Shown here in pieces: positions 1-64,000 of a stretch of 64,000 bases of DNA (position 1 is the first letter of the stretch; every line of letters begins with the position of its first letter). Position numbers and translations under genes: made by a program. The DNA comes from an uncultured Clostridia bacterium (lineage in GTDB: Bacteria > Bacillota > Clostridia > Oscillospirales > Acutalibacteraceae). The stretch is from assembly GCA_947166625.1 (NCBI GenBank), contig CAMVEX010000011.1, forward strand, positions 18,611-82,610. The letters are read 5' to 3'. Under the pieces are notes generated by a model, which saw nothing but the letters and a program-made list of their open reading frames with translations, had not been told where the DNA came from and searched no databases.

Positions 1-831
1 AAATCCGAAAAAGATAAGAGAGGATTTTTTTATCCTTTCATCCTTCAGCACGCTTTCGGTATCTTCGAGCCTGTATTTTTCGCGCATTTCTTTATCGGTC
101 TCAAAGCAGAGCGATTTTTCGGGATGCTTCTCTATTTTACGGGCATAAATCATAGTGAATGCAAGGAGCAACAAATATGAAAGAGCAAACATCACAAGGC
201 GCATCCATAATCCCGAAAATACGGGAATGCCCGCAAGCTTCTGCACCGTGACCACATTAAAAGGATTGAAGGTAGCGGCGGCGAATCCGAAGGCGATCGC
301 GCCGAAACTCATCGTAACGCCCACCAGCGAATCCCAGCCGAGCGCCAGGGCGATCGCAACGGAAAGAGGCACGAGGGTAATGGATTCCTCCAAAATTCCC
401 GCGATGGATGAAAGCGCCATAAGGGCGAGGATCATAACGCTCATAAGGACATATTTTTTTGCCGAAAAGCGCTTTATTATCACCGCCATCATATATTTGA
501 GCACACCGACCTCATCAAGGATGAGGAAGGTGCCGCCGAGAAGAATTATAAACAGGACTATCGCTATACCGGTAGTGATATTTTCCGATGTAAAAACAAG
601 TATCGGCGAGGCGATTATCTTCCATACGGGCAGGCGGAAATCAATTTCGTGATAAGTGCCGTCGATAATGCTTCCCGCTTCATCCAGCTCATAAACACCG
701 CGGGGCACAGTCTGAGTCAGCACACCTGCCGCCGCCATGATCACGAGCAATATCGCACAGACGCCTATAATAGTCTTGATATTCAGCTTCAATCCGGACC
801 CGTTATCGCCAGTTTTTGTCTTTTCTTCCAT
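1..831 (-). CDS. YfcC/DcuC-like (C4-dicarboxylate anaerobic carrier-related) membrane permease, C-terminus cut by window edge
   Basis: Reverse-strand translation MEEKTKTGDNGSGLKLNIKTIIGVCAILLVIMAAAGVLTQTVPRGVYELDEAG...; hydrophobic segments; GGAGG just upstream of the ATG. The plus-strand ORF 155..652 is a shadow of it. Confidence 0.7.
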   Translation of the reverse strand, partial: MEEKTKTGDNGSGLKLNIKTIIGVCAILLVIMAAAGVLTQTVPRGVYELDEAGSIIDGTYHEIDFRLPVWKIIASPILVFTSENITTGIAIVLFIILLGGTFLILDEVGVLKYMMAVIIKRFSAKKYVLMSVMILALMALSSIAGILEESITLVPLSVAIALALGWDSLVGVTMSFGAIAFGFAAATFNPFNVVTVQKLAGIPVFSGLWMRLVMFALSYLLLLAFTMIYARKIEKHPEKSLCFETDKEMREKYRLEDTESVLKDERIKKSSLIFFGF

Positions 832-1003
832 ATTTACCTCCGGTACTCTCCGATACGCGCAAAAATGAATATTTATACCGAAATTATAAAAAATATACAG
901 CGCCGTGTCAATAGATTTGTTAAATTTATACCGTATCGCTTGACTTTTTTACTCTTAAATGATAGATTATATTGTATTATCCAAACTATCAAGGAGACCC
1001 GAA

Positions 1004-2431
1004 ATGCTCAGATTCAAAAAGTTTACGGCTGTTTTGTTTATACTGCTGATTTTGACGGGTAGCGTCGCGGTGAGAGCCGCGGTGTATGATTTGTCGGGCA
1101 CGCTCTCGGTCAATGCGGTATTTTACAACGCCGACGGAAAAAGTGCGGATCGCCTTTGCGTGAGCGACTCAGACAGCATCAGGGCAGATATACATTTATC
1201 CTCCGATTTCCCGGTGGGCAGCATGGCGTTTGAGTTTATGTATAACAGCGATATGCTCGAGCCCGATACGCAGACTTTTTCGCAGGAGGACGGTTATCAG
1301 CTCATCCTCAATAATTCCGAGCTCGGCGGCGAGCTTTGCGACGGCAAAAAGAATATACCTGCCGGTATGGATACCGACGGGATAGGCTCGTTTTTTATTA
1401 AAATCACCAAATTCAAAGCACAGCGATATGATGATTATAACGCATTCTCAGTATATTTCAGAGTTAAGCAAGGCGCTCCGGAGGGCAGCGAATCTCAGTT
1501 CACCGTAATCCCGGGCACGGTGATGAATCCCGAAAACGATATATTGCCCACAGAAGCCGATTACGTGATAAACCCCGACGCGGTCGGCAAATCAAGCCCG
1601 CTGAACTGGAGAGATTATATCGCAGCCGCCGATTATTATCTGACCGTTGAATCCTCGTCCGGCACCCTTCTCAATTCTCACACTCCTTCGCCTTTTGTCG
1701 TGGAAAACTCAACGGAATCCACCTGCAAAGACGCGGGAACTTATGATGAGGTGGTTTACTGCTCCGTATGCGGCAAAGAGCTTTCAAGAGAAAATAAGAC
1801 AAAGGGGCTCGGAGAGCACGTTCCGCTTCCCGCGGCAAAAGAAAACGAAACGCCCGCATCCTGCACCGCGGGCGGCAGATATGACAGTGTGACGAGATGC
1901 GGGATATGCGGCATTATCCTTTCAAGCGAGAGCGTGAATACCAAGGCTCTCGGCCACAGTTTCACACACTATTCATATAACGGCGACGCGACCTTCGGCT
2001 CAGACGGCACGGAAACCGCGAAATGCGACCGCTGCACTGTGACGGATACAAGGACAAGATCCGGCTCAAAGCTTTCGGAGCCTTATATCATCACCGAATC
2101 ATCAAAAACCGTTGACTACCGCTCGATAGTCACCGTGACCGCAAAATGCGATAACCTTGACGGCAGATATGCCCTCGCGATTTATGAAGGCGACACTCTG
2201 CGCGCCAAAGGCGATAACAGATATGTTTCATACGGCTTAGGCGAGCTCAGAAGCGGCAGGGAATTCAATGTGAGGATCGTTGACGCAGGCGGCACTCCGC
2301 AAAAGAACGCCGCGGGCAATGAATTCAGAAGCGGCGTCAAGGTGAATGTCAACGCAGGATTTTTCAAAAAAATCATAGCATTCTTTAAGGGACTTTTCCG
2401 CATTCTTCCCAAAGTGACGGTAGGTCCGTAA
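1004..2431 (+). CDS. Secreted protein, cohesin-like N-terminal region, repeated CxxCG zinc-ribbon-like motifs, amphipathic C-terminal tail
   Basis: Signal peptide MLRFKKFTAVLFILLILTGSVAVRA; motifs CSVCGKE, CGICG, CDRC; AAGGAGA RBS supports start at 1004 rather than 959. Confidence 0.65.
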   Translation: MLRFKKFTAVLFILLILTGSVAVRAAVYDLSGTLSVNAVFYNADGKSADRLCVSDSDSIRADIHLSSDFPVGSMAFEFMYNSDMLEPDTQTFSQEDGYQLILNNSELGGELCDGKKNIPAGMDTDGIGSFFIKITKFKAQRYDDYNAFSVYFRVKQGAPEGSESQFTVIPGTVMNPENDILPTEADYVINPDAVGKSSPLNWRDYIAAADYYLTVESSSGTLLNSHTPSPFVVENSTESTCKDAGTYDEVVYCSVCGKELSRENKTKGLGEHVPLPAAKENETPASCTAGGRYDSVTRCGICGIILSSESVNTKALGHSFTHYSYNGDATFGSDGTETAKCDRCTVTDTRTRSGSKLSEPYIITESSKTVDYRSIVTVTAKCDNLDGRYALAIYEGDTLRAKGDNRYVSYGLGELRSGREFNVRIVDAGGTPQKNAAGNEFRSGVKVNVNAGFFKKIIAFFKGLFRILPKVTVGP

Positions 2432-2444
2432 ACCGAATATACCG

Positions 2445-2469
2445 AAACCCGCCCGACGGCGGGTTTTTT
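2445..2469 (+). terminator. Intrinsic terminator
   Basis: AAACCCGCC-CGAC-GGCGGGTTTTTT. Confidence 0.8.
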
Positions 2470-2624
2470 ATTAAGCAAAAGCAGAATATTAACCGACAGA
2501 TTCAAACGAAATTATCTTTTTGCGGTAACAAAATCAGATAAAAGTGTTGCGTCGGAAATAATTATCGTATATAATGCAGATACGGCATTTTGAAAGCGTT
2601 TAATCTGTATGCCACGGAGGAAAA

Positions 2625-3671
2625 ATGAAAAAAATAATATCCGTTTTGCTTGCCGTTACAATGGCTTTTTGCGTTTCACTGCCCGCCTTTGCGATGAGCA
2701 TTGATGAGGGCGTGGATAAGCTGCGCACTTTGTGGGCGCGCGATAACGGGCCGCTTGTCAACGGTCACGATATTGATTACAGCTATTATTCACCCGTTGC
2801 CAACGGTGCTTCTGCCGATAAAAAATATCCGCTCGTTATCATAATGGCGGGTGCGCTGGAGGGCTTGATAGAGGGCTTTGAACTCACGGCGAACGCTCTC
2901 GCGAGCTGGACGGCGGATGAATTCCAGTCAAAATTCAACAACGGCGCGGCGTTTCTGCTCATAGGCAGGGCTCCCGAGGAGGATGAATTCTATTGGGATT
3001 CATCGGTGATAACTCCCGCATTCAAAGGGGCTATTGATGATTTTATAAGCAAAAATCCGAATGTGGATACAGGCAGGATCTACTGCATAGGCTGGTGTCT
3101 CGGCGGAAACGGTTCGCTCAACCTCTCGACCATGTATCCCGATTTTTTTGCGGCGTCAATGATCATGTGCCCGAGCAGGGGCATCACCGCGGGCGAGGCG
3201 GAGATACTTAAAGATAAACCCGTATGGATCATGGGTTGCAAAAGAGACACCTATGTTTCTTATCCCTTTGTTATCCTCAAAAGCTGGGAAAATCTCAGGC
3301 GCGCAAGCAATGACCCTTCAAAGATCCGCCTGACCGTTTACGATAAGGCTCCCGGGGTCACTCTCGCCGACACCTTCCCATTCATAAACAATCACGATGT
3401 TTGGACAAATGTGGCTTATGATATGCACAGCGGAAACCCCGAATATGAGGGCGAAAAAACCGTTGACGGAAACGGGAACGAAATAATCTCCCCCGAGGTG
3501 ATCTCGTGGCTTAATTCATTCACTCTCGATAACTCGGCGGATACATCGGGCAAGCTGCCGTCACGGCTTTACAAATTCCTTGTCGAAACCGTAAAAAACG
3601 ATTTCAGAGTGGTGCTTATCAAGCTGATCCTCAGATTCCTCGATACATTCGGCTATATTGACCTCTATTGA
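2625..3671 (+). CDS. Secreted alpha/beta hydrolase with Cys nucleophile elbow (GWCLGG)
   Basis: Signal peptide MKKIISVLLAVTMAFCVSLPAFA; nucleophile-elbow motif CIGWCLGGNGS; GGAGG RBS. Confidence 0.6.
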   Translation: MKKIISVLLAVTMAFCVSLPAFAMSIDEGVDKLRTLWARDNGPLVNGHDIDYSYYSPVANGASADKKYPLVIIMAGALEGLIEGFELTANALASWTADEFQSKFNNGAAFLLIGRAPEEDEFYWDSSVITPAFKGAIDDFISKNPNVDTGRIYCIGWCLGGNGSLNLSTMYPDFFAASMIMCPSRGITAGEAEILKDKPVWIMGCKRDTYVSYPFVILKSWENLRRASNDPSKIRLTVYDKAPGVTLADTFPFINNHDVWTNVAYDMHSGNPEYEGEKTVDGNGNEIISPEVISWLNSFTLDNSADTSGKLPSRLYKFLVETVKNDFRVVLIKLILRFLDTFGYIDLY

Positions 3672-3706
3672 TAACAGACAAAAACCTCATTTCATTATAA
3701 CCTCAC

Positions 3707-3741
3707 GAAGTCCGGCTTGTATTTTCAGACAGCCGGGCTTC
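3707..3741. terminator. Hairpin terminator
   Basis: GAAGTCCGGCT / AGCCGGGCTTC stem, followed by an interrupted T-rich stretch (acatttttc). Confidence 0.5.
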
Positions 3742-3828
3742 ACATTTTTCAAAAAATTGTATCTCCGATGTAAAAACAGATTGACATAATCCAAAAGAGA
3801 ATATAAAATGAAAAACGAGGTGATAAAA

Positions 3829-5253
3829 TTGAAAAAACTTCTCTCACTGGTATTTGCCGCGCTGATAATATTTACCTGCTGCGGTATCAGCACCATCGCC
3901 GCCAACGCAGGCGGGACCGCCTATTACATCGATTCAGTCAAGGGCAGCGATAAAAACAGCGGCAAAAGCGCCGCAAAGGCATGGAAAACTCTCGCAAAAG
4001 CTTCAAAGATCCGCTATAAAAAGGGCGATAAGATCCTCATTAAGAGGGGCACCAAAATCAGCGGCAAATTTGTGGGGGCAGGCTACGGCACAAAATCCCT
4101 GCCGATCACGATCTCTGCCTACGGCAAGGGAAAAAATCCCGTTTTGACCCAGAAAAAAGACGACTATATCCTTTATTTCAACGATATTAAATACTGGACG
4201 ATCAAAAACCTCAGTTTCAGAGATTCTCTCAGAGCCATTAAAATAGACGCGGAAAACGATGTTGATGTCACGGGCGTAAAAATTACCGCCTGCGATTTTT
4301 CAAATATCTCAAATACCGACAGCAAGGAGCTTGACGGCGCCCCCTGCATATTTGCGGATAACGGCAGTTCCAAAGCATTGATAAAGGATATGGTGATATC
4401 AAATATCAAAATCACCGATTCAGGCAGAGGAATTGAGATAAAGGGTAAAAACCGCGAGAGAGACGACGGAGCCTTTGTGAGCGAAAAGGTTTCATACAGC
4501 AAAAATATTCTTATTGAAAATGTAAACTGCTTCAATTTACAGTATGACGCGATAATTCTCGGTTCAATGCGCGATTCCAGAGTCCGAAACTGCCGCCTCA
4601 TCAACACCTGCACCAAGAATGATTTTGCCACCGCTCCCGTGTGGATGCATCACTGCGACAATGTGACGGTGGAATACTGCGAAATTTCGGGCGCAAACGG
4701 TCAGCTTGACGGCATGGCGATCGACTTTGACGGCTGGACGATAAACAGCACCTATCAATACATATTCTCACACGATAACAAGAGATTTATGAGAAACTGT
4801 CTCTTTGACAGAGAGACACGCAACAGAAACAACACCGTTCGCTACTGTCTGAGCGTAAACGACAATGAAGGCGTATTTGACTACCCTTCATTCGTTATTC
4901 CGAATGAAACGAGCAATTTCATTACCTCCATGGAAGGCTTTAATTTCTATAATAACACCATCATCAACGGAAACCCGTATCTCTGGATAAATATCAAGAG
5001 CGCCAACGTGAAGAATAACATCTTCGCGAGCGACAGCACTCTGAGATCGGCAGGCAAAGCGCTGATGAACGGATTATCCTTCGGCGTAACAAAATCCGGC
5101 AATGTAAATACCACGGTCAAAAATGCGGGATTTGTCGGCGGCGACCCATACAGCATAAAATCCTACATGCTCACTCCCGATTCAAAAAATATCGGAAAGG
5201 GCTGCTTTACGGATGCTTCTTGCGCGAATATGCTGAAGATACCCGTAAAATAA
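3829..5253 (+). CDS. Secreted right-handed parallel beta-helix (pectate lyase-like) protein
   Basis: Signal peptide LKKLLSLVFAALIIFTCCGISTIAANA; repeated beta-helix-like repeats (IKNLSF, IKITDS, ILIENVNCFN, VRNCRL, VEYCEIS). TTG at 3829 follows GAGGTGAT RBS. Confidence 0.65.
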   Translation: MKKLLSLVFAALIIFTCCGISTIAANAGGTAYYIDSVKGSDKNSGKSAAKAWKTLAKASKIRYKKGDKILIKRGTKISGKFVGAGYGTKSLPITISAYGKGKNPVLTQKKDDYILYFNDIKYWTIKNLSFRDSLRAIKIDAENDVDVTGVKITACDFSNISNTDSKELDGAPCIFADNGSSKALIKDMVISNIKITDSGRGIEIKGKNRERDDGAFVSEKVSYSKNILIENVNCFNLQYDAIILGSMRDSRVRNCRLINTCTKNDFATAPVWMHHCDNVTVEYCEISGANGQLDGMAIDFDGWTINSTYQYIFSHDNKRFMRNCLFDRETRNRNNTVRYCLSVNDNEGVFDYPSFVIPNETSNFITSMEGFNFYNNTIINGNPYLWINIKSANVKNNIFASDSTLRSAGKALMNGLSFGVTKSGNVNTTVKNAGFVGGDPYSIKSYMLTPDSKNIGKGCFTDASCANMLKIPVK

Positions 5254-5268
5254 TGTATAAACGAAGAA

Positions 5269-5295
5269 CGGGCTGTCACATTGAGTGACAGCCCG
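5269..5295. terminator. Bidirectional hairpin terminator between convergent genes
   Basis: CGGGCTGTCAC-ATTGA-GTGACAGCCCG perfect 11-bp stem. Confidence 0.7.
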
Positions 5296-5301
5296 TATAT
5301 T

Positions 5302-6468
5302 TTATCTCAATCGGCTTTTACGGACTTTAAACAGGGCGGAAATCAAATCTATCGGGAATCTGAAATTGACGGTGATCGAAGGAAATCTTGAGGTATAACC
5401 GAGTTTCTTCGCGATAAATCTGCCGACCTGTGTGTTTTTGACGTGTGCTCCGTCTTTGACAAGCTCATCGGAGCCGAACAATCTGAGCGGAACATCGGCG
5501 TTTGTGTGATCGCCCGTGGTGTATTCAAATTCGCCCGTTCCGGCGTTTTTGGTGATACCGCCCGTTTCGTGGTCAGCGGTCACTATGACGATGGTGTTGC
5601 CGTCTTCTTTTGCGAATTCCACGGCGTTTTTAACGGCTTTATCAAACTCAACGAGCGATTTCATCATCCCTTCCTTATTGTTGGAATGGCTGTTTTTATC
5701 TATATGAGCGCCCTCCACCATAAGGAAAAAGCCTTTGCCATTCTCAAGCTTTTCGATGGCGAGGGAGGTAAGCTCGCTGAGCGGAGCGTCGTCTTCACTG
5801 CCGGTTTCATAATATATCTTGCCGCTTATCGCGCCGAAGCTTCTCTCGCCGTTTTTGATCCCGGAGAGCTCATCCATCGAGGTCGAATAGGTCCAGCCCG
5901 CTTTTTCAAAAGCCGCTTTATCTGAAACGCCGTTATCCGCCGCCCAAATAAGATCAAGGCCGCAATCGACCTGCTGAGCGGTGATCTCCTCGGTCAGCTC
6001 TCTCTTATACGTATGAACGCTGAAGCCCGAAGGAGTGGCGCCCGAATTCACATCGGAGGTCACGATCCCCGCGCGCTTGCCGAGAGATTTTGCGACCTGG
6101 CTCACATTCATATAATCGCATATTGTCGCGCCGTATCCGTTTACAAGGACGGAGAGAGTGCAGAGATTGCTGTTAAACGAATGAAGTCCGCAGGAGAGGG
6201 CGGTCGCGCCCGCCGCGGAATCCGTAAGGCCGCTGAGAGAATCCGTTATCGAATATCCCTGATAGGGCAATTCATCCATAGCGAGAGATACGCCGAGCTC
6301 AGATTTGGTCCATTCAAGCGAATTTTCGCCCATTCCGTCGCCTATCATAAGGATAACATTTTTGACATCCTGCGGAATAACTATGGCAAACGCCGGCGAA
6401 ATGCAGGAAATCAGCATTGCAGCAGAAAGGATCAATCCGATAAAAACTGAAAATTTTCTTTTTTTCAT
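5302..6468 (-). CDS. Secreted alkaline phosphatase
   Basis: NVILMIGDGMGENS, GLTDSAAGATALSCG (Ser nucleophile), VTADHETGG motifs; signal peptide MKKRKFSVFIGLILSAAMLISCISPAFA. Confidence 0.88.
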   Translation of the reverse strand: MKKRKFSVFIGLILSAAMLISCISPAFAIVIPQDVKNVILMIGDGMGENSLEWTKSELGVSLAMDELPYQGYSITDSLSGLTDSAAGATALSCGLHSFNSNLCTLSVLVNGYGATICDYMNVSQVAKSLGKRAGIVTSDVNSGATPSGFSVHTYKRELTEEITAQQVDCGLDLIWAADNGVSDKAAFEKAGWTYSTSMDELSGIKNGERSFGAISGKIYYETGSEDDAPLSELTSLAIEKLENGKGFFLMVEGAHIDKNSHSNNKEGMMKSLVEFDKAVKNAVEFAKEDGNTIVIVTADHETGGITKNAGTGEFEYTTGDHTNADVPLRLFGSDELVKDGAHVKNTQVGRFIAKKLGYTSRFPSITVNFRFPIDLISALFKVRKSRLR

Positions 6469-6487
6469 ATATACCACTCCTTAAAAA

Positions 6488-7408
6488 TCAGTTTTTGCCT
6501 AAAAATTCATAAAGCAGAGAATCACCTTCAAGATAAGACCTGTCAAGCACTCTGAAACGTTTTACCTTCTCAAGCAGATTTTCTGCCATTTTATCATAAG
6601 GCGTCCCTTTCACGCGGTCAAGCAGTTCCATAGCCTCGCAGGCGAGCAGGCCGACCTCGCAGGGATGAAACGAATCGAGCTTGATATCCGCGTGGTTTCT
6701 GAATGGGAAAATATAATTATCCTCCCCCGCCATTACGCTTTTCCAGCTTGCGAGGGTGCTCTCGGCGTCGGTATCTCTGCTGCGGTTATCTCTGACGATA
6801 CGGCGCAGGAGCCTCAGATTTCTCTTGCGAAGCATTATCTCACCGTCTGAATCAAAAATACGGGTGGAAACGCTCACATAAACTCTCGCCATGGCGTCAT
6901 TGGGCAAAAAATCGGTGATTATGGGATTAAGACCGTGGATCCCCTCAACTATCATCACTCCGTCTTTGCCGAGGCGGATATTATTTACCTGCTTTGACCG
7001 CGTCTGGATCGAGAAATCATAGACGGGCAGATTGCTCTCGCCGCCGGCGATCAGCTCGGTAAAGCATTTTTTGATCAGCGGGATATCAAGGGCGTCTATG
7101 CTCTCAAAATTATAGGAGCCGTCTTTATTGAGAGGGTAATCCTCACGGTTTGGCAGATAAAAATCATCGAGAGAAACGGTATAAACTTCACAGCCGTTTT
7201 TTTCTATAAAATCGCCCAGAAGCCGCGCGGTGGTCGTCTTGCCGGATGAGCTCGGCCCCGCCAGCATTATCACCTTTTTGCCCTTGTCAAGAAGGATTGT
7301 TGCGGCGTCGGAAACGGTTGAAATATAATTCTCGTTGCACTGCTCGATGAATCCTTTCGGATCGGCTTTTGACGCTGCGTTTATGATACTGAGATAATAT
7401 TTAGTCAT
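6488..7408 (-). CDS. Uridine kinase/phosphoribulokinase-family nucleoside kinase
   Basis: Walker A AGPSSSGKTTTA; VEGIHGLNP; AGGTGA RBS before ATG at 7408. Confidence 0.75.
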   Translation of the reverse strand: MTKYYLSIINAASKADPKGFIEQCNENYISTVSDAATILLDKGKKVIMLAGPSSSGKTTTARLLGDFIEKNGCEVYTVSLDDFYLPNREDYPLNKDGSYNFESIDALDIPLIKKCFTELIAGGESNLPVYDFSIQTRSKQVNNIRLGKDGVMIVEGIHGLNPIITDFLPNDAMARVYVSVSTRIFDSDGEIMLRKRNLRLLRRIVRDNRSRDTDAESTLASWKSVMAGEDNYIFPFRNHADIKLDSFHPCEVGLLACEAMELLDRVKGTPYDKMAENLLEKVKRFRVLDRSYLEGDSLLYEFLGKN

Positions 7409-7412
7409 ATAT

Positions 7413-8978
7413 TCACCTGAAAACAAGAATTTTATTTATGAATGAGTAAAAGAATCGCCTTATCGAATCAAAGAAATCAAGTATCCTTGCCGTCAGGGTA
7501 TAATCTTTGCCCGTTTCGGCGGAAACCTTTTTGAGCGATTTGTCGGAATAATTATAGCGCATAAACTGGCTCCATTTTACGGTAAAGACAGTCTGCTGTT
7601 CGGGGCTTGAAGCAAGGTCAAGAATGAATTCTGCGGCATCGCCCGAGTAAGGATAATCTACATGCGCCATATCTCTGATAAACCACGTTTTATCGGGAAG
7701 GATGCAGGTGGAGGCGTCGATCTGACCGTCTGCCGAGAGATAATTTATATCCGTATACAGTTTCTGTTTGTAATCCCCGCCGAGAGTTTTGCCCAGCGGA
7801 GCGACCGTCGCGCCGCCGCTCGCATATTCGCAGTCTATAAGGAAATCGTTGTTGCTTTCGGTCACCTTCTTTGCCACGGGGACCCCGCGCATATTATACT
7901 GCGCGGTCACATACACATTTGTATCAAAAAGGGCTTTGTGGAGAGTGTTTGAAAGATTGCCCTGCACATTTGTATGATAATAATCGATCCTGTCGGCAAG
8001 GATCCTGCTGTCATTATCGCGGAGCATATATGCCTTGTTCTCTTCAAAATCCGCCTGCGGAGAGAGAGCCCAAAGCCCGGGCATATAGCCGAAAACGGGT
8101 ATCAGAAGCTCATCGAATACCCTCTCGCCGGCGTTTGCAATGAGAGTGTTGGCAAAATCCGTGATCTTGCCGTTGAAGCCGTTTTCCGTCAGCCCCTTGT
8201 TGAGATAATCGAGGATCTTTTCAAGAGTATCGTTTCTCGCGAGGCTTGAAACTCTGTGGATAAGCGCCTCGATATCGACCTCAAGTCTGCCGCTGAAAAG
8301 CTCGCCGACTATTGAGGTGCCCTCGAATGCGGTGGAGCAGAATTCAACGGTATCTATTTCACCTGAGCCGTATTTTTTGAGGTATGAGCTCACTATCGTT
8401 CCGCCCATGCTGAAGCAGAGGAGCGAAACTCTGTCATAATCATCAATGGTTTTAACATTTTTGATGAATCGGTCGAGATCCTCTGCGTGCTTTAAGGGAT
8501 CAAGCCGCCAATCGTAATTGAAAAAATAGGTGTTTTCGATACCGAATCTTTCAATGGCAGCTCTGACGATACCCTCTTCGTCCTTATCTTTTTTGAGGAA
8601 TACCTTTGCGTTTTCTCCAAGACGGCCCTCAAAAATATCGGTGTGAAGAGGATATTTCGATTCGCCATCTTTATCGCAGGCGATTTTTTCAAATACATTA
8701 TAAGCCACGGGTATGATCCTGTCCGCGAGCCTGTCGGCGTCGCGCGTAACGATGTAATTCATCACATCGGGCAGTATATCCGCAACAAGCTTCATGATGG
8801 TACCCGTTGAAAGCGGCCACACCTGATTATCATTTTCATCATAGAGCGGGAAGGTATTCATACCGCTGACTATGATATAAGCGGTCTTATCCCCGGCGGC
8901 AAACGCGGGAACACAGAGCGAAAGCCCGATAATCAGGCAGAGAACAAGCGAAACGATCTTCTTTAACATATCATTCAT
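7413..8978 (-). CDS. Secreted alpha/beta hydrolase, lecithin:cholesterol acyltransferase-like
   Basis: Signal peptide; CFSMGGT nucleophile elbow; resembles 14966..16894. Confidence 0.6.
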   Translation of the reverse strand: MNDMLKKIVSLVLCLIIGLSLCVPAFAAGDKTAYIIVSGMNTFPLYDENDNQVWPLSTGTIMKLVADILPDVMNYIVTRDADRLADRIIPVAYNVFEKIACDKDGESKYPLHTDIFEGRLGENAKVFLKKDKDEEGIVRAAIERFGIENTYFFNYDWRLDPLKHAEDLDRFIKNVKTIDDYDRVSLLCFSMGGTIVSSYLKKYGSGEIDTVEFCSTAFEGTSIVGELFSGRLEVDIEALIHRVSSLARNDTLEKILDYLNKGLTENGFNGKITDFANTLIANAGERVFDELLIPVFGYMPGLWALSPQADFEENKAYMLRDNDSRILADRIDYYHTNVQGNLSNTLHKALFDTNVYVTAQYNMRGVPVAKKVTESNNDFLIDCEYASGGATVAPLGKTLGGDYKQKLYTDINYLSADGQIDASTCILPDKTWFIRDMAHVDYPYSGDAAEFILDLASSPEQQTVFTVKWSQFMRYNYSDKSLKKVSAETGKDYTLTARILDFFDSIRRFFYSFINKILVFR

Positions 8979-9044
8979 TTCCCCCGGCAAGATTTATAAT
9001 GCGATAATACCACATTCCGGCGCAAAATGCAACGGTCAGCGATA

Positions 9045-9073
9045 TTGACAAAACGGGAGCAATGGTATAAAAT
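9045..9073 (+). promoter_or_regulatory. Candidate sigma-A promoter for metQ
   Basis: TTGACA-N17-TAAAAT. Confidence 0.5.
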
Positions 9074-9104
9074 TCAGGTATATTATTAAAAGGAGATGCA
9101 AGAA

Positions 9105-9965
9105 ATGAAAAAGACACTCGCACTCATTCTCGCCCTCGTTTTGGCGGCAGGCGCAATATTTGCCCTCGCATCCTGCGGCAAAGAGAAAAAATCTCTCATC
9201 ATTGCCGTGCCGAACGACACCACCAACGAAGCCCGCGCGCTCATCCTGCTTCAGGAAAACGGCATAATCAAGCTCAAAGACGGCGCAGGTATCACCGCCA
9301 CTGTCAACGACATCACCATGAACCCTCTGAATATCGAATTCAAAGAGGTCGAGGCGGCTCAGATACCCAACATTCTCCCGGATGTTGACTACGCAGTTAT
9401 CAATTCAAACTACGCGATCGCTGCCGGTATGAAACCCGCGGAGGAATCGCTCCTTATCGAAGGCGCTTACTCGGCATATTCCAATATAGTTGCCGTAAAG
9501 AAGGGCAATGAAAACAGCGATAAGATCAAAGCGCTCGTCGCCGCCCTCCAAAGCAAAGAGGTGGCGGACTATATTGAAAAAACCTATGACGGAGCAGTGA
9601 TCTCGGTGGTTGAAAATCCCGGTGACGGCTTTGACCCGAGCGTTGATTATTATGCACTCAAGGGCACCGAAATCACCGTAGCCGCTTCGCCCGCTCCTCA
9701 CGCCGAAATCCTCGAGGTGGCAAAAAACATACTCGCTCAGAAGGATATAACCCTCAAAATCGAGGAATTCACCGATTATGTTCAGCCCAACAAGGTGGTT
9801 GACAGCGGCGAAATCGACGCCAACTACTTCCAGCATTTCCCCTATCTGGATGATTTCAACAAAGAGCAGGGCACCGACCTTGTAAACGCCGCCGATATTC
9901 ACGTTGAGCCGATGGGCCTCTACGGCGGCAGACAGACCGATGTTTCAGCCCTCGCGGATGATTAA
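9105..9965 (+). CDS. metQ: MetQ/NlpA-family methionine ABC transporter substrate-binding lipoprotein
   Basis: Lipobox LASCGKEKK; NlpA-family motifs (YFQHFPYLDDFNKEQGTDL, VEPMGLY). Confidence 0.88.
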   Translation: MKKTLALILALVLAAGAIFALASCGKEKKSLIIAVPNDTTNEARALILLQENGIIKLKDGAGITATVNDITMNPLNIEFKEVEAAQIPNILPDVDYAVINSNYAIAAGMKPAEESLLIEGAYSAYSNIVAVKKGNENSDKIKALVAALQSKEVADYIEKTYDGAVISVVENPGDGFDPSVDYYALKGTEITVAASPAPHAEILEVAKNILAQKDITLKIEEFTDYVQPNKVVDSGEIDANYFQHFPYLDDFNKEQGTDLVNAADIHVEPMGLYGGRQTDVSALADD

Positions 9966-9991
9966 AAACAAATCAGGCAAATATCAAAAAG

Positions 9992-10016
9992 GGAAGCCCT
10001 CGGGCTTCCTTTTCTT
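9992..10016 (+). terminator. Intrinsic terminator
   Basis: GGAAGCCC-TC-GGGCTTCC then TTTTCTTTT. Confidence 0.75.
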
Positions 10017-10029
10017 TTATATCATTATA

Positions 10030-10539
10030 TTATCCGGACTGAATCCTGAGTTTATAGATCTCGGTGATCCTTTCGGGGAAATTGCCAAGCTTTTTTTCAA
10101 ATTCTTTGAGTGACCTTTTGCCGCATCTGCGATCAAGAAGGGCAAACATCACGATCACGGGATTATCGCTCGCAAGGCTCGCCTTGATCGGATTGCTCCT
10201 GTAAAACTCAAGCGCCGAAGCAAATTCGTTATCGGTATATTCGCTCCTTTTTTCGGGAGGGATCCGTGAAAGAACATTGTGAAAGCCATCCCAATATTCG
10301 AGCCTCCCGCGGGGCTCATTATTATCTTTAAGCCCGTTTTTTATAAAATATGAATTGACGGTTTCCCACGAAAACCGCTCAAATAATTTCCCGTCGGTAT
10401 AAATTTCAAAAATTTTACAGCCGTCCATATTCGGGTAGGCGGTGCAGTTATATCTGACCCGCCCGCGCAGGGATTCGCAGAGCATTTCTTCCTCAAGATA
10501 ATGCTTCATCGCGGACCACGAGCCGAGAATCTTTGCCAT
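10030..10539 (-). CDS. Hypothetical protein, SF0329-family-like
   Basis: MAKILGSWSAMKHYLEEEMLCESLRGRVRYNCTAYPNMDGC; recall of family pattern only. Confidence 0.45.
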   Translation of the reverse strand: MAKILGSWSAMKHYLEEEMLCESLRGRVRYNCTAYPNMDGCKIFEIYTDGKLFERFSWETVNSYFIKNGLKDNNEPRGRLEYWDGFHNVLSRIPPEKRSEYTDNEFASALEFYRSNPIKASLASDNPVIVMFALLDRRCGKRSLKEFEKKLGNFPERITEIYKLRIQSG

Positions 10540-10540
10540 G

Positions 10541-10882
10541 TTATCTCTCCCCTCCGAGGGGGTCGCCGATAAATTTTATCTGAGCCTCTGATCTGATGAC
10601 CATCACCGACTCCTGCTTAAAGAACGCGCACAGATCGCCCGCGATCTCGTCAATGACCGATTCATCCACATTAAGCAGGGTGAGCGAGAGGGTGCGCTCC
10701 TCGACATAGCTGCCGTCCTCATGAAAATAGCCGCCGTTTATCAGATTGACGGAAAAAGCGACATGATAACTGTAACAGACATTTTTGAGGACGGACATAT
10801 ATTTTTCGGTCGAGAATTTTTGCTCGTGAGTGTCGGCGTCATTGAGCCCCACATAGATAGTAAACTGCTGAGTAGATGCCAT
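10541..10882 (-). CDS. Hypothetical protein (113 aa, DUF3574-like)
   Basis: Intact ORF ending 1 bp from the following gene; family weakly recognised. Confidence 0.4.
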   Translation of the reverse strand: MASTQQFTIYVGLNDADTHEQKFSTEKYMSVLKNVCYSYHVAFSVNLINGGYFHEDGSYVEERTLSLTLLNVDESVIDEIAGDLCAFFKQESVMVIRSEAQIKFIGDPLGGER

Positions 10883-10900
10883 ATTTTCTCCTTGCCCTGT

Positions 10901-11575
10901 TTACGGGATCATCGTTTCAAAATTTCCGCTTCTGAGAATTCTTTTGAGGTCTTCATTTGTCTCTATTTTTTCATCCGTCAGTATCCCTGAAAATTTCTCA
11001 TGGGTCGGTCTGTGAAAATCCGTGCCCGAGGTCCTGACGGCAAGGCCGTGTTTCTCTGCCCATTCACGGGCTTTGGCGTTATTTTCATCGCTCTCTTTGC
11101 TGTTATAAATCTCACAGCCGTCAATGGATTCTATATCCGGCAGGAAGGGAAACATCCTGAAGGGATGAGGCGCGATGACAAGCAGATCGTTCGCCTTCGC
11201 GATTTTTGAAAAACGGCGGGCATACTTAAAAAGCAGATTGCCGCAATTCTCTATGAAATCTTCGCTGATACCATAGACGAGATAATCTATCGGGCTGTTC
11301 CAGCCCCGAAGCTCCATTCCGAGCAAAACGGTGAAATCATCGCCTGCGGCTGCCTTCGCCTTGCGGTATCCGCGCAGGAATTTCTCAGCCATACGCCGGC
11401 TGTTGAAAATCTCACATTCACGGAATGTCATCTGAGAATAATGATCCGTGATAACGACCCCGTCATATCCTTTGGATCTGTACAGAGCGACAAGCTCATC
11501 GGCGGGGGTCTTTCCGCATCGGCTGGTTTCATCGGTATGGCAATGAATCTCGTATTTATATTTGCCGTTCTCCAT
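10901..11575 (-). CDS. PHP-domain phosphoesterase
   Basis: YEIHCHTDETSRC, VVITDHYS, IAPHPFR, GTDFH metal-binding motifs; start ATG overlaps rfbB stop. Confidence 0.75.
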   Translation of the reverse strand: MENGKYKYEIHCHTDETSRCGKTPADELVALYRSKGYDGVVITDHYSQMTFRECEIFNSRRMAEKFLRGYRKAKAAAGDDFTVLLGMELRGWNSPIDYLVYGISEDFIENCGNLLFKYARRFSKIAKANDLLVIAPHPFRMFPFLPDIESIDGCEIYNSKESDENNAKAREWAEKHGLAVRTSGTDFHRPTHEKFSGILTDEKIETNEDLKRILRSGNFETMIP

Positions 11576-12600
11576 CAGAAAACGTACCTGCTTCCTTCCG
11601 TTTTGTTGAATTCGGCGTAGGCGCCGGTCTTGATATTTTCCATCCAGGCTCGGTTGTCGAGATACCATTTTACGGTGTATTCGATCCCCTCTTCAAATTT
11701 TGTGAGCGGCAGCCAGCCGAGCTCGGAACTGATCTTTGAAGGGTCGATCGCATAGCGGCGGTCGTGACCGGCTCTGTCCGTTACGTAAGTGATAAGCTCC
11801 TCGCTTTTGCCGAGGATAGCGAGAATCGTCTTGACGACATCTATATTTCTCTTCTCATTATGGCCGCCGACATTGTAGATCTCGCCCTCTCTGCCGGAAT
11901 GGATGATAAGATCTATCGCACGGCAATGGTCTTCGACATAGAGCCAGTCGCGGACATTAAGCCCGTTGCCGTAAACGGGCAGGGGCTCATTATCAAGCGC
12001 CTTTTGAATCATAAGCGGTATCAGTTTTTCGGGGAACTGATAAGCGCCGTAATTATTTGAGCATCTTGACACCGTGACGGGTACGCCGTAGGTCCTGAAA
12101 TATGCGAGCGCAAGCAAATCGGCGGACGCCTTTGATGAAGAATAGGGGCTCGACGTATGAATCGGCGTTTCTTCGGTAAAAAACAGATCGGGGCGGTCAA
12201 GAGGCAGATCGCCGTAAACCTCATCGGTAGAAACCTGATGAAATCGCTTTACCGGGTATTTTTTAGCCGCGTCAAGCAAGGCGGCGGTGCCCATAATATT
12301 CGTTTCGAGGAAAACAAAGGGATTTTCAATGGAGCGGTCAACATGGCTCTCCGCCGCGAAATTGACTACAACATCAAATCTCTCTCTCTCAAACAGAGCG
12401 TCAACAAGGGCTCTGTCCGAAATGCCGCCCTTCACAAATCTGAAATTGCTCTTTTTGAGAGCGGAGCCGAGGTTTGCGAGATTGCCCGCGTAAGTGAGGC
12501 TGTCAAGGCAAACGAATTCATAATCGGGATATTGAGAGAGCATATAATTCACAAATCCGGTGCCTATAAACCCTGCTCCTCCCGTGATAAGAAGCTTCAT
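11575..12600 (-). CDS. rfbB: dTDP-glucose 4,6-dehydratase
   Basis: GGAGFIGTGFV, STDEVYGDL, YSSSKA, GYYN-type catalytic features; full length. Confidence 0.9.
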   Translation of the reverse strand: MKLLITGGAGFIGTGFVNYMLSQYPDYEFVCLDSLTYAGNLANLGSALKKSNFRFVKGGISDRALVDALFERERFDVVVNFAAESHVDRSIENPFVFLETNIMGTAALLDAAKKYPVKRFHQVSTDEVYGDLPLDRPDLFFTEETPIHTSSPYSSSKASADLLALAYFRTYGVPVTVSRCSNNYGAYQFPEKLIPLMIQKALDNEPLPVYGNGLNVRDWLYVEDHCRAIDLIIHSGREGEIYNVGGHNEKRNIDVVKTILAILGKSEELITYVTDRAGHDRRYAIDPSKISSELGWLPLTKFEEGIEYTVKWYLDNRAWMENIKTGAYAEFNKTEGSRYVF

Positions 12601-13469
12601 TCCTCATCATCCTCCTCATCGTCGGGATCGTTATTCACAACCGTGACTATTTTTTTGAAATCCACGCTGTCATAAAGCTTCTTGAAGCGCACCTTCACGG
12701 CATAGGCGGTATCGCAGTTTTTGCAATAAAAGGACGCTCTGAAAAAATTGCAGCTGAATCTCCAAGGCTCCGTAAGCTCGCAGCGGGCGCCGCAGGAATC
12801 GCAATAATGCTCAAGCCTCTTTTTATCTATGAGCGGATTATCTATGTTTTTGAGGATCTTCGCTTTGAAAAGGAGGCGCGAATAAAACTCATCGTTGCAT
12901 ACTCTGACCTCTTTTTTGAAACTGTTTTCATCATAAATTATCTCAAAAATATCCGCGGTGAGCATGCTGTCGCCGAGGGCTCTGTGATGAGTATAGATCT
13001 CGGGGTCGATGCCTATCTCCTGGGCGGCGGTTATCAGCCCCGCCTGCTGATCGGCGCGGCGCTTTTTTATGCGCTGAAAATACTTTTGCAAATCGCAGTA
13101 ATATTTGAGAAACGGCACCGTTTCCACTCCGCAAAAATAAGAATAATTCTCAAGCAGAGCCCTGATATCGCCGTCTCCCCAGCTCATAATGACGGTATCA
13201 TCCTCGCCCATCCACTTCCTGAAGAGCGAAAAAGCTTTTGTGAACGGAACTCCCGTTGAAATATCGTCATTTGTAAGGTGGGTGAGTTTTTTGACGGAGC
13301 CGCGCAGTTTCCTGCCTATCTGGGAGCGGACAATGCAGGAGAATGTATCGACCGTATTAAGGCCCTCATCAATCTTTACCGCTCCTATTTCTATTATTTC
13401 ATTTACGAATCCGGAGGTCTTTTTTGAATATGCGTTATTCCATTCAAGATCAATGACAACGTATTGCAT
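12597..13469 (-). CDS. 3'-5' exonuclease, DnaQ-like, with C-terminal zinc-ribbon-like Cys pairs
   Basis: YVVIDLEWNNAY, EIIEIGAVKI, HRALGDSMLTADIF; CDSCGARC and CKNCD. Confidence 0.75.
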   Translation of the reverse strand: MQYVVIDLEWNNAYSKKTSGFVNEIIEIGAVKIDEGLNTVDTFSCIVRSQIGRKLRGSVKKLTHLTNDDISTGVPFTKAFSLFRKWMGEDDTVIMSWGDGDIRALLENYSYFCGVETVPFLKYYCDLQKYFQRIKKRRADQQAGLITAAQEIGIDPEIYTHHRALGDSMLTADIFEIIYDENSFKKEVRVCNDEFYSRLLFKAKILKNIDNPLIDKKRLEHYCDSCGARCELTEPWRFSCNFFRASFYCKNCDTAYAVKVRFKKLYDSVDFKKIVTVVNNDPDDEEDDEE

Positions 13470-13474
13470 AAAAA

Positions 13475-14962
13475 TCAAACACTTTCAATGAATTTAATGA
13501 ATTGAGCTTTGCCGGTTTCGTCCCTTGAGAATACGCCGCATTGCTCAAGGATCGCCGAGAAAACTATACCGATCTCTTTTTTGAGGATTCCGGTAATATT
13601 CTCGGGGGTGATGTCATATTTTGATTTTATCATCTCAGCCCACTGTGCATGCTTTGAAAGGGCTTCATCGGCCGCTATATCTCTGCCCTCAAGCATAGCC
13701 GCTCCGAGAGCGGACATCTCGCCTTTGAGGCGTGACGGAAGCACGGCGAGACCCATTACCTCGATAAGCCCGATATTCTCTTTTTTGATATGATGATATT
13801 CGGGATGAGGATGATAGTATCCGTCGGGATATTCTTCGGTCCGTATATTGTTGCGGAGCACGAGATCGAGCTCAAATTTGCCGTGTGCGAATCTCGCTAT
13901 GGGGGTTATCGTATTATGAGGCTCCCCGTCTGTTTCGGCAAAGATAAAAGCGTCCTCATCCGTATATGAGCGCCATTTATTGAGAATTTTTTCTGCAAGC
14001 AGGGTGATCCTCCCTGTGTCTTCGCCCCTGAGGCGTATGACAGACATGGGCCATTTCACTATACCCGCCTCGATATCGTCAAAGCCTTCAAAAGCGACAG
14101 CGGTTTCAACGGGCGCCTTCGCCATGGCAAAAGTATAATTGCCGCCCTGAAAATGCTCGTGAGAGAGGATCGAGCCGCCGACTATCGGCAAATCGGCATT
14201 TGAGCCGACGAAATAATGGGGAAGGAATTTGACAAAATCAAAAAGCTTGTTGAACGCACTGCGGTCGATCTTCATGGGCACATGCCTGCCGTTGAGGACG
14301 ATACAATGCTCATTATAATAAACATAAGGCGAATACTGCATAAACCAATCCTCGCCGTTTACCTTGACCGGGATGATCCTGTGATTTTCACGAGCGGGGT
14401 GATTGACCCTGCCGTAATATCCCTCATTTTCTATACAGAGCTGGCATTTCGGATAGCCGGATTGAGCCGCTCTGCCCGCGGCGGCGATCGCCTTGGGATC
14501 CTTTTCGGGCTTAGAGAGATTTATCGTGATATCAATATCGCCGTATTCCGTGGCCGTGACCCATTTCATATCATTTTTGATACGATATTCTCTGATATAA
14601 TCCGTCTTTTTGCTGAAATTATAATAGAATTCGGTCGCTTTGGCGGGGGACTGCGCATAATTCTCACGGAATTTTCCGATGACCCACGACGGTCTCGGGG
14701 TCAGAGCCCCCATTATCTTGGTGTCGAGCAGATCGCGGAATACCACGGAATCTTCGCACACGCCCCTTTCGCAGGCGTCATCGAGAAGGGTGCGAAGTAT
14801 CTCTTCAAGCGAGATCTCTCCGACGGGCTCCTCATATTCAAATCCGTCGAGCGACAGCGCTCCGATAACGGAATTCGCCGCGTAGATTTTATCCTCGGGC
14901 GAAATGAGCCCTTCTTTGAGCGCGTAATTTATAAGTGCTGTTAAAGCCTGATTAACTGTCAT
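13475..14962 (-). CDS. galT: UDP-glucose--hexose-1-phosphate uridylyltransferase, GalT type 2
   Basis: Length and motifs GGSILSHEHFQGG, HPARENHRIIPV. Confidence 0.9.
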   Translation of the reverse strand: MTVNQALTALINYALKEGLISPEDKIYAANSVIGALSLDGFEYEEPVGEISLEEILRTLLDDACERGVCEDSVVFRDLLDTKIMGALTPRPSWVIGKFRENYAQSPAKATEFYYNFSKKTDYIREYRIKNDMKWVTATEYGDIDITINLSKPEKDPKAIAAAGRAAQSGYPKCQLCIENEGYYGRVNHPARENHRIIPVKVNGEDWFMQYSPYVYYNEHCIVLNGRHVPMKIDRSAFNKLFDFVKFLPHYFVGSNADLPIVGGSILSHEHFQGGNYTFAMAKAPVETAVAFEGFDDIEAGIVKWPMSVIRLRGEDTGRITLLAEKILNKWRSYTDEDAFIFAETDGEPHNTITPIARFAHGKFELDLVLRNNIRTEEYPDGYYHPHPEYHHIKKENIGLIEVMGLAVLPSRLKGEMSALGAAMLEGRDIAADEALSKHAQWAEMIKSKYDITPENITGILKKEIGIVFSAILEQCGVFSRDETGKAQFIKFIESV

Positions 14963-14965
14963 ATT

Positions 14966-16894
14966 TTACCCCTGAATACCGAAAAGATTTATAAATGAAT
15001 TTACGATCGCATACACGGCCGTATATACCATACTTACAAAATTATACATACCCGCCTGCCTGAGAAGCGGCCCGAAAAAGCCGAAAGGCGATGAATCAAG
15101 CGGCGTCTTTGCATCCGATGAAACGAGCTTGCCGTCTGTTTCGGGGATCTCTCCGTTAAGCAGAGTGAATGGAATCACTCTTTCTCCCGCCGGTGTGAGC
15201 GAGCCGACCGCCGTATAGCTTATAATGAGATTTATCCGCGAATTGCTCTTTTCGGGCACCTTGCCGCTGAACGGTATCTCAACGCTTTCGCCCGCTTTGA
15301 TGAGCGTAAACGGCTTGATATTGAATCTGATATCCGCCCCGTCGCAAACGATCCCTTTGAGCAGCAGATCCTTGCCCGTTATCGAGAGATTTTTGACGAT
15401 CAGCTTTGAATCACTGCCCGAAAGATAGCCGTCGGGGCTCACATCAAATGAAGCGCCGACTGCATTTGACGGATTTGTGGATGTGAAAAACTGCGGATAT
15501 GCCGGATCGGAATATACATCCTTTATCTCATCCGTGAGAGTGAGCGTGATCATCAGATCCCTCGTGAATTCGTCCCAATAGGTCATTCCGTGGAAAAGCC
15601 CCGAAACAAACCAGGTATGGTCGGGAAGGTAGGCGGTCGAGGCATCCACCGTCATTGACGGCGAGAGCTTGTAACGGCCGCCGCACTCGTTTTTCTGAAC
15701 ATATCCGTCGGGATATCTTGTGCCTATATCGGTGCAATCGGCTCCGGTAGAAAACTCGGTGGCGATGATGGCGTCGCCCTGAATATTGCTGCCGGTGGTC
15801 ATATTTATATCCGTGCCGGCGATTATGGAAACATTCATACCGTAATCGTCGATACATTTCTGAAGCTCCGTGAAGAATGAAGGCATAACGGTATAATGCA
15901 TATAGTCGCTCTTTCTGATAATCTCGGCGTTTGCCTGCTTATCAAGCCATTTATCCTTCATTTCTTCATAGATCGAGGTCGGGCAGAAATCCCAAAGGCT
16001 GCCCCAATGACCTGCGATATCAAAAAGATAGGGAATGAGTTTGTTTATGACCTCATCGAGAAATCCGAGCTGCTGCGCCTCAACAAGCCAGTGATAATCG
16101 TTTTCCCACTGCATACCGTGCTCGATAAAACGGATGAGATTGAGCTCATCGAATTTTACATCCTCGCGCAGTATATCATACACGATGCCCGCTCCTCTGA
16201 TCGCGGGGACGGTAAGGCAGGCGTTTTTTACATCCTGCTTGCTGCCGAAGAGGGCGAGATATGTCGCGGTTATCTGACCGCCGTGGCTTACGGCGAAGAT
16301 ATTGACCTTATCGCTCCGGCTGTATTCCTTGACCTGCTGAATATATTCATCAAGTCGCGTCGCGCAGTCAACGGCGCCCATACGCCAATCGCAGGTAAAA
16401 TTATAGAACTGATCGCGCCCGACATACTTTCTCATTTCACGGGCGATATCCTGCTCAAACTGATACCTCTCATCGCCGTATTTATCAAGCAACACCTGTG
16501 AATTTGTTTCCTCGGCGCTCTCTACAATCATATCCACATTGTATTTACTGCTGCCGTCGTCATTGCACGCAAGCTTTCCGAGGATCCCGGGCAGCTCCTC
16601 GCCGACCGTCTTTGCCAGATAATCGGGCATACCGAATACTGCCGCTCCGAGCCCAGCGCCTATCTTTGCTATTCTTTGAAGCACGAGCTTCAATATGGCG
16701 TCAAAATCAGGGTGCCAGATCTGCTCCTCGGTGCCGTCATCGCCGATATATTTAAGGTCTGCGGCACCGTAACCCGTGACAAAGACTATCGGAAGATCGG
16801 TAACATCCGATTCATCTGAAATCGCATAGGCTCCCGCCGCGAGGCAGGAAAACGCCAAAGTAAATACAAGTAAAACCGAAACCAGTCTCTTCAA
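14966..16894 (-). CDS. Secreted alpha/beta hydrolase, lecithin:cholesterol acyltransferase-like
   Basis: Signal peptide; PIVFVTGYGAADLKY; AVSHGGQ nucleophile elbow; hydrophobic C-terminal tail. Confidence 0.6.
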   Translation of the reverse strand: MKRLVSVLLVFTLAFSCLAAGAYAISDESDVTDLPIVFVTGYGAADLKYIGDDGTEEQIWHPDFDAILKLVLQRIAKIGAGLGAAVFGMPDYLAKTVGEELPGILGKLACNDDGSSKYNVDMIVESAEETNSQVLLDKYGDERYQFEQDIAREMRKYVGRDQFYNFTCDWRMGAVDCATRLDEYIQQVKEYSRSDKVNIFAVSHGGQITATYLALFGSKQDVKNACLTVPAIRGAGIVYDILREDVKFDELNLIRFIEHGMQWENDYHWLVEAQQLGFLDEVINKLIPYLFDIAGHWGSLWDFCPTSIYEEMKDKWLDKQANAEIIRKSDYMHYTVMPSFFTELQKCIDDYGMNVSIIAGTDINMTTGSNIQGDAIIATEFSTGADCTDIGTRYPDGYVQKNECGGRYKLSPSMTVDASTAYLPDHTWFVSGLFHGMTYWDEFTRDLMITLTLTDEIKDVYSDPAYPQFFTSTNPSNAVGASFDVSPDGYLSGSDSKLIVKNLSITGKDLLLKGIVCDGADIRFNIKPFTLIKAGESVEIPFSGKVPEKSNSRINLIISYTAVGSLTPAGERVIPFTLLNGEIPETDGKLVSSDAKTPLDSSPFGFFGPLLRQAGMYNFVSMVYTAVYAIVNSFINLFGIQG

Positions 16895-16916
16895 ATCATC
16901 ATCCCCAAAACTGAGT

Positions 16917-17909
16917 TTATTCGGCTGAATTGTTTTTCAGCCATTCTACTGTGTCTCGCAGAGATTCCTCCGCGCTTCTCGGTTTGTAGCCGAGTTCATC
17001 CGCCGCCTTTTGATAAGAAAAATCGCAGTTTTCGCAAATTTTATTTATCGAAAACGGAGTGATTACCGGCGGCCAGTGCATAGCCTTGAAAAACAGAGAA
17101 ATTTCGGGGCAGAGATGCAAAAGTAAATTTTTGCTCATTTTCATCTTGGGAGGATTCTTGCCGTTGATCCCGGCGAGGATCGAAATGAATTCATCGACCG
17201 TCAGTTTTTCTCCGCTGAGGAAATAGGATTGGCCTCCCCTGCCCTTTTCGGCGGCGGCGATCATTCCGCTCGCCACATCGCGGACATCCACAAAATTATA
17301 AGCTCCGAAATCAAGGCTCACAACAAATATGCCCTTTTCGTAGAGATTTATCATCGTGCAGACGCTGTTGTTGTGATAGATATCATCGGGGCCGGTCACA
17401 CAGCTCGGCTGAACGACAACGGTCTTGAGCTCGGGGCAGTTTGAATCTAAAACAAACTGACTCGCAGCCGCCTTTGATTTGCCGTAGGCATCGGCCACCG
17501 AATCCGGATCGAACCGGTCGAATTCCCTTATGGGATGCATATCATCGGTGACTTTAATGCAATCGACGGATGATACAAACACAAGATTTTTAACGCCGCA
17601 CTTTTTACAGGCCTCTACAACATTGACCGTGCCTTCGTAGTTGACCTTCCATACAAGATCATCTTTGGTGCCGGTGATATCTATCATACCGGCAACATGA
17701 TAAACCGTATCCACCCCTTCAAAGGCTTTAAGAAGATACTCCTTATCTCCTATATCTCCTAGGCACTGCTCACACCCGAATTTATCCAGCTCGGGATGCG
17801 GCTTGCGCATGGAAAGCCTGACCTCCTCCCCTCTTTTTGTAAGCTCGCTGACCAGAGAATAACCGATATAACCGTTCGCTCCGGTCACAGCGGATAATGT
17901 CTTGCTCAT
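16917..17909 (-). CDS. NAD-dependent epimerase/dehydratase (dihydroflavonol reductase-like SDR)
   Basis: TGANGYIGYSLV, YGKSKAAA, DVRDVASGM. Confidence 0.8.
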   Translation of the reverse strand: MSKTLSAVTGANGYIGYSLVSELTKRGEEVRLSMRKPHPELDKFGCEQCLGDIGDKEYLLKAFEGVDTVYHVAGMIDITGTKDDLVWKVNYEGTVNVVEACKKCGVKNLVFVSSVDCIKVTDDMHPIREFDRFDPDSVADAYGKSKAAASQFVLDSNCPELKTVVVQPSCVTGPDDIYHNNSVCTMINLYEKGIFVVSLDFGAYNFVDVRDVASGMIAAAEKGRGGQSYFLSGEKLTVDEFISILAGINGKNPPKMKMSKNLLLHLCPEISLFFKAMHWPPVITPFSINKICENCDFSYQKAADELGYKPRSAEESLRDTVEWLKNNSAE

Positions 17910-17944
17910 AATATACCTCACAAACCGGGCTTCAGGGAAGCCTC

Positions 17945-18676
17945 TTACTTGAATATTTTTTTAAGCCATCTTACACATAAATCAAACCAGATATTGCAGT
18001 CTTTATTATATTCGACCTCTTCATCCTTTCCGTAAACCGTATCATCCGCTCTCGAAAATCCGTGCCAGCCCTGTGAAAAGATATGCATTTCAAACGGGAT
18101 CTTATACTTATCGAGAGCCTTTGCGTATTCGAGAGAATTGATTATCGGCACGCAGTCATCCTCGCTTGAGGCGAAAATAAAGGCGGGCGGAGTTTTTTCA
18201 TCCACTTCGGTGTCAACTCCGGGAATCGGCTCCGCGAGGATCTTGCCTATTTTTTCGAGAATACACGGATAGCCGAGTATCTGGGCATTGGGCCGCTCAT
18301 CGCTCATGGTCGAAAGAGCGGCGGTGAGATGCCCTCCCGCGGAGAAGCCTATTGCCGCTATCTTTTGCGGATCGATACGCCATTCCTCAGCGTGCTCGCG
18401 GATGATCTTCAGCGCTTCGCGGGCGTCATCAAGCGGCCTTGGAAATGCGCTGTTTTCTTTGAGCGAATATCTGAGTATGAACGCCGCAAATCCGCTTCCC
18501 AGAAAGCCGAACGCAACCGGCTCGGCCTCTCTGTCGGAACACATATAATATCCGCCTCCGGGGATTACAAGCACCGCGCTTCTCTTATCGAGATAGGGCA
18601 TTTCGGGCGAATAATCCGGTAAATACGCGGTAAGCGTGACATTTTCATTTGTCAGATTCAAAACAAAATTCTGCAT
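17945..18676 (-). CDS. Alpha/beta hydrolase (BD-FAE/esterase-like)
   Basis: VIPGGGYYMCSDRE, IGFSAGGHL, WHGFS. Confidence 0.8.
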   Translation of the reverse strand: MQNFVLNLTNENVTLTAYLPDYSPEMPYLDKRSAVLVIPGGGYYMCSDREAEPVAFGFLGSGFAAFILRYSLKENSAFPRPLDDAREALKIIREHAEEWRIDPQKIAAIGFSAGGHLTAALSTMSDERPNAQILGYPCILEKIGKILAEPIPGVDTEVDEKTPPAFIFASSEDDCVPIINSLEYAKALDKYKIPFEMHIFSQGWHGFSRADDTVYGKDEEVEYNKDCNIWFDLCVRWLKKIFK

Positions 18677-18684
18677 TTTACACC

Positions 18685-21600
18685 TCAGTAAGAGATTTTA
18701 AGGGTCTTGATCTCAAACGGCTTGAATGTGAATACGGATGAATCCGCCTCGCACTTGACCTCTTCAAGCATATTTGTTATCTCGACCTTCTTTGCGCCGT
18801 CAAAAATGCTGACGGGGCATGAGGTGTAAGTACCCTCGGCTTCATAAAGCCTTGCAATAAATGCTTTTTCACTGTCCTCGCAGGGTTTTATCGACTCGAC
18901 TATGATATTGTCGCAGGCGGGTACGATGAGAGGAGTGAGTTTATAATCGGCAGAGCCCGTAACGCAGGGAACATTCAGCTCATAAGCGGGCTGAATGACG
19001 CTGCCGGCGCTGAAGCCGCCGCTGTGGGGCATAAAGGAATAAACCGTCTTATGAAGGCCGTGGTCGCCCGTAAAATCGGGTCTTGTGCCGCCCTTATGGA
19101 GCGACAGGCGGAGGTTTCCTCCCTCGGCGCTGATGGCATATTTGCCGTCATTCAGGATCGAAACGCCGAATCTCGTTTCGGAAAGGTCGGTGTATTTGTG
19201 GTTTACCACCTCAAACTTCGCCTTCTCGACGGAGTTGTTTCTCGTGGTGGGTCTGAGAACATTGCCGTATTGGATCTCAAAACGGGCAAAATCGCTCTGA
19301 ACGGTCGTGTCAAACGCCGTCTTGAGGAATCTGTGATCGTCATTCCAATTCATCAGGGTATCAAATCTGATCTCGGATCTGTCGGCAAAAATTATCATAT
19401 CCTGACGGATCGAGGATTTGGGAGAGATGCTGTATTCGCTTCTGATGATAACTGCCGCCTCGCCCTGAGAAATTATCTTTCTCTCGAGGAGCTTTGAGGT
19501 ATCTCTGAATTTCAGCTCAAGATCGGCGTCTATATCCCAGTTATCCCATGAATTGGGCAGATCCTCAGCCATGATGAAGGTGTTGAGCGCGTAGCCGTCC
19601 TTTGATCTGAGCTCCCTGCCCGTCGCCTTGTCGATATAGGAGGAGATATATCCTTTAGCGTCAAATACGATATCCGCGTAGGCGGTGGAAACGGAATTAT
19701 CGCTGACTTTTATCTCGCCGTCATCCGGGCATTCACCCTGAATGAGGTTGATGACTATGCTAGAGAATGCGGGCACAGTAATGCCTGAGAGAATGAGGAT
19801 ATCCCTGCCGTCAAGGTCGGTATATCTCTGCTGTTTGCAATCGCAATCCGCCTTGAGCCCTTTTTCGCACTCGATGAAAATAGGATCGTTTCTGTCGAAT
19901 GAAAGAGTATTGGTGACCGAAACGCTCTTTGTTCCCTTGCCGACCGCCTTACCGATAAGCTCTTTGGCGCAGGAAATGACCTTGCCCGTCTGTTCGAGAG
20001 AGAGACGGTGGGCGGAGGGGATGCAGGTGCCGGGAAGGAGATCGTGGAACTGATTGAGCAGCAGATCCTCCCAGAGAGGATGCGTCAGCTCATCGGATGC
20101 GGCAACGCCACCGACGACCGCTCCCGCCACGGTAAACAGCTCAAGATCGCGCAGGGCAAGCTCCGCTTTCCTGTTATTGCGCTTGATATTATGCTGATTG
20201 GTCAGGGTGCCTCTGTGAAGCTCAAGATAAAGCTCGCCCTTGTAGGTCGAGGGATTTTTGACATCTTTTTCGAGCTTCTTCATAAAATTGCCGACTCTCA
20301 TATGCTCCGATTTCGGGAGCCCGTTGAGGTCTTTGATCCTGCGTGACATTTCGACCATTTCAAACATCGGTCCGCCGCCGCCGTCGCCGTAGCCGTAGGC
20401 AATCAGGCGCTCTTTGGTAACGCTTCTTTCTTTGAGCGATTGACCGTGAGTATTGGGCCCGTCAACAACATGGTTTATATCCTCGGGGCAGGGCCACATA
20501 TGAGTTTTGTTAAAGTGGGTAAATACCTTGGTGCCGTCTATACCCTCCCACCAAAAGGTGTCATACGGGAAAATGTTGGTATCGTTCCAATCTATCTTTG
20601 TGGTGCAGAAATAATCGACGTCACAGCCCTTCATTATCTGAGGGATAGCCGCACTGTAGCCGAAGGTATCGGGCAGCCAGAAGGTGTTTGAAGTGAAATT
20701 GAAATGCTTTCTCGTAAATCTCTGACCCCAGAGGAACTGCCTTATCATGGATTCGCCCGAGGTGATGTTGCAGTCACACTCAACCCATACGCCGCCGTTG
20801 GGCTCATATCTGCCCTCGGCAACCTTTTCTTTGATACGGTTGAAAAGGGACGGATAATGCTTTAGAAGCATATTGCCGTGGCAGGCGGATGACTGGACAA
20901 ACATATATTCGGGATACTGCTCCATAAGCGAGAGCTGATTTGAATAAGTCCTCGCGCACTTTTTGATGGTTTCCGTCGATTTCCAGAGCCACGCGGTATC
21001 CATGTGGGAATGGCCGATCAATGCAGCAAACGGAGCTTCTGGGCCGTTTTTGACGGCGAGCACCTCTTTGAGGAAGGGATGAGCCTGCCTGAGAGCCTCT
21101 CTGAAGGTCTCATCATCCGTATCTTCGTATGAATAATAAACTCTCTTATGCACCTCAAGCAGAGCGTTGATGATGTCGCCCTTTCTGAAGGATTCTTTCG
21201 GCAGAGCCTCATAAAGCTCGTTTGCCGTCATAAGATCGAAGTAAAAATCATTTATGAGCTCGTCTTTTGTGCAGATATCAATTCCTTCGTAAGTATATCT
21301 GTAATCGAGGACGGGTCTGTTTTCAAGAGGAGCGCAGCCCTTATATGAATGACCCGAATAGACCTCAATGGCTATTGAAATTTTTTCGCCCGCTTTCGCA
21401 TTCTTTCTGAGCAGGTCGCAGTAATGATTGCCGTGACCCGTAAACACGATCTTGGTATTGAAAGTGCCGAAAGGCTCACCGTTTACCCAGAGCAGAGATT
21501 CATACCCCTTGGTATGAGGCATTATGAACAGATCTTTGCCGTCAAGCTCTGCGGGGACGGTATATTCCGCCTTAAACCAGCAAAATGTTTCCTCTCCTCC

Positions 21601-21786
21601 CCATTCGGAGCCGACGGGAGCGGGGATAAACAGCGAATCATCTGGAATTTCATAAAGCCGCTCGGCGGTTTCATATTTGATTATGTCGCCGATCTTATCC
21701 TCCCTGCGAAACAGAAGCGGATCAAGGAGCTTTTCAAAGCGGGTCAGTTTGCCGAACATTCTTTCAATTTGTTTTTCGGTGAGCAT
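18685..21786 (-). CDS. Alpha-mannosidase, glycoside hydrolase family 38
   Basis: 1033 aa; GHSHMDTAWLW, WLPDTFGYSAAIPQI motifs. Confidence 0.88.
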   Translation of the reverse strand: MLTEKQIERMFGKLTRFEKLLDPLLFRREDKIGDIIKYETAERLYEIPDDSLFIPAPVGSEWGGEETFCWFKAEYTVPAELDGKDLFIMPHTKGYESLLWVNGEPFGTFNTKIVFTGHGNHYCDLLRKNAKAGEKISIAIEVYSGHSYKGCAPLENRPVLDYRYTYEGIDICTKDELINDFYFDLMTANELYEALPKESFRKGDIINALLEVHKRVYYSYEDTDDETFREALRQAHPFLKEVLAVKNGPEAPFAALIGHSHMDTAWLWKSTETIKKCARTYSNQLSLMEQYPEYMFVQSSACHGNMLLKHYPSLFNRIKEKVAEGRYEPNGGVWVECDCNITSGESMIRQFLWGQRFTRKHFNFTSNTFWLPDTFGYSAAIPQIMKGCDVDYFCTTKIDWNDTNIFPYDTFWWEGIDGTKVFTHFNKTHMWPCPEDINHVVDGPNTHGQSLKERSVTKERLIAYGYGDGGGGPMFEMVEMSRRIKDLNGLPKSEHMRVGNFMKKLEKDVKNPSTYKGELYLELHRGTLTNQHNIKRNNRKAELALRDLELFTVAGAVVGGVAASDELTHPLWEDLLLNQFHDLLPGTCIPSAHRLSLEQTGKVISCAKELIGKAVGKGTKSVSVTNTLSFDRNDPIFIECEKGLKADCDCKQQRYTDLDGRDILILSGITVPAFSSIVINLIQGECPDDGEIKVSDNSVSTAYADIVFDAKGYISSYIDKATGRELRSKDGYALNTFIMAEDLPNSWDNWDIDADLELKFRDTSKLLERKIISQGEAAVIIRSEYSISPKSSIRQDMIIFADRSEIRFDTLMNWNDDHRFLKTAFDTTVQSDFARFEIQYGNVLRPTTRNNSVEKAKFEVVNHKYTDLSETRFGVSILNDGKYAISAEGGNLRLSLHKGGTRPDFTGDHGLHKTVYSFMPHSGGFSAGSVIQPAYELNVPCVTGSADYKLTPLIVPACDNIIVESIKPCEDSEKAFIARLYEAEGTYTSCPVSIFDGAKKVEITNMLEEVKCEADSSVFTFKPFEIKTLKISY

Positions 21787-22461
21787 TCACATCTTCCTTT
21801 CCGGTAATTTATTCAAAGGGCATACGCGCATACAGATTCCGCAGACTGCGCCTCTGCCTATTTTTTGAAACGCGTGTTTCATATATTCGCTGCATTTTTC
21901 GGGGTCAAACATCTCTTTCCTGCCGACTCCCGGCAGATAAGGCTTGCCGGTGATCGCGCCTGCGGGGCAGGCCTTGACGCACTTATCGCATTCTCCGCAG
22001 AGATTATATTCAAGCTCGCTGCCGGTCTCGAGGGGGCAATCCGTAAATACGGTCCCGAGCCTTACGAGAGAGCCGAAATCTTTATGGATAAAAAGCGAAT
22101 TTTTGCCGACGGTACCGAGCCCTGCAAGGCAAGCTCCCTTTTTATGGGAGTATCTGCCCGAATAATTCCAGCCGTCTTTATTTATGCTCTGCGAAGCCGC
22201 GACCGTGATATATCCGTAGCCTCTGCTTTGCAAAAACAGCCCCGCCTGAAGCAAAAGGCGGTCGATAAAGGCGTTTACGGTCCTGTAATGATTGAAATAG
22301 GTGTGGGTCGGCGCCTCGTCTATCTCCGCGATTATTTCGGAAGAAAGTCTCACGGCTATACTGACGCCGTATTCCATTGCTCCGTCCGGGCAGGTAAAGA
22401 AGCCTACATCGCTCGCGCCGTTTTGAAGCAGATATTCTCTGAGTTCTTCGGATATACTCAT
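21787..22461 (-). CDS. 4Fe-4S double-cluster protein, epoxyqueuosine reductase (QueG)-like
   Basis: CGECDKCVKACP, CGICMRVCP; KKGACLAGLGTVGKNSL. Confidence 0.7.
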   Translation of the reverse strand: MSISEELREYLLQNGASDVGFFTCPDGAMEYGVSIAVRLSSEIIAEIDEAPTHTYFNHYRTVNAFIDRLLLQAGLFLQSRGYGYITVAASQSINKDGWNYSGRYSHKKGACLAGLGTVGKNSLFIHKDFGSLVRLGTVFTDCPLETGSELEYNLCGECDKCVKACPAGAITGKPYLPGVGRKEMFDPEKCSEYMKHAFQKIGRGAVCGICMRVCPLNKLPERKM

Positions 22462-23384
22462 TTTAACTTCGCCTCAAAGCAGAGCCAGCCGCCGCTCTCG
22501 TGCCTTTCAATCACCTCAAGGCCGTTTGCCTCAAAGGCGTCGAGCACATCCTGCTCGCGCGGAATGATAATTCCGGATGTGATAAAAACGGCACCGTCAT
22601 TCATATATTTCCCGATATCCTTGCAGAGCATTATGACTATATCCGCAACGATATTTGCGGTGATGATATCGAATCTGCCGCTCACATTATCGGTCATCGA
22701 GCCCTGCATAACGGTATATTCCGGCTCGGTGAAGCCGTTCATCCTTCCGTTTTCCCTCGCGGTTTTTACCGCAAGAGCGTCGATATCCACCCCTACCGCT
22801 CTGTCTGCCCCGAGAAGAAGGGCGCTGACGGAGAGGATCCCGCTGCCGCAGCCTATATCGAGCACCGTTTTGCCGGGAAGCGCATATTTTTCAAGAGATT
22901 CAAGGCATTGACGGGTGGTGTCGTGGGTGCCGGAGCCGAAGGCAAGACCCGGCTCAAGATGAAGCACCGCTCTGCTCCCTGCGTCATATTCATCCTCCCA
23001 CACGGGGCGGATAAGCAGCCTTTCGCCCACCGGCATGGGCTTGAAATACTTTTTCCAGTTGTTTTCCCAATCTGCGTTTTTACAGATGGATTCGTCGATT
23101 TCATAATCTATACCGACATTTTCAAATCTCGCCTTGAGAAACGAAACGGCCTCCTGCGGATTTTCCTCCGGGGATATGTATATATGAACGATCCCCTTTG
23201 ATCTGTCTTTAGCGAGAAGATCCTCATCGATCAGATCTATATTTGCGATCTCTCTCGCTTCCTGCTCAAGATTCCTGTAATCCTCGATATAGATGCCGTA
23301 AGGCACGGTCATTGAAGCGATATCACCCGCCGTATCAATGAATTCGCCGGGTACGGTTATTTTTATTTCGGTCCAGTCAGCCAT
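22458..23384 (-). CDS. prmA: Ribosomal protein L11 methyltransferase
   Basis: EPGLAFGSGTHDTTRQCLE, VLDIGCGSGILS, NIVADIV. Confidence 0.92.
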   Translation of the reverse strand: MADWTEIKITVPGEFIDTAGDIASMTVPYGIYIEDYRNLEQEAREIANIDLIDEDLLAKDRSKGIVHIYISPEENPQEAVSFLKARFENVGIDYEIDESICKNADWENNWKKYFKPMPVGERLLIRPVWEDEYDAGSRAVLHLEPGLAFGSGTHDTTRQCLESLEKYALPGKTVLDIGCGSGILSVSALLLGADRAVGVDIDALAVKTARENGRMNGFTEPEYTVMQGSMTDNVSGRFDIITANIVADIVIMLCKDIGKYMNDGAVFITSGIIIPREQDVLDAFEANGLEVIERHESGGWLCFEAKLK

Positions 23385-23396
23385 AATATACCTTCG

Positions 23397-24362
23397 TCAA
23401 ATCAGATTTACGTCGCCGTCATTTGAGCGGCCGTGGTTATAAAGCGGGCGGTTATCAAGCATTTTTATCTTTTCTGTGAATTCTCCGGGCTCGACCTTGA
23501 AGATCGCATTTGAAAATTCATACATTTTGGCGTCAAGATCATCTATCGCAGAGAGCGCCTGCGCCTCAATGGTCATCGGATATTTCGCCGCTCCATATTC
23601 AGGGATACCGTGATGAGATATGAGCATATGCTCAAGCAGCATTATCGTATCTTCGGATATACCGAGATTTTTGCCCTCCTCGGCGATCTCGATCGCGCCC
23701 ATCACAAGATGGCCTACAAGGTTGCCCCTGACGGTATAATCGCCGGGGACTCCCGTCGGGGCGGAATCTATCTCGCGGATCTTTGCGATATCGTGGAGTA
23801 TCACGCCTGCGCAGAGGATATCGTGATTGATATATGTATAAATCCCGCAGACCGCCTGCGCCATGCGCAGCATGGTGAGAGTATGCATAAGAAGCCCGCT
23901 TCTTATCGCGTGATGAAGCGCCTTGGCGGCGGGCCAGTAAATGAGCTTTTCACGGTATTTTTCGAGAATGACCATAACGAGCTTTTTGATCTCTTCATCT
24001 CTGAAATCTATCACGATCTTTTGGATCTCGTCATACATCATTTCGCCGGGGAGCACCGCCGACGGCACATAATCATCAATCACCACACCGTCTTCGCTCT
24101 TGACGTGGCGCATCATATCGATTCTGAACTGCCTGTCATTATTGAACGGGACATAATCGCCCCTGACCTTGACAAAATCAAAAACATTGAATACAACGCC
24201 CGGCTTCTCATGATAATCCCACCATTTGGCGTCTATATCTCCGCTGCTGTCGGAAAGCTGAAGCGAAAGGTAGGGCGAGCCCTTTGCCGTGATTTTTTTC
24301 TCGACGGATTTTATGATGCAAAAGCCGTCATATTTCCCCATTGAATTCTGAACGAAATTCAT
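23397..24362 (-). CDS. OB-fold/HD-domain 3'-5' exoribonuclease, YhaM-like
   Basis: N-terminal OB-like domain; HHAIRSGLLMHTLTM, GVILHDIAK HD motif. Confidence 0.85.
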   Translation of the reverse strand: MNFVQNSMGKYDGFCIIKSVEKKITAKGSPYLSLQLSDSSGDIDAKWWDYHEKPGVVFNVFDFVKVRGDYVPFNNDRQFRIDMMRHVKSEDGVVIDDYVPSAVLPGEMMYDEIQKIVIDFRDEEIKKLVMVILEKYREKLIYWPAAKALHHAIRSGLLMHTLTMLRMAQAVCGIYTYINHDILCAGVILHDIAKIREIDSAPTGVPGDYTVRGNLVGHLVMGAIEIAEEGKNLGISEDTIMLLEHMLISHHGIPEYGAAKYPMTIEAQALSAIDDLDAKMYEFSNAIFKVEPGEFTEKIKMLDNRPLYNHGRSNDGDVNLI

Positions 24363-24374
24363 ATAAGCCACCTC

Positions 24375-26117
24375 TTAAACAGAATATTTTTCAAAGTATT
24401 CCGTGTATATCCGTTTGAATTCTTCGCTCTTGGTCTTGAATTCTCTGAGCGAGGAATGGATATTTATGTTGTAATCGGTCAGATCGATAACGGCACCCGC
24501 TATGTTGGAGCAGTGATCCGATGTCCTCACAAGATCCGTGAGAATATCCGCCCAGATATATCCGCTCTCTGCCTGGCATTCACCCGAACGGAGCCTGACT
24601 ATATGATTTGATCTGAGACGCTCTCCGATACCGTCTATGACCTGTTCGAGAGGCTCAACTCTCTTAGCGGTTTCGATATCGTCATTCACAAAGGCGATAT
24701 AGCTCAGAGAAAGGATCTCCGATACGGCGTTCGTAAGGATTTTAAGATCTTTTTGCGCCCCGGCGCTGAATGTGATCTTATTGTTTCTCGCCTCTTCGAT
24801 CAGGCGAAGGATATTTTTTGCATAGTCTGCGATCCTCTCATAATCACCGACAGCGCGCATAAGGCCGGTCACCGCGGCGCTGTCTTCATCGCTGATATGA
24901 TAAGCGCTGATTTTAATGAGATAAGTTCCTATGAGATCCTCGTATTTATCGGAGCGCTCCTCATCCTCAAGGATCCCTTTTGCCCTGCCGGAATCATAAT
25001 TCTCCGTCAGAGAAATTGCGTCATTCATAGCCTCAAGGGCAACGCTCGCCATATCAACGGTAAGCAGCCTGCTCTGCTCGATGGCAAGAGTGGGAGTCTG
25101 GAGGAAACGGTCATCCAGCATCCCGCTGAGCTCTTCACCGGTATTGCCCGGAATGATTTTGACAACCGCTTTTTCGAGGAATCCGCTCAGCGGCGCCATA
25201 ATGAACATTGTGATCACATTGAATACGGTATGGACGAGCGCTATGCCGTATAAAGTCCCCGGAGCATTGAATAAAGCGGGGGCAAAAATCAATTTGACAA
25301 TTTCAAACACTGTTATAAGCACGGCTGCACCCGAAACATTGAAGAGAAGGTGGGCGAGTGCCGCGCGTTTTGCGCTCTTTGAAGCATTGAGCGATGATAA
25401 AATCGCCGTGATACAGGTGCCTATATTCATACCCATGATTATCGGTATCGCCTTGCCGTAGGTCATACTGCCCGTCGCGGAGAGCACCTGCAAAACTCCT
25501 ATCGCCGCGTCACTCGATTGGATCACGGCGGTAAATACCGTGCCCGCAAGGAGCCCTACAAATGGGGAATCAAACGCGGTGAGCACGCTCTGAAACTTTG
25601 GCATTGCCGAAAGACCGGATACGGAGGATGACATGGTTTGCATTCCGGTCATAAGCACGGCGAAGCCGAGCAGGACGGTGCCCGTATCCTTCTTCTTTTG
25701 ATTTTTGCCGAACATATAGAGCGCGACGCCTATGAACGCGAGTACGGGAGAGAACGAGGTCGGCTTAAAGAGCTGAATTATCACATTTTCGCTGCTGATA
25801 CCGCTCAGAGAAAGCACCCACGAAGTCGCGGTGGTGCCCACATTGGCGCCGATTATAACATTGATCGCCTGAGAGAGCGTGAGAATTCCGCTGTTAACAA
25901 AGCCGACTATCATAACCGTAGTGGCAGACGAGCTTTGTATCAGCGCAGTGATGCCGATGCCGGCAATTATGCCGCCGGACTTGCTCCCGGTTATTCTGCC
26001 GAGCATACTTTTAAGATTTGGGCCGGCCCTGCGTTCGAGCGCTCTGCCCATAACGCTCATTCCGAAAAGGAACAGGCTCAGGCCTCCGATGAATGACAAA
26101 ACGTCAAATAAGGTCAT
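24375..26117 (-). CDS. Na/Pi cotransporter family protein with C-terminal PhoU-like domain
   Basis: GIGITALIQSSSATTVM and FTAVIQSSDAAIG repeats; PhoU-like C-terminus. Confidence 0.88.
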   Translation of the reverse strand: MTLFDVLSFIGGLSLFLFGMSVMGRALERRAGPNLKSMLGRITGSKSGGIIAGIGITALIQSSSATTVMIVGFVNSGILTLSQAINVIIGANVGTTATSWVLSLSGISSENVIIQLFKPTSFSPVLAFIGVALYMFGKNQKKKDTGTVLLGFAVLMTGMQTMSSSVSGLSAMPKFQSVLTAFDSPFVGLLAGTVFTAVIQSSDAAIGVLQVLSATGSMTYGKAIPIIMGMNIGTCITAILSSLNASKSAKRAALAHLLFNVSGAAVLITVFEIVKLIFAPALFNAPGTLYGIALVHTVFNVITMFIMAPLSGFLEKAVVKIIPGNTGEELSGMLDDRFLQTPTLAIEQSRLLTVDMASVALEAMNDAISLTENYDSGRAKGILEDEERSDKYEDLIGTYLIKISAYHISDEDSAAVTGLMRAVGDYERIADYAKNILRLIEEARNNKITFSAGAQKDLKILTNAVSEILSLSYIAFVNDDIETAKRVEPLEQVIDGIGERLRSNHIVRLRSGECQAESGYIWADILTDLVRTSDHCSNIAGAVIDLTDYNINIHSSLREFKTKSEEFKRIYTEYFEKYSV

Positions 26118-26374
26118 ATATGCAAACTCCGAATCATCTGTGTTTGCTCCTAAAGGCAAAGAGGGAAAGAATCGCTTCGGCCTTCGGAGCCGTCATTTTT
26201 GTTTACCCTGCACATCGGGCACACAATATCAGTCTGATTTTATCATATAATATTAAAAAAGTAAATAATATTTATTTCGTCTGCGGCACTTCAAGCGGCA
26301 TATTTATCCTTGCGCCGATTCAAATACCGTGTTATAATCGTGCAGTAATTCTTATGGACTGATACGGAGAAAAA

Positions 26375-27781
26375 ATGAAATCAATCGAAAATAACAACGG
26401 AATATTACATAAATTTATTGGCGACAGAGCGTTTTACAAGCGGGTGCTCGCCGTAGCCGTGCCCATAATGGTGCAGAGCGGCATCACGAATTTCGTAAGC
26501 CTGCTCGATAATATCATGGTCGGCAGAGTGGGCACGGAGCAAATGAGCGGCGTCGCGATAGTGAATCAGCTTTTGTTTGTATTCTATCTCTGCATTTTCG
26601 GAGGCTTTGCCGGAGCCGGTATTTTTACCGCGCAGTATTACGGCGCAAAAGACGATGAGGGCATCCGCCACACCTTCAGATACAAAATATGGCTCGGCGC
26701 GATACTCGTGATCGGCGCGGTAGCCGTTTTCGCTCTTTTCGGCAGGGAACTAGTCGGAACTTATCTGAACGGGAGCAATGACGGCGGAGATCTCGACGCG
26801 GCGCTCGGCTATGCCCTTGACTACATGAGGATCATGCTCATAGGTCTGCCCGCCTTCGCCGCCGTTCAGGTGTATGCAAACACACTTCGTGAATGCTCGG
26901 AAACGGTGGTACCGATGAGGGCGGGAATTGCAGCGGTCGCCGTAAATCTCATATTCAATTATCTGCTGATCTACGGCAAATTCGGCTTCCCCGAGCTGGG
27001 TGTGAAGGGAGCCGCGACCGCAACGGTAATATCGAGATTTGTCGAGCTGTCCGTAGTGGTGATCTGGGCTCACACCCACAAAGAGAAATGCGGATATCTC
27101 CGGGGCGTTTACGCCACCCTGAAAATTCCCGGCAGGCTCACCGGGAAATACTTTCTGACGGGCGCTCCCCTTCTCATAAACGAAGCTCTCTGGTCCGCGG
27201 GCATGGCTATGCTGACCCAATGCTACTCCGTGAGAGGGCTCAATGTAGTCGCGGGGCAAAACATCGCAAGTACCGTTTCAAATGTTTTCAATGTGGTATT
27301 TTTTGCCATGGGCGACGCCATCGCGATAATAATCGGTCAGCATCTCGGAGCCGGGGATTTTAAGCGGGCAAAAGATGAAGATAATAAAATAATCGCATTT
27401 TCGATTTTTACGGCGACTGTTGTCGGCATATTGATCTTTGCGACCTCGCCCCTTTTCCCGAGGATTTACAACACCACTCCCGAGGCCAAAAGGCTGGCTA
27501 TGCAGTTCCTCATGGCGCAGGCGGTATTCACTCCGCAGATGGGGCTGCTTCACACCACCTATTTCACCCTTCGCTCGGGCGGAAAAACGGTGATCACATT
27601 CCTGTTTGACAGCGTATTCATGTGGGCGGTCAGCGTACCCGTTGCGTTTATCCTCAGCAGATTCACGGGTATGTATGTGATATGGATCTTCGCTCTCGTG
27701 CAGGCGGCAGATCTGATAAAATGCATTATCGGAGTGATCCTCGTAAAAAAGAATGTGTGGATGAAAAACATAGTTAAATAA
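26375..27781 (+). CDS. MATE family efflux transporter
   Basis: VAVPIMVQSGITNFVSLLDNIMVGRVG; 12 hydrophobic segments. Confidence 0.9.
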   Translation: MKSIENNNGILHKFIGDRAFYKRVLAVAVPIMVQSGITNFVSLLDNIMVGRVGTEQMSGVAIVNQLLFVFYLCIFGGFAGAGIFTAQYYGAKDDEGIRHTFRYKIWLGAILVIGAVAVFALFGRELVGTYLNGSNDGGDLDAALGYALDYMRIMLIGLPAFAAVQVYANTLRECSETVVPMRAGIAAVAVNLIFNYLLIYGKFGFPELGVKGAATATVISRFVELSVVVIWAHTHKEKCGYLRGVYATLKIPGRLTGKYFLTGAPLLINEALWSAGMAMLTQCYSVRGLNVVAGQNIASTVSNVFNVVFFAMGDAIAIIIGQHLGAGDFKRAKDEDNKIIAFSIFTATVVGILIFATSPLFPRIYNTTPEAKRLAMQFLMAQAVFTPQMGLLHTTYFTLRSGGKTVITFLFDSVFMWAVSVPVAFILSRFTGMYVIWIFALVQAADLIKCIIGVILVKKNVWMKNIVK

Positions 27782-27784
27782 ACG

Positions 27785-27816
27785 AACTCACGGGTGATAA
27801 AAACCCGTGAGTTTTT
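27785..27816. terminator. Bidirectional terminator between convergent MATE gene and nickel operon
   Basis: AACTCACGGGT-N7-ACCCGTGAGTT then TTTT. Confidence 0.85.
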
Positions 27817-27825
27817 TCATAAGAT

Positions 27826-28542
27826 TCAATTCTGGTATCTGAGCGGAAGCTCAAGGCCGTTTGCCTCAAGCAGCGCTTTATCCGTAAGTATCTCTTTCGC
27901 GCTGCCGAAAGCACAGAGCCGCCCTTCATTCAGAAGCATAACCTCCCGGCAGGTATCGAGCACAAGATCGAGATCGTGTGACGCGATGAGCTTAGTCTCG
28001 CCGAGCGAATTCAAAATATTTATGAGCATACGCCTGTTTTTGGGGTCAAGCGCCGAAGAAGGCTCGTCAAAAAGGAGTATTTCGGGCTCCATGGCAAGGA
28101 CGGTCGCTATGGCGGCAAGCCGTTTTTCCCCGCCCGAAATCTTATGATTGTAACGGTCGCGAAGGTATGAGATATTCAGCTTCCCGAGCACTTCATCAGC
28201 CCGTTTTCCGGCTTCCTCGCGGCTCATTCCGTAATTTACGGGCCCGAATATCATATCATCCGAAACTTTGGGCATAAACATCTGATTATCGGAATTCTGC
28301 ATCACATAGCCGAGCATTTTGCGTATCCCGGGCAGATTTTTTTTGGCGACTTCGACAGAATTCACCGTGATCCTGCCCTCAAAGGGCAACAGACCCGTCA
28401 GAGCCTTAAACAGCGTGGTTTTACCCGCGCCGTTGGCACCGATTATCCCGACTGCTGCGCCATCTTTTATTTCAAAATCGAGCGAGTGCAGAGCGGGCGC
28501 GCCGCGATCGTAAGCTACCGTAACATTTTCAAATACAATCAT
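27826..28542 (-). CDS. nikO: Nickel/cobalt ECF-type ABC transporter ATPase
   Basis: Walker A GANGAGKTT, ISGGEKRLAAIA, LLFDEPSSALDP. Confidence 0.85.
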   Translation of the reverse strand: MIVFENVTVAYDRGAPALHSLDFEIKDGAAVGIIGANGAGKTTLFKALTGLLPFEGRITVNSVEVAKKNLPGIRKMLGYVMQNSDNQMFMPKVSDDMIFGPVNYGMSREEAGKRADEVLGKLNISYLRDRYNHKISGGEKRLAAIATVLAMEPEILLFDEPSSALDPKNRRMLINILNSLGETKLIASHDLDLVLDTCREVMLLNEGRLCAFGSAKEILTDKALLEANGLELPLRYQN

Positions 28543-28544
28543 TA

Positions 28545-29348
28545 TTATCTCCCAATAAGGCTTCCGAGCGCCTCGGTCAGGTTAAAAAATCTCGCCGTAA
28601 AGATAAGGGCAATCACCGCCGCTGAAATCAGCCATGAAACTGCGCCTCCGGACTGCGGGCGGGTATATTCAAATTCGCCGTTAAATCCCCTTAACACCAT
28701 GCTTTCATAGAGCTCGTTTGCCCTGTCGGAGCTTCTGAGAATAAGCTGGCCGAGAAACGACCCCCACGCTCCGACGGCTACGCCTCTGCTTCCGGGGGAA
28801 CGCAGGCTGTAAGCGCAGCTCATAACGGACACCTCATCGAGCATAACGGAAATATACCGGAATGTGAGCAAAAGAAGAGATACGAGCATTTTGGGGATAT
28901 GAAGCTTTCTGAGCGAAGCGCATATATCTTCTATCTTTGTCGTGGCGGCAAGCAGGAAAGACGCCATCAGAGAAAATACGCCCTTCATCATCAGAGTTAT
29001 CATTGATACAACGCCGCCGCTTATCCGCAGCGAGCCGACGGTAAAGAGTATTTCCCTGTCAAAAACCGGATTGAACAGCCCGACCGCACATACAAGCGGC
29101 AAAATCATCCTCAGCTTGCGAAAGCAGGTAAAAACGGGGATAAGCGCGAGCTGATAAGCTATCACGGGAAACAGAGCCATCACGGCGAGCGCCGAAAAAT
29201 CATATTTCCCGAACGAAACCGTCACCGCTATGTAGGTTACGGTAACGGCGAGCTTTGAAAGAGGGCTCATACGATGAATAAACGAATCTCCGTGAGCGAG
29301 ATTTTCAGCGCCGGCCAGTTCACGGCTCGCTTTTTCAGCTTTATTCAT
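28545..29348 (-). CDS. nikQ: Nickel/cobalt ECF-type transporter transmembrane protein, CbiQ/NikQ
   Basis: CbiQ-like membrane topology, MVLRGF motif, operon context. Confidence 0.85.
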   Translation of the reverse strand: MNKAEKASRELAGAENLAHGDSFIHRMSPLSKLAVTVTYIAVTVSFGKYDFSALAVMALFPVIAYQLALIPVFTCFRKLRMILPLVCAVGLFNPVFDREILFTVGSLRISGGVVSMITLMMKGVFSLMASFLLAATTKIEDICASLRKLHIPKMLVSLLLLTFRYISVMLDEVSVMSCAYSLRSPGSRGVAVGAWGSFLGQLILRSSDRANELYESMVLRGFNGEFEYTRPQSGGAVSWLISAAVIALIFTARFFNLTEALGSLIGR

Positions 29349-29368
29349 CGAATTTCACCCTCCTTATT

Positions 29369-30457
29369 TCAATTTGATTTTTTCTTTTTCGCGGCTCTCT
29401 TTCTGAAAAAACCGCCCGCGAAGCAGACTGCGGCGGCGGCGATCGCCACCATAACGGAGCCGACTATACCCGATACGCTTGTGCCGGCGGGATTTTCGCT
29501 ATCCGAAGAGAAGGCGTAATCGGGAAAGAACGAAGTTTTATTCTGAATTTTTTCCGCTCTTTCGGCGGCTTTGCTCTCAACTCCGAAATTCTCTTCGTCA
29601 AGCCCCATATTCTCGGAATAACCCGATTCGGAATTTCCGAAAAGAGCCCATTCAAGTCCGTCGGGGTTGCCGCTGGCGAGAAGCGAAACGCCTCCGCCAA
29701 CTATCAGAGCGACCGCGGCAATCGTTATCAGCACCGCTTTTACGGAGCCTTTTGACCTCTGCTCATCGGTAATATTTATATCTTTGAGAAGCGAAGGCCT
29801 CGCCTCGCATACAAAGATGAGTATCGCGCTTGTAATAAGCCCTTCCACAGCGCCTACAGCGAGATGTATCGGCTGCATAAGCATAAGGAAAGAGCCGAAA
29901 GGAAGCTCCGTAATACCCGACAGCGAAGTTTCGAGAACGACCGAAAAAGCGCCGAGCTGAAGGGTGATCACACATCCAAGCATTGAGGCAAGGATTATCT
30001 TGACTCTGTTTGCAGATTTGACGGAGGAACTCATCATTTTGCTTCGCATGATCGGCCGGTAAATCAGGAAATACCCGACAAAGCATCCGTAAAACGCCAT
30101 ATTCCAGATATTCGCCCCGAGTGCGAGCAATCCTCCGTCCGCAAAGAAAAGACATTGGATCGTCAAAATCACGATCATGGACAAAAATCCGGCGTAAGGC
30201 CCGAGCAAGGCCGTCAGCATCATTCCTCCGCACAGGTGACCCGACGACCCTGTGCCCGGTATGGCATAATTTATCATCTGACCCGCAAATACGAGAGCCG
30301 CCATTACCGCCATGGTCGGCAGTTTTTTATAATTCGGCTCCTCGCTGAGTTTTTCTTCCTTTTTGAGTTTGTAAATCGAGATCCCGGCCGTGACCGCCGA
30401 GGCGGCATACATTACTCCCGCTACCTGAGGGGAGAGCAGAGCGTCTGCCATGTGCAT
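29369..30457 (-). CDS. nikMN: CbiM/NikM substrate-specific component fused to PDGLE (NikN-like) C-terminal domain
   Basis: MHMADALLSPQVAGVMY N-terminus (metal-binding), GHLCGGMM, C-terminal GNPDGLEWALF. Confidence 0.9.
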   Translation of the reverse strand: MHMADALLSPQVAGVMYAASAVTAGISIYKLKKEEKLSEEPNYKKLPTMAVMAALVFAGQMINYAIPGTGSSGHLCGGMMLTALLGPYAGFLSMIVILTIQCLFFADGGLLALGANIWNMAFYGCFVGYFLIYRPIMRSKMMSSSVKSANRVKIILASMLGCVITLQLGAFSVVLETSLSGITELPFGSFLMLMQPIHLAVGAVEGLITSAILIFVCEARPSLLKDINITDEQRSKGSVKAVLITIAAVALIVGGGVSLLASGNPDGLEWALFGNSESGYSENMGLDEENFGVESKAAERAEKIQNKTSFFPDYAFSSDSENPAGTSVSGIVGSVMVAIAAAAVCFAGGFFRKRAAKKKKSN

Positions 30458-30487
30458 AATAAAATTCCACCTTTCCGAAGCGCCTTA

Positions 30488-31684
30488 TCAAGGCTGTTGA
30501 TTTGTCTCATTCAGGCTCTTCAGAATCTCGGCAATGGACACGCCGCTTTCCGCTGCAATGCGGGAAATATCATCGTATTCGTATTTTTCCTTTGTAACTC
30601 CGAAACCGCTCGATATTTTCTTTCTTATATCGCCGTATCGAGTAGCCACCGATTCTTCGGTGCGGCTCAGAGTATATCTGACGCAGTCGGATTCTCTGAT
30701 GCCGATGGTAGATGTATGCCTGAAGATTGCCGAAACGACGGCGTCGCGTTTTTCGCGGCTGCACAGAGCGCAGAAAATAACTCCCGGCCTGTTTTTTTTC
30801 ATCCCTGCGGGGATGGTGAAAGCATCGACTGCTCCCGCCTTGAAGCATTCGGCAAGTGCAAAGCCGATTTCCTCTCCGGTCATATCATCTATATTGCATT
30901 TAAGCTCGGTTATCGAGCCGGTTTCGCCCTCACTTTCGCCGTAAATCGCTCTCACACAGTTTGCGGCTTCAAAATCTTTCTTTCCCATTCCGTAGCCGAC
31001 GGCCTTGGCAGAAATTACGGGCATACTGCCGAATTCATCCGCAAAATATCTGAGCAGAGCCGCTCCCGTAGGAGTGCAGAGTTCCGATCGAATACTCCCC
31101 GAATATGCAGGGATCCCTTTGAGGATATTTGCGGTCGCAGGAGCGGGAACGGGAAGTATCCCGTGAGCGCATTTCACCTGACCGCTGCCCGTATTTACCG
31201 GGGAGGCAACGACCCTGCAGGGCATAAGCCGCCTCATAAGAAGGCATACCGCGCCGATATCTGCGACTGCGTCGAGAGAGCCGACCTCGTGAAAATGAAT
31301 ATGGCCGACAGGCACGCCGTGCGCTTTGCTCTCCGCCTGCGCAAGAATATCATAGACCGCCTTTATATCATTTTTGATTTCCTCATTGGTATTGAGAGAG
31401 TTTATTATTTTTACTATATCATCGGGGGAAGCGTGACGGTGATGGCCGTGATCATGGTGGGAATGCATATTTTCATCCTCTTCACCAACGTGAATCCTTA
31501 CGCTTATATGAGTGCCCTTCACGCCGCATTTAACGCTGTCTTCGGCGATATATTCGACCCCTTCAATCCCGAGAGAATTAAGCTTAGACAAAGCTTCCTG
31601 CCTGTCGGGCATCAATTCATAAAGCGCCGCCGTGAGCATATCCCCCGCGGCTCCCATGGAGCAATCAAGATAAAGAGTTTTCAT
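30488..31684 (-). CDS. larC: Nickel pincer cofactor biosynthesis protein LarC, single intact ORF
   Basis: LDCSMGAAGDMLTAALYEL; HFHEVGSLDAVADI; His-rich linker HSHHDHGHHRH. Confidence 0.92.
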   Translation of the reverse strand: MKTLYLDCSMGAAGDMLTAALYELMPDRQEALSKLNSLGIEGVEYIAEDSVKCGVKGTHISVRIHVGEEDENMHSHHDHGHHRHASPDDIVKIINSLNTNEEIKNDIKAVYDILAQAESKAHGVPVGHIHFHEVGSLDAVADIGAVCLLMRRLMPCRVVASPVNTGSGQVKCAHGILPVPAPATANILKGIPAYSGSIRSELCTPTGAALLRYFADEFGSMPVISAKAVGYGMGKKDFEAANCVRAIYGESEGETGSITELKCNIDDMTGEEIGFALAECFKAGAVDAFTIPAGMKKNRPGVIFCALCSREKRDAVVSAIFRHTSTIGIRESDCVRYTLSRTEESVATRYGDIRKKISSGFGVTKEKYEYDDISRIAAESGVSIAEILKSLNETNQQP

Positions 31685-32435
31685 TTTTAACCTCCATGTG
31701 GTTTATCATCCCGGCGAGATAGCCCGCTCCGAATCCGTTATCTATATTGACCGCCGCGACTCCGCTCGCGCAGGAATTGAGCATTGAGAGAAGTGCGCTC
31801 AGTCCCTCAAACGCCGCGCCGTATCCGACGCTCGTCGGCACGGCTATGACCGGGCAATCGGCAAGCCCGCCTATAACGCTTGCGAGGGCGCCTTCCATAC
31901 CTGCTATGGCAATTATCACGGAGGCGCTCATTATTTCATCCAGATGGGCGAGCGTGCGGTGAAGCCCGGCGACGCCCACATCATAAAGCCTCACGACCTC
32001 ATTGCCGTGCACCTCGGCGGTAACTGCCGCCTCCTCGGCAACGGGGATATCCGAGGTCCCTCCCGTGGCGATGACTATCTTGCCTATGCCGTCGGGAGCG
32101 GGGATCTTTCCGATTATTCCCGCCCTTGCCTCGCTTCTGTAATCAAGCGGATGCGCCTTTGCAACTTCCTCGGCGCTCTCGGGAGAAAGGCGGGTGATCA
32201 ATATGGTTTCAACGCCGTTTTTGAGCATTGTTTCAGCGATCCCGATGATCTGATCGGATGTTTTTCCTGCGCCGTAAATGACCTCGGGCATACCCTGCCT
32301 GACTTCTCTGTGAAGATCGACTTTTGCATAGCCGATATCCTCAAACGGCTGCTTTTTGATCTTGAGAAGAGCATCGTCAACGCTTATCTCGCCGCTTTTT
32401 ACCTTCTCAAGGAGCTCTTTCATTTCACTTTTCAT
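31665..32435 (-). CDS. larB: Nickel pincer cofactor biosynthesis protein LarB (AIR carboxylase-like)
   Basis: DLHREVRQGMPEVIYGAGKT, ATGGTSDIPVAEEA, CPVIAVPTSVGYG. Confidence 0.92.
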   Translation of the reverse strand: MKSEMKELLEKVKSGEISVDDALLKIKKQPFEDIGYAKVDLHREVRQGMPEVIYGAGKTSDQIIGIAETMLKNGVETILITRLSPESAEEVAKAHPLDYRSEARAGIIGKIPAPDGIGKIVIATGGTSDIPVAEEAAVTAEVHGNEVVRLYDVGVAGLHRTLAHLDEIMSASVIIAIAGMEGALASVIGGLADCPVIAVPTSVGYGAAFEGLSALLSMLNSCASGVAAVNIDNGFGAGYLAGMINHMEVKNENSLS

Positions 32436-32558
32436 TTTTCCCTCAAAAAATACGGGCATACAGCCCCCTTCAGGGAACCGTATGCCTTCATGACACTGTT
32501 TGAATTTGAGTTTGACGCGGCTTCTGCCGCCTGCGACGGCTTCCTGCCGACCGCCCGT
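32436..32558 (-). promoter_or_regulatory. Structured 5' leader of nickel operon with terminator-like hairpin (candidate riboswitch/attenuator)
   Basis: On the minus strand: CGGC-AGGAA-GCCG, GCGGC-AGAA-GCCGC, then 14-bp stem GGCATACGGTTCCC-TGAA-GGGGGCTGTATGCC followed by CGTATTTTTT just before larB. Confidence 0.55.
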
Positions 32559-32560
32559 AT

Positions 32561-32589
32561 ATATTAACATATACTTTTTTGAATTGCAA
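32561..32589 (-). promoter_or_regulatory. Candidate promoter of nickel operon
   Basis: TTGCAA-N17-TAATAT on minus strand. Confidence 0.4.
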
Positions 32590-32704
32590 TATCCGCAGGC
32601 AAAATTACTTAAAAATCCGTTCATTTTCCGTTATCACATTTTTAAGTTAACATTAAGCCGGGCAGGATATAATCCTGCCAACGAAACAAACAGGAGGAAT
32701 AAAT

Positions 32705-33715
32705 ATGAAATACGAAAATATGAACGGATATGACAGATTCTACGCGGAAGATTACACACGGCAGGATTCACAAAACGAGCCCCGGTATGTAAAATACCGC
32801 AAAGCAAAAACAGAGAGAAAAACGGGCAAAAGGATCATCGCCGTTTTGTCTGCGTTGATTCTGATCGCGGGCATTTCGAGTTTCGCTTACAATCTCGGTA
32901 AAGAGAATTCGGGCGATACATCATCGGTTTACGGCAGCTCGGTGACGGCGGAATCCGTAGGCTATTCGCCTCTGACATCCGGTGATGAAATGACGGCATC
33001 GCAGGTCTATGCCGCAAATGTAAACTCGACCGTCGGCATCACGACGCAGGTAAATCTGAATTATTTCGGATACCGCACCTCAGCGGCGGCATCCGGGTCG
33101 GGAATCATAATCACGGGCAGCGGATATATCGTGACCAATTATCACGTGGTCGAAAATGCTTCGCAAATAAAAGTGACGACCTATGATAACACGAGCTATG
33201 ACGCGCAGCTGATCGGCTATGACGAGGCAAATGACATCGCCGTGCTGAAAATCAGCGCTTCGGGACTTACGCCCGTGACGCTCGGCGATTCGGATTCTGC
33301 GTCGGTGGGCGATGAGGTCGTTGCGATAGGCAATCCGCTCGGCGAGCTTACCTTCACGCTCACAAAGGGAATTATCAGCGCGAAAGACCGTGAAGTCACA
33401 TTCTCATCGGGAGTGACAATGAATCTCATCCAGACCGACGCCGCCATAAATTCGGGAAATTCGGGCGGAGCTCTCTTTAATATGAAGGGAGAGCTTATAG
33501 GCATAACCAATGCGAAATATTCTTCATCTTCATCAACCGAATCCTCGGTGGATAATATCGGCTTTGCGATCCCGATAAATTCCGTAACGGAAATAATCTC
33601 GGATATAATCGAGAACGGTACAAAATCCGATGTAAACGCCCAAAGCGGGAATGATTACCGGGGCGGAGGCTACTTCGGATACGGCGGCTTCGACCGCTCA
33701 CCCTACTCAGGCTGA
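32705..33715 (+). CDS. HtrA/DegP-like membrane-anchored trypsin-like serine protease without PDZ domain
   Basis: TNYHVVENA, DIAVLKI, NSGNSGGALFN catalytic motifs; N-terminal TM; ORF stops soon after the protease domain. Confidence 0.88.
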   Translation: MKYENMNGYDRFYAEDYTRQDSQNEPRYVKYRKAKTERKTGKRIIAVLSALILIAGISSFAYNLGKENSGDTSSVYGSSVTAESVGYSPLTSGDEMTASQVYAANVNSTVGITTQVNLNYFGYRTSAAASGSGIIITGSGYIVTNYHVVENASQIKVTTYDNTSYDAQLIGYDEANDIAVLKISASGLTPVTLGDSDSASVGDEVVAIGNPLGELTFTLTKGIISAKDREVTFSSGVTMNLIQTDAAINSGNSGGALFNMKGELIGITNAKYSSSSSTESSVDNIGFAIPINSVTEIISDIIENGTKSDVNAQSGNDYRGGGYFGYGGFDRSPYSG

Positions 33716-33737
33716 AGCGAACAGAATTAAATTTTAA

Positions 33738-33773
33738 GGCGGCTGTCACATTTGAGTGGCAGCCGCCGTTTTT
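33738..33773. terminator. Bidirectional hairpin terminator
   Basis: GGCGGCTGTCAC-ATTTGA-GTGGCAGCCGCC then GTTTTT. Confidence 0.75.
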
Positions 33774-33781
33774 GAATATTG

Positions 33782-35509
33782 TTATTTTACGCTTGACCAG
33801 CTGAAATGATCCGTATGGAGCAGATCGTGCGCCTTATGTGAGAGCGGGGAACCGAAAAACTCCTCATAGACCTTATTCACCGCAGGATTTTCGTGAGAAA
33901 ATCTTATGGGATTGTTTCTGTCTATTTCATAGAGCTGTTCATCTCTCTCGCCTGCAAGCTCAAAGCCGTCGCATATAGGCTGACCGCCGCCGCCTCCGCA
34001 GCCGCCGGGGCACGCCATGATCTCAACGAAATCATACTGAACCTTGCCCGCTCTTACGGCGTCAATCAGTTTCCTCGCGTTTCCGAGCCCGCTCGCGACC
34101 GCAACCCTGAGCTTAATGTCATTTACGGCAAACTCCGCCTCACGCCACGGCCCGTTAAGACCTCTGACCGCTTTGAAAGCGTCGGGGTCGGGATTCTTGC
34201 CCGTCACAAGGAAATATGCTGAGCGAAGAGCCGCCTCCATAACGCCGCCCGTTGCGCCGAAAATTACCGCGGCGCCGGAGCCGTCGCCGAGCGGAGAATC
34301 AAACTCCTCCTCTTCAAGCGCGGAAACATCAATGCCGAAGCTCTTTATGAGCTTAACGACCTCTCTGGTGGTAAGGACTTTATCAACATCCTTTGAAGCG
34401 GAGCCGTTTATCGTTTCGATATCGCACTCACTCTTTTTTGAGGTGCAGGGCATTATGGATACAGAATAGATCTTTTCGGGATCGACACCGATTTTTTCGG
34501 CAAAATAAGTCTTTGTAACCGCTCCGAACATCTGCTGAGGGGATTTCGCACTCGAGAGCATACCGACCATATCGGGATATTCCGTCTTTATGAATCTGAC
34601 CCAGCCGGGGCAGCAGGATGTGAACATCGGGAATTTATTTTCATCGCGGTGATTGAGTTTGTCAATAAATTCGCTGCCCTCTTCCATGATTGTGAGATCG
34701 GCCGAGAAATTAGTATCGAAAATATAATCAAAGCCTATCTTGCGAAGGGCAGCGACAAGCCTCTTGACGCTCGCCTTCTCTCTGGGAAGCGAAAGCTGCT
34801 CTCCCCACGCCGCACGGACGGCGGGAGCGATCTGAACGACGGTTATCTTTTCCTTATCGAATACGGCATTCATCACCTGCTTTGTATCGTCTCTCTCATA
34901 GAGAGCACCGACCGGGCAGTGAGTTATACACTGACCGCAAAGCGAACAATGCGAGCTTTCAAACGGAATGCCTCCGGTAACGCCTACTCTCGTATGAGTG
35001 CCCGTTCCGAGCACATCCCAGATACTGAGGCTTTGGATTTTGTCACAGACCTGCACGCATCTCATGCATTTTATGCATTTTGAATTATCCCTGATAAGAG
35101 GAGAATCGGTATTCCACTGCATTTTGGGCTTGGTAACAGGATAGGGGTTGATGTCGATCCCCATTTCCTGAGCGAGCGTTTGCAGGGTGCAGTTGCCGTT
35201 TCTCACGCAGGTGGTGCATTCCGTATTATGCTGAGAAAGAATCAATTCGAGATTCACTCTTCTTGCCGCTCTGACCCTTGCGGAATCGGTATATACGACC
35301 ATCCCCTCATAAACGGGATTGTTGCAGGCGGCAAGCAGTTTTTCTTTGCCTTCGATCTCAACAAGGCAGATACGGCACGCGCCGATCTCATTTATGTCCT
35401 TGAGGAAGCAAAGGGTCGGTATGCGGATACCCGCGGCTTTTGCGGCTTCAAGGATCGAAGTATTCTCCGGCACGGAGACCTTAATGCCGTTTACAGTCAA
35501 ATTTACCAT
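33782..35509 (-). CDS. [FeFe] hydrogenase large subunit with N-terminal 2Fe-2S and ferredoxin-like domains
   Basis: H-cluster motifs FTSCCPGWVRF, MPCTSKKSECD, EIMACPGGCGGGGGQP. Confidence 0.93.
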   Translation of the reverse strand: MVNLTVNGIKVSVPENTSILEAAKAAGIRIPTLCFLKDINEIGACRICLVEIEGKEKLLAACNNPVYEGMVVYTDSARVRAARRVNLELILSQHNTECTTCVRNGNCTLQTLAQEMGIDINPYPVTKPKMQWNTDSPLIRDNSKCIKCMRCVQVCDKIQSLSIWDVLGTGTHTRVGVTGGIPFESSHCSLCGQCITHCPVGALYERDDTKQVMNAVFDKEKITVVQIAPAVRAAWGEQLSLPREKASVKRLVAALRKIGFDYIFDTNFSADLTIMEEGSEFIDKLNHRDENKFPMFTSCCPGWVRFIKTEYPDMVGMLSSAKSPQQMFGAVTKTYFAEKIGVDPEKIYSVSIMPCTSKKSECDIETINGSASKDVDKVLTTREVVKLIKSFGIDVSALEEEEFDSPLGDGSGAAVIFGATGGVMEAALRSAYFLVTGKNPDPDAFKAVRGLNGPWREAEFAVNDIKLRVAVASGLGNARKLIDAVRAGKVQYDFVEIMACPGGCGGGGGQPICDGFELAGERDEQLYEIDRNNPIRFSHENPAVNKVYEEFFGSPLSHKAHDLLHTDHFSWSSVK

Positions 35510-37356
35510 TTATAGCACCTGCCTCCCCTGAAAATTCCATATCCGAAGTGGTCACAGCCGAGGCATCTCGAGCATTCCTGCGCCGCCTCTTCATCGGTCA
35601 TACACTGCTCCATAAGATCAAAATCGCGTTTCCTTTCGTCGGCGGCGCGTTCTTTCATCTTAACTCTGCCGCAGGGCTCTCTGTCAAGCAGAGAGGGAGC
35701 CGGAATATCAAAATCAAGCTTTATCTCATGGTCAAAGCCGAGGTAAACATCTATGTTTCTCGCCGCGACCTTGCCGGCGGCTATGGCTTTGATAACCGTC
35801 GCGGGGCCTGTCGCGCAGTCTCCGCCGCAGAAGATCCCCTCCGCGTTTTCAAAATCGCATTCATCGCTTGAAGCGATGGTATCCCATTTGAGGGTAAGGC
35901 CGAATTCACCGAATTTTTCGCTCTCGATCGCCTGACCGATCGCAACGATGATTATATCCGCCTCAAGTCTGACCTCGGGAGCCTGCGAAGCGCTGACGCC
36001 CGGTCTGCCGTCTCTGCCGATCTTGCCGATTATCTGGGGCTTGCATACGAGATATTTCGCTCTGCCGTTTTCATCCGTTTCAATCGAAACGGGCGCCATC
36101 ATGGAAACGACTTCGCAGCCCTCCGCAATGGCTCCTTCGATTTCTTCGGCGAGGGCTGTCATATCCTCCTGCCTGCGCCTGTAAACGATACTGACACTCT
36201 CGGCGCCGAGACGGACAGAGGACCTCGCGCAGTCCATAGCGACGTTGCCGCCGCCGATGACGGCCACTTTTTTGCCCGTGAAATCGGGCTTTTCGCCGTC
36301 TCCGATTTTTCTCAGAAGCTCTACCGCCGAGGTAACTCCTTCGCTGTCTTCGCCGGGAATTCTGAGCTTTTTATCTTTGTGAGCGCCTATGGCGACATAG
36401 AGCGCATCAGATTCTTTTTCAAGCTGCTCAATGCTTATATCAGACCCGATATCCGTATCAAGATGAAGCTTAACGCCCGTCTCGAGGATAACATTTATCT
36501 CATCGGTCAGCGTTTTTTCGGGCAGGCGGTAATCGGGGATCCCGTAGCGGAGCATTCCGCCGGGATAATGCCTCTTTTCATAAACATCTACATCGTGACC
36601 CATGAGGGCAAGATAATAGGCGGCGGTGAGCCCCGAGGGACCCGCGCCTATGACGGAGATATGCTTGCCGGTTTTGGGCATACACTCCGGGGCGGGGACA
36701 TGACCCGCTTTTTCTGCGGCATATCTCTTGATACCTCTGATGTTGATCGCATCGTCGATAATTCCCCTTCTGCACCCCATTTCACAGGGATGCTCGCAGA
36801 TAAGGCCGCATACGGACGGGAAGGGATTATCCTTCCTGATAAGCCTTACGGCGTCTGCATATCTGCCGGCTGAGGTGAGGGCGATATAGCCCGGGATATC
36901 CACCTGCGCGGGGCAAAGCGAAGCGCAGGGCACCGGCTGTTCTTCTCGTGCCGAGCAGCATCCGCTGCCGACATGGCTCTCATAATCACTCCTGAAAGCC
37001 TTGACGCTCTTGAAAACAACCTCTCCGGCAGTGTAGCCGATGGCGCAATCTGCGCTGTTTGCGATAACCTGAGCGGTCTGCTCGATGAGGTTGATATCCT
37101 CCTGCGAGCCTTCGCCGTCGAGGATCCTGTCATACAGTTCGCTCAGCTTCTGAAGCCCGACTCTGCACGGCGTGCATTTGCCGCAGCTCTGTGAAAGGCT
37201 CATTTTGATAAATGACGCCACGGTGTCCACAGGGCACAGACCCTGCTGAGCGGTCGCAAGCCTTGAGCTGACCCAAGCGGACATCCGCTCAAGTTCAAGG
37301 GTGTTGCTGCTCTTTTTTGTAAGTGATAACCTTGCTATTGTAATCATCCTTCCCAT
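35503..37356 (-). CDS. NuoF C-terminal [4Fe-4S] domain fused to GltD-like FAD/NAD(P) oxidoreductase (hydrogenase partner)
   Basis: SCGKCTPCRVGLQ; VCGLICEHPCEMGCRR; GAGPSGLTAAYYLA; overlaps the hydrogenase start. Confidence 0.82.
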   Translation of the reverse strand: MGRMITIARLSLTKKSSNTLELERMSAWVSSRLATAQQGLCPVDTVASFIKMSLSQSCGKCTPCRVGLQKLSELYDRILDGEGSQEDINLIEQTAQVIANSADCAIGYTAGEVVFKSVKAFRSDYESHVGSGCCSAREEQPVPCASLCPAQVDIPGYIALTSAGRYADAVRLIRKDNPFPSVCGLICEHPCEMGCRRGIIDDAINIRGIKRYAAEKAGHVPAPECMPKTGKHISVIGAGPSGLTAAYYLALMGHDVDVYEKRHYPGGMLRYGIPDYRLPEKTLTDEINVILETGVKLHLDTDIGSDISIEQLEKESDALYVAIGAHKDKKLRIPGEDSEGVTSAVELLRKIGDGEKPDFTGKKVAVIGGGNVAMDCARSSVRLGAESVSIVYRRRQEDMTALAEEIEGAIAEGCEVVSMMAPVSIETDENGRAKYLVCKPQIIGKIGRDGRPGVSASQAPEVRLEADIIIVAIGQAIESEKFGEFGLTLKWDTIASSDECDFENAEGIFCGGDCATGPATVIKAIAAGKVAARNIDVYLGFDHEIKLDFDIPAPSLLDREPCGRVKMKERAADERKRDFDLMEQCMTDEEAAQECSRCLGCDHFGYGIFRGGRCYKW

Positions 37357-37363
37357 ACACGAT

Positions 37364-37410
37364 TTGCAAGTGTTCGGCTTATTTTACCATAGGCGAAGGC
37401 GTACTTGCAA
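37364..37410 (-). promoter_or_regulatory. Promoter region of hydrogenase operon flanked by inverted repeat TTGCAAGT...ACTTGCAA
   Basis: Minus strand: TTGCAA-N18-TAAAAT; 8-bp inverted repeat arms at 37364-37371 and 37403-37410. Confidence 0.4.
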
Positions 37411-37434
37411 TACATATCGGCATTAAATTTCAAG

Positions 37435-37463
37435 ATAAAAAAGAGACCCGTCGGACGGGTCTC
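37435..37463 (-). terminator. Intrinsic terminator of SSS symporter
   Basis: GAGACCCG-TCCGA-CGGGTCTC then TTTTTT on minus strand. Confidence 0.8.
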
Positions 37464-37471
37464 CGGATATT

Positions 37472-39091
37472 TTATTTGCCGAGGCTGTCGGTGATCTCAA
37501 CGGTCTTTGTCGCATTGTAGCATTCAAACATATCGACCGCACCTTCGGGCACCGCCTTTTTGGTAAGAAGGCTCACCACGGGCACGATAACAAGGCCGCC
37601 GACCATTGCGATAACGCCGGAATACAGCGAATTTTTGAATACGAATGAGAAGAAGGGGCTCGATGAAACATCAAGAACTCCGAGCGAAACAAGGAGCTGG
37701 ACGATCTCAAGACCGACGCCGAAGATAAACGAGCATACAACGCCGGCTTTTGAAGTCTTTTTCCAATAAAGTCCGTAGAGGAAGGGGGCGAGGAATGCGC
37801 CGGCGAGAGCTCCCCACGAAACGCCCATCATCTGAGCGATGAAAATATTTGCGCTGTTTGCCTGTTTTATTGCTATCAGTGCGGAAACAACGATGAATAC
37901 AACGATAAACACTCTCATGATGAGCATCTTTTTCTTCTCTGCCATCTCTTTCTTTGCAAGAGGCTGGATGAAATCGAGGGTTATGGTGGAGCCGCTTGTG
38001 AGGACGAGCGATGAAAGGGTGGACATCGACGCCGAGAGAACAAGCACGATAACTACCGCAATAAGAATAGGAGTCAAAGTGGAAAGCATTGCGGGAATAA
38101 CGGCGTCAAAGCCGTCAACAGGTCTGCCGGAAGCGGGATCGACCGCTACGCCCTTGCCCGCATAAAGTCTGCCGAAACCGCCGAGGAAATAGCATCCGCC
38201 GGCAACTATGATAGCAAAAAGGGTGGAGATTATGGTGCCCTTCTTGATAGAATCTTCATTTTTGATGGCATAGAATTTGCCGACCATCTGGGGAAGTCCC
38301 CAGGTGCCGAGCGAGGTGAGCATAACGACAAAGAGCAGGAAGAGGGGCTGAGGGCCGAGGAAGGAAGTGAATCCGCCCGCCTCCCAGGTGCTCCCGTTTG
38401 CGGTGACGGATGGCAGCGCGGAGAGAGCCTTCATAGCCTCCATAATTCCACCGTTTGCCTTGAGCACGGCGAGAATTACCGCAACAATACCGACGAGCAT
38501 GATGATTCCCTGGATGAAATCGTTAGTAGCGGTCGCCATATAGCCGCCGACTATGACATAAACGGCGGTGAGCAGCGCCATAATAATTACGCAGACGGCG
38601 TAGGGAACGCCGGGATATGCCATATGGAACAGCCTCGAAAGACCGTTATAAAGCGACGCGGTGTAGGGAATAAGGAAGATGAAGGTGATCATCGACGCCG
38701 CAACTTTGAGACCTTTGGATTTGAATCTCGAGCCGAAGAAATCGGGCATGGTGTTGGAGGATAGGGACTGGGTCATTATCCTTGTCCTTCTGCCGAGAAT
38801 GCTCCACGCCAGAAGTGAGCCTATAAAGGCGTTGCCGAGGCCTATCCAAGTGGAAGCGATGCCGAAATTCCAGCCGAACTGGCCGGCATAGCCTACAAAA
38901 ATAACTGCGGAGAAATAAGAGGTACCGAACGCGAACGCGCTGAGCCAGGGGCCCACGGAACGGGAACCGAGGACAAATCCGTTGACGTCGGTGGCGTGCT
39001 TTCTCGAGCGGATGCCGATAAAAATCATCAGCGCAAAAAAGCAGACAATCAAAGCTGTGGTGATAATCATGGTCGGGGTCAAAACAAACAC
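37472..39091 (-). CDS. Sodium:solute symporter (SSS) family protein
   Basis: 539 aa, many TM segments; GTSYFSAVIFVGYAGQFGW; LSASMSTLSSLVL. Confidence 0.88.
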   Translation of the reverse strand: MFVLTPTMIITTALIVCFFALMIFIGIRSRKHATDVNGFVLGSRSVGPWLSAFAFGTSYFSAVIFVGYAGQFGWNFGIASTWIGLGNAFIGSLLAWSILGRRTRIMTQSLSSNTMPDFFGSRFKSKGLKVAASMITFIFLIPYTASLYNGLSRLFHMAYPGVPYAVCVIIMALLTAVYVIVGGYMATATNDFIQGIIMLVGIVAVILAVLKANGGIMEAMKALSALPSVTANGSTWEAGGFTSFLGPQPLFLLFVVMLTSLGTWGLPQMVGKFYAIKNEDSIKKGTIISTLFAIIVAGGCYFLGGFGRLYAGKGVAVDPASGRPVDGFDAVIPAMLSTLTPILIAVVIVLVLSASMSTLSSLVLTSGSTITLDFIQPLAKKEMAEKKKMLIMRVFIVVFIVVSALIAIKQANSANIFIAQMMGVSWGALAGAFLAPFLYGLYWKKTSKAGVVCSFIFGVGLEIVQLLVSLGVLDVSSSPFFSFVFKNSLYSGVIAMVGGLVIVPVVSLLTKKAVPEGAVDMFECYNATKTVEITDSLGK

Positions 39092-39321
39092 CTCCGTTTA
39101 CTCATTTGCGGACATTCGTTTGCGCCTGCCCGCTTTATAAAATTCCAAGATATTTTATCACCATTGCAAAACAGTGTCAAGAATTTTTGAGCCCGCCGAG
39201 GTTACAGATATTGCCGAATATGTGCTGACGAAACACCGATTAAATTTTTCGCGCGGATATTGAAAAAAACATATCAATTGTGTATAATATCGGCAATCCA
39301 ACATTCAAGCGAGGTGTCACC

Positions 39322-40602
39322 ATGAGAAAAGAGACAAAATGCATAGAGGGCGGCTACAACCCCAAAAACGGCGAGCCGAGGATGGTGCCCATAATCCAGA
39401 GCACCACATTCAAATATGATACAAGCGCCGATATGGGCAAGCTCTTTGACCTTGAGGCAAACGGCTATTTTTACACCCGTCTTCAGAATCCCACCAACGA
39501 TTATGTTGCCGCAAAGATCACCGCTCTCGAAGGCGGCGCGGCGGGTATGCTCACATCATCCGGTCAGGCGGCGTCATTCTTTTCCGTATTCAATATCGCG
39601 AGCGCGGGCGATCATGTAGTCGCTTCGACCGCGATCTACGGCGGCACTTACAATCTGTTTCATGTAACGATGCGCAAAATGGGCATTGATTTCACTTTTG
39701 TCGATCCCGAATGCTCCGATGAGGAGCTTGAGGCGGCATTCAAGCCGAATACAAAAGCGGTTTTCGGAGAAACGATAGCCAACCCCGCGCTGATAGTATT
39801 TGACATTGAGCGATTCGCCAAAGCGGCTCACGCGCACGGAGTTCCCCTCATCATAGACAACACCTTTGCCACACCGATAAACTGCCGCCCCATTGAGTGG
39901 GGAGCGGATATCGTGACTCATTCCACCACAAAATATCTCGACGGTCACGACGCTACCGTGGGCGGAGCGATAGTTGATTCGGGCAATTTTGACTGGCTTG
40001 CCCACGCCGACAAATTCCCCGGGCTCTGCACTCCGGATGATTCCTATCACGGGATCACTTATGCGGAAAAATTCGGTAAGGCCGCTTATATCACAAAGGC
40101 CACCGCTCAGCTTATGCGCGATATAGGCGCGATCCCCTCGCCCATGAACTGCTATATGCTCAATCTCGGGATAGAATCGCTTGCCGTCAGAATAAAGAGA
40201 CACTGCGAAAACGCGCAGAAGGTCGCCGAATTTTTGCAGGCAAACGAAAATGTTTCTTATGTTACATACCCCGGTCTGCCCGGCGACAAATATTATGAAC
40301 TCGCTCAAAAATATATGCCGGACGGCACCTGCGGCGTAATATCCTTCGGGGTAAAGGGCGGCAGGAAGGCGGCTGAGGAAATGATGAAGCATCTCAAGCT
40401 CGCGATAATCGCCACCCACGTTGCGGACGCTCACACCTGCGTGCTCCACCCGGCGTCAAGCACTCACAGGCAGATGACCGATGAAGAGCTGCTCGCCGGC
40501 GGCGTTAAACCCGATATGGTACGCTTCTCGGTAGGCATTGAAAACGCCGACGATATCATCGAAGATCTCGCTCAGGCGCTCGAAGCAAGCAAAAATATCT
40601 GA
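39322..40602 (+). CDS. metY: O-acetylhomoserine aminocarboxypropyltransferase / PLP-dependent trans-sulfuration enzyme
   Basis: TRLQNPT, LTSSGQAASF, THSTTKYLDGHD (PLP Lys), HPASSTHRQM; RBS supports 39322 start. Confidence 0.88.
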   Translation: MRKETKCIEGGYNPKNGEPRMVPIIQSTTFKYDTSADMGKLFDLEANGYFYTRLQNPTNDYVAAKITALEGGAAGMLTSSGQAASFFSVFNIASAGDHVVASTAIYGGTYNLFHVTMRKMGIDFTFVDPECSDEELEAAFKPNTKAVFGETIANPALIVFDIERFAKAAHAHGVPLIIDNTFATPINCRPIEWGADIVTHSTTKYLDGHDATVGGAIVDSGNFDWLAHADKFPGLCTPDDSYHGITYAEKFGKAAYITKATAQLMRDIGAIPSPMNCYMLNLGIESLAVRIKRHCENAQKVAEFLQANENVSYVTYPGLPGDKYYELAQKYMPDGTCGVISFGVKGGRKAAEEMMKHLKLAIIATHVADAHTCVLHPASSTHRQMTDEELLAGGVKPDMVRFSVGIENADDIIEDLAQALEASKNI

Positions 40603-40637
40603 TAAACGAAAACAGCTTTTGAGAAAGGAGAAGTGTT

Positions 40638-40793
40638 ATGAAGTACGAATGCCCCTGCGGATACATCTATGACCCCGCGATCGGCGATCCCGACGGAGGA
40701 ATCGCTCCCGGCACCGCTTTTGAAGACATTCCCGAGGATTGGGTATGCCCCGTATGCGGTCTTGACAAATCCGCTTTTACCCCTGCCGAATAA
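40638..40793 (+). CDS. Rubredoxin (51 aa), shortened first Cys motif CPCGY
   Basis: Own translation: [51 protein letters not shown]; not in ORF track (<60 aa); GAAAGGAG RBS. Confidence 0.92.
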
Positions 40794-40801
40794 CCGACCT
40801 G

Positions 40802-40830
40802 AGCCCTTCGCAGAGCGGAGGGCTTATTCT
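40802..40830 (+). terminator. Hairpin terminator after rubredoxin
   Basis: AGCCCTTCGC-AGA-GCGGAGGGCT then TATTCTTT. Confidence 0.5.
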
Positions 40831-40932
40831 TTCGGCAAACAAAAGCGCAAAAACATTTTTTCATAATAATCTTGATAATCGGCGCTTGGGTTGCTATTAT
40901 ATTTACAGTCTATTTACACTGGCGGTGATCCA

Positions 40933-42531
40933 TTGAAAGAAATAAATATCCACGCCTCTCCTTCGGATTTTTCAAAGGCGGGCAGTTTCATTGAAGGCGA
41001 GCTTTCAAAAAACGATGTGAGCAGGCAAATAATTTCGGAGAGCACACTCGCTTTTGAAGCGATATTCAACGATATTATAATGAAGGGCTTTTCCGAAGAA
41101 ACGCAGATAAATGTGAGCGTGAGAAAAAGCTTCGGCAATCTCGTTATAAAGATCGCTTTCCCCGGGCAGATGTATATACCCATGAGCGGAGAATCGCCCG
41201 AGGAATCGGTTGAATATAAAATCATCAAAGCGTATGAGGATAAGCTTGACTACTCTTACCGCTCATCCTATAACATTATCCATCTGACGGTAAAAAGAGG
41301 ATTCAGAAAGCATATCGCTTTCAGCGCGGCGGGTTTTGCCGCGGCTCCGCTTATCTACGCTGTTATGCTCCGCACTCTGAGCCCCGAAATCAGGGGCGAG
41401 ATCCTGACCAACGCGATCGTGCCGGTCGAATCGCTTTTCACAAACGCGATGCTTATGATAGGCGCGCCGATGACCTTCTTTTCTCTGCTCAAAAACATAC
41501 TTGAAACATATATTATTTCGGAGCGAAGCTCGGTCGCACGAAGGCTTCATTTCAAAACTTTGCGCACCTCGCTGGCGGCGGTCGTGCTCGCCGTCCTTTG
41601 CAGCTTTTTTGTGCGCGCCTTTTCCCCTTATGTGATCGGTACATTCGGCAAAATATCATTATTCGGCTCGGAGAGCAGCCTTACAGAGATCGTGTCTTCA
41701 ATCGTGCCGCCGTCCGTATTTGAGCCATTCACTTCAATATCGCCTCTGCCGCTGATAATTCTTACGATACTCATATCCTACGCGCTCTGTTCGGCAGGCA
41801 GATATTTCGATAAGCTCAAAAGCGCGATCGACGCTTGCTACACCCTTTTTTCGCGGATGCTCAATCTTGTGATGTATTTTTTGCCTGTTTTCTGCTTCAC
41901 GGCGTTTATGGATATTTTGCTCGACAGAGGTTTTGCGAGCCTCAGGGGAGTGGCGCTCTGCTGGGGGGCGACGGTCGCCGGGCTTATCGCCGTTTCCGTT
42001 CTGTATGCAGTCCGCCTGAAAGCGGCGGGGATAAAGGTGATCAAATTTACATCCGACATTAAAACGGTGATCAAAGAAAATATCAAGATAAATTCCGCTA
42101 TTGACGCGGTCCCTTACAATATAAGACAATGCTCGCGAAGGCTGGGAATAGACAGGGGCTATCTTGAAGAGGCTCTTCCCCTGCTCGCTCAGACAAATCT
42201 TGACGGAAACTGCTTTATCCTGATGATGATCTCGCTTCTCATAATCATCTGCTCCGGCACCTCGATAGTTTTGTGGGAATATGTACTGATCGCGATGCTT
42301 GTGGTTTTCCTCTCATTCGGCGCTCCGAATCAGCCGGGCTCAATACTTATAGGCACGATAATAATAATCAACTATCTGAATGTGCCGCGCCTCATCCCCG
42401 TCGCAATTTACTGCGAAGTTTTGCTCGGCATAGTGCAAAATCTGGTGAATGTAGTCGGCGATATAGTCATGGTATCAATTGAATCGGAAAAAAATCTAAA
42501 AAAGACAAAGGAGCAAAAAAATGTATCTTAA
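40933..42531 (+). CDS. Dicarboxylate/amino acid:cation symporter (SDF/DAACS-like) with N-terminal HATPase_c_2/RsbW-like domain
   Basis: N-terminus STLAFEAIFNDIIMKGFSEETQINVSVRKSFGNLVIKIAF resembles GHKL/RsbW fold; C-terminal ~400 aa polytopic with SDF-type features. TTG start at 40933 after GGTGAT. Confidence 0.55.
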   Translation: MKEINIHASPSDFSKAGSFIEGELSKNDVSRQIISESTLAFEAIFNDIIMKGFSEETQINVSVRKSFGNLVIKIAFPGQMYIPMSGESPEESVEYKIIKAYEDKLDYSYRSSYNIIHLTVKRGFRKHIAFSAAGFAAAPLIYAVMLRTLSPEIRGEILTNAIVPVESLFTNAMLMIGAPMTFFSLLKNILETYIISERSSVARRLHFKTLRTSLAAVVLAVLCSFFVRAFSPYVIGTFGKISLFGSESSLTEIVSSIVPPSVFEPFTSISPLPLIILTILISYALCSAGRYFDKLKSAIDACYTLFSRMLNLVMYFLPVFCFTAFMDILLDRGFASLRGVALCWGATVAGLIAVSVLYAVRLKAAGIKVIKFTSDIKTVIKENIKINSAIDAVPYNIRQCSRRLGIDRGYLEEALPLLAQTNLDGNCFILMMISLLIIICSGTSIVLWEYVLIAMLVVFLSFGAPNQPGSILIGTIIIINYLNVPRLIPVAIYCEVLLGIVQNLVNVVGDIVMVSIESEKNLKKTKEQKNVS

Positions 42532-43135
42532 CGGAATCATCTACAACTACAGCAGTTACGCGACGACAAATCCTCCCACAAGCTCGGTGAAAGAATATAA
42601 TCTTGCGAGAAAAATCGACGGCTCGATCGCCCTTGATACATCGGTGGGTTCCAACGGTGCGATATGCCGCAAAACATTCTCCGTACCCAAAGAAATTTTT
42701 GATGAGATAACTTTGCTTTTTGAATCCGAAAATCTTATGCAGGCAATCGCGGATAAGCTGAATTCCGAGCCAAAGCCCGTGCCGCCCGCAATGGTCGGGG
42801 GTATGGTTTCGGAATCCCTCTCCTTTATGGCGGACGGAATGATAATAACCCTTTTAAGTATTCCTCCGCAGGCGCGTGAGATCATAAACAGACTTTCCGG
42901 CGCGGCAGACAGATGCGGAGAGCCTATATTTGAGAACGACACAGGCAAGGATAAAATCGCCGAAATGCTCTCCAATATAAATATGGCTCAGACGATTCTG
43001 AATCAATCCAAAGAGAAAAAATCCGCTCCCTCCGAGCCGAAGCCTGCCGAAGGCGAATGGTTTTGCACAAACTGCGGTCATAAAAACTCCTCTGCCAAAT
43101 TCTGCGTTGAATGCGGAGCACAAAAAAGCATATAA
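42521..43135 (+). CDS. Hypothetical protein with C-terminal double zinc ribbon
   Basis: WFCTNCGHKNSSAKFCVECGAQKSI; start overlaps the upstream symporter stop. Confidence 0.65.
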   Translation: MYLNGIIYNYSSYATTNPPTSSVKEYNLARKIDGSIALDTSVGSNGAICRKTFSVPKEIFDEITLLFESENLMQAIADKLNSEPKPVPPAMVGGMVSESLSFMADGMIITLLSIPPQAREIINRLSGAADRCGEPIFENDTGKDKIAEMLSNINMAQTILNQSKEKKSAPSEPKPAEGEWFCTNCGHKNSSAKFCVECGAQKSI

Positions 43136-43161
43136 TCCGGCTTAACGGACGTAAAAGAGAA

Positions 43162-43200
43162 AAGCATATCCAGGGATTCATTTTTTACCCGGATATGCTT
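43162..43200. terminator. Hairpin between convergent genes
   Basis: AAGCATATCC ... GGATATGCTT 10-bp arms with inner GGG/CCC. Confidence 0.6.
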
Positions 43201-43215
43201 GTTATTTCGTTAAAT

Positions 43216-44169
43216 TCACAGTTTCGCGGCGGCAAAGCCGATACATTCTCTGCCCCGAATCATATCGGAGGTGTCGCGGGCGTTGAAATAAAGCCGCAGC
43301 TCATCGCCGTATTTTACCAGATGGCTCGCATAGACATACTGACGCATCCACGCCCTTTCCTCAGAGGGCTCAAGCAGCATTTTGCAAAATTCAAAATTCA
43401 AACCGTCCGCCGAGGTGAGAAGCATCACGGCGGATCTGCTTTTTCCATCCTGCCTGAAAATACCGTTTTGTATCCCGATATACCCGTCTTTAAGCCTGTA
43501 AACCTTGAGGCATCCGCTGCAAAGATTGAGATGAGGATCATCTTTATCGGGTCGGATGATCGGCTTTTTTGCGGCTGCATAATTTTTATCCGCTTCACGG
43601 CTCTCGGCAAAGCTTATGAAAGTGGGCTCGCAAAATCCGCAATCATCGATATATGTGAGCCCGCACGAATAATATAATCGGCTGATTTCGCCGTCTCTGA
43701 GATAAAACGGATTTGAAATCGAAACGCCGCGCTCACTTTTTTCATAATCTCTTGTATGAGTTATAACGGGATAAGGTTTGCTCCACGATTTGAGATCGGG
43801 GCTCTGAACGGCGTATATCTCCGATTTCCACTTTGCCGCGTTGACAACATTCAAAGCGTTGAAAATCAAAGGGCGGGTCCTCTCAAAAAACAGATAATAC
43901 CTGCCGTCGATATAATTTATATCGGGTCTCATGGCGCGTGAAACCACCTTGCCCGCCTTTTGAAACGTTACGCCGTCTTTGCCGGAAAAATGCCACACAC
44001 CGAAGGTGGTATGAAAGAAAATATGCCAGAGCCCGTCGGGGCTTAGGTCGGGCGTCAAGACAGACGGATCCGCCGCCACAAACGAGCCGTGAAAAGGCCT
44101 TATGACAGGGCTCAAATCCGTCACCCGGAATTCGGCCTGCGCTATCTGATTTATCGTCAGGTTTTTCAT
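43216..44169 (-). CDS. Beta-propeller glycoside hydrolase-like protein (GH43/GH32-like fold)
   Basis: FVAADPSVLTPDLSPDGLWHIFF, INYIDGRYYLFFE repeated blade motifs. Confidence 0.6.
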   Translation of the reverse strand: MKNLTINQIAQAEFRVTDLSPVIRPFHGSFVAADPSVLTPDLSPDGLWHIFFHTTFGVWHFSGKDGVTFQKAGKVVSRAMRPDINYIDGRYYLFFERTRPLIFNALNVVNAAKWKSEIYAVQSPDLKSWSKPYPVITHTRDYEKSERGVSISNPFYLRDGEISRLYYSCGLTYIDDCGFCEPTFISFAESREADKNYAAAKKPIIRPDKDDPHLNLCSGCLKVYRLKDGYIGIQNGIFRQDGKSRSAVMLLTSADGLNFEFCKMLLEPSEERAWMRQYVYASHLVKYGDELRLYFNARDTSDMIRGRECIGFAAAKL

Positions 44170-44316
44170 AATCTTATCACGCCCCTGTTGATCTTACACA
44201 TTGATAATACATTTTCGGAGCCTCCGTGTCAAGACAGACAAAAAGCAAAGAAACCGCCGCTTCGGATGATTTCTCTGCTTGTAAGATGGTATATTCAAGG
44301 GGGAGTTGGTAAATTA

Positions 44317-44769
44317 TTAGGTCGGGACATAATCGGAGAGCGAAAGAATACTCTCTGTATCACCCGAAGTAATATAATCGGAAAAACCCTTCACCGCAGG
44401 TGTTTTTGCTCCATCCGACCTGAAAACAATGAATAATTCTTTTTTACTGTCTTTTGAGCCTCTGCCGAAGATTTGTGAAGTCAATCCCGAATTCACTTCA
44501 TCATCCGTAAGCGGCCGATCCGTAAAAGCTGCATCGGATCTTCCGTCCGAAACCGATTTGACGGCGGCATCGGAATCCGAATAATCAAAAGTAAACTTGA
44601 TCCCCTTATTATCCAGCTTGTAGGATTCACACAGCATGCCCGTCACTTTTTCAAGCGAACCGGCAGCCGAAATTCTGACGGTAACGGTGTCATTTGATTT
44701 GCCGCATGAAGTCCCTATAACCACGGCAAAAGCAAGCAAAACCGTTACGGCAAACATCGCTTTTTTCAT
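44317..44769 (-). CDS. Short periplasmic-binding-protein-like lipoprotein (PstS-like, about half length)
   Basis: Signal/lipobox VIGTSCGKS; VRISAAGSLEKV; GRSDAAFTDRPL. Confidence 0.55.
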   Translation of the reverse strand: MKKAMFAVTVLLAFAVVIGTSCGKSNDTVTVRISAAGSLEKVTGMLCESYKLDNKGIKFTFDYSDSDAAVKSVSDGRSDAAFTDRPLTDDEVNSGLTSQIFGRGSKDSKKELFIVFRSDGAKTPAVKGFSDYITSGDTESILSLSDYVPT

Positions 44770-44914
44770 TTTTATTCCCTCTTTGATTCGCCTGATTCTG
44801 CACAATCAAGCGAAGTTACACCTGTTACACCAATAATTTAACACACGTTTTTCCCAAAATCAAGACACTCGGTACACATTTGCAAAAAGTGTAACGGCAG
44901 TTCTGTTTCGGAAT

Positions 44915-44963
44915 AAAAAACAGGGCCCCGAATCGGGCGGTTTGCCCTTATCCGGAAGCCCTG
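44915..44963 (-). terminator. Terminator of the D-glutamate/5-oxoproline operon
   Basis: Minus strand CAGGGC...GCCCTG followed by TTTTTT. Confidence 0.65.
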
Positions 44964-44985
44964 ATATACGATTTTGAAATCGCGT

Positions 44986-46137
44986 TTATTTAAGCATACC
45001 CGTTTCAAATACGGGTTTACCGCCTTTGAAGAATACTCTCGGCACGCGCTTATTTATCCTGCACGGAAGCTCGTAATTGAATGAGTGGGCGGCGTTTGAA
45101 ACCTCTTCCATAGAGAGAGTTGCTCCGCCCTGCGAGCCTACGAGCGTTACCTCATCGCCGGGTTTGCAGTCAATACCGGTCACATCGACCATAAACTGAT
45201 CCATACATACCCTGCCGGTGATGGGAGCGAATTTGCCGTTTATTATTACCTTACCGATATTTGAGAGGCAGCGCGGGTAGCCGTCCGCATACCCGACGGG
45301 TATCGTGGCTATCACGGTATCTTTTTCCGTCCTGTAGGTCGCGCCGTATGAAATCTCTCTGCCCGCTTCGAGGATCTTGATATGGCTTATGAGCGTTTTC
45401 CACTGCATCACCGGTTTGATCTCGAGCAGAGAAGCATCGACCTCATCGGAGGGATAGAGCCCGTAAAGGATTATCCCCATTCGGCACATATCAAAATACT
45501 CGTCAAAATTCATTATTCCCGCGGAGTTGTTGAGATGCTTCAAGGGGATTTCAACACCTCTCCCGGCGAGCATAGCGACAAATTTTTTGTATCTTTCACG
45601 CTGAGCCTTCGCTCTTGTGAGATCGGCTGAATCGGCGGTGGCAAAATGCGAGAAAAGGCCTTCCGCCTTTATATTCGGCAGCTTTGCCGCGCGGGCGCAG
45701 ATATCCGCGCTCTCTTCGGTGATCTGAAAGCCGATCCTGCTCATTCCCGTATCAATGCAGAAATGGAACGGCACGCACTTGCCCTGCCTTACCGCCTCAT
45801 CGGAAAGAGCTTTTGCATCTTCAAAAGTAAAAATCGGAATACGGATGTCGTATTCTACGATCTTTTCATAATCAAACGGAAAAACTCTGCCGAGGATAAG
45901 AATGGGAGTTTTAATTCCCGCAAGCCTCAACTCGACCGCCTCTTCCGTACACGCCACTCCGAAAAAATCGGCCCTGCCCTCGAGATGCTTACCTATGACC
46001 GCGGCGCCGTGGCCATAGGCGTCCGCTTTGATGACGCAGAGTATCTTTACTTTGCCGCCCGTCTTTTTTCTCACCGATTCATAATTGAAATCTATCGCGT
46101 CGAGATCGATCGCGGCATAGGTTCTGTGACTTATCAT
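44986..46137 (-). CDS. alr: Alanine racemase (PLP)
   Basis: CVIKADAYGHGA PLP-Lys motif; RVCMDQFMVDVT. Confidence 0.92.
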   Translation of the reverse strand: MISHRTYAAIDLDAIDFNYESVRKKTGGKVKILCVIKADAYGHGAAVIGKHLEGRADFFGVACTEEAVELRLAGIKTPILILGRVFPFDYEKIVEYDIRIPIFTFEDAKALSDEAVRQGKCVPFHFCIDTGMSRIGFQITEESADICARAAKLPNIKAEGLFSHFATADSADLTRAKAQRERYKKFVAMLAGRGVEIPLKHLNNSAGIMNFDEYFDMCRMGIILYGLYPSDEVDASLLEIKPVMQWKTLISHIKILEAGREISYGATYRTEKDTVIATIPVGYADGYPRCLSNIGKVIINGKFAPITGRVCMDQFMVDVTGIDCKPGDEVTLVGSQGGATLSMEEVSNAAHSFNYELPCRINKRVPRVFFKGGKPVFETGMLK

Positions 46138-46889
46138 TTTATCGCCTCTGAAAGTTTTACTGTTTCTATCCCGTTCTCTTTGAAAGCGAGATTCAGCGCC
46201 TTGACAAAATCGAGAGCCTTGGCGCTGTCGCCGTGGACACAGACGGAATGAGCTTCAAGGCAGATATCCTCTCCGGTGTAAGCTCTCACTCTGCCCTCTT
46301 TTACCATACGGATAACTCTCTCGATAGCCTCGTTTTCATCGGTTATCATCGAGCCCTCAAGAGTTCTCGCCCTTAAAGTGCCGTCCGCTTCATAGGCTCT
46401 GTCTGCAAAGACTTCGCTCGCGTATCTTATACCGACCTGCTTTGCCGCTTTGATCATTTTCGAGCCGGAGAGAGCGAGAAGAATCAAATTGCTGTCATAA
46501 TCCCTGACAGCGTTCGCTATGGCGAGAGAAAGCTCGTGAGACTTCGCAGCCATATTATACATCGCCCCGTGAGGCTTGACATGCTCAAGTTTCACGCCCT
46601 TCGCCTTCGCAAGCGCACCCATGGCGCCTATCTGATAAAGCGTAAAATCATATACATCACGGGCGGTCACATTCATTTTGGTCCTGCCGAAATTCTCTTT
46701 ATCGGGATAGCCCGGATGAGCGCCGAGCGCCACTCCTTCGGCCTTGCAGAGATCTATGGTCTTATCCATAAGAATACTGTCGCCGGCGTGAAATCCGCAG
46801 GCAACATTTGCGCCGGTGATAAGCGGAATTATATCGGCGTCACAGAGGGCGCCTTCTCCGAGATCGGAATTGAGATCTACTTTATACAT
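46134..46889 (-). CDS. pxpA: 5-oxoprolinase subunit PxpA (LamB/YcsF family)
   Basis: VDLNSDLGEG, NVACGFHAGD, GAHPGYPD, VKPHGAMYN. Confidence 0.93.
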   Translation of the reverse strand: MYKVDLNSDLGEGALCDADIIPLITGANVACGFHAGDSILMDKTIDLCKAEGVALGAHPGYPDKENFGRTKMNVTARDVYDFTLYQIGAMGALAKAKGVKLEHVKPHGAMYNMAAKSHELSLAIANAVRDYDSNLILLALSGSKMIKAAKQVGIRYASEVFADRAYEADGTLRARTLEGSMITDENEAIERVIRMVKEGRVRAYTGEDICLEAHSVCVHGDSAKALDFVKALNLAFKENGIETVKLSEAIK

Positions 46890-46898
46890 ACCGTCACC

Positions 46899-47684
46899 TC
46901 AATATTTGAGATTGATGTTTTTTACATCCGTAATGAACATATGGCCGGGAGAATGAGTGATGGCAACAGGGGGCTTGCTCTGCATCACGGCATTCTGCGG
47001 AGTAACTCCGCACGCCCAGAAAACGGGAACTTCGCCCTCATTGACAGTCACGCTGTCGCCGTAGTCGGGCTTCATAATATCGGAGATACCTATCGCTTCG
47101 GGGCTTCCGATATGGACGGGGGCTCCGTGAACTCTCGGCATCGACGCGGTGACATTCACCGCCTTTACAACAAGGTCAGCGGGAATGGGTCTCATTGAGA
47201 CGACCATATTTCCGTGGAATTTGCCCGCACTTTGCAGAGCGATATTCGTATTGAACATCGGCACGTTTTTGCCCTCTTCGATATGGCGCACTGGCACATC
47301 GGCTTCAAGCATTTCGCTCTCAAAGCTGAATGAACAGCCGATAAGGAAATACACAAAATCATCCTGCCAGAATTCGGTAATATCGGTCACTTCTCTTTCG
47401 AGGACGCCGTTTTTCCAGATCCTGTATTTCGGAAAATCCCTGCATATATCGCCGCCGCTCGCCATTGTTTTTATCTCTTTTGAGCCTACATCGCCCACCT
47501 CGAGTATCGGGCAGGGCTTCGGATTTCTCATACAGAAAAGGAGGAAATCAAATGCGTAATCCTTGGGCAGAATGCAGAGATTCGCCTGAGCGTAGCCGTT
47601 GCACATACCCGATGTCTGAAAATCTATCTTGCCTTCACGGATAAGTTTTTTCACTTCCTGCGGATGCATTTCGGAATAATCCAT
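46899..47684 (-). CDS. DUF1445/YcsI family putative hydro-lyase (D-glutamate cyclase N-domain-like)
   Basis: PKPCPILEVGD, GCSFSFESEM, HGNMVVSMRPI, THSPGHMFITD. Confidence 0.9.
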   Translation of the reverse strand: MDYSEMHPQEVKKLIREGKIDFQTSGMCNGYAQANLCILPKDYAFDFLLFCMRNPKPCPILEVGDVGSKEIKTMASGGDICRDFPKYRIWKNGVLEREVTDITEFWQDDFVYFLIGCSFSFESEMLEADVPVRHIEEGKNVPMFNTNIALQSAGKFHGNMVVSMRPIPADLVVKAVNVTASMPRVHGAPVHIGSPEAIGISDIMKPDYGDSVTVNEGEVPVFWACGVTPQNAVMQSKPPVAITHSPGHMFITDVKNINLKY

Positions 47685-47686
47685 AA

Positions 47687-48610
47687 CTACCTCCCGGATA
47701 ATTCTTCAAAATATTTCAGTTCTTCCGCCGCGAGCACTTCCGCCTCCTCGACGGTTTTTTTGACGAATCTGATCTTATCGCCGGGGCGCGCCTGCGCAAG
47801 CTTCGGCAGATCGGCTGATATAACGGTCGCTATCTTTGCATAGCCGCCCGTCGTCTGATGATCCGCCATAAGAATGATCGGCTTGCCCGAATTCGGTATC
47901 TGCACCGAGCCGAAAACGATGCCGTCCGAAATAATATCGCTGCCGTTTTCGGCAGTCAAAGCGGGGCCTTCGAGCCTGATGCCCATTCTGTCGATTTCAG
48001 ACGTGACCGTATATTCTTCGCCGAAAAACTTATTTAATTCATCATCGGAAAACATATCGCTCTGCGGGCCAGGAACGGCTCCGACCGTTATTTCTCCGCC
48101 GAAAACGGGTCCGTTTACGCTTTCGCCCTCTTTTATATCCTGTGAAGCGGCGCCGGTTTCGAGAGTATCATAGGTTTTGAGCTTCCTGCCCTCGTAACCG
48201 CCGATACCGATCTTAAGATTTGTGGAGGCGCTGCCCATCACAAGGGAAACTTTGAATCCGCCCGCGACGGCAAGATAACACCTGAGCCCGCTCTTTGCGG
48301 AGCCGATGGTGATAATATCGTCTTTATCCGCTTTATAAACCGTATTGGTTTTTATTTCGTTTTCATTGAGTTTGATCCTGAATTCACCGCCGGTTACGCA
48401 AAAATAAGTTTCTTCGGTAAACCAGGCGGTAACGCCCTTCATCATCATTTCGATGACCGGAGCGTTGAGATCGTTTTTAAGCAGGGCATTCGCAAGTTTC
48501 ATTGAGTGACGGTCCATCGCTCCGCTTTGGGTAAAGCCGTCTTTCATCACTCCGAATCTGCCCGAATCCTGTATCAGCGACAGAGCGCCGCCCGTGATTA
48601 TTTCAAGCAT
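47687..48610 (-). CDS. pxpC: 5-oxoprolinase subunit PxpC (biotin-dependent carboxyltransferase-like)
   Basis: SLIQDSGRFG, GSASTNLKIGIGGYEGR, GPQSDMF, DRMGIRLEGPAL, MADHQTTGGYAKIA. Confidence 0.92.
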   Translation of the reverse strand: MLEIITGGALSLIQDSGRFGVMKDGFTQSGAMDRHSMKLANALLKNDLNAPVIEMMMKGVTAWFTEETYFCVTGGEFRIKLNENEIKTNTVYKADKDDIITIGSAKSGLRCYLAVAGGFKVSLVMGSASTNLKIGIGGYEGRKLKTYDTLETGAASQDIKEGESVNGPVFGGEITVGAVPGPQSDMFSDDELNKFFGEEYTVTSEIDRMGIRLEGPALTAENGSDIISDGIVFGSVQIPNSGKPIILMADHQTTGGYAKIATVISADLPKLAQARPGDKIRFVKKTVEEAEVLAAEELKYFEELSGR

Positions 48611-49332
48611 TACTCCGCCTCCGTTATCTCGGGTGTGTATTCGCCTCTTCTTACAAGCTCGCTTATCCTGTCAAATTCCTCGGAAGTGACGGAATAAAAT
48701 TTGATACGTTCACCCGCCCTGTAGAGGATCGGCGCCTCTCTGTGAGGATCGAATACCTTGACGGGAGTTTTTCCGATAAGCTGCCATCCGCCCGGGGATG
48801 CGACCGGATAAATGCCGGTCTGGTTGCCGCCGATCCCGACGGCTCCCTCAAAAATCTCAAGGCGCGGGGATTTGAGGCGCGGAGTCGCGAGCCTTTCATC
48901 CATACCGCCGAGATAGGCAAAGCCCGGCAAAAAACCGAGCATATATATAAGCATGGGCTTTGAGGTATGGAGAGCGATAACTTCTTCGCGTGAAAGCCCC
49001 GTATGAGCGCATACATTTTCCATATCCGGCGAATACTCCGGCTCATAGCAGACGGGAATATTGCAGATAACAGACTTACCCGACCTGCCGACCTGCATAC
49101 CGCCGATCAGCTCCGCGAGCTTATCTTTTAATTCTTTCGCCTTGATAACGGAACAATCATACAAAACCGTAAGGGATGAAAAGGTGGGTATCAGCTCAAT
49201 AATGCCCGGGATCGCGCTGCCCTGCAAAACCTCGGCAAGAGCGGTGACATATCCGTTTATTTCATCGCTTATTTTTTTTTCAAACTGAACTGTTATCGCC
49301 GTATCGGCATTCGGCAGAAATTCATAATACAT
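48610..49332 (-). CDS. pxpB: 5-oxoprolinase subunit PxpB (allophanate hydrolase subunit 1-like)
   Basis: IPVCYEPEYSPDME, MLGFLPGFAYLGG, VGIGGNQTGIYP, PGGWQLIGKTP. Confidence 0.92.
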   Translation of the reverse strand: MYYEFLPNADTAITVQFEKKISDEINGYVTALAEVLQGSAIPGIIELIPTFSSLTVLYDCSVIKAKELKDKLAELIGGMQVGRSGKSVICNIPVCYEPEYSPDMENVCAHTGLSREEVIALHTSKPMLIYMLGFLPGFAYLGGMDERLATPRLKSPRLEIFEGAVGIGGNQTGIYPVASPGGWQLIGKTPVKVFDPHREAPILYRAGERIKFYSVTSEEFDRISELVRRGEYTPEITEAE

Positions 49333-50393
49333 CAGCCGAAAAATCCTTTCCTGATCGTATTGTCAAACCAATGCTGAGTTTTATCGGTAACCGTAGGCGG
49401 ATACTCTATCAAAGCTTTCATAAGCGACACCATCGGGCAGTTAATGTTTTCGCCGAAGCCGTCAATAAAAGGCCTCGCCTCGCCGTACATATCGAGCATA
49501 CCCGCTCCCGCCGCCGCTTCCATCACTTCGGCCTGCAGTGAGGCGTCATGAAACAGCTCAGGTTTTTTGAGGATAAACGCGGTCGCCGCCATAAGAGCGT
49601 TGCAGCCCCAGTCGGATACGGTCGCCGTGATGATATTATCCGCCGCGGTGTCGGCAAGGATACCGAAGCCCGTGCCCGCCTTGCATCCGCCGAGCTCGGC
49701 GTAAGGGATATATTTTCTGATATGCTCCTCTATGGCTCCCATACCTATCTCGTTGCCGAGATCGCCTATTGAGAGATTCCATACTCCGAGCTCTTTGCAC
49801 TTATTGAAAAGCACATCGAATTTCGCTTCGCAATCTGTGGTATTCACACCGGTGGCGTTGTGAAAATATCCGTTTTTATTGCCGCCGGGAGCCTCGTTGG
49901 TAAAGCATACGCAGGGCTTGCCGTGAGAAAGGATCTCATCCGCCTGCTTCGGCGCATCAGCCTTGTTTTTGGTAAAATAAATTACACATGCGGTATTTTC
50001 GCCTATGGAGTCGATATCATTTACGATTTGCATACCGAGGACTTTGCTCATCGCCTTAACGGCTTTGTCGCACTCCTGCGGGATTATCATGACGGGCTTT
50101 GCTCCGAAGGCGTTGATGAGGAATTTTGCAAATACGGTGGAGGAAATAATACCGTCGGTCTCGGCCTCATTCCACGGAACAAGGATGAAGCCCGTGAGTA
50201 TATAGACCAGACCGCCTTTTTTGACATTTGCGATAAGGCCTTTTGCGGCGTGGGTCGAAGTCGGCTCGCCGGTAAATTTGCGCGAGCCGTCATAGAGAAT
50301 ACGGCAGACGCCGTATCCCCTCGGGTCGAGATTCATGATATTATCAAGGTTTTCGCCTATGTTGAGAAGCGTCAGTTCCTCTCTGTTCATCAT
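49332..50393 (-). CDS. DUF4392 protein (D-glutamate cyclase C-terminal domain-like)
   Basis: LDPRGYGVCRILYDGSRK...VYILTGF...NEAETDGIISSTVFAKFL matches remembered DUF4392 pattern. Confidence 0.8.
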   Translation of the reverse strand: MMNREELTLLNIGENLDNIMNLDPRGYGVCRILYDGSRKFTGEPTSTHAAKGLIANVKKGGLVYILTGFILVPWNEAETDGIISSTVFAKFLINAFGAKPVMIIPQECDKAVKAMSKVLGMQIVNDIDSIGENTACVIYFTKNKADAPKQADEILSHGKPCVCFTNEAPGGNKNGYFHNATGVNTTDCEAKFDVLFNKCKELGVWNLSIGDLGNEIGMGAIEEHIRKYIPYAELGGCKAGTGFGILADTAADNIITATVSDWGCNALMAATAFILKKPELFHDASLQAEVMEAAAGAGMLDMYGEARPFIDGFGENINCPMVSLMKALIEYPPTVTDKTQHWFDNTIRKGFFG

Positions 50394-50406
50394 TTGATAC
50401 CCCGCT

Positions 50407-51252
50407 TTATTCAGTTTTGCACTGCTCTTCAAAATCGGCTACGAGAGCATCCTGGATTTTTTTGAGCATTTCGGGAGCCTTGCCTCCGACGGACTTGCCG
50501 TCAACATGGGCGACGGGAATGCAGAAGGAGCCGGTAGAATGGACTATGACCTCATCCGCATTCATAAGCTCATCGAGAGTGTATTCTCTCTCTTCGGTTT
50601 CATAGCCGAGTTTTTCTGCGAAGGCAAGAAGCCTGATCCTCGCGGTGCCGGGCAGGATCTTATCATCAAGGGGATGGGTGATGACCTTGCCATCCTTAAA
50701 GATCGAAACATTTGAATGAGCGCACTCCGTCACTATATCGCCTCTGTGGAATATAGCCTCTTTGCACCCGGCTCTGTCGGCGGCCGTTGCGCCGAGCACG
50801 GAAGGGATCAGATTGAGGGTCTTGCAGTTGCAGTAAAGGAACCTTTTATCTTCAAAAGTAATGACATCTATCGGAGTGTAGGTATCCGCCACGGGCTGAG
50901 GGGTAAGAGTGACCCAGAGATTTCCCTTCATATCGGCGTCGTAAATATGATTTCTCGGAGCGCTGCCTCTTGTGCACTGCATATAGACAAACTGATCTCC
51001 GTCGTCAACCTTCAGCACCAATTCCGCGAGAAGCTTCGCGAGCTCATCCTTCGGGATCGGGATATTTATTTCGAGAATCTTTGCGCTGTTGTAAAATCTG
51101 GTGAGATGATGGTCAAGATCGAAAATTTTGTGATTATGGGAATAGGTGGCGTCATAAATGCCGTCGCCGAACCAGCTCACTCTGTCGATCATCGGGATTG
51201 TCATGTTTTCGATTTCATCGAATTTTCCGTTGTAGTAGCCTAAAGTTTTCAT
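50407..51252 (-). CDS. dat: Class IV PLP aminotransferase, D-amino acid aminotransferase-like
   Basis: DRVSWFGDGIYDA, CKTLNLIPSVLG, ECAHSNVSIFKDG. Confidence 0.8.
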   Translation of the reverse strand: MKTLGYYNGKFDEIENMTIPMIDRVSWFGDGIYDATYSHNHKIFDLDHHLTRFYNSAKILEINIPIPKDELAKLLAELVLKVDDGDQFVYMQCTRGSAPRNHIYDADMKGNLWVTLTPQPVADTYTPIDVITFEDKRFLYCNCKTLNLIPSVLGATAADRAGCKEAIFHRGDIVTECAHSNVSIFKDGKVITHPLDDKILPGTARIRLLAFAEKLGYETEEREYTLDELMNADEVIVHSTGSFCIPVAHVDGKSVGGKAPEMLKKIQDALVADFEEQCKTE

Positions 51253-51315
51253 GCAGATCACCTCATAAAAAAGATTTATCGAATTCTTGCTGCCGAAAGC
51301 AGTATTACAACATAA

Positions 51316-51343
51316 ATTATATAACTTTCATTTGAAATGTAAA
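51316..51343 (-). promoter_or_regulatory. Candidate promoter of dat operon
   Basis: Minus strand TTTACA-N16-TATAAT. Confidence 0.5.
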
Positions 51344-51416
51344 GTAGGTAAACAAATATTTTTTCATCTTAAAAGGAAAAATCCCCCCGCCTGAAACAGG
51401 CAGAGAGAAAACAATG

Positions 51417-51438
51417 TGTAAAGCATATATACTTTACA
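51417..51438. promoter_or_regulatory. Palindromic operator-like site TGTAAAG-N8-CTTTACA
   Basis: Read directly from sequence; a second near-copy at 51515-51536. Confidence 0.4.
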
Positions 51439-51514
51439 AATATTAAATCAGGTCGATTATACTAAACCGATTTCTATTATTTTATAAAATAAAGCAGTAC
51501 ATAATAATGATGTG

Positions 51515-51536
51515 TGTAAAGTTATATTGCTTTATA
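51515..51536. promoter_or_regulatory. Operator-like site TGTAAAG-N8-CTTTATA
   Basis: Same half-site and same 8-nt spacer as 51417-51438, one mismatch. Confidence 0.35.
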
Positions 51537-51540
51537 TATT

Positions 51541-52266
51541 CTACACCCCGGTCAGGTCTTTTATTACTTTTGAAGCGATGAGAAGGCCCGCCGCAGAGGG
51601 CGCAAAAGCCGTGCTTCCGGGCAAATCTCTTCTCGGGGCGGCGGCTGATCTTTCCGCCTGAGCGAGAGAGGGATCGGGTCGCCTCGGCTCCTCCTCCGAA
51701 TAGACAACGGTGAGAGAATCTATTCCCCTCTTTTTGCATTCCTGCCTCATTACCCTCGCGAGGGGGCAGATTTTCGTATCGTATATATCCGCTATTCTGA
51801 ATGCCCCGGGGTCGAGTTTATTGCCCGCTCCCATGGAGCTGATGACCGGCACTCCCTCATTCTTCGCTTTGGTTATTATCGCGAGCTTTGCCGTCACGGT
51901 ATCTACTGCATCCACTATATAATCGAATTCACCGAAATCAAAAGTATCGGCATTTTCGGGCAGGAAGAAGCAATCTCTTATCCTAACGCTGACATCGGGA
52001 TTTATTGAGAGCATTCTCTCCTTCATTACCTCTGTTTTGGGTCTGCCCACCGTATCGACGGTCGCGATTATCTGGCGGTTGATGTTGCTTATCGAAACGG
52101 TATCGCTATCAACGAGCAAAAATCCGCCCACTCCGCTTCTCACAAGCGCTTCGCAGACATAGCCGCCCACTCCGCCGATCCCGAATACGGCGACCTTTGA
52201 ATTCTCAAGTTTTTTCATATTATCGCCGCCGAGCAGCATCTGAGTTCTTATAAAACGGTTTTGCAT
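51541..52266 (-). CDS. tcdA: tRNA threonylcarbamoyladenosine dehydratase (ThiF/HesA family)
   Basis: VAVFGIGGVGGYVCEALVRSGVGGFLLVDSDTVSISNINRQ; VDAVDTVTAKLA. Confidence 0.88.
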   Translation of the reverse strand: MQNRFIRTQMLLGGDNMKKLENSKVAVFGIGGVGGYVCEALVRSGVGGFLLVDSDTVSISNINRQIIATVDTVGRPKTEVMKERMLSINPDVSVRIRDCFFLPENADTFDFGEFDYIVDAVDTVTAKLAIITKAKNEGVPVISSMGAGNKLDPGAFRIADIYDTKICPLARVMRQECKKRGIDSLTVVYSEEEPRRPDPSLAQAERSAAAPRRDLPGSTAFAPSAAGLLIASKVIKDLTGV

Positions 52267-52354
52267 ATTTCTACCGCCTTCATTTCACGGCAGCGCGGCG
52301 CTTTATTTTCGCAGCCGCAACGCCTTTTAACAATACACTTGAACGATCGGTGAA

Positions 52355-53164
52355 TCAGTTAAGATTCATACTCCCCATTCTGTATCCCGCTATATCGAGC
52401 GAAACATAATCAAAGCCGAGTTCACGGAATTTTTCATAAACAGTCAGCCTTGTTTTTTCGCTCATAAATCTTTCAAAATCCGCAGGCGGAAGCTCAATAC
52501 GCGCGGACTGCGAATGGATCCTCACACGGTACTGGTCAAAGCCGAGATCAAAAAGGATCTGCTCGGCTCTGTCTGCTTTTTCGAGATTTTCGCGCGTGAT
52601 CGTATCACCGTAGGGGAACCTTGTGGCAAGGCACGCAAAAGACGGCTTATCGGCAGTCGGCAGGCCGAAAATGCGCGAGAGAGCGCGTATTTCGCTTTTT
52701 GTCAAATCCGAATCTCTGAGCGGAGTGAGAATTCCGAGCTCTTCCACCGCTCGTCTGCCCGGTCTGAAATCCGAATCATCGTCTTTATTCGATCCCTCGG
52801 CAACATATTCCGCGCCGTTTTCGCGGGCAGTTCTTTTTATCAATTCAAAGAGATTTTTTTTGCAGATATAGCAGCGGTTTACAGGATTCTGAGCAAATCC
52901 CTCAAATTCAAGAGGGTCTGTTTTGAGGATAATATGCCTTATCCCGTTATCCCTGCAAAATTCTGCCGCCTCGCCTCTTTCTCTGCCGGGGCAAAGGGCT
53001 GAATCGGATGTGACGGCAAACGCTTTATCTCCGAGAGCATCCTTTGCCGCGTAAAGAAGAAACGCAGAATCCACTCCCCCCGAAAACGCGACCGCAACGC
53101 TGCCGCAGGCGGAGAGTATCTCTTTGAGCCTGTCATATTTTTTCAGCAATTCTTTATTATCCAT
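52355..53164 (-). CDS. larE: ATP-dependent sulfur transferase LarE (nickel pincer cofactor synthesis)
   Basis: VAFSGGVDSAFLL PP-loop; RCYICKKNLF; KPSFACLATRFPYG. Confidence 0.92.
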   Translation of the reverse strand: MDNKELLKKYDRLKEILSACGSVAVAFSGGVDSAFLLYAAKDALGDKAFAVTSDSALCPGRERGEAAEFCRDNGIRHIILKTDPLEFEGFAQNPVNRCYICKKNLFELIKRTARENGAEYVAEGSNKDDDSDFRPGRRAVEELGILTPLRDSDLTKSEIRALSRIFGLPTADKPSFACLATRFPYGDTITRENLEKADRAEQILFDLGFDQYRVRIHSQSARIELPPADFERFMSEKTRLTVYEKFRELGFDYVSLDIAGYRMGSMNLN

Positions 53165-54593
53165 ATAACTCCGAAGCAAGCGGATAAAGCTTGAGATATT
53201 TGCGGTATTTCTTCTCATAAAAATCCGCAAGGTCCTTATCGGGATGTATGATCTCTTTCACATTGCAAAATGATGGGGAAATATCCTCGCCGCATCCTGC
53301 GGCCGCGAGAATGCACGCGCCGAGCACGCCGCCGTGCTCAAATTCGGGCAATTCGATATCAATGCCGAGTATGCTCGCGCAGAGTTCCACCCAAAATCTG
53401 TTTTTTGTGCCCCCGCCGCATATCTTGGATTTTGTAATATCGACTCCGAGATTTTTGATTATCTCGATATTCTCTTTAAGCGAGAACGCGACTCCCTCAA
53501 GCACTGCGAGAGCCATCTCCTCACGGGCGGTATTCATCGAAAGAGCGGCAAAAACTCCCCTGACAAGGGTATCATTGACCGGAGACCTTTCGCCCATCAG
53601 ATAGGGGAGAAAAAGGACATCGCTCCTGCCTGCGTATTTGCTCACATCGAGATCATAACCCGATTTAAGAATATCCTCCACCCACCATTTCTGACTGCTC
53701 GCTGCGGTCAGAGTGCAGGCGAGATAATGGTATTTGCCGTTTGCCGAGCAAAACGAATGGATCGCATTCTTTTTGTCGCAGTTGAATTTATCGGAGCAGA
53801 CAAAGACAGTCCCGGAAGTGCCGAGAGAAATATTGCAGTCCCCGTCATTTACGGTCCCCGTTCCTATCGCGGAAGCGGCGTTATCGCCCGCCCCGATGAT
53901 AATTTTAACATCCCGTGATATGCCGAGCTCATCGGCAAGTTCGCCTTTGAGATCGCCGATACATTCACTGCTCTCATATACTTTCGGAAGCTTTCTTTCC
54001 TCTATATGAAGGAGGGAGAGCATTTTTTGACTCCAGCATCTGTTTTGAGTATCAAAATACAGGGTGCCGGCGGCATCGGATGTATCGGTCGCAAAAACTC
54101 CGGACATTCTGAAGGCAACATAATCCTTGGGAAGGCAGATTTTTTCGGCTCTGTCAAAATTATCGCGTTCGTTATTGTAAACCCAGAGAAGCTTTGGCGC
54201 CGTGAATCCGGCAAAAGCTATGTTTCCGGTGTTTTCAAGCAGGAAATCCCTGCCAACCTCTTCATTGAGATATTCGGTTTCTTTGATACTCCTGCCGTCA
54301 TTCCAGAGGATGGCGGGTCTGATGACGCGGTCATCCTTATCGAGCATCACGAGCCCGTGCATCTGCCCCGAAAAGCTTATCGCTCTGACCTTGCTTTTAT
54401 CAACGCCTGAGATAAGCTCCTTTACGGCGGCGACGCTTTCGCGATACCAATCATCGGGATCCTGCTCGGACCATCCCGCCTCGGGCATACTGAGTGGATA
54501 ATCTCTTGAAACGGTATTAATTATTTCGGTTTCGTCGGTTAGCATCGCCTTGACCGACGAGGTGCCGACGTCAATTCCGATATAAAAGCTCAT
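53157..54593 (-). CDS. xylB: Xylulokinase-like FGGY carbohydrate kinase
   Basis: IGIDVGTSSVKAMLTD, GQMHGLVMLD, GGGTKNRFWVEL. Confidence 0.85.
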   Translation of the reverse strand: MSFYIGIDVGTSSVKAMLTDETEIINTVSRDYPLSMPEAGWSEQDPDDWYRESVAAVKELISGVDKSKVRAISFSGQMHGLVMLDKDDRVIRPAILWNDGRSIKETEYLNEEVGRDFLLENTGNIAFAGFTAPKLLWVYNNERDNFDRAEKICLPKDYVAFRMSGVFATDTSDAAGTLYFDTQNRCWSQKMLSLLHIEERKLPKVYESSECIGDLKGELADELGISRDVKIIIGAGDNAASAIGTGTVNDGDCNISLGTSGTVFVCSDKFNCDKKNAIHSFCSANGKYHYLACTLTAASSQKWWVEDILKSGYDLDVSKYAGRSDVLFLPYLMGERSPVNDTLVRGVFAALSMNTAREEMALAVLEGVAFSLKENIEIIKNLGVDITKSKICGGGTKNRFWVELCASILGIDIELPEFEHGGVLGACILAAAGCGEDISPSFCNVKEIIHPDKDLADFYEKKYRKYLKLYPLASELYG

Positions 54594-54595
54594 AT

Positions 54596-56065
54596 TCAGC
54601 ACCAGGGATTTTCATCGGCATATCTCACGTTTGCCGGCTGATTATAGGCTATATCGGAAATGCCGAGATATTTGAATACTTCATAAAGATATTTTCCGCA
54701 GTGAGAGAATGCGACCGCGCCGTGATGCGGAAAACGGTTTTGAATAAGGACATGGCGATAGAATCTGCCCATCTCGGGGATGGCAAAAATTCCTATGCCG
54801 CCGAATGATCTCGTCGCCACGGGCAAGACCTCGCCCTGAGCGATATATGAGCGGAGGTTGCCCTCGCTGTCGCACTGAAGGCGATAGAATGTGATATCGG
54901 ACGCGGCGATATCGCCCTCGAGAGTTCCGCGGGTGAAATCGGGCTCGCTGCCTGCGGGCTCAAGAAGCCTGTGCTGTATGAGCTGATATTTTACGCCGCA
55001 GCCGTCGCACATCTTGCAGCTCGGGGTGTTGCCGCAATGGAATCCCATAAATGTATCCGTCAGTTTATAATCAAATTTGCCTTCAATTTCAGAATCATAT
55101 ATATATTTGGGAACGGAATTGTTGATATCGAGCAGAGTGACGGCGTCGCCGGTAACGCAGGCGCCTATATATTCGGAAAGAGCGCCGTAAATATCTACCT
55201 CGCAGGCAACGGGAATTCCGCGGGCGGCAAGGCGTGAATTCACATAGCAGGGCTCAAAGCCGAACTGCTCGGGAAACGCAGGCCAGCATTTATCCGCAAA
55301 GGCGACATATTTCCTGTCTCCCCTGTGATTCTCAGCCCAGTCAAGAAGCGTAAGCTCAAACTGAGCCATACGCTCAAGCATATCCTCATATACATTCGCG
55401 CCCATCTCTTTTTTCATATCCGCGATAACTTCGGGGATTCTCGGATCTCCCGCATGCTCTTTGTATGAAACAAGCAGGTCGAGCTCGCTGTTTTCTTCTA
55501 TCTCAACGCCGATTTCGTATAATCCCTTGATCGGTGCGTTGCAGGCAAAGAAATCCTGCGGACGGGGACCGAAGGTGATTATCTTGAGATTTTTGACTCC
55601 GATTATCGCCCTTGCGACGGGGATAAACTCTCTTATCATATCGGCGCACCCCTGAGCGTCGCCGACGGGATATTCGGGAATATATGCGCTGAGCTTGCGC
55701 ATACCGAGATTATAGGAGCAGTTGAGCATTCCGCAGTAAGCGTCGCCTCTGCCGTCGATAAGATCGCCGTCACCCTCAGCGGCGGCAAGGCACATTGAGG
55801 GACCGTCGAATTTTTTAACAAGCAGGGTTTCGGGAGTTTCGGGGCCGAAATTGCCGAGAAATACCACGAGAGCATTGACTCCGTGAGCGTTCACATCGTC
55901 TATCGCCTTCTGTGCGTCGGCTTCGTTTTCAACGGTAACGGGGCATTCATACAGCCCTTCACCGAAAGCGGAAACGATATTTTTCCTGCGCATTTCGGAA
56001 AGCCCTATCGGGAAACAGTCTCTTGATACGGCAATTATACCGAGCTTAACTTCTGGAATATTCAT
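54596..56065 (-). CDS. L-fucose/L-arabinose isomerase family protein
   Basis: Fucose-isomerase-fold features; ITFGPRPQDFFACN, FMGFHCGNTPSC; context with xylB. Confidence 0.75.
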   Translation of the reverse strand: MNIPEVKLGIIAVSRDCFPIGLSEMRRKNIVSAFGEGLYECPVTVENEADAQKAIDDVNAHGVNALVVFLGNFGPETPETLLVKKFDGPSMCLAAAEGDGDLIDGRGDAYCGMLNCSYNLGMRKLSAYIPEYPVGDAQGCADMIREFIPVARAIIGVKNLKIITFGPRPQDFFACNAPIKGLYEIGVEIEENSELDLLVSYKEHAGDPRIPEVIADMKKEMGANVYEDMLERMAQFELTLLDWAENHRGDRKYVAFADKCWPAFPEQFGFEPCYVNSRLAARGIPVACEVDIYGALSEYIGACVTGDAVTLLDINNSVPKYIYDSEIEGKFDYKLTDTFMGFHCGNTPSCKMCDGCGVKYQLIQHRLLEPAGSEPDFTRGTLEGDIAASDITFYRLQCDSEGNLRSYIAQGEVLPVATRSFGGIGIFAIPEMGRFYRHVLIQNRFPHHGAVAFSHCGKYLYEVFKYLGISDIAYNQPANVRYADENPWC

Positions 56066-58143
56066 ACATCTTTCTCCTTGAAATTTATTTCATATTTTTT
56101 CTTCATGGCATCGCGCGAATCAAATCCGACATAGAATGAATATTCATCCTCAAGATACCATGATTTGTTTTCCGGATCATAGAATTTCAGGTCTTCTTTA
56201 TTTACGGTAATCTCCGATTTTACGCTCTCGCCGGAAGGGACAAAAACCTTTTTGAATCCTTTGAGAAGCTTTACGGGATGGTCTCCCGCAGCGCCGGCAT
56301 AGACCTGGACTGCGGCTTTGCCGTCACGGTTTCCCTTATTTTTAACGCTGAAAGAGACTCTGACATTTTCACCGTCATCCTTTACGCCGACTCTCTGACA
56401 GGCAAATTCGGTGTAAGAAAGCCCGAATCCGAAAGGATACGCCGGCTCAATATTCTCTTTATAAAAAAGGGTGTAGCCGTGATAATAGCCGTATGTGATC
56501 TTTCTCGTTTTGTCACCGGGAAACAGAAAACCGGGATAGTCCTCTTCTCTCTTCGCCATCGTAAACGGAAGATGACCTGACGGATTCGCTCTGCCGCTGA
56601 CGAGCTGAGCCAAGGCGTTTCCGCCCTCCATACCGCCGTAAAACGAATGGAAAATCGCATTTACCGAATCTTTCCATTCTTCGATTATATAAGCCGAGCC
56701 GCCGATGATATTCACTATCACCTTTTTGCAGGTGGCGCAGGCGTGGCGTATGAGCGCGACTTCATCCTTCGGGATCCTGAGGGAATATCTGTCTCCGCCC
56801 ATTCCCTTCTCCTGAACGGAATCGCTCTTTGAGAAATTGGCGAGATTCTCCCCCTCCTGCCTGTAATCGCTTCCGACGCACACTATCACCGCGTCGCATT
56901 CCTTAAGCTCCGTTTCGGCTTTGGTAAGCGACAGTCCTTCGCAGAGGACGACCCTGTCTTTTCCGTAAACATTACAGAGCCCTTCGTATGGAGTTACGGT
57001 ATATGGCGCGCTGACGGAGCTTGAGCCGTGATCGCCCACATTGATTTTATCGGCATATCTGCCGACGATCCCGATTTTTGAAGGATTCTCAAGCGGAAGC
57101 ACGCCGTCGTTTTTGAGCAAAACAGTTCCTTCGAGAGCCGCCCTGAGAGCGAGCGCGGTATGTTCCGGCGAGCAGATGACTCTCTTATCCGTTTTACGCA
57201 AAGCGGGAGTGATTTTTATAAGCCCGCGCAAAATGCTTTTTACGGAATTATCTATATCATCTTCGGTTATTTTGCCCGTTTTGAGAGCGACGGGGAGCAA
57301 GGCGTAACGCATCTTTTGCGGCATCTCTATATCGAGCCCCGCTTTGAGAGCTTTGGGAGCGTTGCGCACACCCATAAGGAAATCCGAGATCGTGAAGCCT
57401 CTGAATCCCCACTGATCTCTCAGAATATCCTTGAGCAGATAACTGCTCTCACAGCAATGATCGCCCCTGAAAAGATTATACGCGCCCATTATCGACATAG
57501 CTCCGGCGTCAACACAGGCCTTGAAATGGGGCAGATAGACCTCGTGAAGAGTTTTTTCATCGCAATCAACATCCACATCAAAGCGGATGTTTTCAATGCT
57601 GTTAAGCGCATAATGCTTCGGGCAGGCGATCACTCCGTTATCCTGGACCGCCCTTGTCAGAGCCGCCCCCACACGAGAAAGAAGGAACGGATCCTCACCG
57701 TAGGTTTCCTGCGCCCTGCCCCACCTCGGATTGCGGAGCAGGTTGATACAGATACCGGCAAAGTAATTGCCCTTGCCGGCTATGACCTCTTCGGCCATGG
57801 CGCAGCCGATTTCATATTCCAGCTCATCATCAAAAGAAGCGCCCCTCGCCATGGAAACGGGAAAACAGGTGCTGTTGCCCATAACCACTCCGCGCGGGCC
57901 GTCGGAAAACGCGACCTCCGGAATTCCGAGCCGCTTCACTCCGCCCGCAAGGCAGGGCCTGCAATTATACTTCTGCCCCTTTGTGATCAGGTCAAAGCCG
58001 TTTCTGAGAAAGAATCTTTTGCCCGAAAGCATAGAGAGCTTTTCGTGCAGTTTCAATTCGCCGCAAAGCGAAGCGGCGACCTCTTCAAGCACCTCATCGC
58101 AGGGATTATCTCTGTATGTTTTGACCACAAAATCAAAATCCAT
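56062..58143 (-). CDS. Glycoside hydrolase family 3 (beta-glucosidase/beta-xylosidase)
   Basis: NLLRNPRWGRAQETYGEDPFLLSRVG, KHYALNSIE, GFTISDFLMGV; C-terminal FnIII-like region. Confidence 0.9.
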   Translation of the reverse strand: MDFDFVVKTYRDNPCDEVLEEVAASLCGELKLHEKLSMLSGKRFFLRNGFDLITKGQKYNCRPCLAGGVKRLGIPEVAFSDGPRGVVMGNSTCFPVSMARGASFDDELEYEIGCAMAEEVIAGKGNYFAGICINLLRNPRWGRAQETYGEDPFLLSRVGAALTRAVQDNGVIACPKHYALNSIENIRFDVDVDCDEKTLHEVYLPHFKACVDAGAMSIMGAYNLFRGDHCCESSYLLKDILRDQWGFRGFTISDFLMGVRNAPKALKAGLDIEMPQKMRYALLPVALKTGKITEDDIDNSVKSILRGLIKITPALRKTDKRVICSPEHTALALRAALEGTVLLKNDGVLPLENPSKIGIVGRYADKINVGDHGSSSVSAPYTVTPYEGLCNVYGKDRVVLCEGLSLTKAETELKECDAVIVCVGSDYRQEGENLANFSKSDSVQEKGMGGDRYSLRIPKDEVALIRHACATCKKVIVNIIGGSAYIIEEWKDSVNAIFHSFYGGMEGGNALAQLVSGRANPSGHLPFTMAKREEDYPGFLFPGDKTRKITYGYYHGYTLFYKENIEPAYPFGFGLSYTEFACQRVGVKDDGENVRVSFSVKNKGNRDGKAAVQVYAGAAGDHPVKLLKGFKKVFVPSGESVKSEITVNKEDLKFYDPENKSWYLEDEYSFYVGFDSRDAMKKKYEINFKEKDV

Positions 58144-58308
58144 TCTCTGCCCCCTCATAATGATATATACGAATATATAATAGATAAACGGATTGTTTTT
58201 GTCAATGACTATCGCCGATTTCAGCGAAAAAACGAGCCGCGCAAGCCCATAATTTCAAAAAATTCTTGACAAGGTGAAACGGCTATGATATTATATTTAA
58301 GCATTTAC

Positions 58309-58399
58309 GGAGAGATACCGAAGTGGTCATAACGGAACGGTCTTGAAAACCGTCGTACTCTTACGGGTACCGTGGGTTCGAATCCCACTCTCTCCGCCA
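58309..58399 (+). tRNA. tRNA-Ser (anticodon TGA), CCA encoded
   Basis: GGAGAGA/TCTCTCC acceptor, anticodon loop CTTGAAA, long variable arm, GGTTCGAATCC T-loop. Confidence 0.93.
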
Positions 58400-58445
58400 G
58401 TAAAACAGCAGGTTTCAATTTAATATATAAGCTTAACGCTGCCAT

Positions 58446-58536
58446 GGAGAAGTACTCAAGTTGGTGACGAGGCGCCCCTGCTAAGGGCGTAGGTCGGGTA
58501 ACCGGCGCGGGAGTTCGAGTCTCCCCTTCTCCGCCA
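58446..58536 (+). tRNA. tRNA-Ser (anticodon GCT), CCA encoded
   Basis: GGAGAAG/CTTCTCC acceptor, anticodon loop CTGCTAA, long variable arm, GTTCGAGTC T-loop. Confidence 0.93.
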
Positions 58537-58640
58537 AACGATTGTAATCCGAACTTTTTGCTCAAAGCGGGCGAAACGTTCGGATTCGTCGTTTCTACAG
58601 AAAGCTTAAAACGGTATTCTCGTTGAAATAATAAAAAAAC

Positions 58641-58676
58641 GCGCAGTCGTCGGCACCTTAAAACCGGCGACTGCGC
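58641..58676. terminator. Strong hairpin downstream of the small ORF and tRNAs
   Basis: GCGCAGTCGtCGG-N10-CCGgCGACTGCGC. Confidence 0.6.
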
Positions 58677-58685
58677 ACATTTCAT

Positions 58686-58859
58686 TTATGAGACTTTTGC
58701 AGCCTCTGCATTTCCGCTTTTCCATTCTTCAAAAGCCTTTCTGTTGTCTTCGGACTGGTAGAATCTGGATATTTCCGGTAAGAGAGTATAAACAAACTCG
58801 TCAATTACAGAATCGGGAATGCGATTGTCATTTACATCATAATTATTATTTCCTTCCAT
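58686..58859 (-). CDS. Small hypothetical protein (57 aa) next to mob gene
   Basis: Own translation: MEGNNNYDVNDNRIPDSVIDEFVYTLLPEISRFYQSEDNRKAFEEWKSGNAEAAKVS; good RBS (GGAAGGA region). Confidence 0.65.
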   Translation of the reverse strand: MEGNNNYDVNDNRIPDSVIDEFVYTLLPEISRFYQSEDNRKAFEEWKSGNAEAAKVS

Positions 58860-59017
58860 TTAGATTTGCTTTGAATGATTTTAAACCGCAATCATTGTCA
58901 TAAGCATTTACCTCCTTCCCTCGTTATTTTTGTTCGGCGCGGTAAGCTCAGATATTCAGTTGTAAAATCATAGCGGATGTTGGTTTATCACCTCATTTCT
59001 TTTTGTTTTGGATTTTG

Positions 59018-59956
59018 TCATCTTTCAAGAGAATGCGGTTTCGATTCTCTCGACATTGCCGAATACATTTTCATAATCTCGGGCGGAATATTTAAAACGA
59101 GCGATTTAAGCTGCTCATATTCCTGCTTGAGTTTACCCATTTCAAGTCTTTCATTGACGCTGATCCGGCTTTTCTTCTTGAGATCGGCATTTTCTTCCCG
59201 CATTTGTCTCATGGTTTCATCATAAACAGCAAGCTTTGAAAGCAGATTGGCTCTGTCTTCCATATACTTTTTGATAAGATCCTCAGCATCGGTTTTGCCC
59301 TGTTTCATATTCAGAACGCCGATTCTCTCAATTGCATCCACAATCTTTTCAGCCTGTTTGTTCAGATTCTTAGCTCTTTTGTAAAGCTGAGTCGGAATAT
59401 ATGTTCTGCCCGTAATCTGACTGCTTGTGCCTCTTTCGAGTTCTGGATATTTCTTTGACATCCAGGCGTGATACATATCCTGCCAGTAGGTCAGCTTCTG
59501 TTTATTGCCGACAATCTCTTTTGCGGACAGTCGGTGATCCTTCGTAATAGGGACAAAACACAGATGCATGTGCGGAGTGGTTTCGTCCAGATGAACAGCA
59601 GCGGAGATAATGGTTCCTTCGGTAAGATGCTTTTTGTAGAAATCCAGGGCGTGCTCAAAGAATTCTCTGATTTCCTTTTTGCTCTTTTTCTTGAAGAATT
59701 CGTTGCTTGCAGTTACAACAGTTTCCACCAGAACAACACTGTCTTTACGGGTGCGGCACTTATGAATTTTTAAAAGAGTGTTGATTGCATCCCTGTATCC
59801 GCAGTGAAGACCTACAAGATTGTAGTTATCCTTTGATTTGCTCAGATCAATATCAGGATTACTCTTGTATTCCGCTTTGGTTCTTTCGTTGTGTGCTTCT
59901 ATCCCGCTGACAGCAGAAGACTTGTGTTTCTGAAAACGCATGATTGCATACTTCAC
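59018..59956 (-). CDS. mobV: MobV/Pre-family plasmid mobilization relaxase
   Basis: VKYAIMRFQKHKSSAVSGIEAHNERTK; HLDETTPHMHLCFVPI (HxDExxPHxH); GTG start after GGGAGG. Confidence 0.92.
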   Translation of the reverse strand: MKYAIMRFQKHKSSAVSGIEAHNERTKAEYKSNPDIDLSKSKDNYNLVGLHCGYRDAINTLLKIHKCRTRKDSVVLVETVVTASNEFFKKKSKKEIREFFEHALDFYKKHLTEGTIISAAVHLDETTPHMHLCFVPITKDHRLSAKEIVGNKQKLTYWQDMYHAWMSKKYPELERGTSSQITGRTYIPTQLYKRAKNLNKQAEKIVDAIERIGVLNMKQGKTDAEDLIKKYMEDRANLLSKLAVYDETMRQMREENADLKKKSRISVNERLEMGKLKQEYEQLKSLVLNIPPEIMKMYSAMSRESKPHSLER

Positions 59957-60314
59957 GGTTAACACCTCCCTTCATAAATATTTTGATTTGGTTTATTTTC
60001 GCCTTCTCCGCTTATCCTTATCAGGAATAATCGGAAAAAGCGAAATTTTGCGTGACACCGTCAAGAATGGGTTTGTGACATTTTCATTACTGAATCATTT
60101 TGCATTCCTTCTTTCTTGATAAAATTAAAGACACCGCGTAAGAAAATGAGACACAATGACTCATCCTTCTCACACGATGCCGTATAAACCGATTTATGTT
60201 CCTCTTCCTATAGAGGAGTCAAACGAAAAACCGCAAACCGCAGTTATTTAAGCGATTGTTGTAATTCGGCTTTGAGATAAAACCACGATTTACTCCGAAA
60301 ATGAAACGGGTATA

Positions 60315-60370
60315 TTGGTGCCAAATCCGGCACCAGCGTACTTTTTCGGTGCCAGTATTGGCACCGTTTT
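60315..60370. repeat. Two tandem GGTGCC/GGCACC hairpins, second followed by T-run
   Basis: GGTGCCAAATCCGGCACC and CGGTGCCAGTATTGGCACCGTTTTT. Confidence 0.6.
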
Positions 60371-60591
60371 TGCATTTCCACTACCATTTATATTCCTAAA
60401 ACTTTTCATAAAACTGTTGAAAACTCTGCTGCCGCGGATTTCATATTGTATCAATACCCTTGAAAATGCAAAAAACATTTGTTCTGCGGAACGGGGGTTT
60501 ATACGTCCTTTGCCCTCCGAGCCGAAACACGGAATTATCAAAACCGGTATTTTCACGCTGAAAACCGATTTCTCAATTCCGCCGAAAAACA

Positions 60592-60634
60592 AAAATCCCG
60601 GTCTTGCCTTTTGACGGGCAAGCCGGGATTTTTT
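60592..60634. terminator. Long hairpin terminator
   Basis: AAATCCCGGtCTTGCC ... GGgCAAGcCGGGATTTTTT. Confidence 0.75.
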
Positions 60635-60723
60635 CGCATTATGAGCGTAAACACTACGCTGTTTTTCGACTCTTTCGGGCAAAGGTCTAACACACTAGAC
60701 TTTGCGGGACGCAAAATCGTGTG

Positions 60724-60793
60724 CCAAAGGGGAAGACCGAAAAGCAGTTGTTGCCGCGACAACACGCTTTTCTCCTTTCCGTTCCCCTTTTGG
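60724..60793. repeat. Long imperfect inverted repeat (about 70 nt)
   Basis: CCAAAGGGGAA..GAAAAGC..GTTGT / ACAAC..GCTTTTC..TTCCCCTTTTGG nested arms. Confidence 0.65.
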
Positions 60794-60804
60794 ATTACCC
60801 TCGG

Positions 60805-60844
60805 CGATTGAAATCAACAAAATCGCTGTTTCTGATTTCAATCG
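60805..60844. repeat. 12-bp perfect inverted repeat CGATTGAAATCA-N16-TGATTTCAATCG
   Basis: Read directly. Confidence 0.75.
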
Positions 60845-61057
60845 GAAATTGCCTGCTGTTTCATATTGTGTCATATTGGGTTGCCGACAATTCACGTTTT
60901 TGATTGTTACATAATTAAGTGGTTTGTTATTCGAAAACTAATTATTTTGGATATGTAATTCAATGTAGATTTACTTATAGCGTTTTTTGATTTCTTTTTA
61001 ACTGTGTTATACCGCCTGTCGGCGAAGCATGAAAAAACATATTCTCTCCGTTTATTT

Positions 61058-61600
61058 TCAATTGTTTACCTCGATATAATCAGCATTACCTACTTTATAG
61101 GAGTGTTTTTTGTTTGAATATTCTTCCCGGTTTACAATATGCATGATAACATTTATGACACCGCCGTGAGTAACAAGTATAATGCTTTCATTATCAGTTT
61201 TAATGAGATTATCCCAAGCGGTTTTCACTCTTTCATAAAACTCTTTCGGACTCTCGCCGTTAGGGTATTGCTGTTCCCATTTGAGGTTTTTCCAGAAAAG
61301 GTCGGGATACAGTTTATTGGCTAAATTATTGTCCATACCGGCTAAATCACCGTTGTTGACTTCTCTGAATCCTTGATTGTATGCAATTTCAAGATTAAGG
61401 TGATTTGCCAGTATTTCCGCAGTTTGTTTTGCCCTGAGCAAATCACTTGAATAGATTATTTCGGCGTTACATTTACTGGCTTTCAGTTTTTCAGCTAATC
61501 CCAGCGATTGTTTAATTCCTTTGTTTGTCAAAGGATGGTTGCTCCATCCGCCTCTTACCGTGTTATCGTCTGCACCGTGCCTGACAAGATATATCTTCAT
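61058..61600 (-). CDS. Histidine phosphatase superfamily protein
   Basis: IYLVRHGADDNT, IYSSDLLRAKQTAEIL, ILVTHGGVI. Confidence 0.88.
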   Translation of the reverse strand: MKIYLVRHGADDNTVRGGWSNHPLTNKGIKQSLGLAEKLKASKCNAEIIYSSDLLRAKQTAEILANHLNLEIAYNQGFREVNNGDLAGMDNNLANKLYPDLFWKNLKWEQQYPNGESPKEFYERVKTAWDNLIKTDNESIILVTHGGVINVIMHIVNREEYSNKKHSYKVGNADYIEVNN

Positions 61601-61620
61601 CCTGTTATTCTCCATTATAT

Positions 61621-62160
61621 TCATGTGCATTGTGTTTCAATTCTTTTCAGCTCGCCAATGACCCGCTCTCTGCCATATTCGGTCTGATACCAGTTTTCTC
61701 TGCTTATACCGAAGCCGTCAAAAGTAACAACCGTGAAATCGACATCGGGAAAATACATCTGATATAATAACTGACAGCGTTTTGCGTGAAAGGACTTGCA
61801 GACAATCAATGCCTTGTGTATCTTCAAACCGTTTTCATCAACGACGCGTTTTGCAAATGCGGCATTTTGCTTTGTATATCCCGATTCCCGTTCGCCGTAA
61901 ACATCCTCTTTGCGCACACCTTTTTTCAGAAGAATATCCCTGTAAAAATCATATTCGGTTTCATATTCCGGCAACGGAAAGTTGTCACGCTTGACGCTGT
62001 ATTTGCCGCCGATAATAACGGTATCGGCAAAACCTCTGTGATATAAATCCGCAGCAAGCCGGGCGGCATCGGGCAATGACCCTCCGACAACAAAGATTGC
62101 GTCTGCTTTACAGGGCTCGGTTCCGATAAAAATATAATCTGTGATTTCCTTGATATTCAT
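61621..62160 (-). CDS. YdcF/SanA-like DUF218 protein
   Basis: DAIFVVGGSLPDAARLAADLYHRG; ERESGYTKQNAAFAKRV. Confidence 0.75.
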   Translation of the reverse strand: MNIKEITDYIFIGTEPCKADAIFVVGGSLPDAARLAADLYHRGFADTVIIGGKYSVKRDNFPLPEYETEYDFYRDILLKKGVRKEDVYGERESGYTKQNAAFAKRVVDENGLKIHKALIVCKSFHAKRCQLLYQMYFPDVDFTVVTFDGFGISRENWYQTEYGRERVIGELKRIETQCT

Positions 62161-62177
62161 ATAATTATTCTATTCAG

Positions 62178-62984
62178 TCAAAGAGCTAATGTTTTCGGCA
62201 CTCTCGTATCAAAAACCACTCCGCATACTTTTGACAGCTCTTTTCTGCTGCGTTTATTTGTTTTCCATGTGGAAATGTTTGCCATTAAGTCTTTGATAAA
62301 GGCGTTGAAATAATAATCTTTGAGTTCTTCGGTTCCGAGAAAAGAATAACCGTTTACCGTCACAGGGCTGTTATTCAAAATACATTCTCTGAGTTCATAA
62401 ATCGAAAGCTCCCTGCCGTTTTCATTGCTGAAATAACAGTTAAACGAAGGGTCGAGAGCGACAAATCTGTTTTCTTCCTTTAACCAAACATTTACAAGAA
62501 AATGACTGCCGCCGCCATTTGACACACAGCAAACGGGCAGAGCTTTTATTCCGTAAGAATTTAGAATATCCGTAAGCGAGATTGCTTTCGACCTGCAATT
62601 AAGAGCTTTTTCATAAGGCAAATCAAAAGAATTCGGCAAAATCTCAACGGCATCATCAGGCAAAATATTTCGTGTTGCTCCGCAATAATATGTATGCTCT
62701 GTCAGATAGCTCATTATTGCAAAAGCGTTCTCTTTATCCGACAAATCCGCAGAATACGGGAAACCGTATTTTTTGCATAAAACATGGTATTCCGAAATAA
62801 CGCAAAACAGTTCATTCTGTTTGGCTTCGGATTTAGCAGTATTATCTGTTACGGTCAATACCTGCGGTTTATAATCATCGGCACACTTTTTCAAAAATGC
62901 CGCGTATTCTTCTTTTGAAGAAATCAGCTTATTTCTGCAATCAAACCGCGTTTTGGCTCTGCTGATGCGAAAAAACAAATTCAT
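62178..62984 (-). CDS. Transglutaminase-like protein
   Basis: ALNCRSKAISLTDILNSYGIKALPVCCVS...GSHFLVNVWL...ALDPSFN: C-H-D order typical of transglutaminase-like folds. Confidence 0.55.
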   Translation of the reverse strand: MNLFFRISRAKTRFDCRNKLISSKEEYAAFLKKCADDYKPQVLTVTDNTAKSEAKQNELFCVISEYHVLCKKYGFPYSADLSDKENAFAIMSYLTEHTYYCGATRNILPDDAVEILPNSFDLPYEKALNCRSKAISLTDILNSYGIKALPVCCVSNGGGSHFLVNVWLKEENRFVALDPSFNCYFSNENGRELSIYELRECILNNSPVTVNGYSFLGTEELKDYYFNAFIKDLMANISTWKTNKRSRKELSKVCGVVFDTRVPKTLAL

Positions 62985-63009
62985 TAGCTATTATCCTTTA
63001 CATTCCGTC

Positions 63010-63879
63010 TCATAACGGCTTATACCATTTCGGCACGACGTTTTGCAACTTGTCATACCAGTCCATAATATCCTTAGTTTGATTTAGCATGGTCTGAGTT
63101 TCTCTCTCCCCGAAGCCGAGTGCCCAAGCGGCGGTGCCGAGCGTGTTGCTGCAAATATACAGTAACAGCAGTTCCCAGAATTCCGGCGGGACACCGTTTT
63201 CAAAATACCCGTCTACCATGCCGGAAGCAAACAAGGGCGAGGCCTGCGCGCTCCATACAATGCGGTTGAATTCCTCCCACGGGTCTCCGAAATCAAAGCG
63301 GTCGAAATCAATAATCTGTAATGCACCGTTTACATCAATCATCATATTGCCGATATGATAATCCCCGTGCTGAAAACACTGCGGGCGACCATGTAGCAAA
63401 CTGCGGTTATTTTCAAGATACCGCAACATTGCCGTATCGCCGTCGAATTTGATCGGGCACGCAGCATACATCTCGATTTTTCTGTCGATTTTGGCGTTAA
63501 AACGCGTTTCCCAATCCGGCTGATCCTGTGGCGCAGGGATTTGGTGAATTATTCTCAGTATTCTTCCTGATTCCAAGCCATATGCGTATTGCTTTGTGTC
63601 CGGCAGCGTCGGGATGACCTCTTCTGCATCCCGTCCGTCAATCCAACTTTGCAGAATATATACGCCTTCTTCGCAATCCCCGTATTCCAAGGGTATACAC
63701 ATGGGCACGCCCAGCGCCGCGACGGCCTGTTGCATACGGAAGCAGTCAGCGCGGTTGGCGGCTTTCTCCTTCGGCGTAATCCGCAGGAGATATTTTGTCC
63801 CGTTCGCCGTTGTTACACAGTATTTTTGATCACATGACCAGCCCTTGTTTATGGTGTCTTTTGAAATAAAATCAATCAT
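63010..63879 (-). CDS. Aminoglycoside phosphotransferase (APH) family protein
   Basis: CFQHGDYHIGNMMID and IIDFDRFDFGDPWEEF kinase motifs. Confidence 0.88.
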   Translation of the reverse strand: MIDFISKDTINKGWSCDQKYCVTTANGTKYLLRITPKEKAANRADCFRMQQAVAALGVPMCIPLEYGDCEEGVYILQSWIDGRDAEEVIPTLPDTKQYAYGLESGRILRIIHQIPAPQDQPDWETRFNAKIDRKIEMYAACPIKFDGDTAMLRYLENNRSLLHGRPQCFQHGDYHIGNMMIDVNGALQIIDFDRFDFGDPWEEFNRIVWSAQASPLFASGMVDGYFENGVPPEFWELLLLYICSNTLGTAAWALGFGERETQTMLNQTKDIMDWYDKLQNVVPKWYKPL

Positions 63880-64000
63880 AGTTCTATCGTCTTCTCCAAA
63901 AAACCAACGGTAAACGGCAAATGCTCAAAGCGTCTTGTGCCCGTGTGAATAAATCCGTTTTTTATATACCAGTTTTTGAGCGTAGTATTTTCCTCTATTA
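63876..64000 (-). CDS. GNAT-family acetyltransferase-like C-terminal fragment (continues beyond window)
   Basis: Reverse translation IEENTTLKNWYIKNGFIHTGTRRFEHLPFTVGFLEKTIEL*; stop overlaps APH start (ATGA). Confidence 0.6.
   Translation of the reverse strand, partial: IEENTTLKNWYIKNGFIHTGTRRFEHLPFTVGFLEKTIEL

Follow-up and report, generated by a model that had tools for sequence, protein, structure and literature searches.

The larB leader and its operon

The window (the whole 64,000-nucleotide stretch analysed, from an uncultured Clostridia bacterium; contig CAMVEX010000011.1 of GCA_947166625.1) carries on its minus strand an operon of nickel-pincer (NPN) cofactor genes and ECF-type metal uptake genes. 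The features of the operon and of the leader in front of it are:

32561-32589 (-), sigma-70-type promoter TTGCAA (32589-32584), 17-nt spacer, TAATAT (32566-32561)
32537-32549 (-), hairpin H1, CGGC[AGGAA]GCCG, at the predicted 5' end of the transcript
32517-32530 (-), hairpin H2, GCGGC[AGAA]GCCGC
32497-32516 (-), linker, not conserved
32482-32496 (-), hairpin H3, GUGUC[AUGAA]GGCAU, candidate antiterminator, whose 3' arm is the 5' arm of the terminator
32455-32486 (-), intrinsic terminator stem of 14 bp (three of them G-U) with a UGAA loop, its apex termed H4; followed by CGUA
32445-32450 (-), U6 tract of the terminator, 9 nt before the larB ATG (32435)
32440-32444 (-), GAGGG, likely Shine-Dalgarno of larB
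31665-32435 (-), larB, first step of NPN cofactor synthesis (NF033503, 284.9 bits, cut-off 175)
30488-31684 (-), larC, LarC1 + LarC2 (TIGR00299, 199.1 bits, and NF052512, 132.9 bits, both over cut-off)
27826-30457 (-), cbiM/nikM-like, cbiQ and cbiO-like genes (CbiM-type models below cut-offs, CbiQ TIGR02454 at cut-off, ECF ATPase family below cut-off)

The original prediction had described the promoter, H1, H2, the terminator and the U6 tract, and every one of these elements is where it was said to be. H3 had been missed. An open frame (31665-32624) runs from an ATG at 32624 through the whole leader into larB, so automatic annotation could wrongly extend LarB by about 63 residues. On the plus strand, a strong 12-pair terminator (33738-33767) closes the divergent HtrA-like gene.

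The leader is more than a chance arrangement. It folds at -49.9 kcal/mol against -33.1 +/- 3.2 for shuffled sequences (z -5.3; none of 200 shuffles was as stable). A descriptor of tandem GAA-loop hairpins gave one hit in 636 kb of Markov-shuffled strand sequence, whereas a near-identical, though not identical, descriptor gave 46 hits over both strands of 111 loci plus the window. The helix AUACGGGC/GCCCGUAU that pairs the 5' and 3' parts and dominates the minimum free energy fold was rejected as a part of the element, because it is not shared with relatives and most of it would precede the predicted start site.

A conserved leader class absent from Rfam

LarB relatives were collected, and many were found to carry the same leader, either directly before larB or at the start of a longer lar operon. 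Thirty-two leaders, aligned by sequence only, showed strong covariation in all three hairpins: 15 of 19 pairs had changes on both sides, and the score was 0.641 against 0.310 in shuffles, while slid controls collapsed. A covariance model then found further leaders. With 79 leaders the score was 0.693, against 0.267 shuffled and at most 0.125 slid; the later leaders were aligned by the model, which leans towards the structure. In this set all 7 pairs of H1 had changes on both sides (86.8% of cells paired), all 5 pairs of H2 covaried (95.5%), and 5 of the 7 pairs of H3 had changes on both sides (92.3%). Absence of covariation in homologous leaders had been put forward as grounds for dropping the idea, and this test thus came out in its favor.

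The same is true of the other condition set in advance, that transcription should not start downstream of the hairpins. Sixty of 79 leaders have a promoter match of at least 9/12, against 7.9 in shuffled upstream sequences, and the -10 box most often ends 5-9 nt before the leader match begins, placing H1 at the 5' end of the transcript. The window's own promoter scores 8/12. A scan against Rfam 15, which had also been proposed beforehand, found no NiCo riboswitch (RF02683) and no other family at the gathering threshold in the window or in 18 relatives (only tRNAs were found), and no match at E<=10 in the leader.

Conserved letters are confined to the loops and adjacent pairs: A(N)GAA|G in H1 (G, A and A each in at least 74 of 79 leaders), mostly C|AGAA|G in H2, and ANGAA|G in H3. 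The three loops look alike (A(N)GAA closed by C-G), and the terminator apex often does too. In the 52 leaders in which it was measured, the GAA-to-GAA spacing of H1 and H2 is 18-22 nt (mean 19.7, sd 0.96) while the two stems together vary from 8 to 14 bp. The spacing between H3 and the terminator's apical loop is mostly 18-19 nt, so the apex may be a fourth site. GAA-ending terminator loops are common in leaders (5 of 14 strictly defined) and rare in other terminators of the same loci (7 of 137; p 0.002). The linker between H2 and H3 varies from 8 to 92 nt. Minimal versions have only H1 and H3/terminator (loci L178, L179 and L182), whereas locus L091 has an extra GAA-loop hairpin, TACCGC[AGGAA]GCGGTA, in its linker (around 3119), suggesting that the number of loop sites varies.

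H3 and the terminator are alternative structures

The 3' arm of H3 pairs with the H3 5' arm (at least 6 of 7 pairs in 87% of leaders with their own arms, 50% with swapped arms) and also with the terminator 3' arm (91% against 54%). Neither value was matched in 10,000 permutations, and 88% of leaders can form both structures. Swapping does not remove relatedness; 27 different arm sequences occur. The two structures are mutually exclusive and the terminator is the more stable: alone it folds at -23.4 kcal/mol, and in the window the values are about -24.4 kcal/mol against -16.3 with H3 enforced, a cost of about 8 kcal/mol; the median difference over 78 leaders is 8.6 kcal/mol. The default is termination, and something must stabilize H3.

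Genes downstream of the leader

Of 100 leaders inspected, 60 precede lar genes, 29 an ECF S component (PF12822), 3 NikA-type binding proteins, 2 FecCD permeases and 2 trmO genes (one of them followed by a CooC-like ATPase and FecCD); 4 could not be assigned. One of the unassigned, L136, lies before a methyltransferase and a NikB-like permease. Several nickel-type transporters sit in one operon with larE-larB-larC (L183, L186, L191, L196). Nickel is the common theme. The ECF S component, the second commonest target, is unexplained and may transport something else; it is often followed by a PRK/uridine-kinase-like protein with an unknown N-terminal domain (L120, L127, L142, L152, L168). These operons are not known nickel genes, and the substrate is unknown, possibly a nucleoside-like compound. 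Many lar operons (L132, L134, L135 and others) start with two small membrane proteins (MACFLVPAAEAVVTT..., about 140 aa; MTLLTTVFAAIICT..., about 104 aa) that match nothing in Pfam; the first also matches nothing in NCBIfam.

Leader presence tracks DUF3842

In many loci a gene of the uncharacterized family DUF3842 (PF12953, about 137 aa) lies directly upstream of the leader (13 of 37 lar loci). Is this a local coincidence? In an even draw of 393 genomes of the window's class, 43 of 47 genomes with a leader have DUF3842 against 97 of 346 without (p 2e-17). At leader E<=1e-6 it is 24 of 24, and 24 of 49 leader sites lie within 2.5 kb of the gene. These scans scored few candidates per genome, so leader counts are lower bounds; the model's E-values are rough, and most of the genomes are metagenome-assembled. 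Leaders were commonest in the window's class (47/393) and rarer in a wider draw from the phylum (10/399).

Within the window's own genus, 17 of 18 leader genomes have DUF3842 against 2 of 27 others (p 3e-9), and the two genomes with two leaders have two DUF3842 genes. The leader is not correlated with larB itself (8/18 against 12/27, p 1.0). Among the 20 larB-bearing genomes of the genus, leader and DUF3842 agree in 18. The exceptions are genome G037, which lacks DUF3842 and whose leader is not the larB one and runs off a contig end, and G044, whose larB lies at a contig end. One strong leader genome, G200, has no DUF3842.

DUF3842 also occurs in 97 genomes without a detected leader, often behind nik/cbi transport genes, so that either it has a role without this RNA or the scan misses leaders. 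A search near the 30 best-scoring DUF3842 loci of leader-negative genomes found only one leader, in a genome already on the leader list, and no tandem hairpins were found in nik operons. In genomes G028 and G015 (L243, L246) DUF3842 and the ECF S gene are directly adjacent with no leader between them; in G028, DUF3842 lies 36 nt before the ECF S gene. On a tree the DUF3842 genes of leader genomes group together (5 changes against 15.4 shuffled); this comparison is biased, since the leader-negative rows were the best-scoring hits.

No solved structure is related to DUF3842 by sequence. The AlphaFold model (pLDDT 85), for which relatives from the collected loci were used and proteins from the genome scans were not, has a generic Rossmann-like fold with only weak matches in the PDB (TM-scores about 0.5 at best). 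A literature search found no paper naming DUF3842 in the library searched, and nothing on a lar or nickel leader of this kind; a 50-genome ncRNA survey does not mention nickel or lar.

ALTERNATIVES tested

Dual-hexaloop targets of ANTAR proteins such as EutV and NasR (PMC8934654) are the closest known system. They share with the leader two tandem hairpins with recognizable loops, a strict inter-hairpin distance, a second structure overlapping an intrinsic terminator, and default termination; in most leaders the H3 3' arm does overlap the terminator stem. However, the loops are NGAA or ANGAA tetra- or pentaloops (AGGAA, AUGAA, AGAA and so on) rather than hexaloops with A at position 1 and G at position 4, there are three to four hairpins in two pairs, and it is the first hairpin of the second pair, not the second, that overlaps the terminator. 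Moreover, ANTAR (PF03861) is absent from 19 of 35 leader-bearing genomes, including the single-contig genome G404. The leader probably works like ANTAR-type antitermination but is not a member of that family. CsrA/RsmA sites likewise are short hairpins with purine loops, several per leader, and AGGAA contains the GGA that CsrA likes. Here, though, the consensus is A(N)GAA and not ANGGA, with GGA in 17 of 52 H1 loops and in none of the common H2 loops, the leader acts by a terminator, and CsrA (PF02599) is absent from 24 of 35 leader-bearing genomes including the window's. The NiCo (czcD) riboswitch is also a terminator-bearing metal-gene leader of Firmicutes, but it has a four-way junction instead of separate hairpins and serves efflux genes, whereas this leader precedes uptake and cofactor synthesis genes. 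The guanidine-II (mini-ykkC) riboswitch has two small similar hairpins with conserved loops, but these are ACGR, and GAA loops cannot kiss each other by Watson-Crick pairing. A known class missed by the models is accordingly largely refuted. A terminator before a gene can act simply as a partial stop, but an ordinary unregulated attenuator, or chance hairpins, is refuted by the covariation, and the conserved alternative structure and the partner gene also speak against it.

Two other readings are unlikely but not excluded. The main rival is a direct riboswitch, in which the tandem hairpins bind Ni2+ or a nickel-cofactor metabolite and shift H3 against the terminator with no protein. The leader-terminator architecture and the gene set would fit, repeated hairpins could bind cooperatively, and no Rfam class covers the element; protein-free ligand binding was not assayed. 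Against it, the conserved letters lie only in small loops and nearby pairs, with no conserved junction or pseudoknot seen and a free linker, and leader presence follows DUF3842, not larB. About as unlikely is antitermination by a different, unidentified RNA-binding protein, with DUF3842 as a nickel-handling companion in the same regulon. The occurrence of DUF3842 next to nickel/cobalt transport genes without any leader, and the G028 arrangement, are in keeping with this, but the near 1:1 pattern within one genus, including copy number and joint absence in larB-bearing genomes, is more than sharing a regulon usually gives, and the known candidates ANTAR and CsrA are missing from most leader-bearing genomes.

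A proposed protein-dependent antitermination switch

The interpretation first offered, a ligand- or metal-dependent leader for nickel uptake and nickel-pincer cofactor synthesis, possibly of a new class, is supported in part. This is a real terminator-bearing regulatory leader, it is not NiCo, it looks like a new class, and the genes behind it in other genomes are mostly nickel genes. That the RNA itself is the ligand sensor is not supported as stated, since the confinement of conserved letters to repeated small loops and their closing pairs, the variable linker and the co-occurrence with a protein family point to a trans-acting protein rather than an aptamer.

We accordingly favor, with a probability of roughly 0.6, a transcription-attenuation switch read by a protein, most likely DUF3842. 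In this view the nascent RNA by default folds the terminator and transcription stops before larB. In the ON state DUF3842 would recognize the A(N)GAA loops, first H1 and H2 at the 5' end and then H3, perhaps with H4 at the same spacing, and would hold H3 so that its 3' arm is unavailable to the terminator and polymerase reads into the operon. The signal is probably nickel availability or a nickel-dependent metabolite, although nickel is inferred only from the genes controlled. What our analysis demonstrates is the conserved hairpins, the mutual exclusivity of H3 and the terminator, the promoter position, the gene set and the co-occurrence with DUF3842; that DUF3842 binds the RNA, that it senses nickel, and that binding turns genes on rather than off are inferences. 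Neither RNA binding nor metal binding by DUF3842 has been shown, so that its frequent adjacency to and co-occurrence with the leader leave its standing as the cognate RNA-binding protein undecided. A Cys conserved in nearly all members, mostly as N-[HKR]-C, is one candidate for ligand binding.

Nickel regulation is known mainly through DNA-binding repressors such as NikR and one riboswitch class, NiCo. The switch would be a separate, RNA-level control for nickel uptake and the nickel-pincer cofactor in common gut and rumen bacteria, and gives a concrete, testable function for a family of unknown function. A further-reaching possibility, held only tentatively, is that DUF3842 founds a new family of nickel- (or nickel-cofactor-) responsive RNA-binding antiterminators with a Rossmann-like fold, acting on a new class of tandem GAA-loop hairpin leaders that control nickel uptake, NPN cofactor synthesis and an uncharacterized ECF transporter in Clostridia and some relatives.

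In the window's genome (G000) the DUF3842 gene (G000:C10:15914-16297; L235) is not next to the leader; it follows a D-2-hydroxyacid dehydrogenase-like gene. The same arrangement is found in a close relative (G044:C24; L244), a possible link to LarA-type hydroxyacid metabolism.
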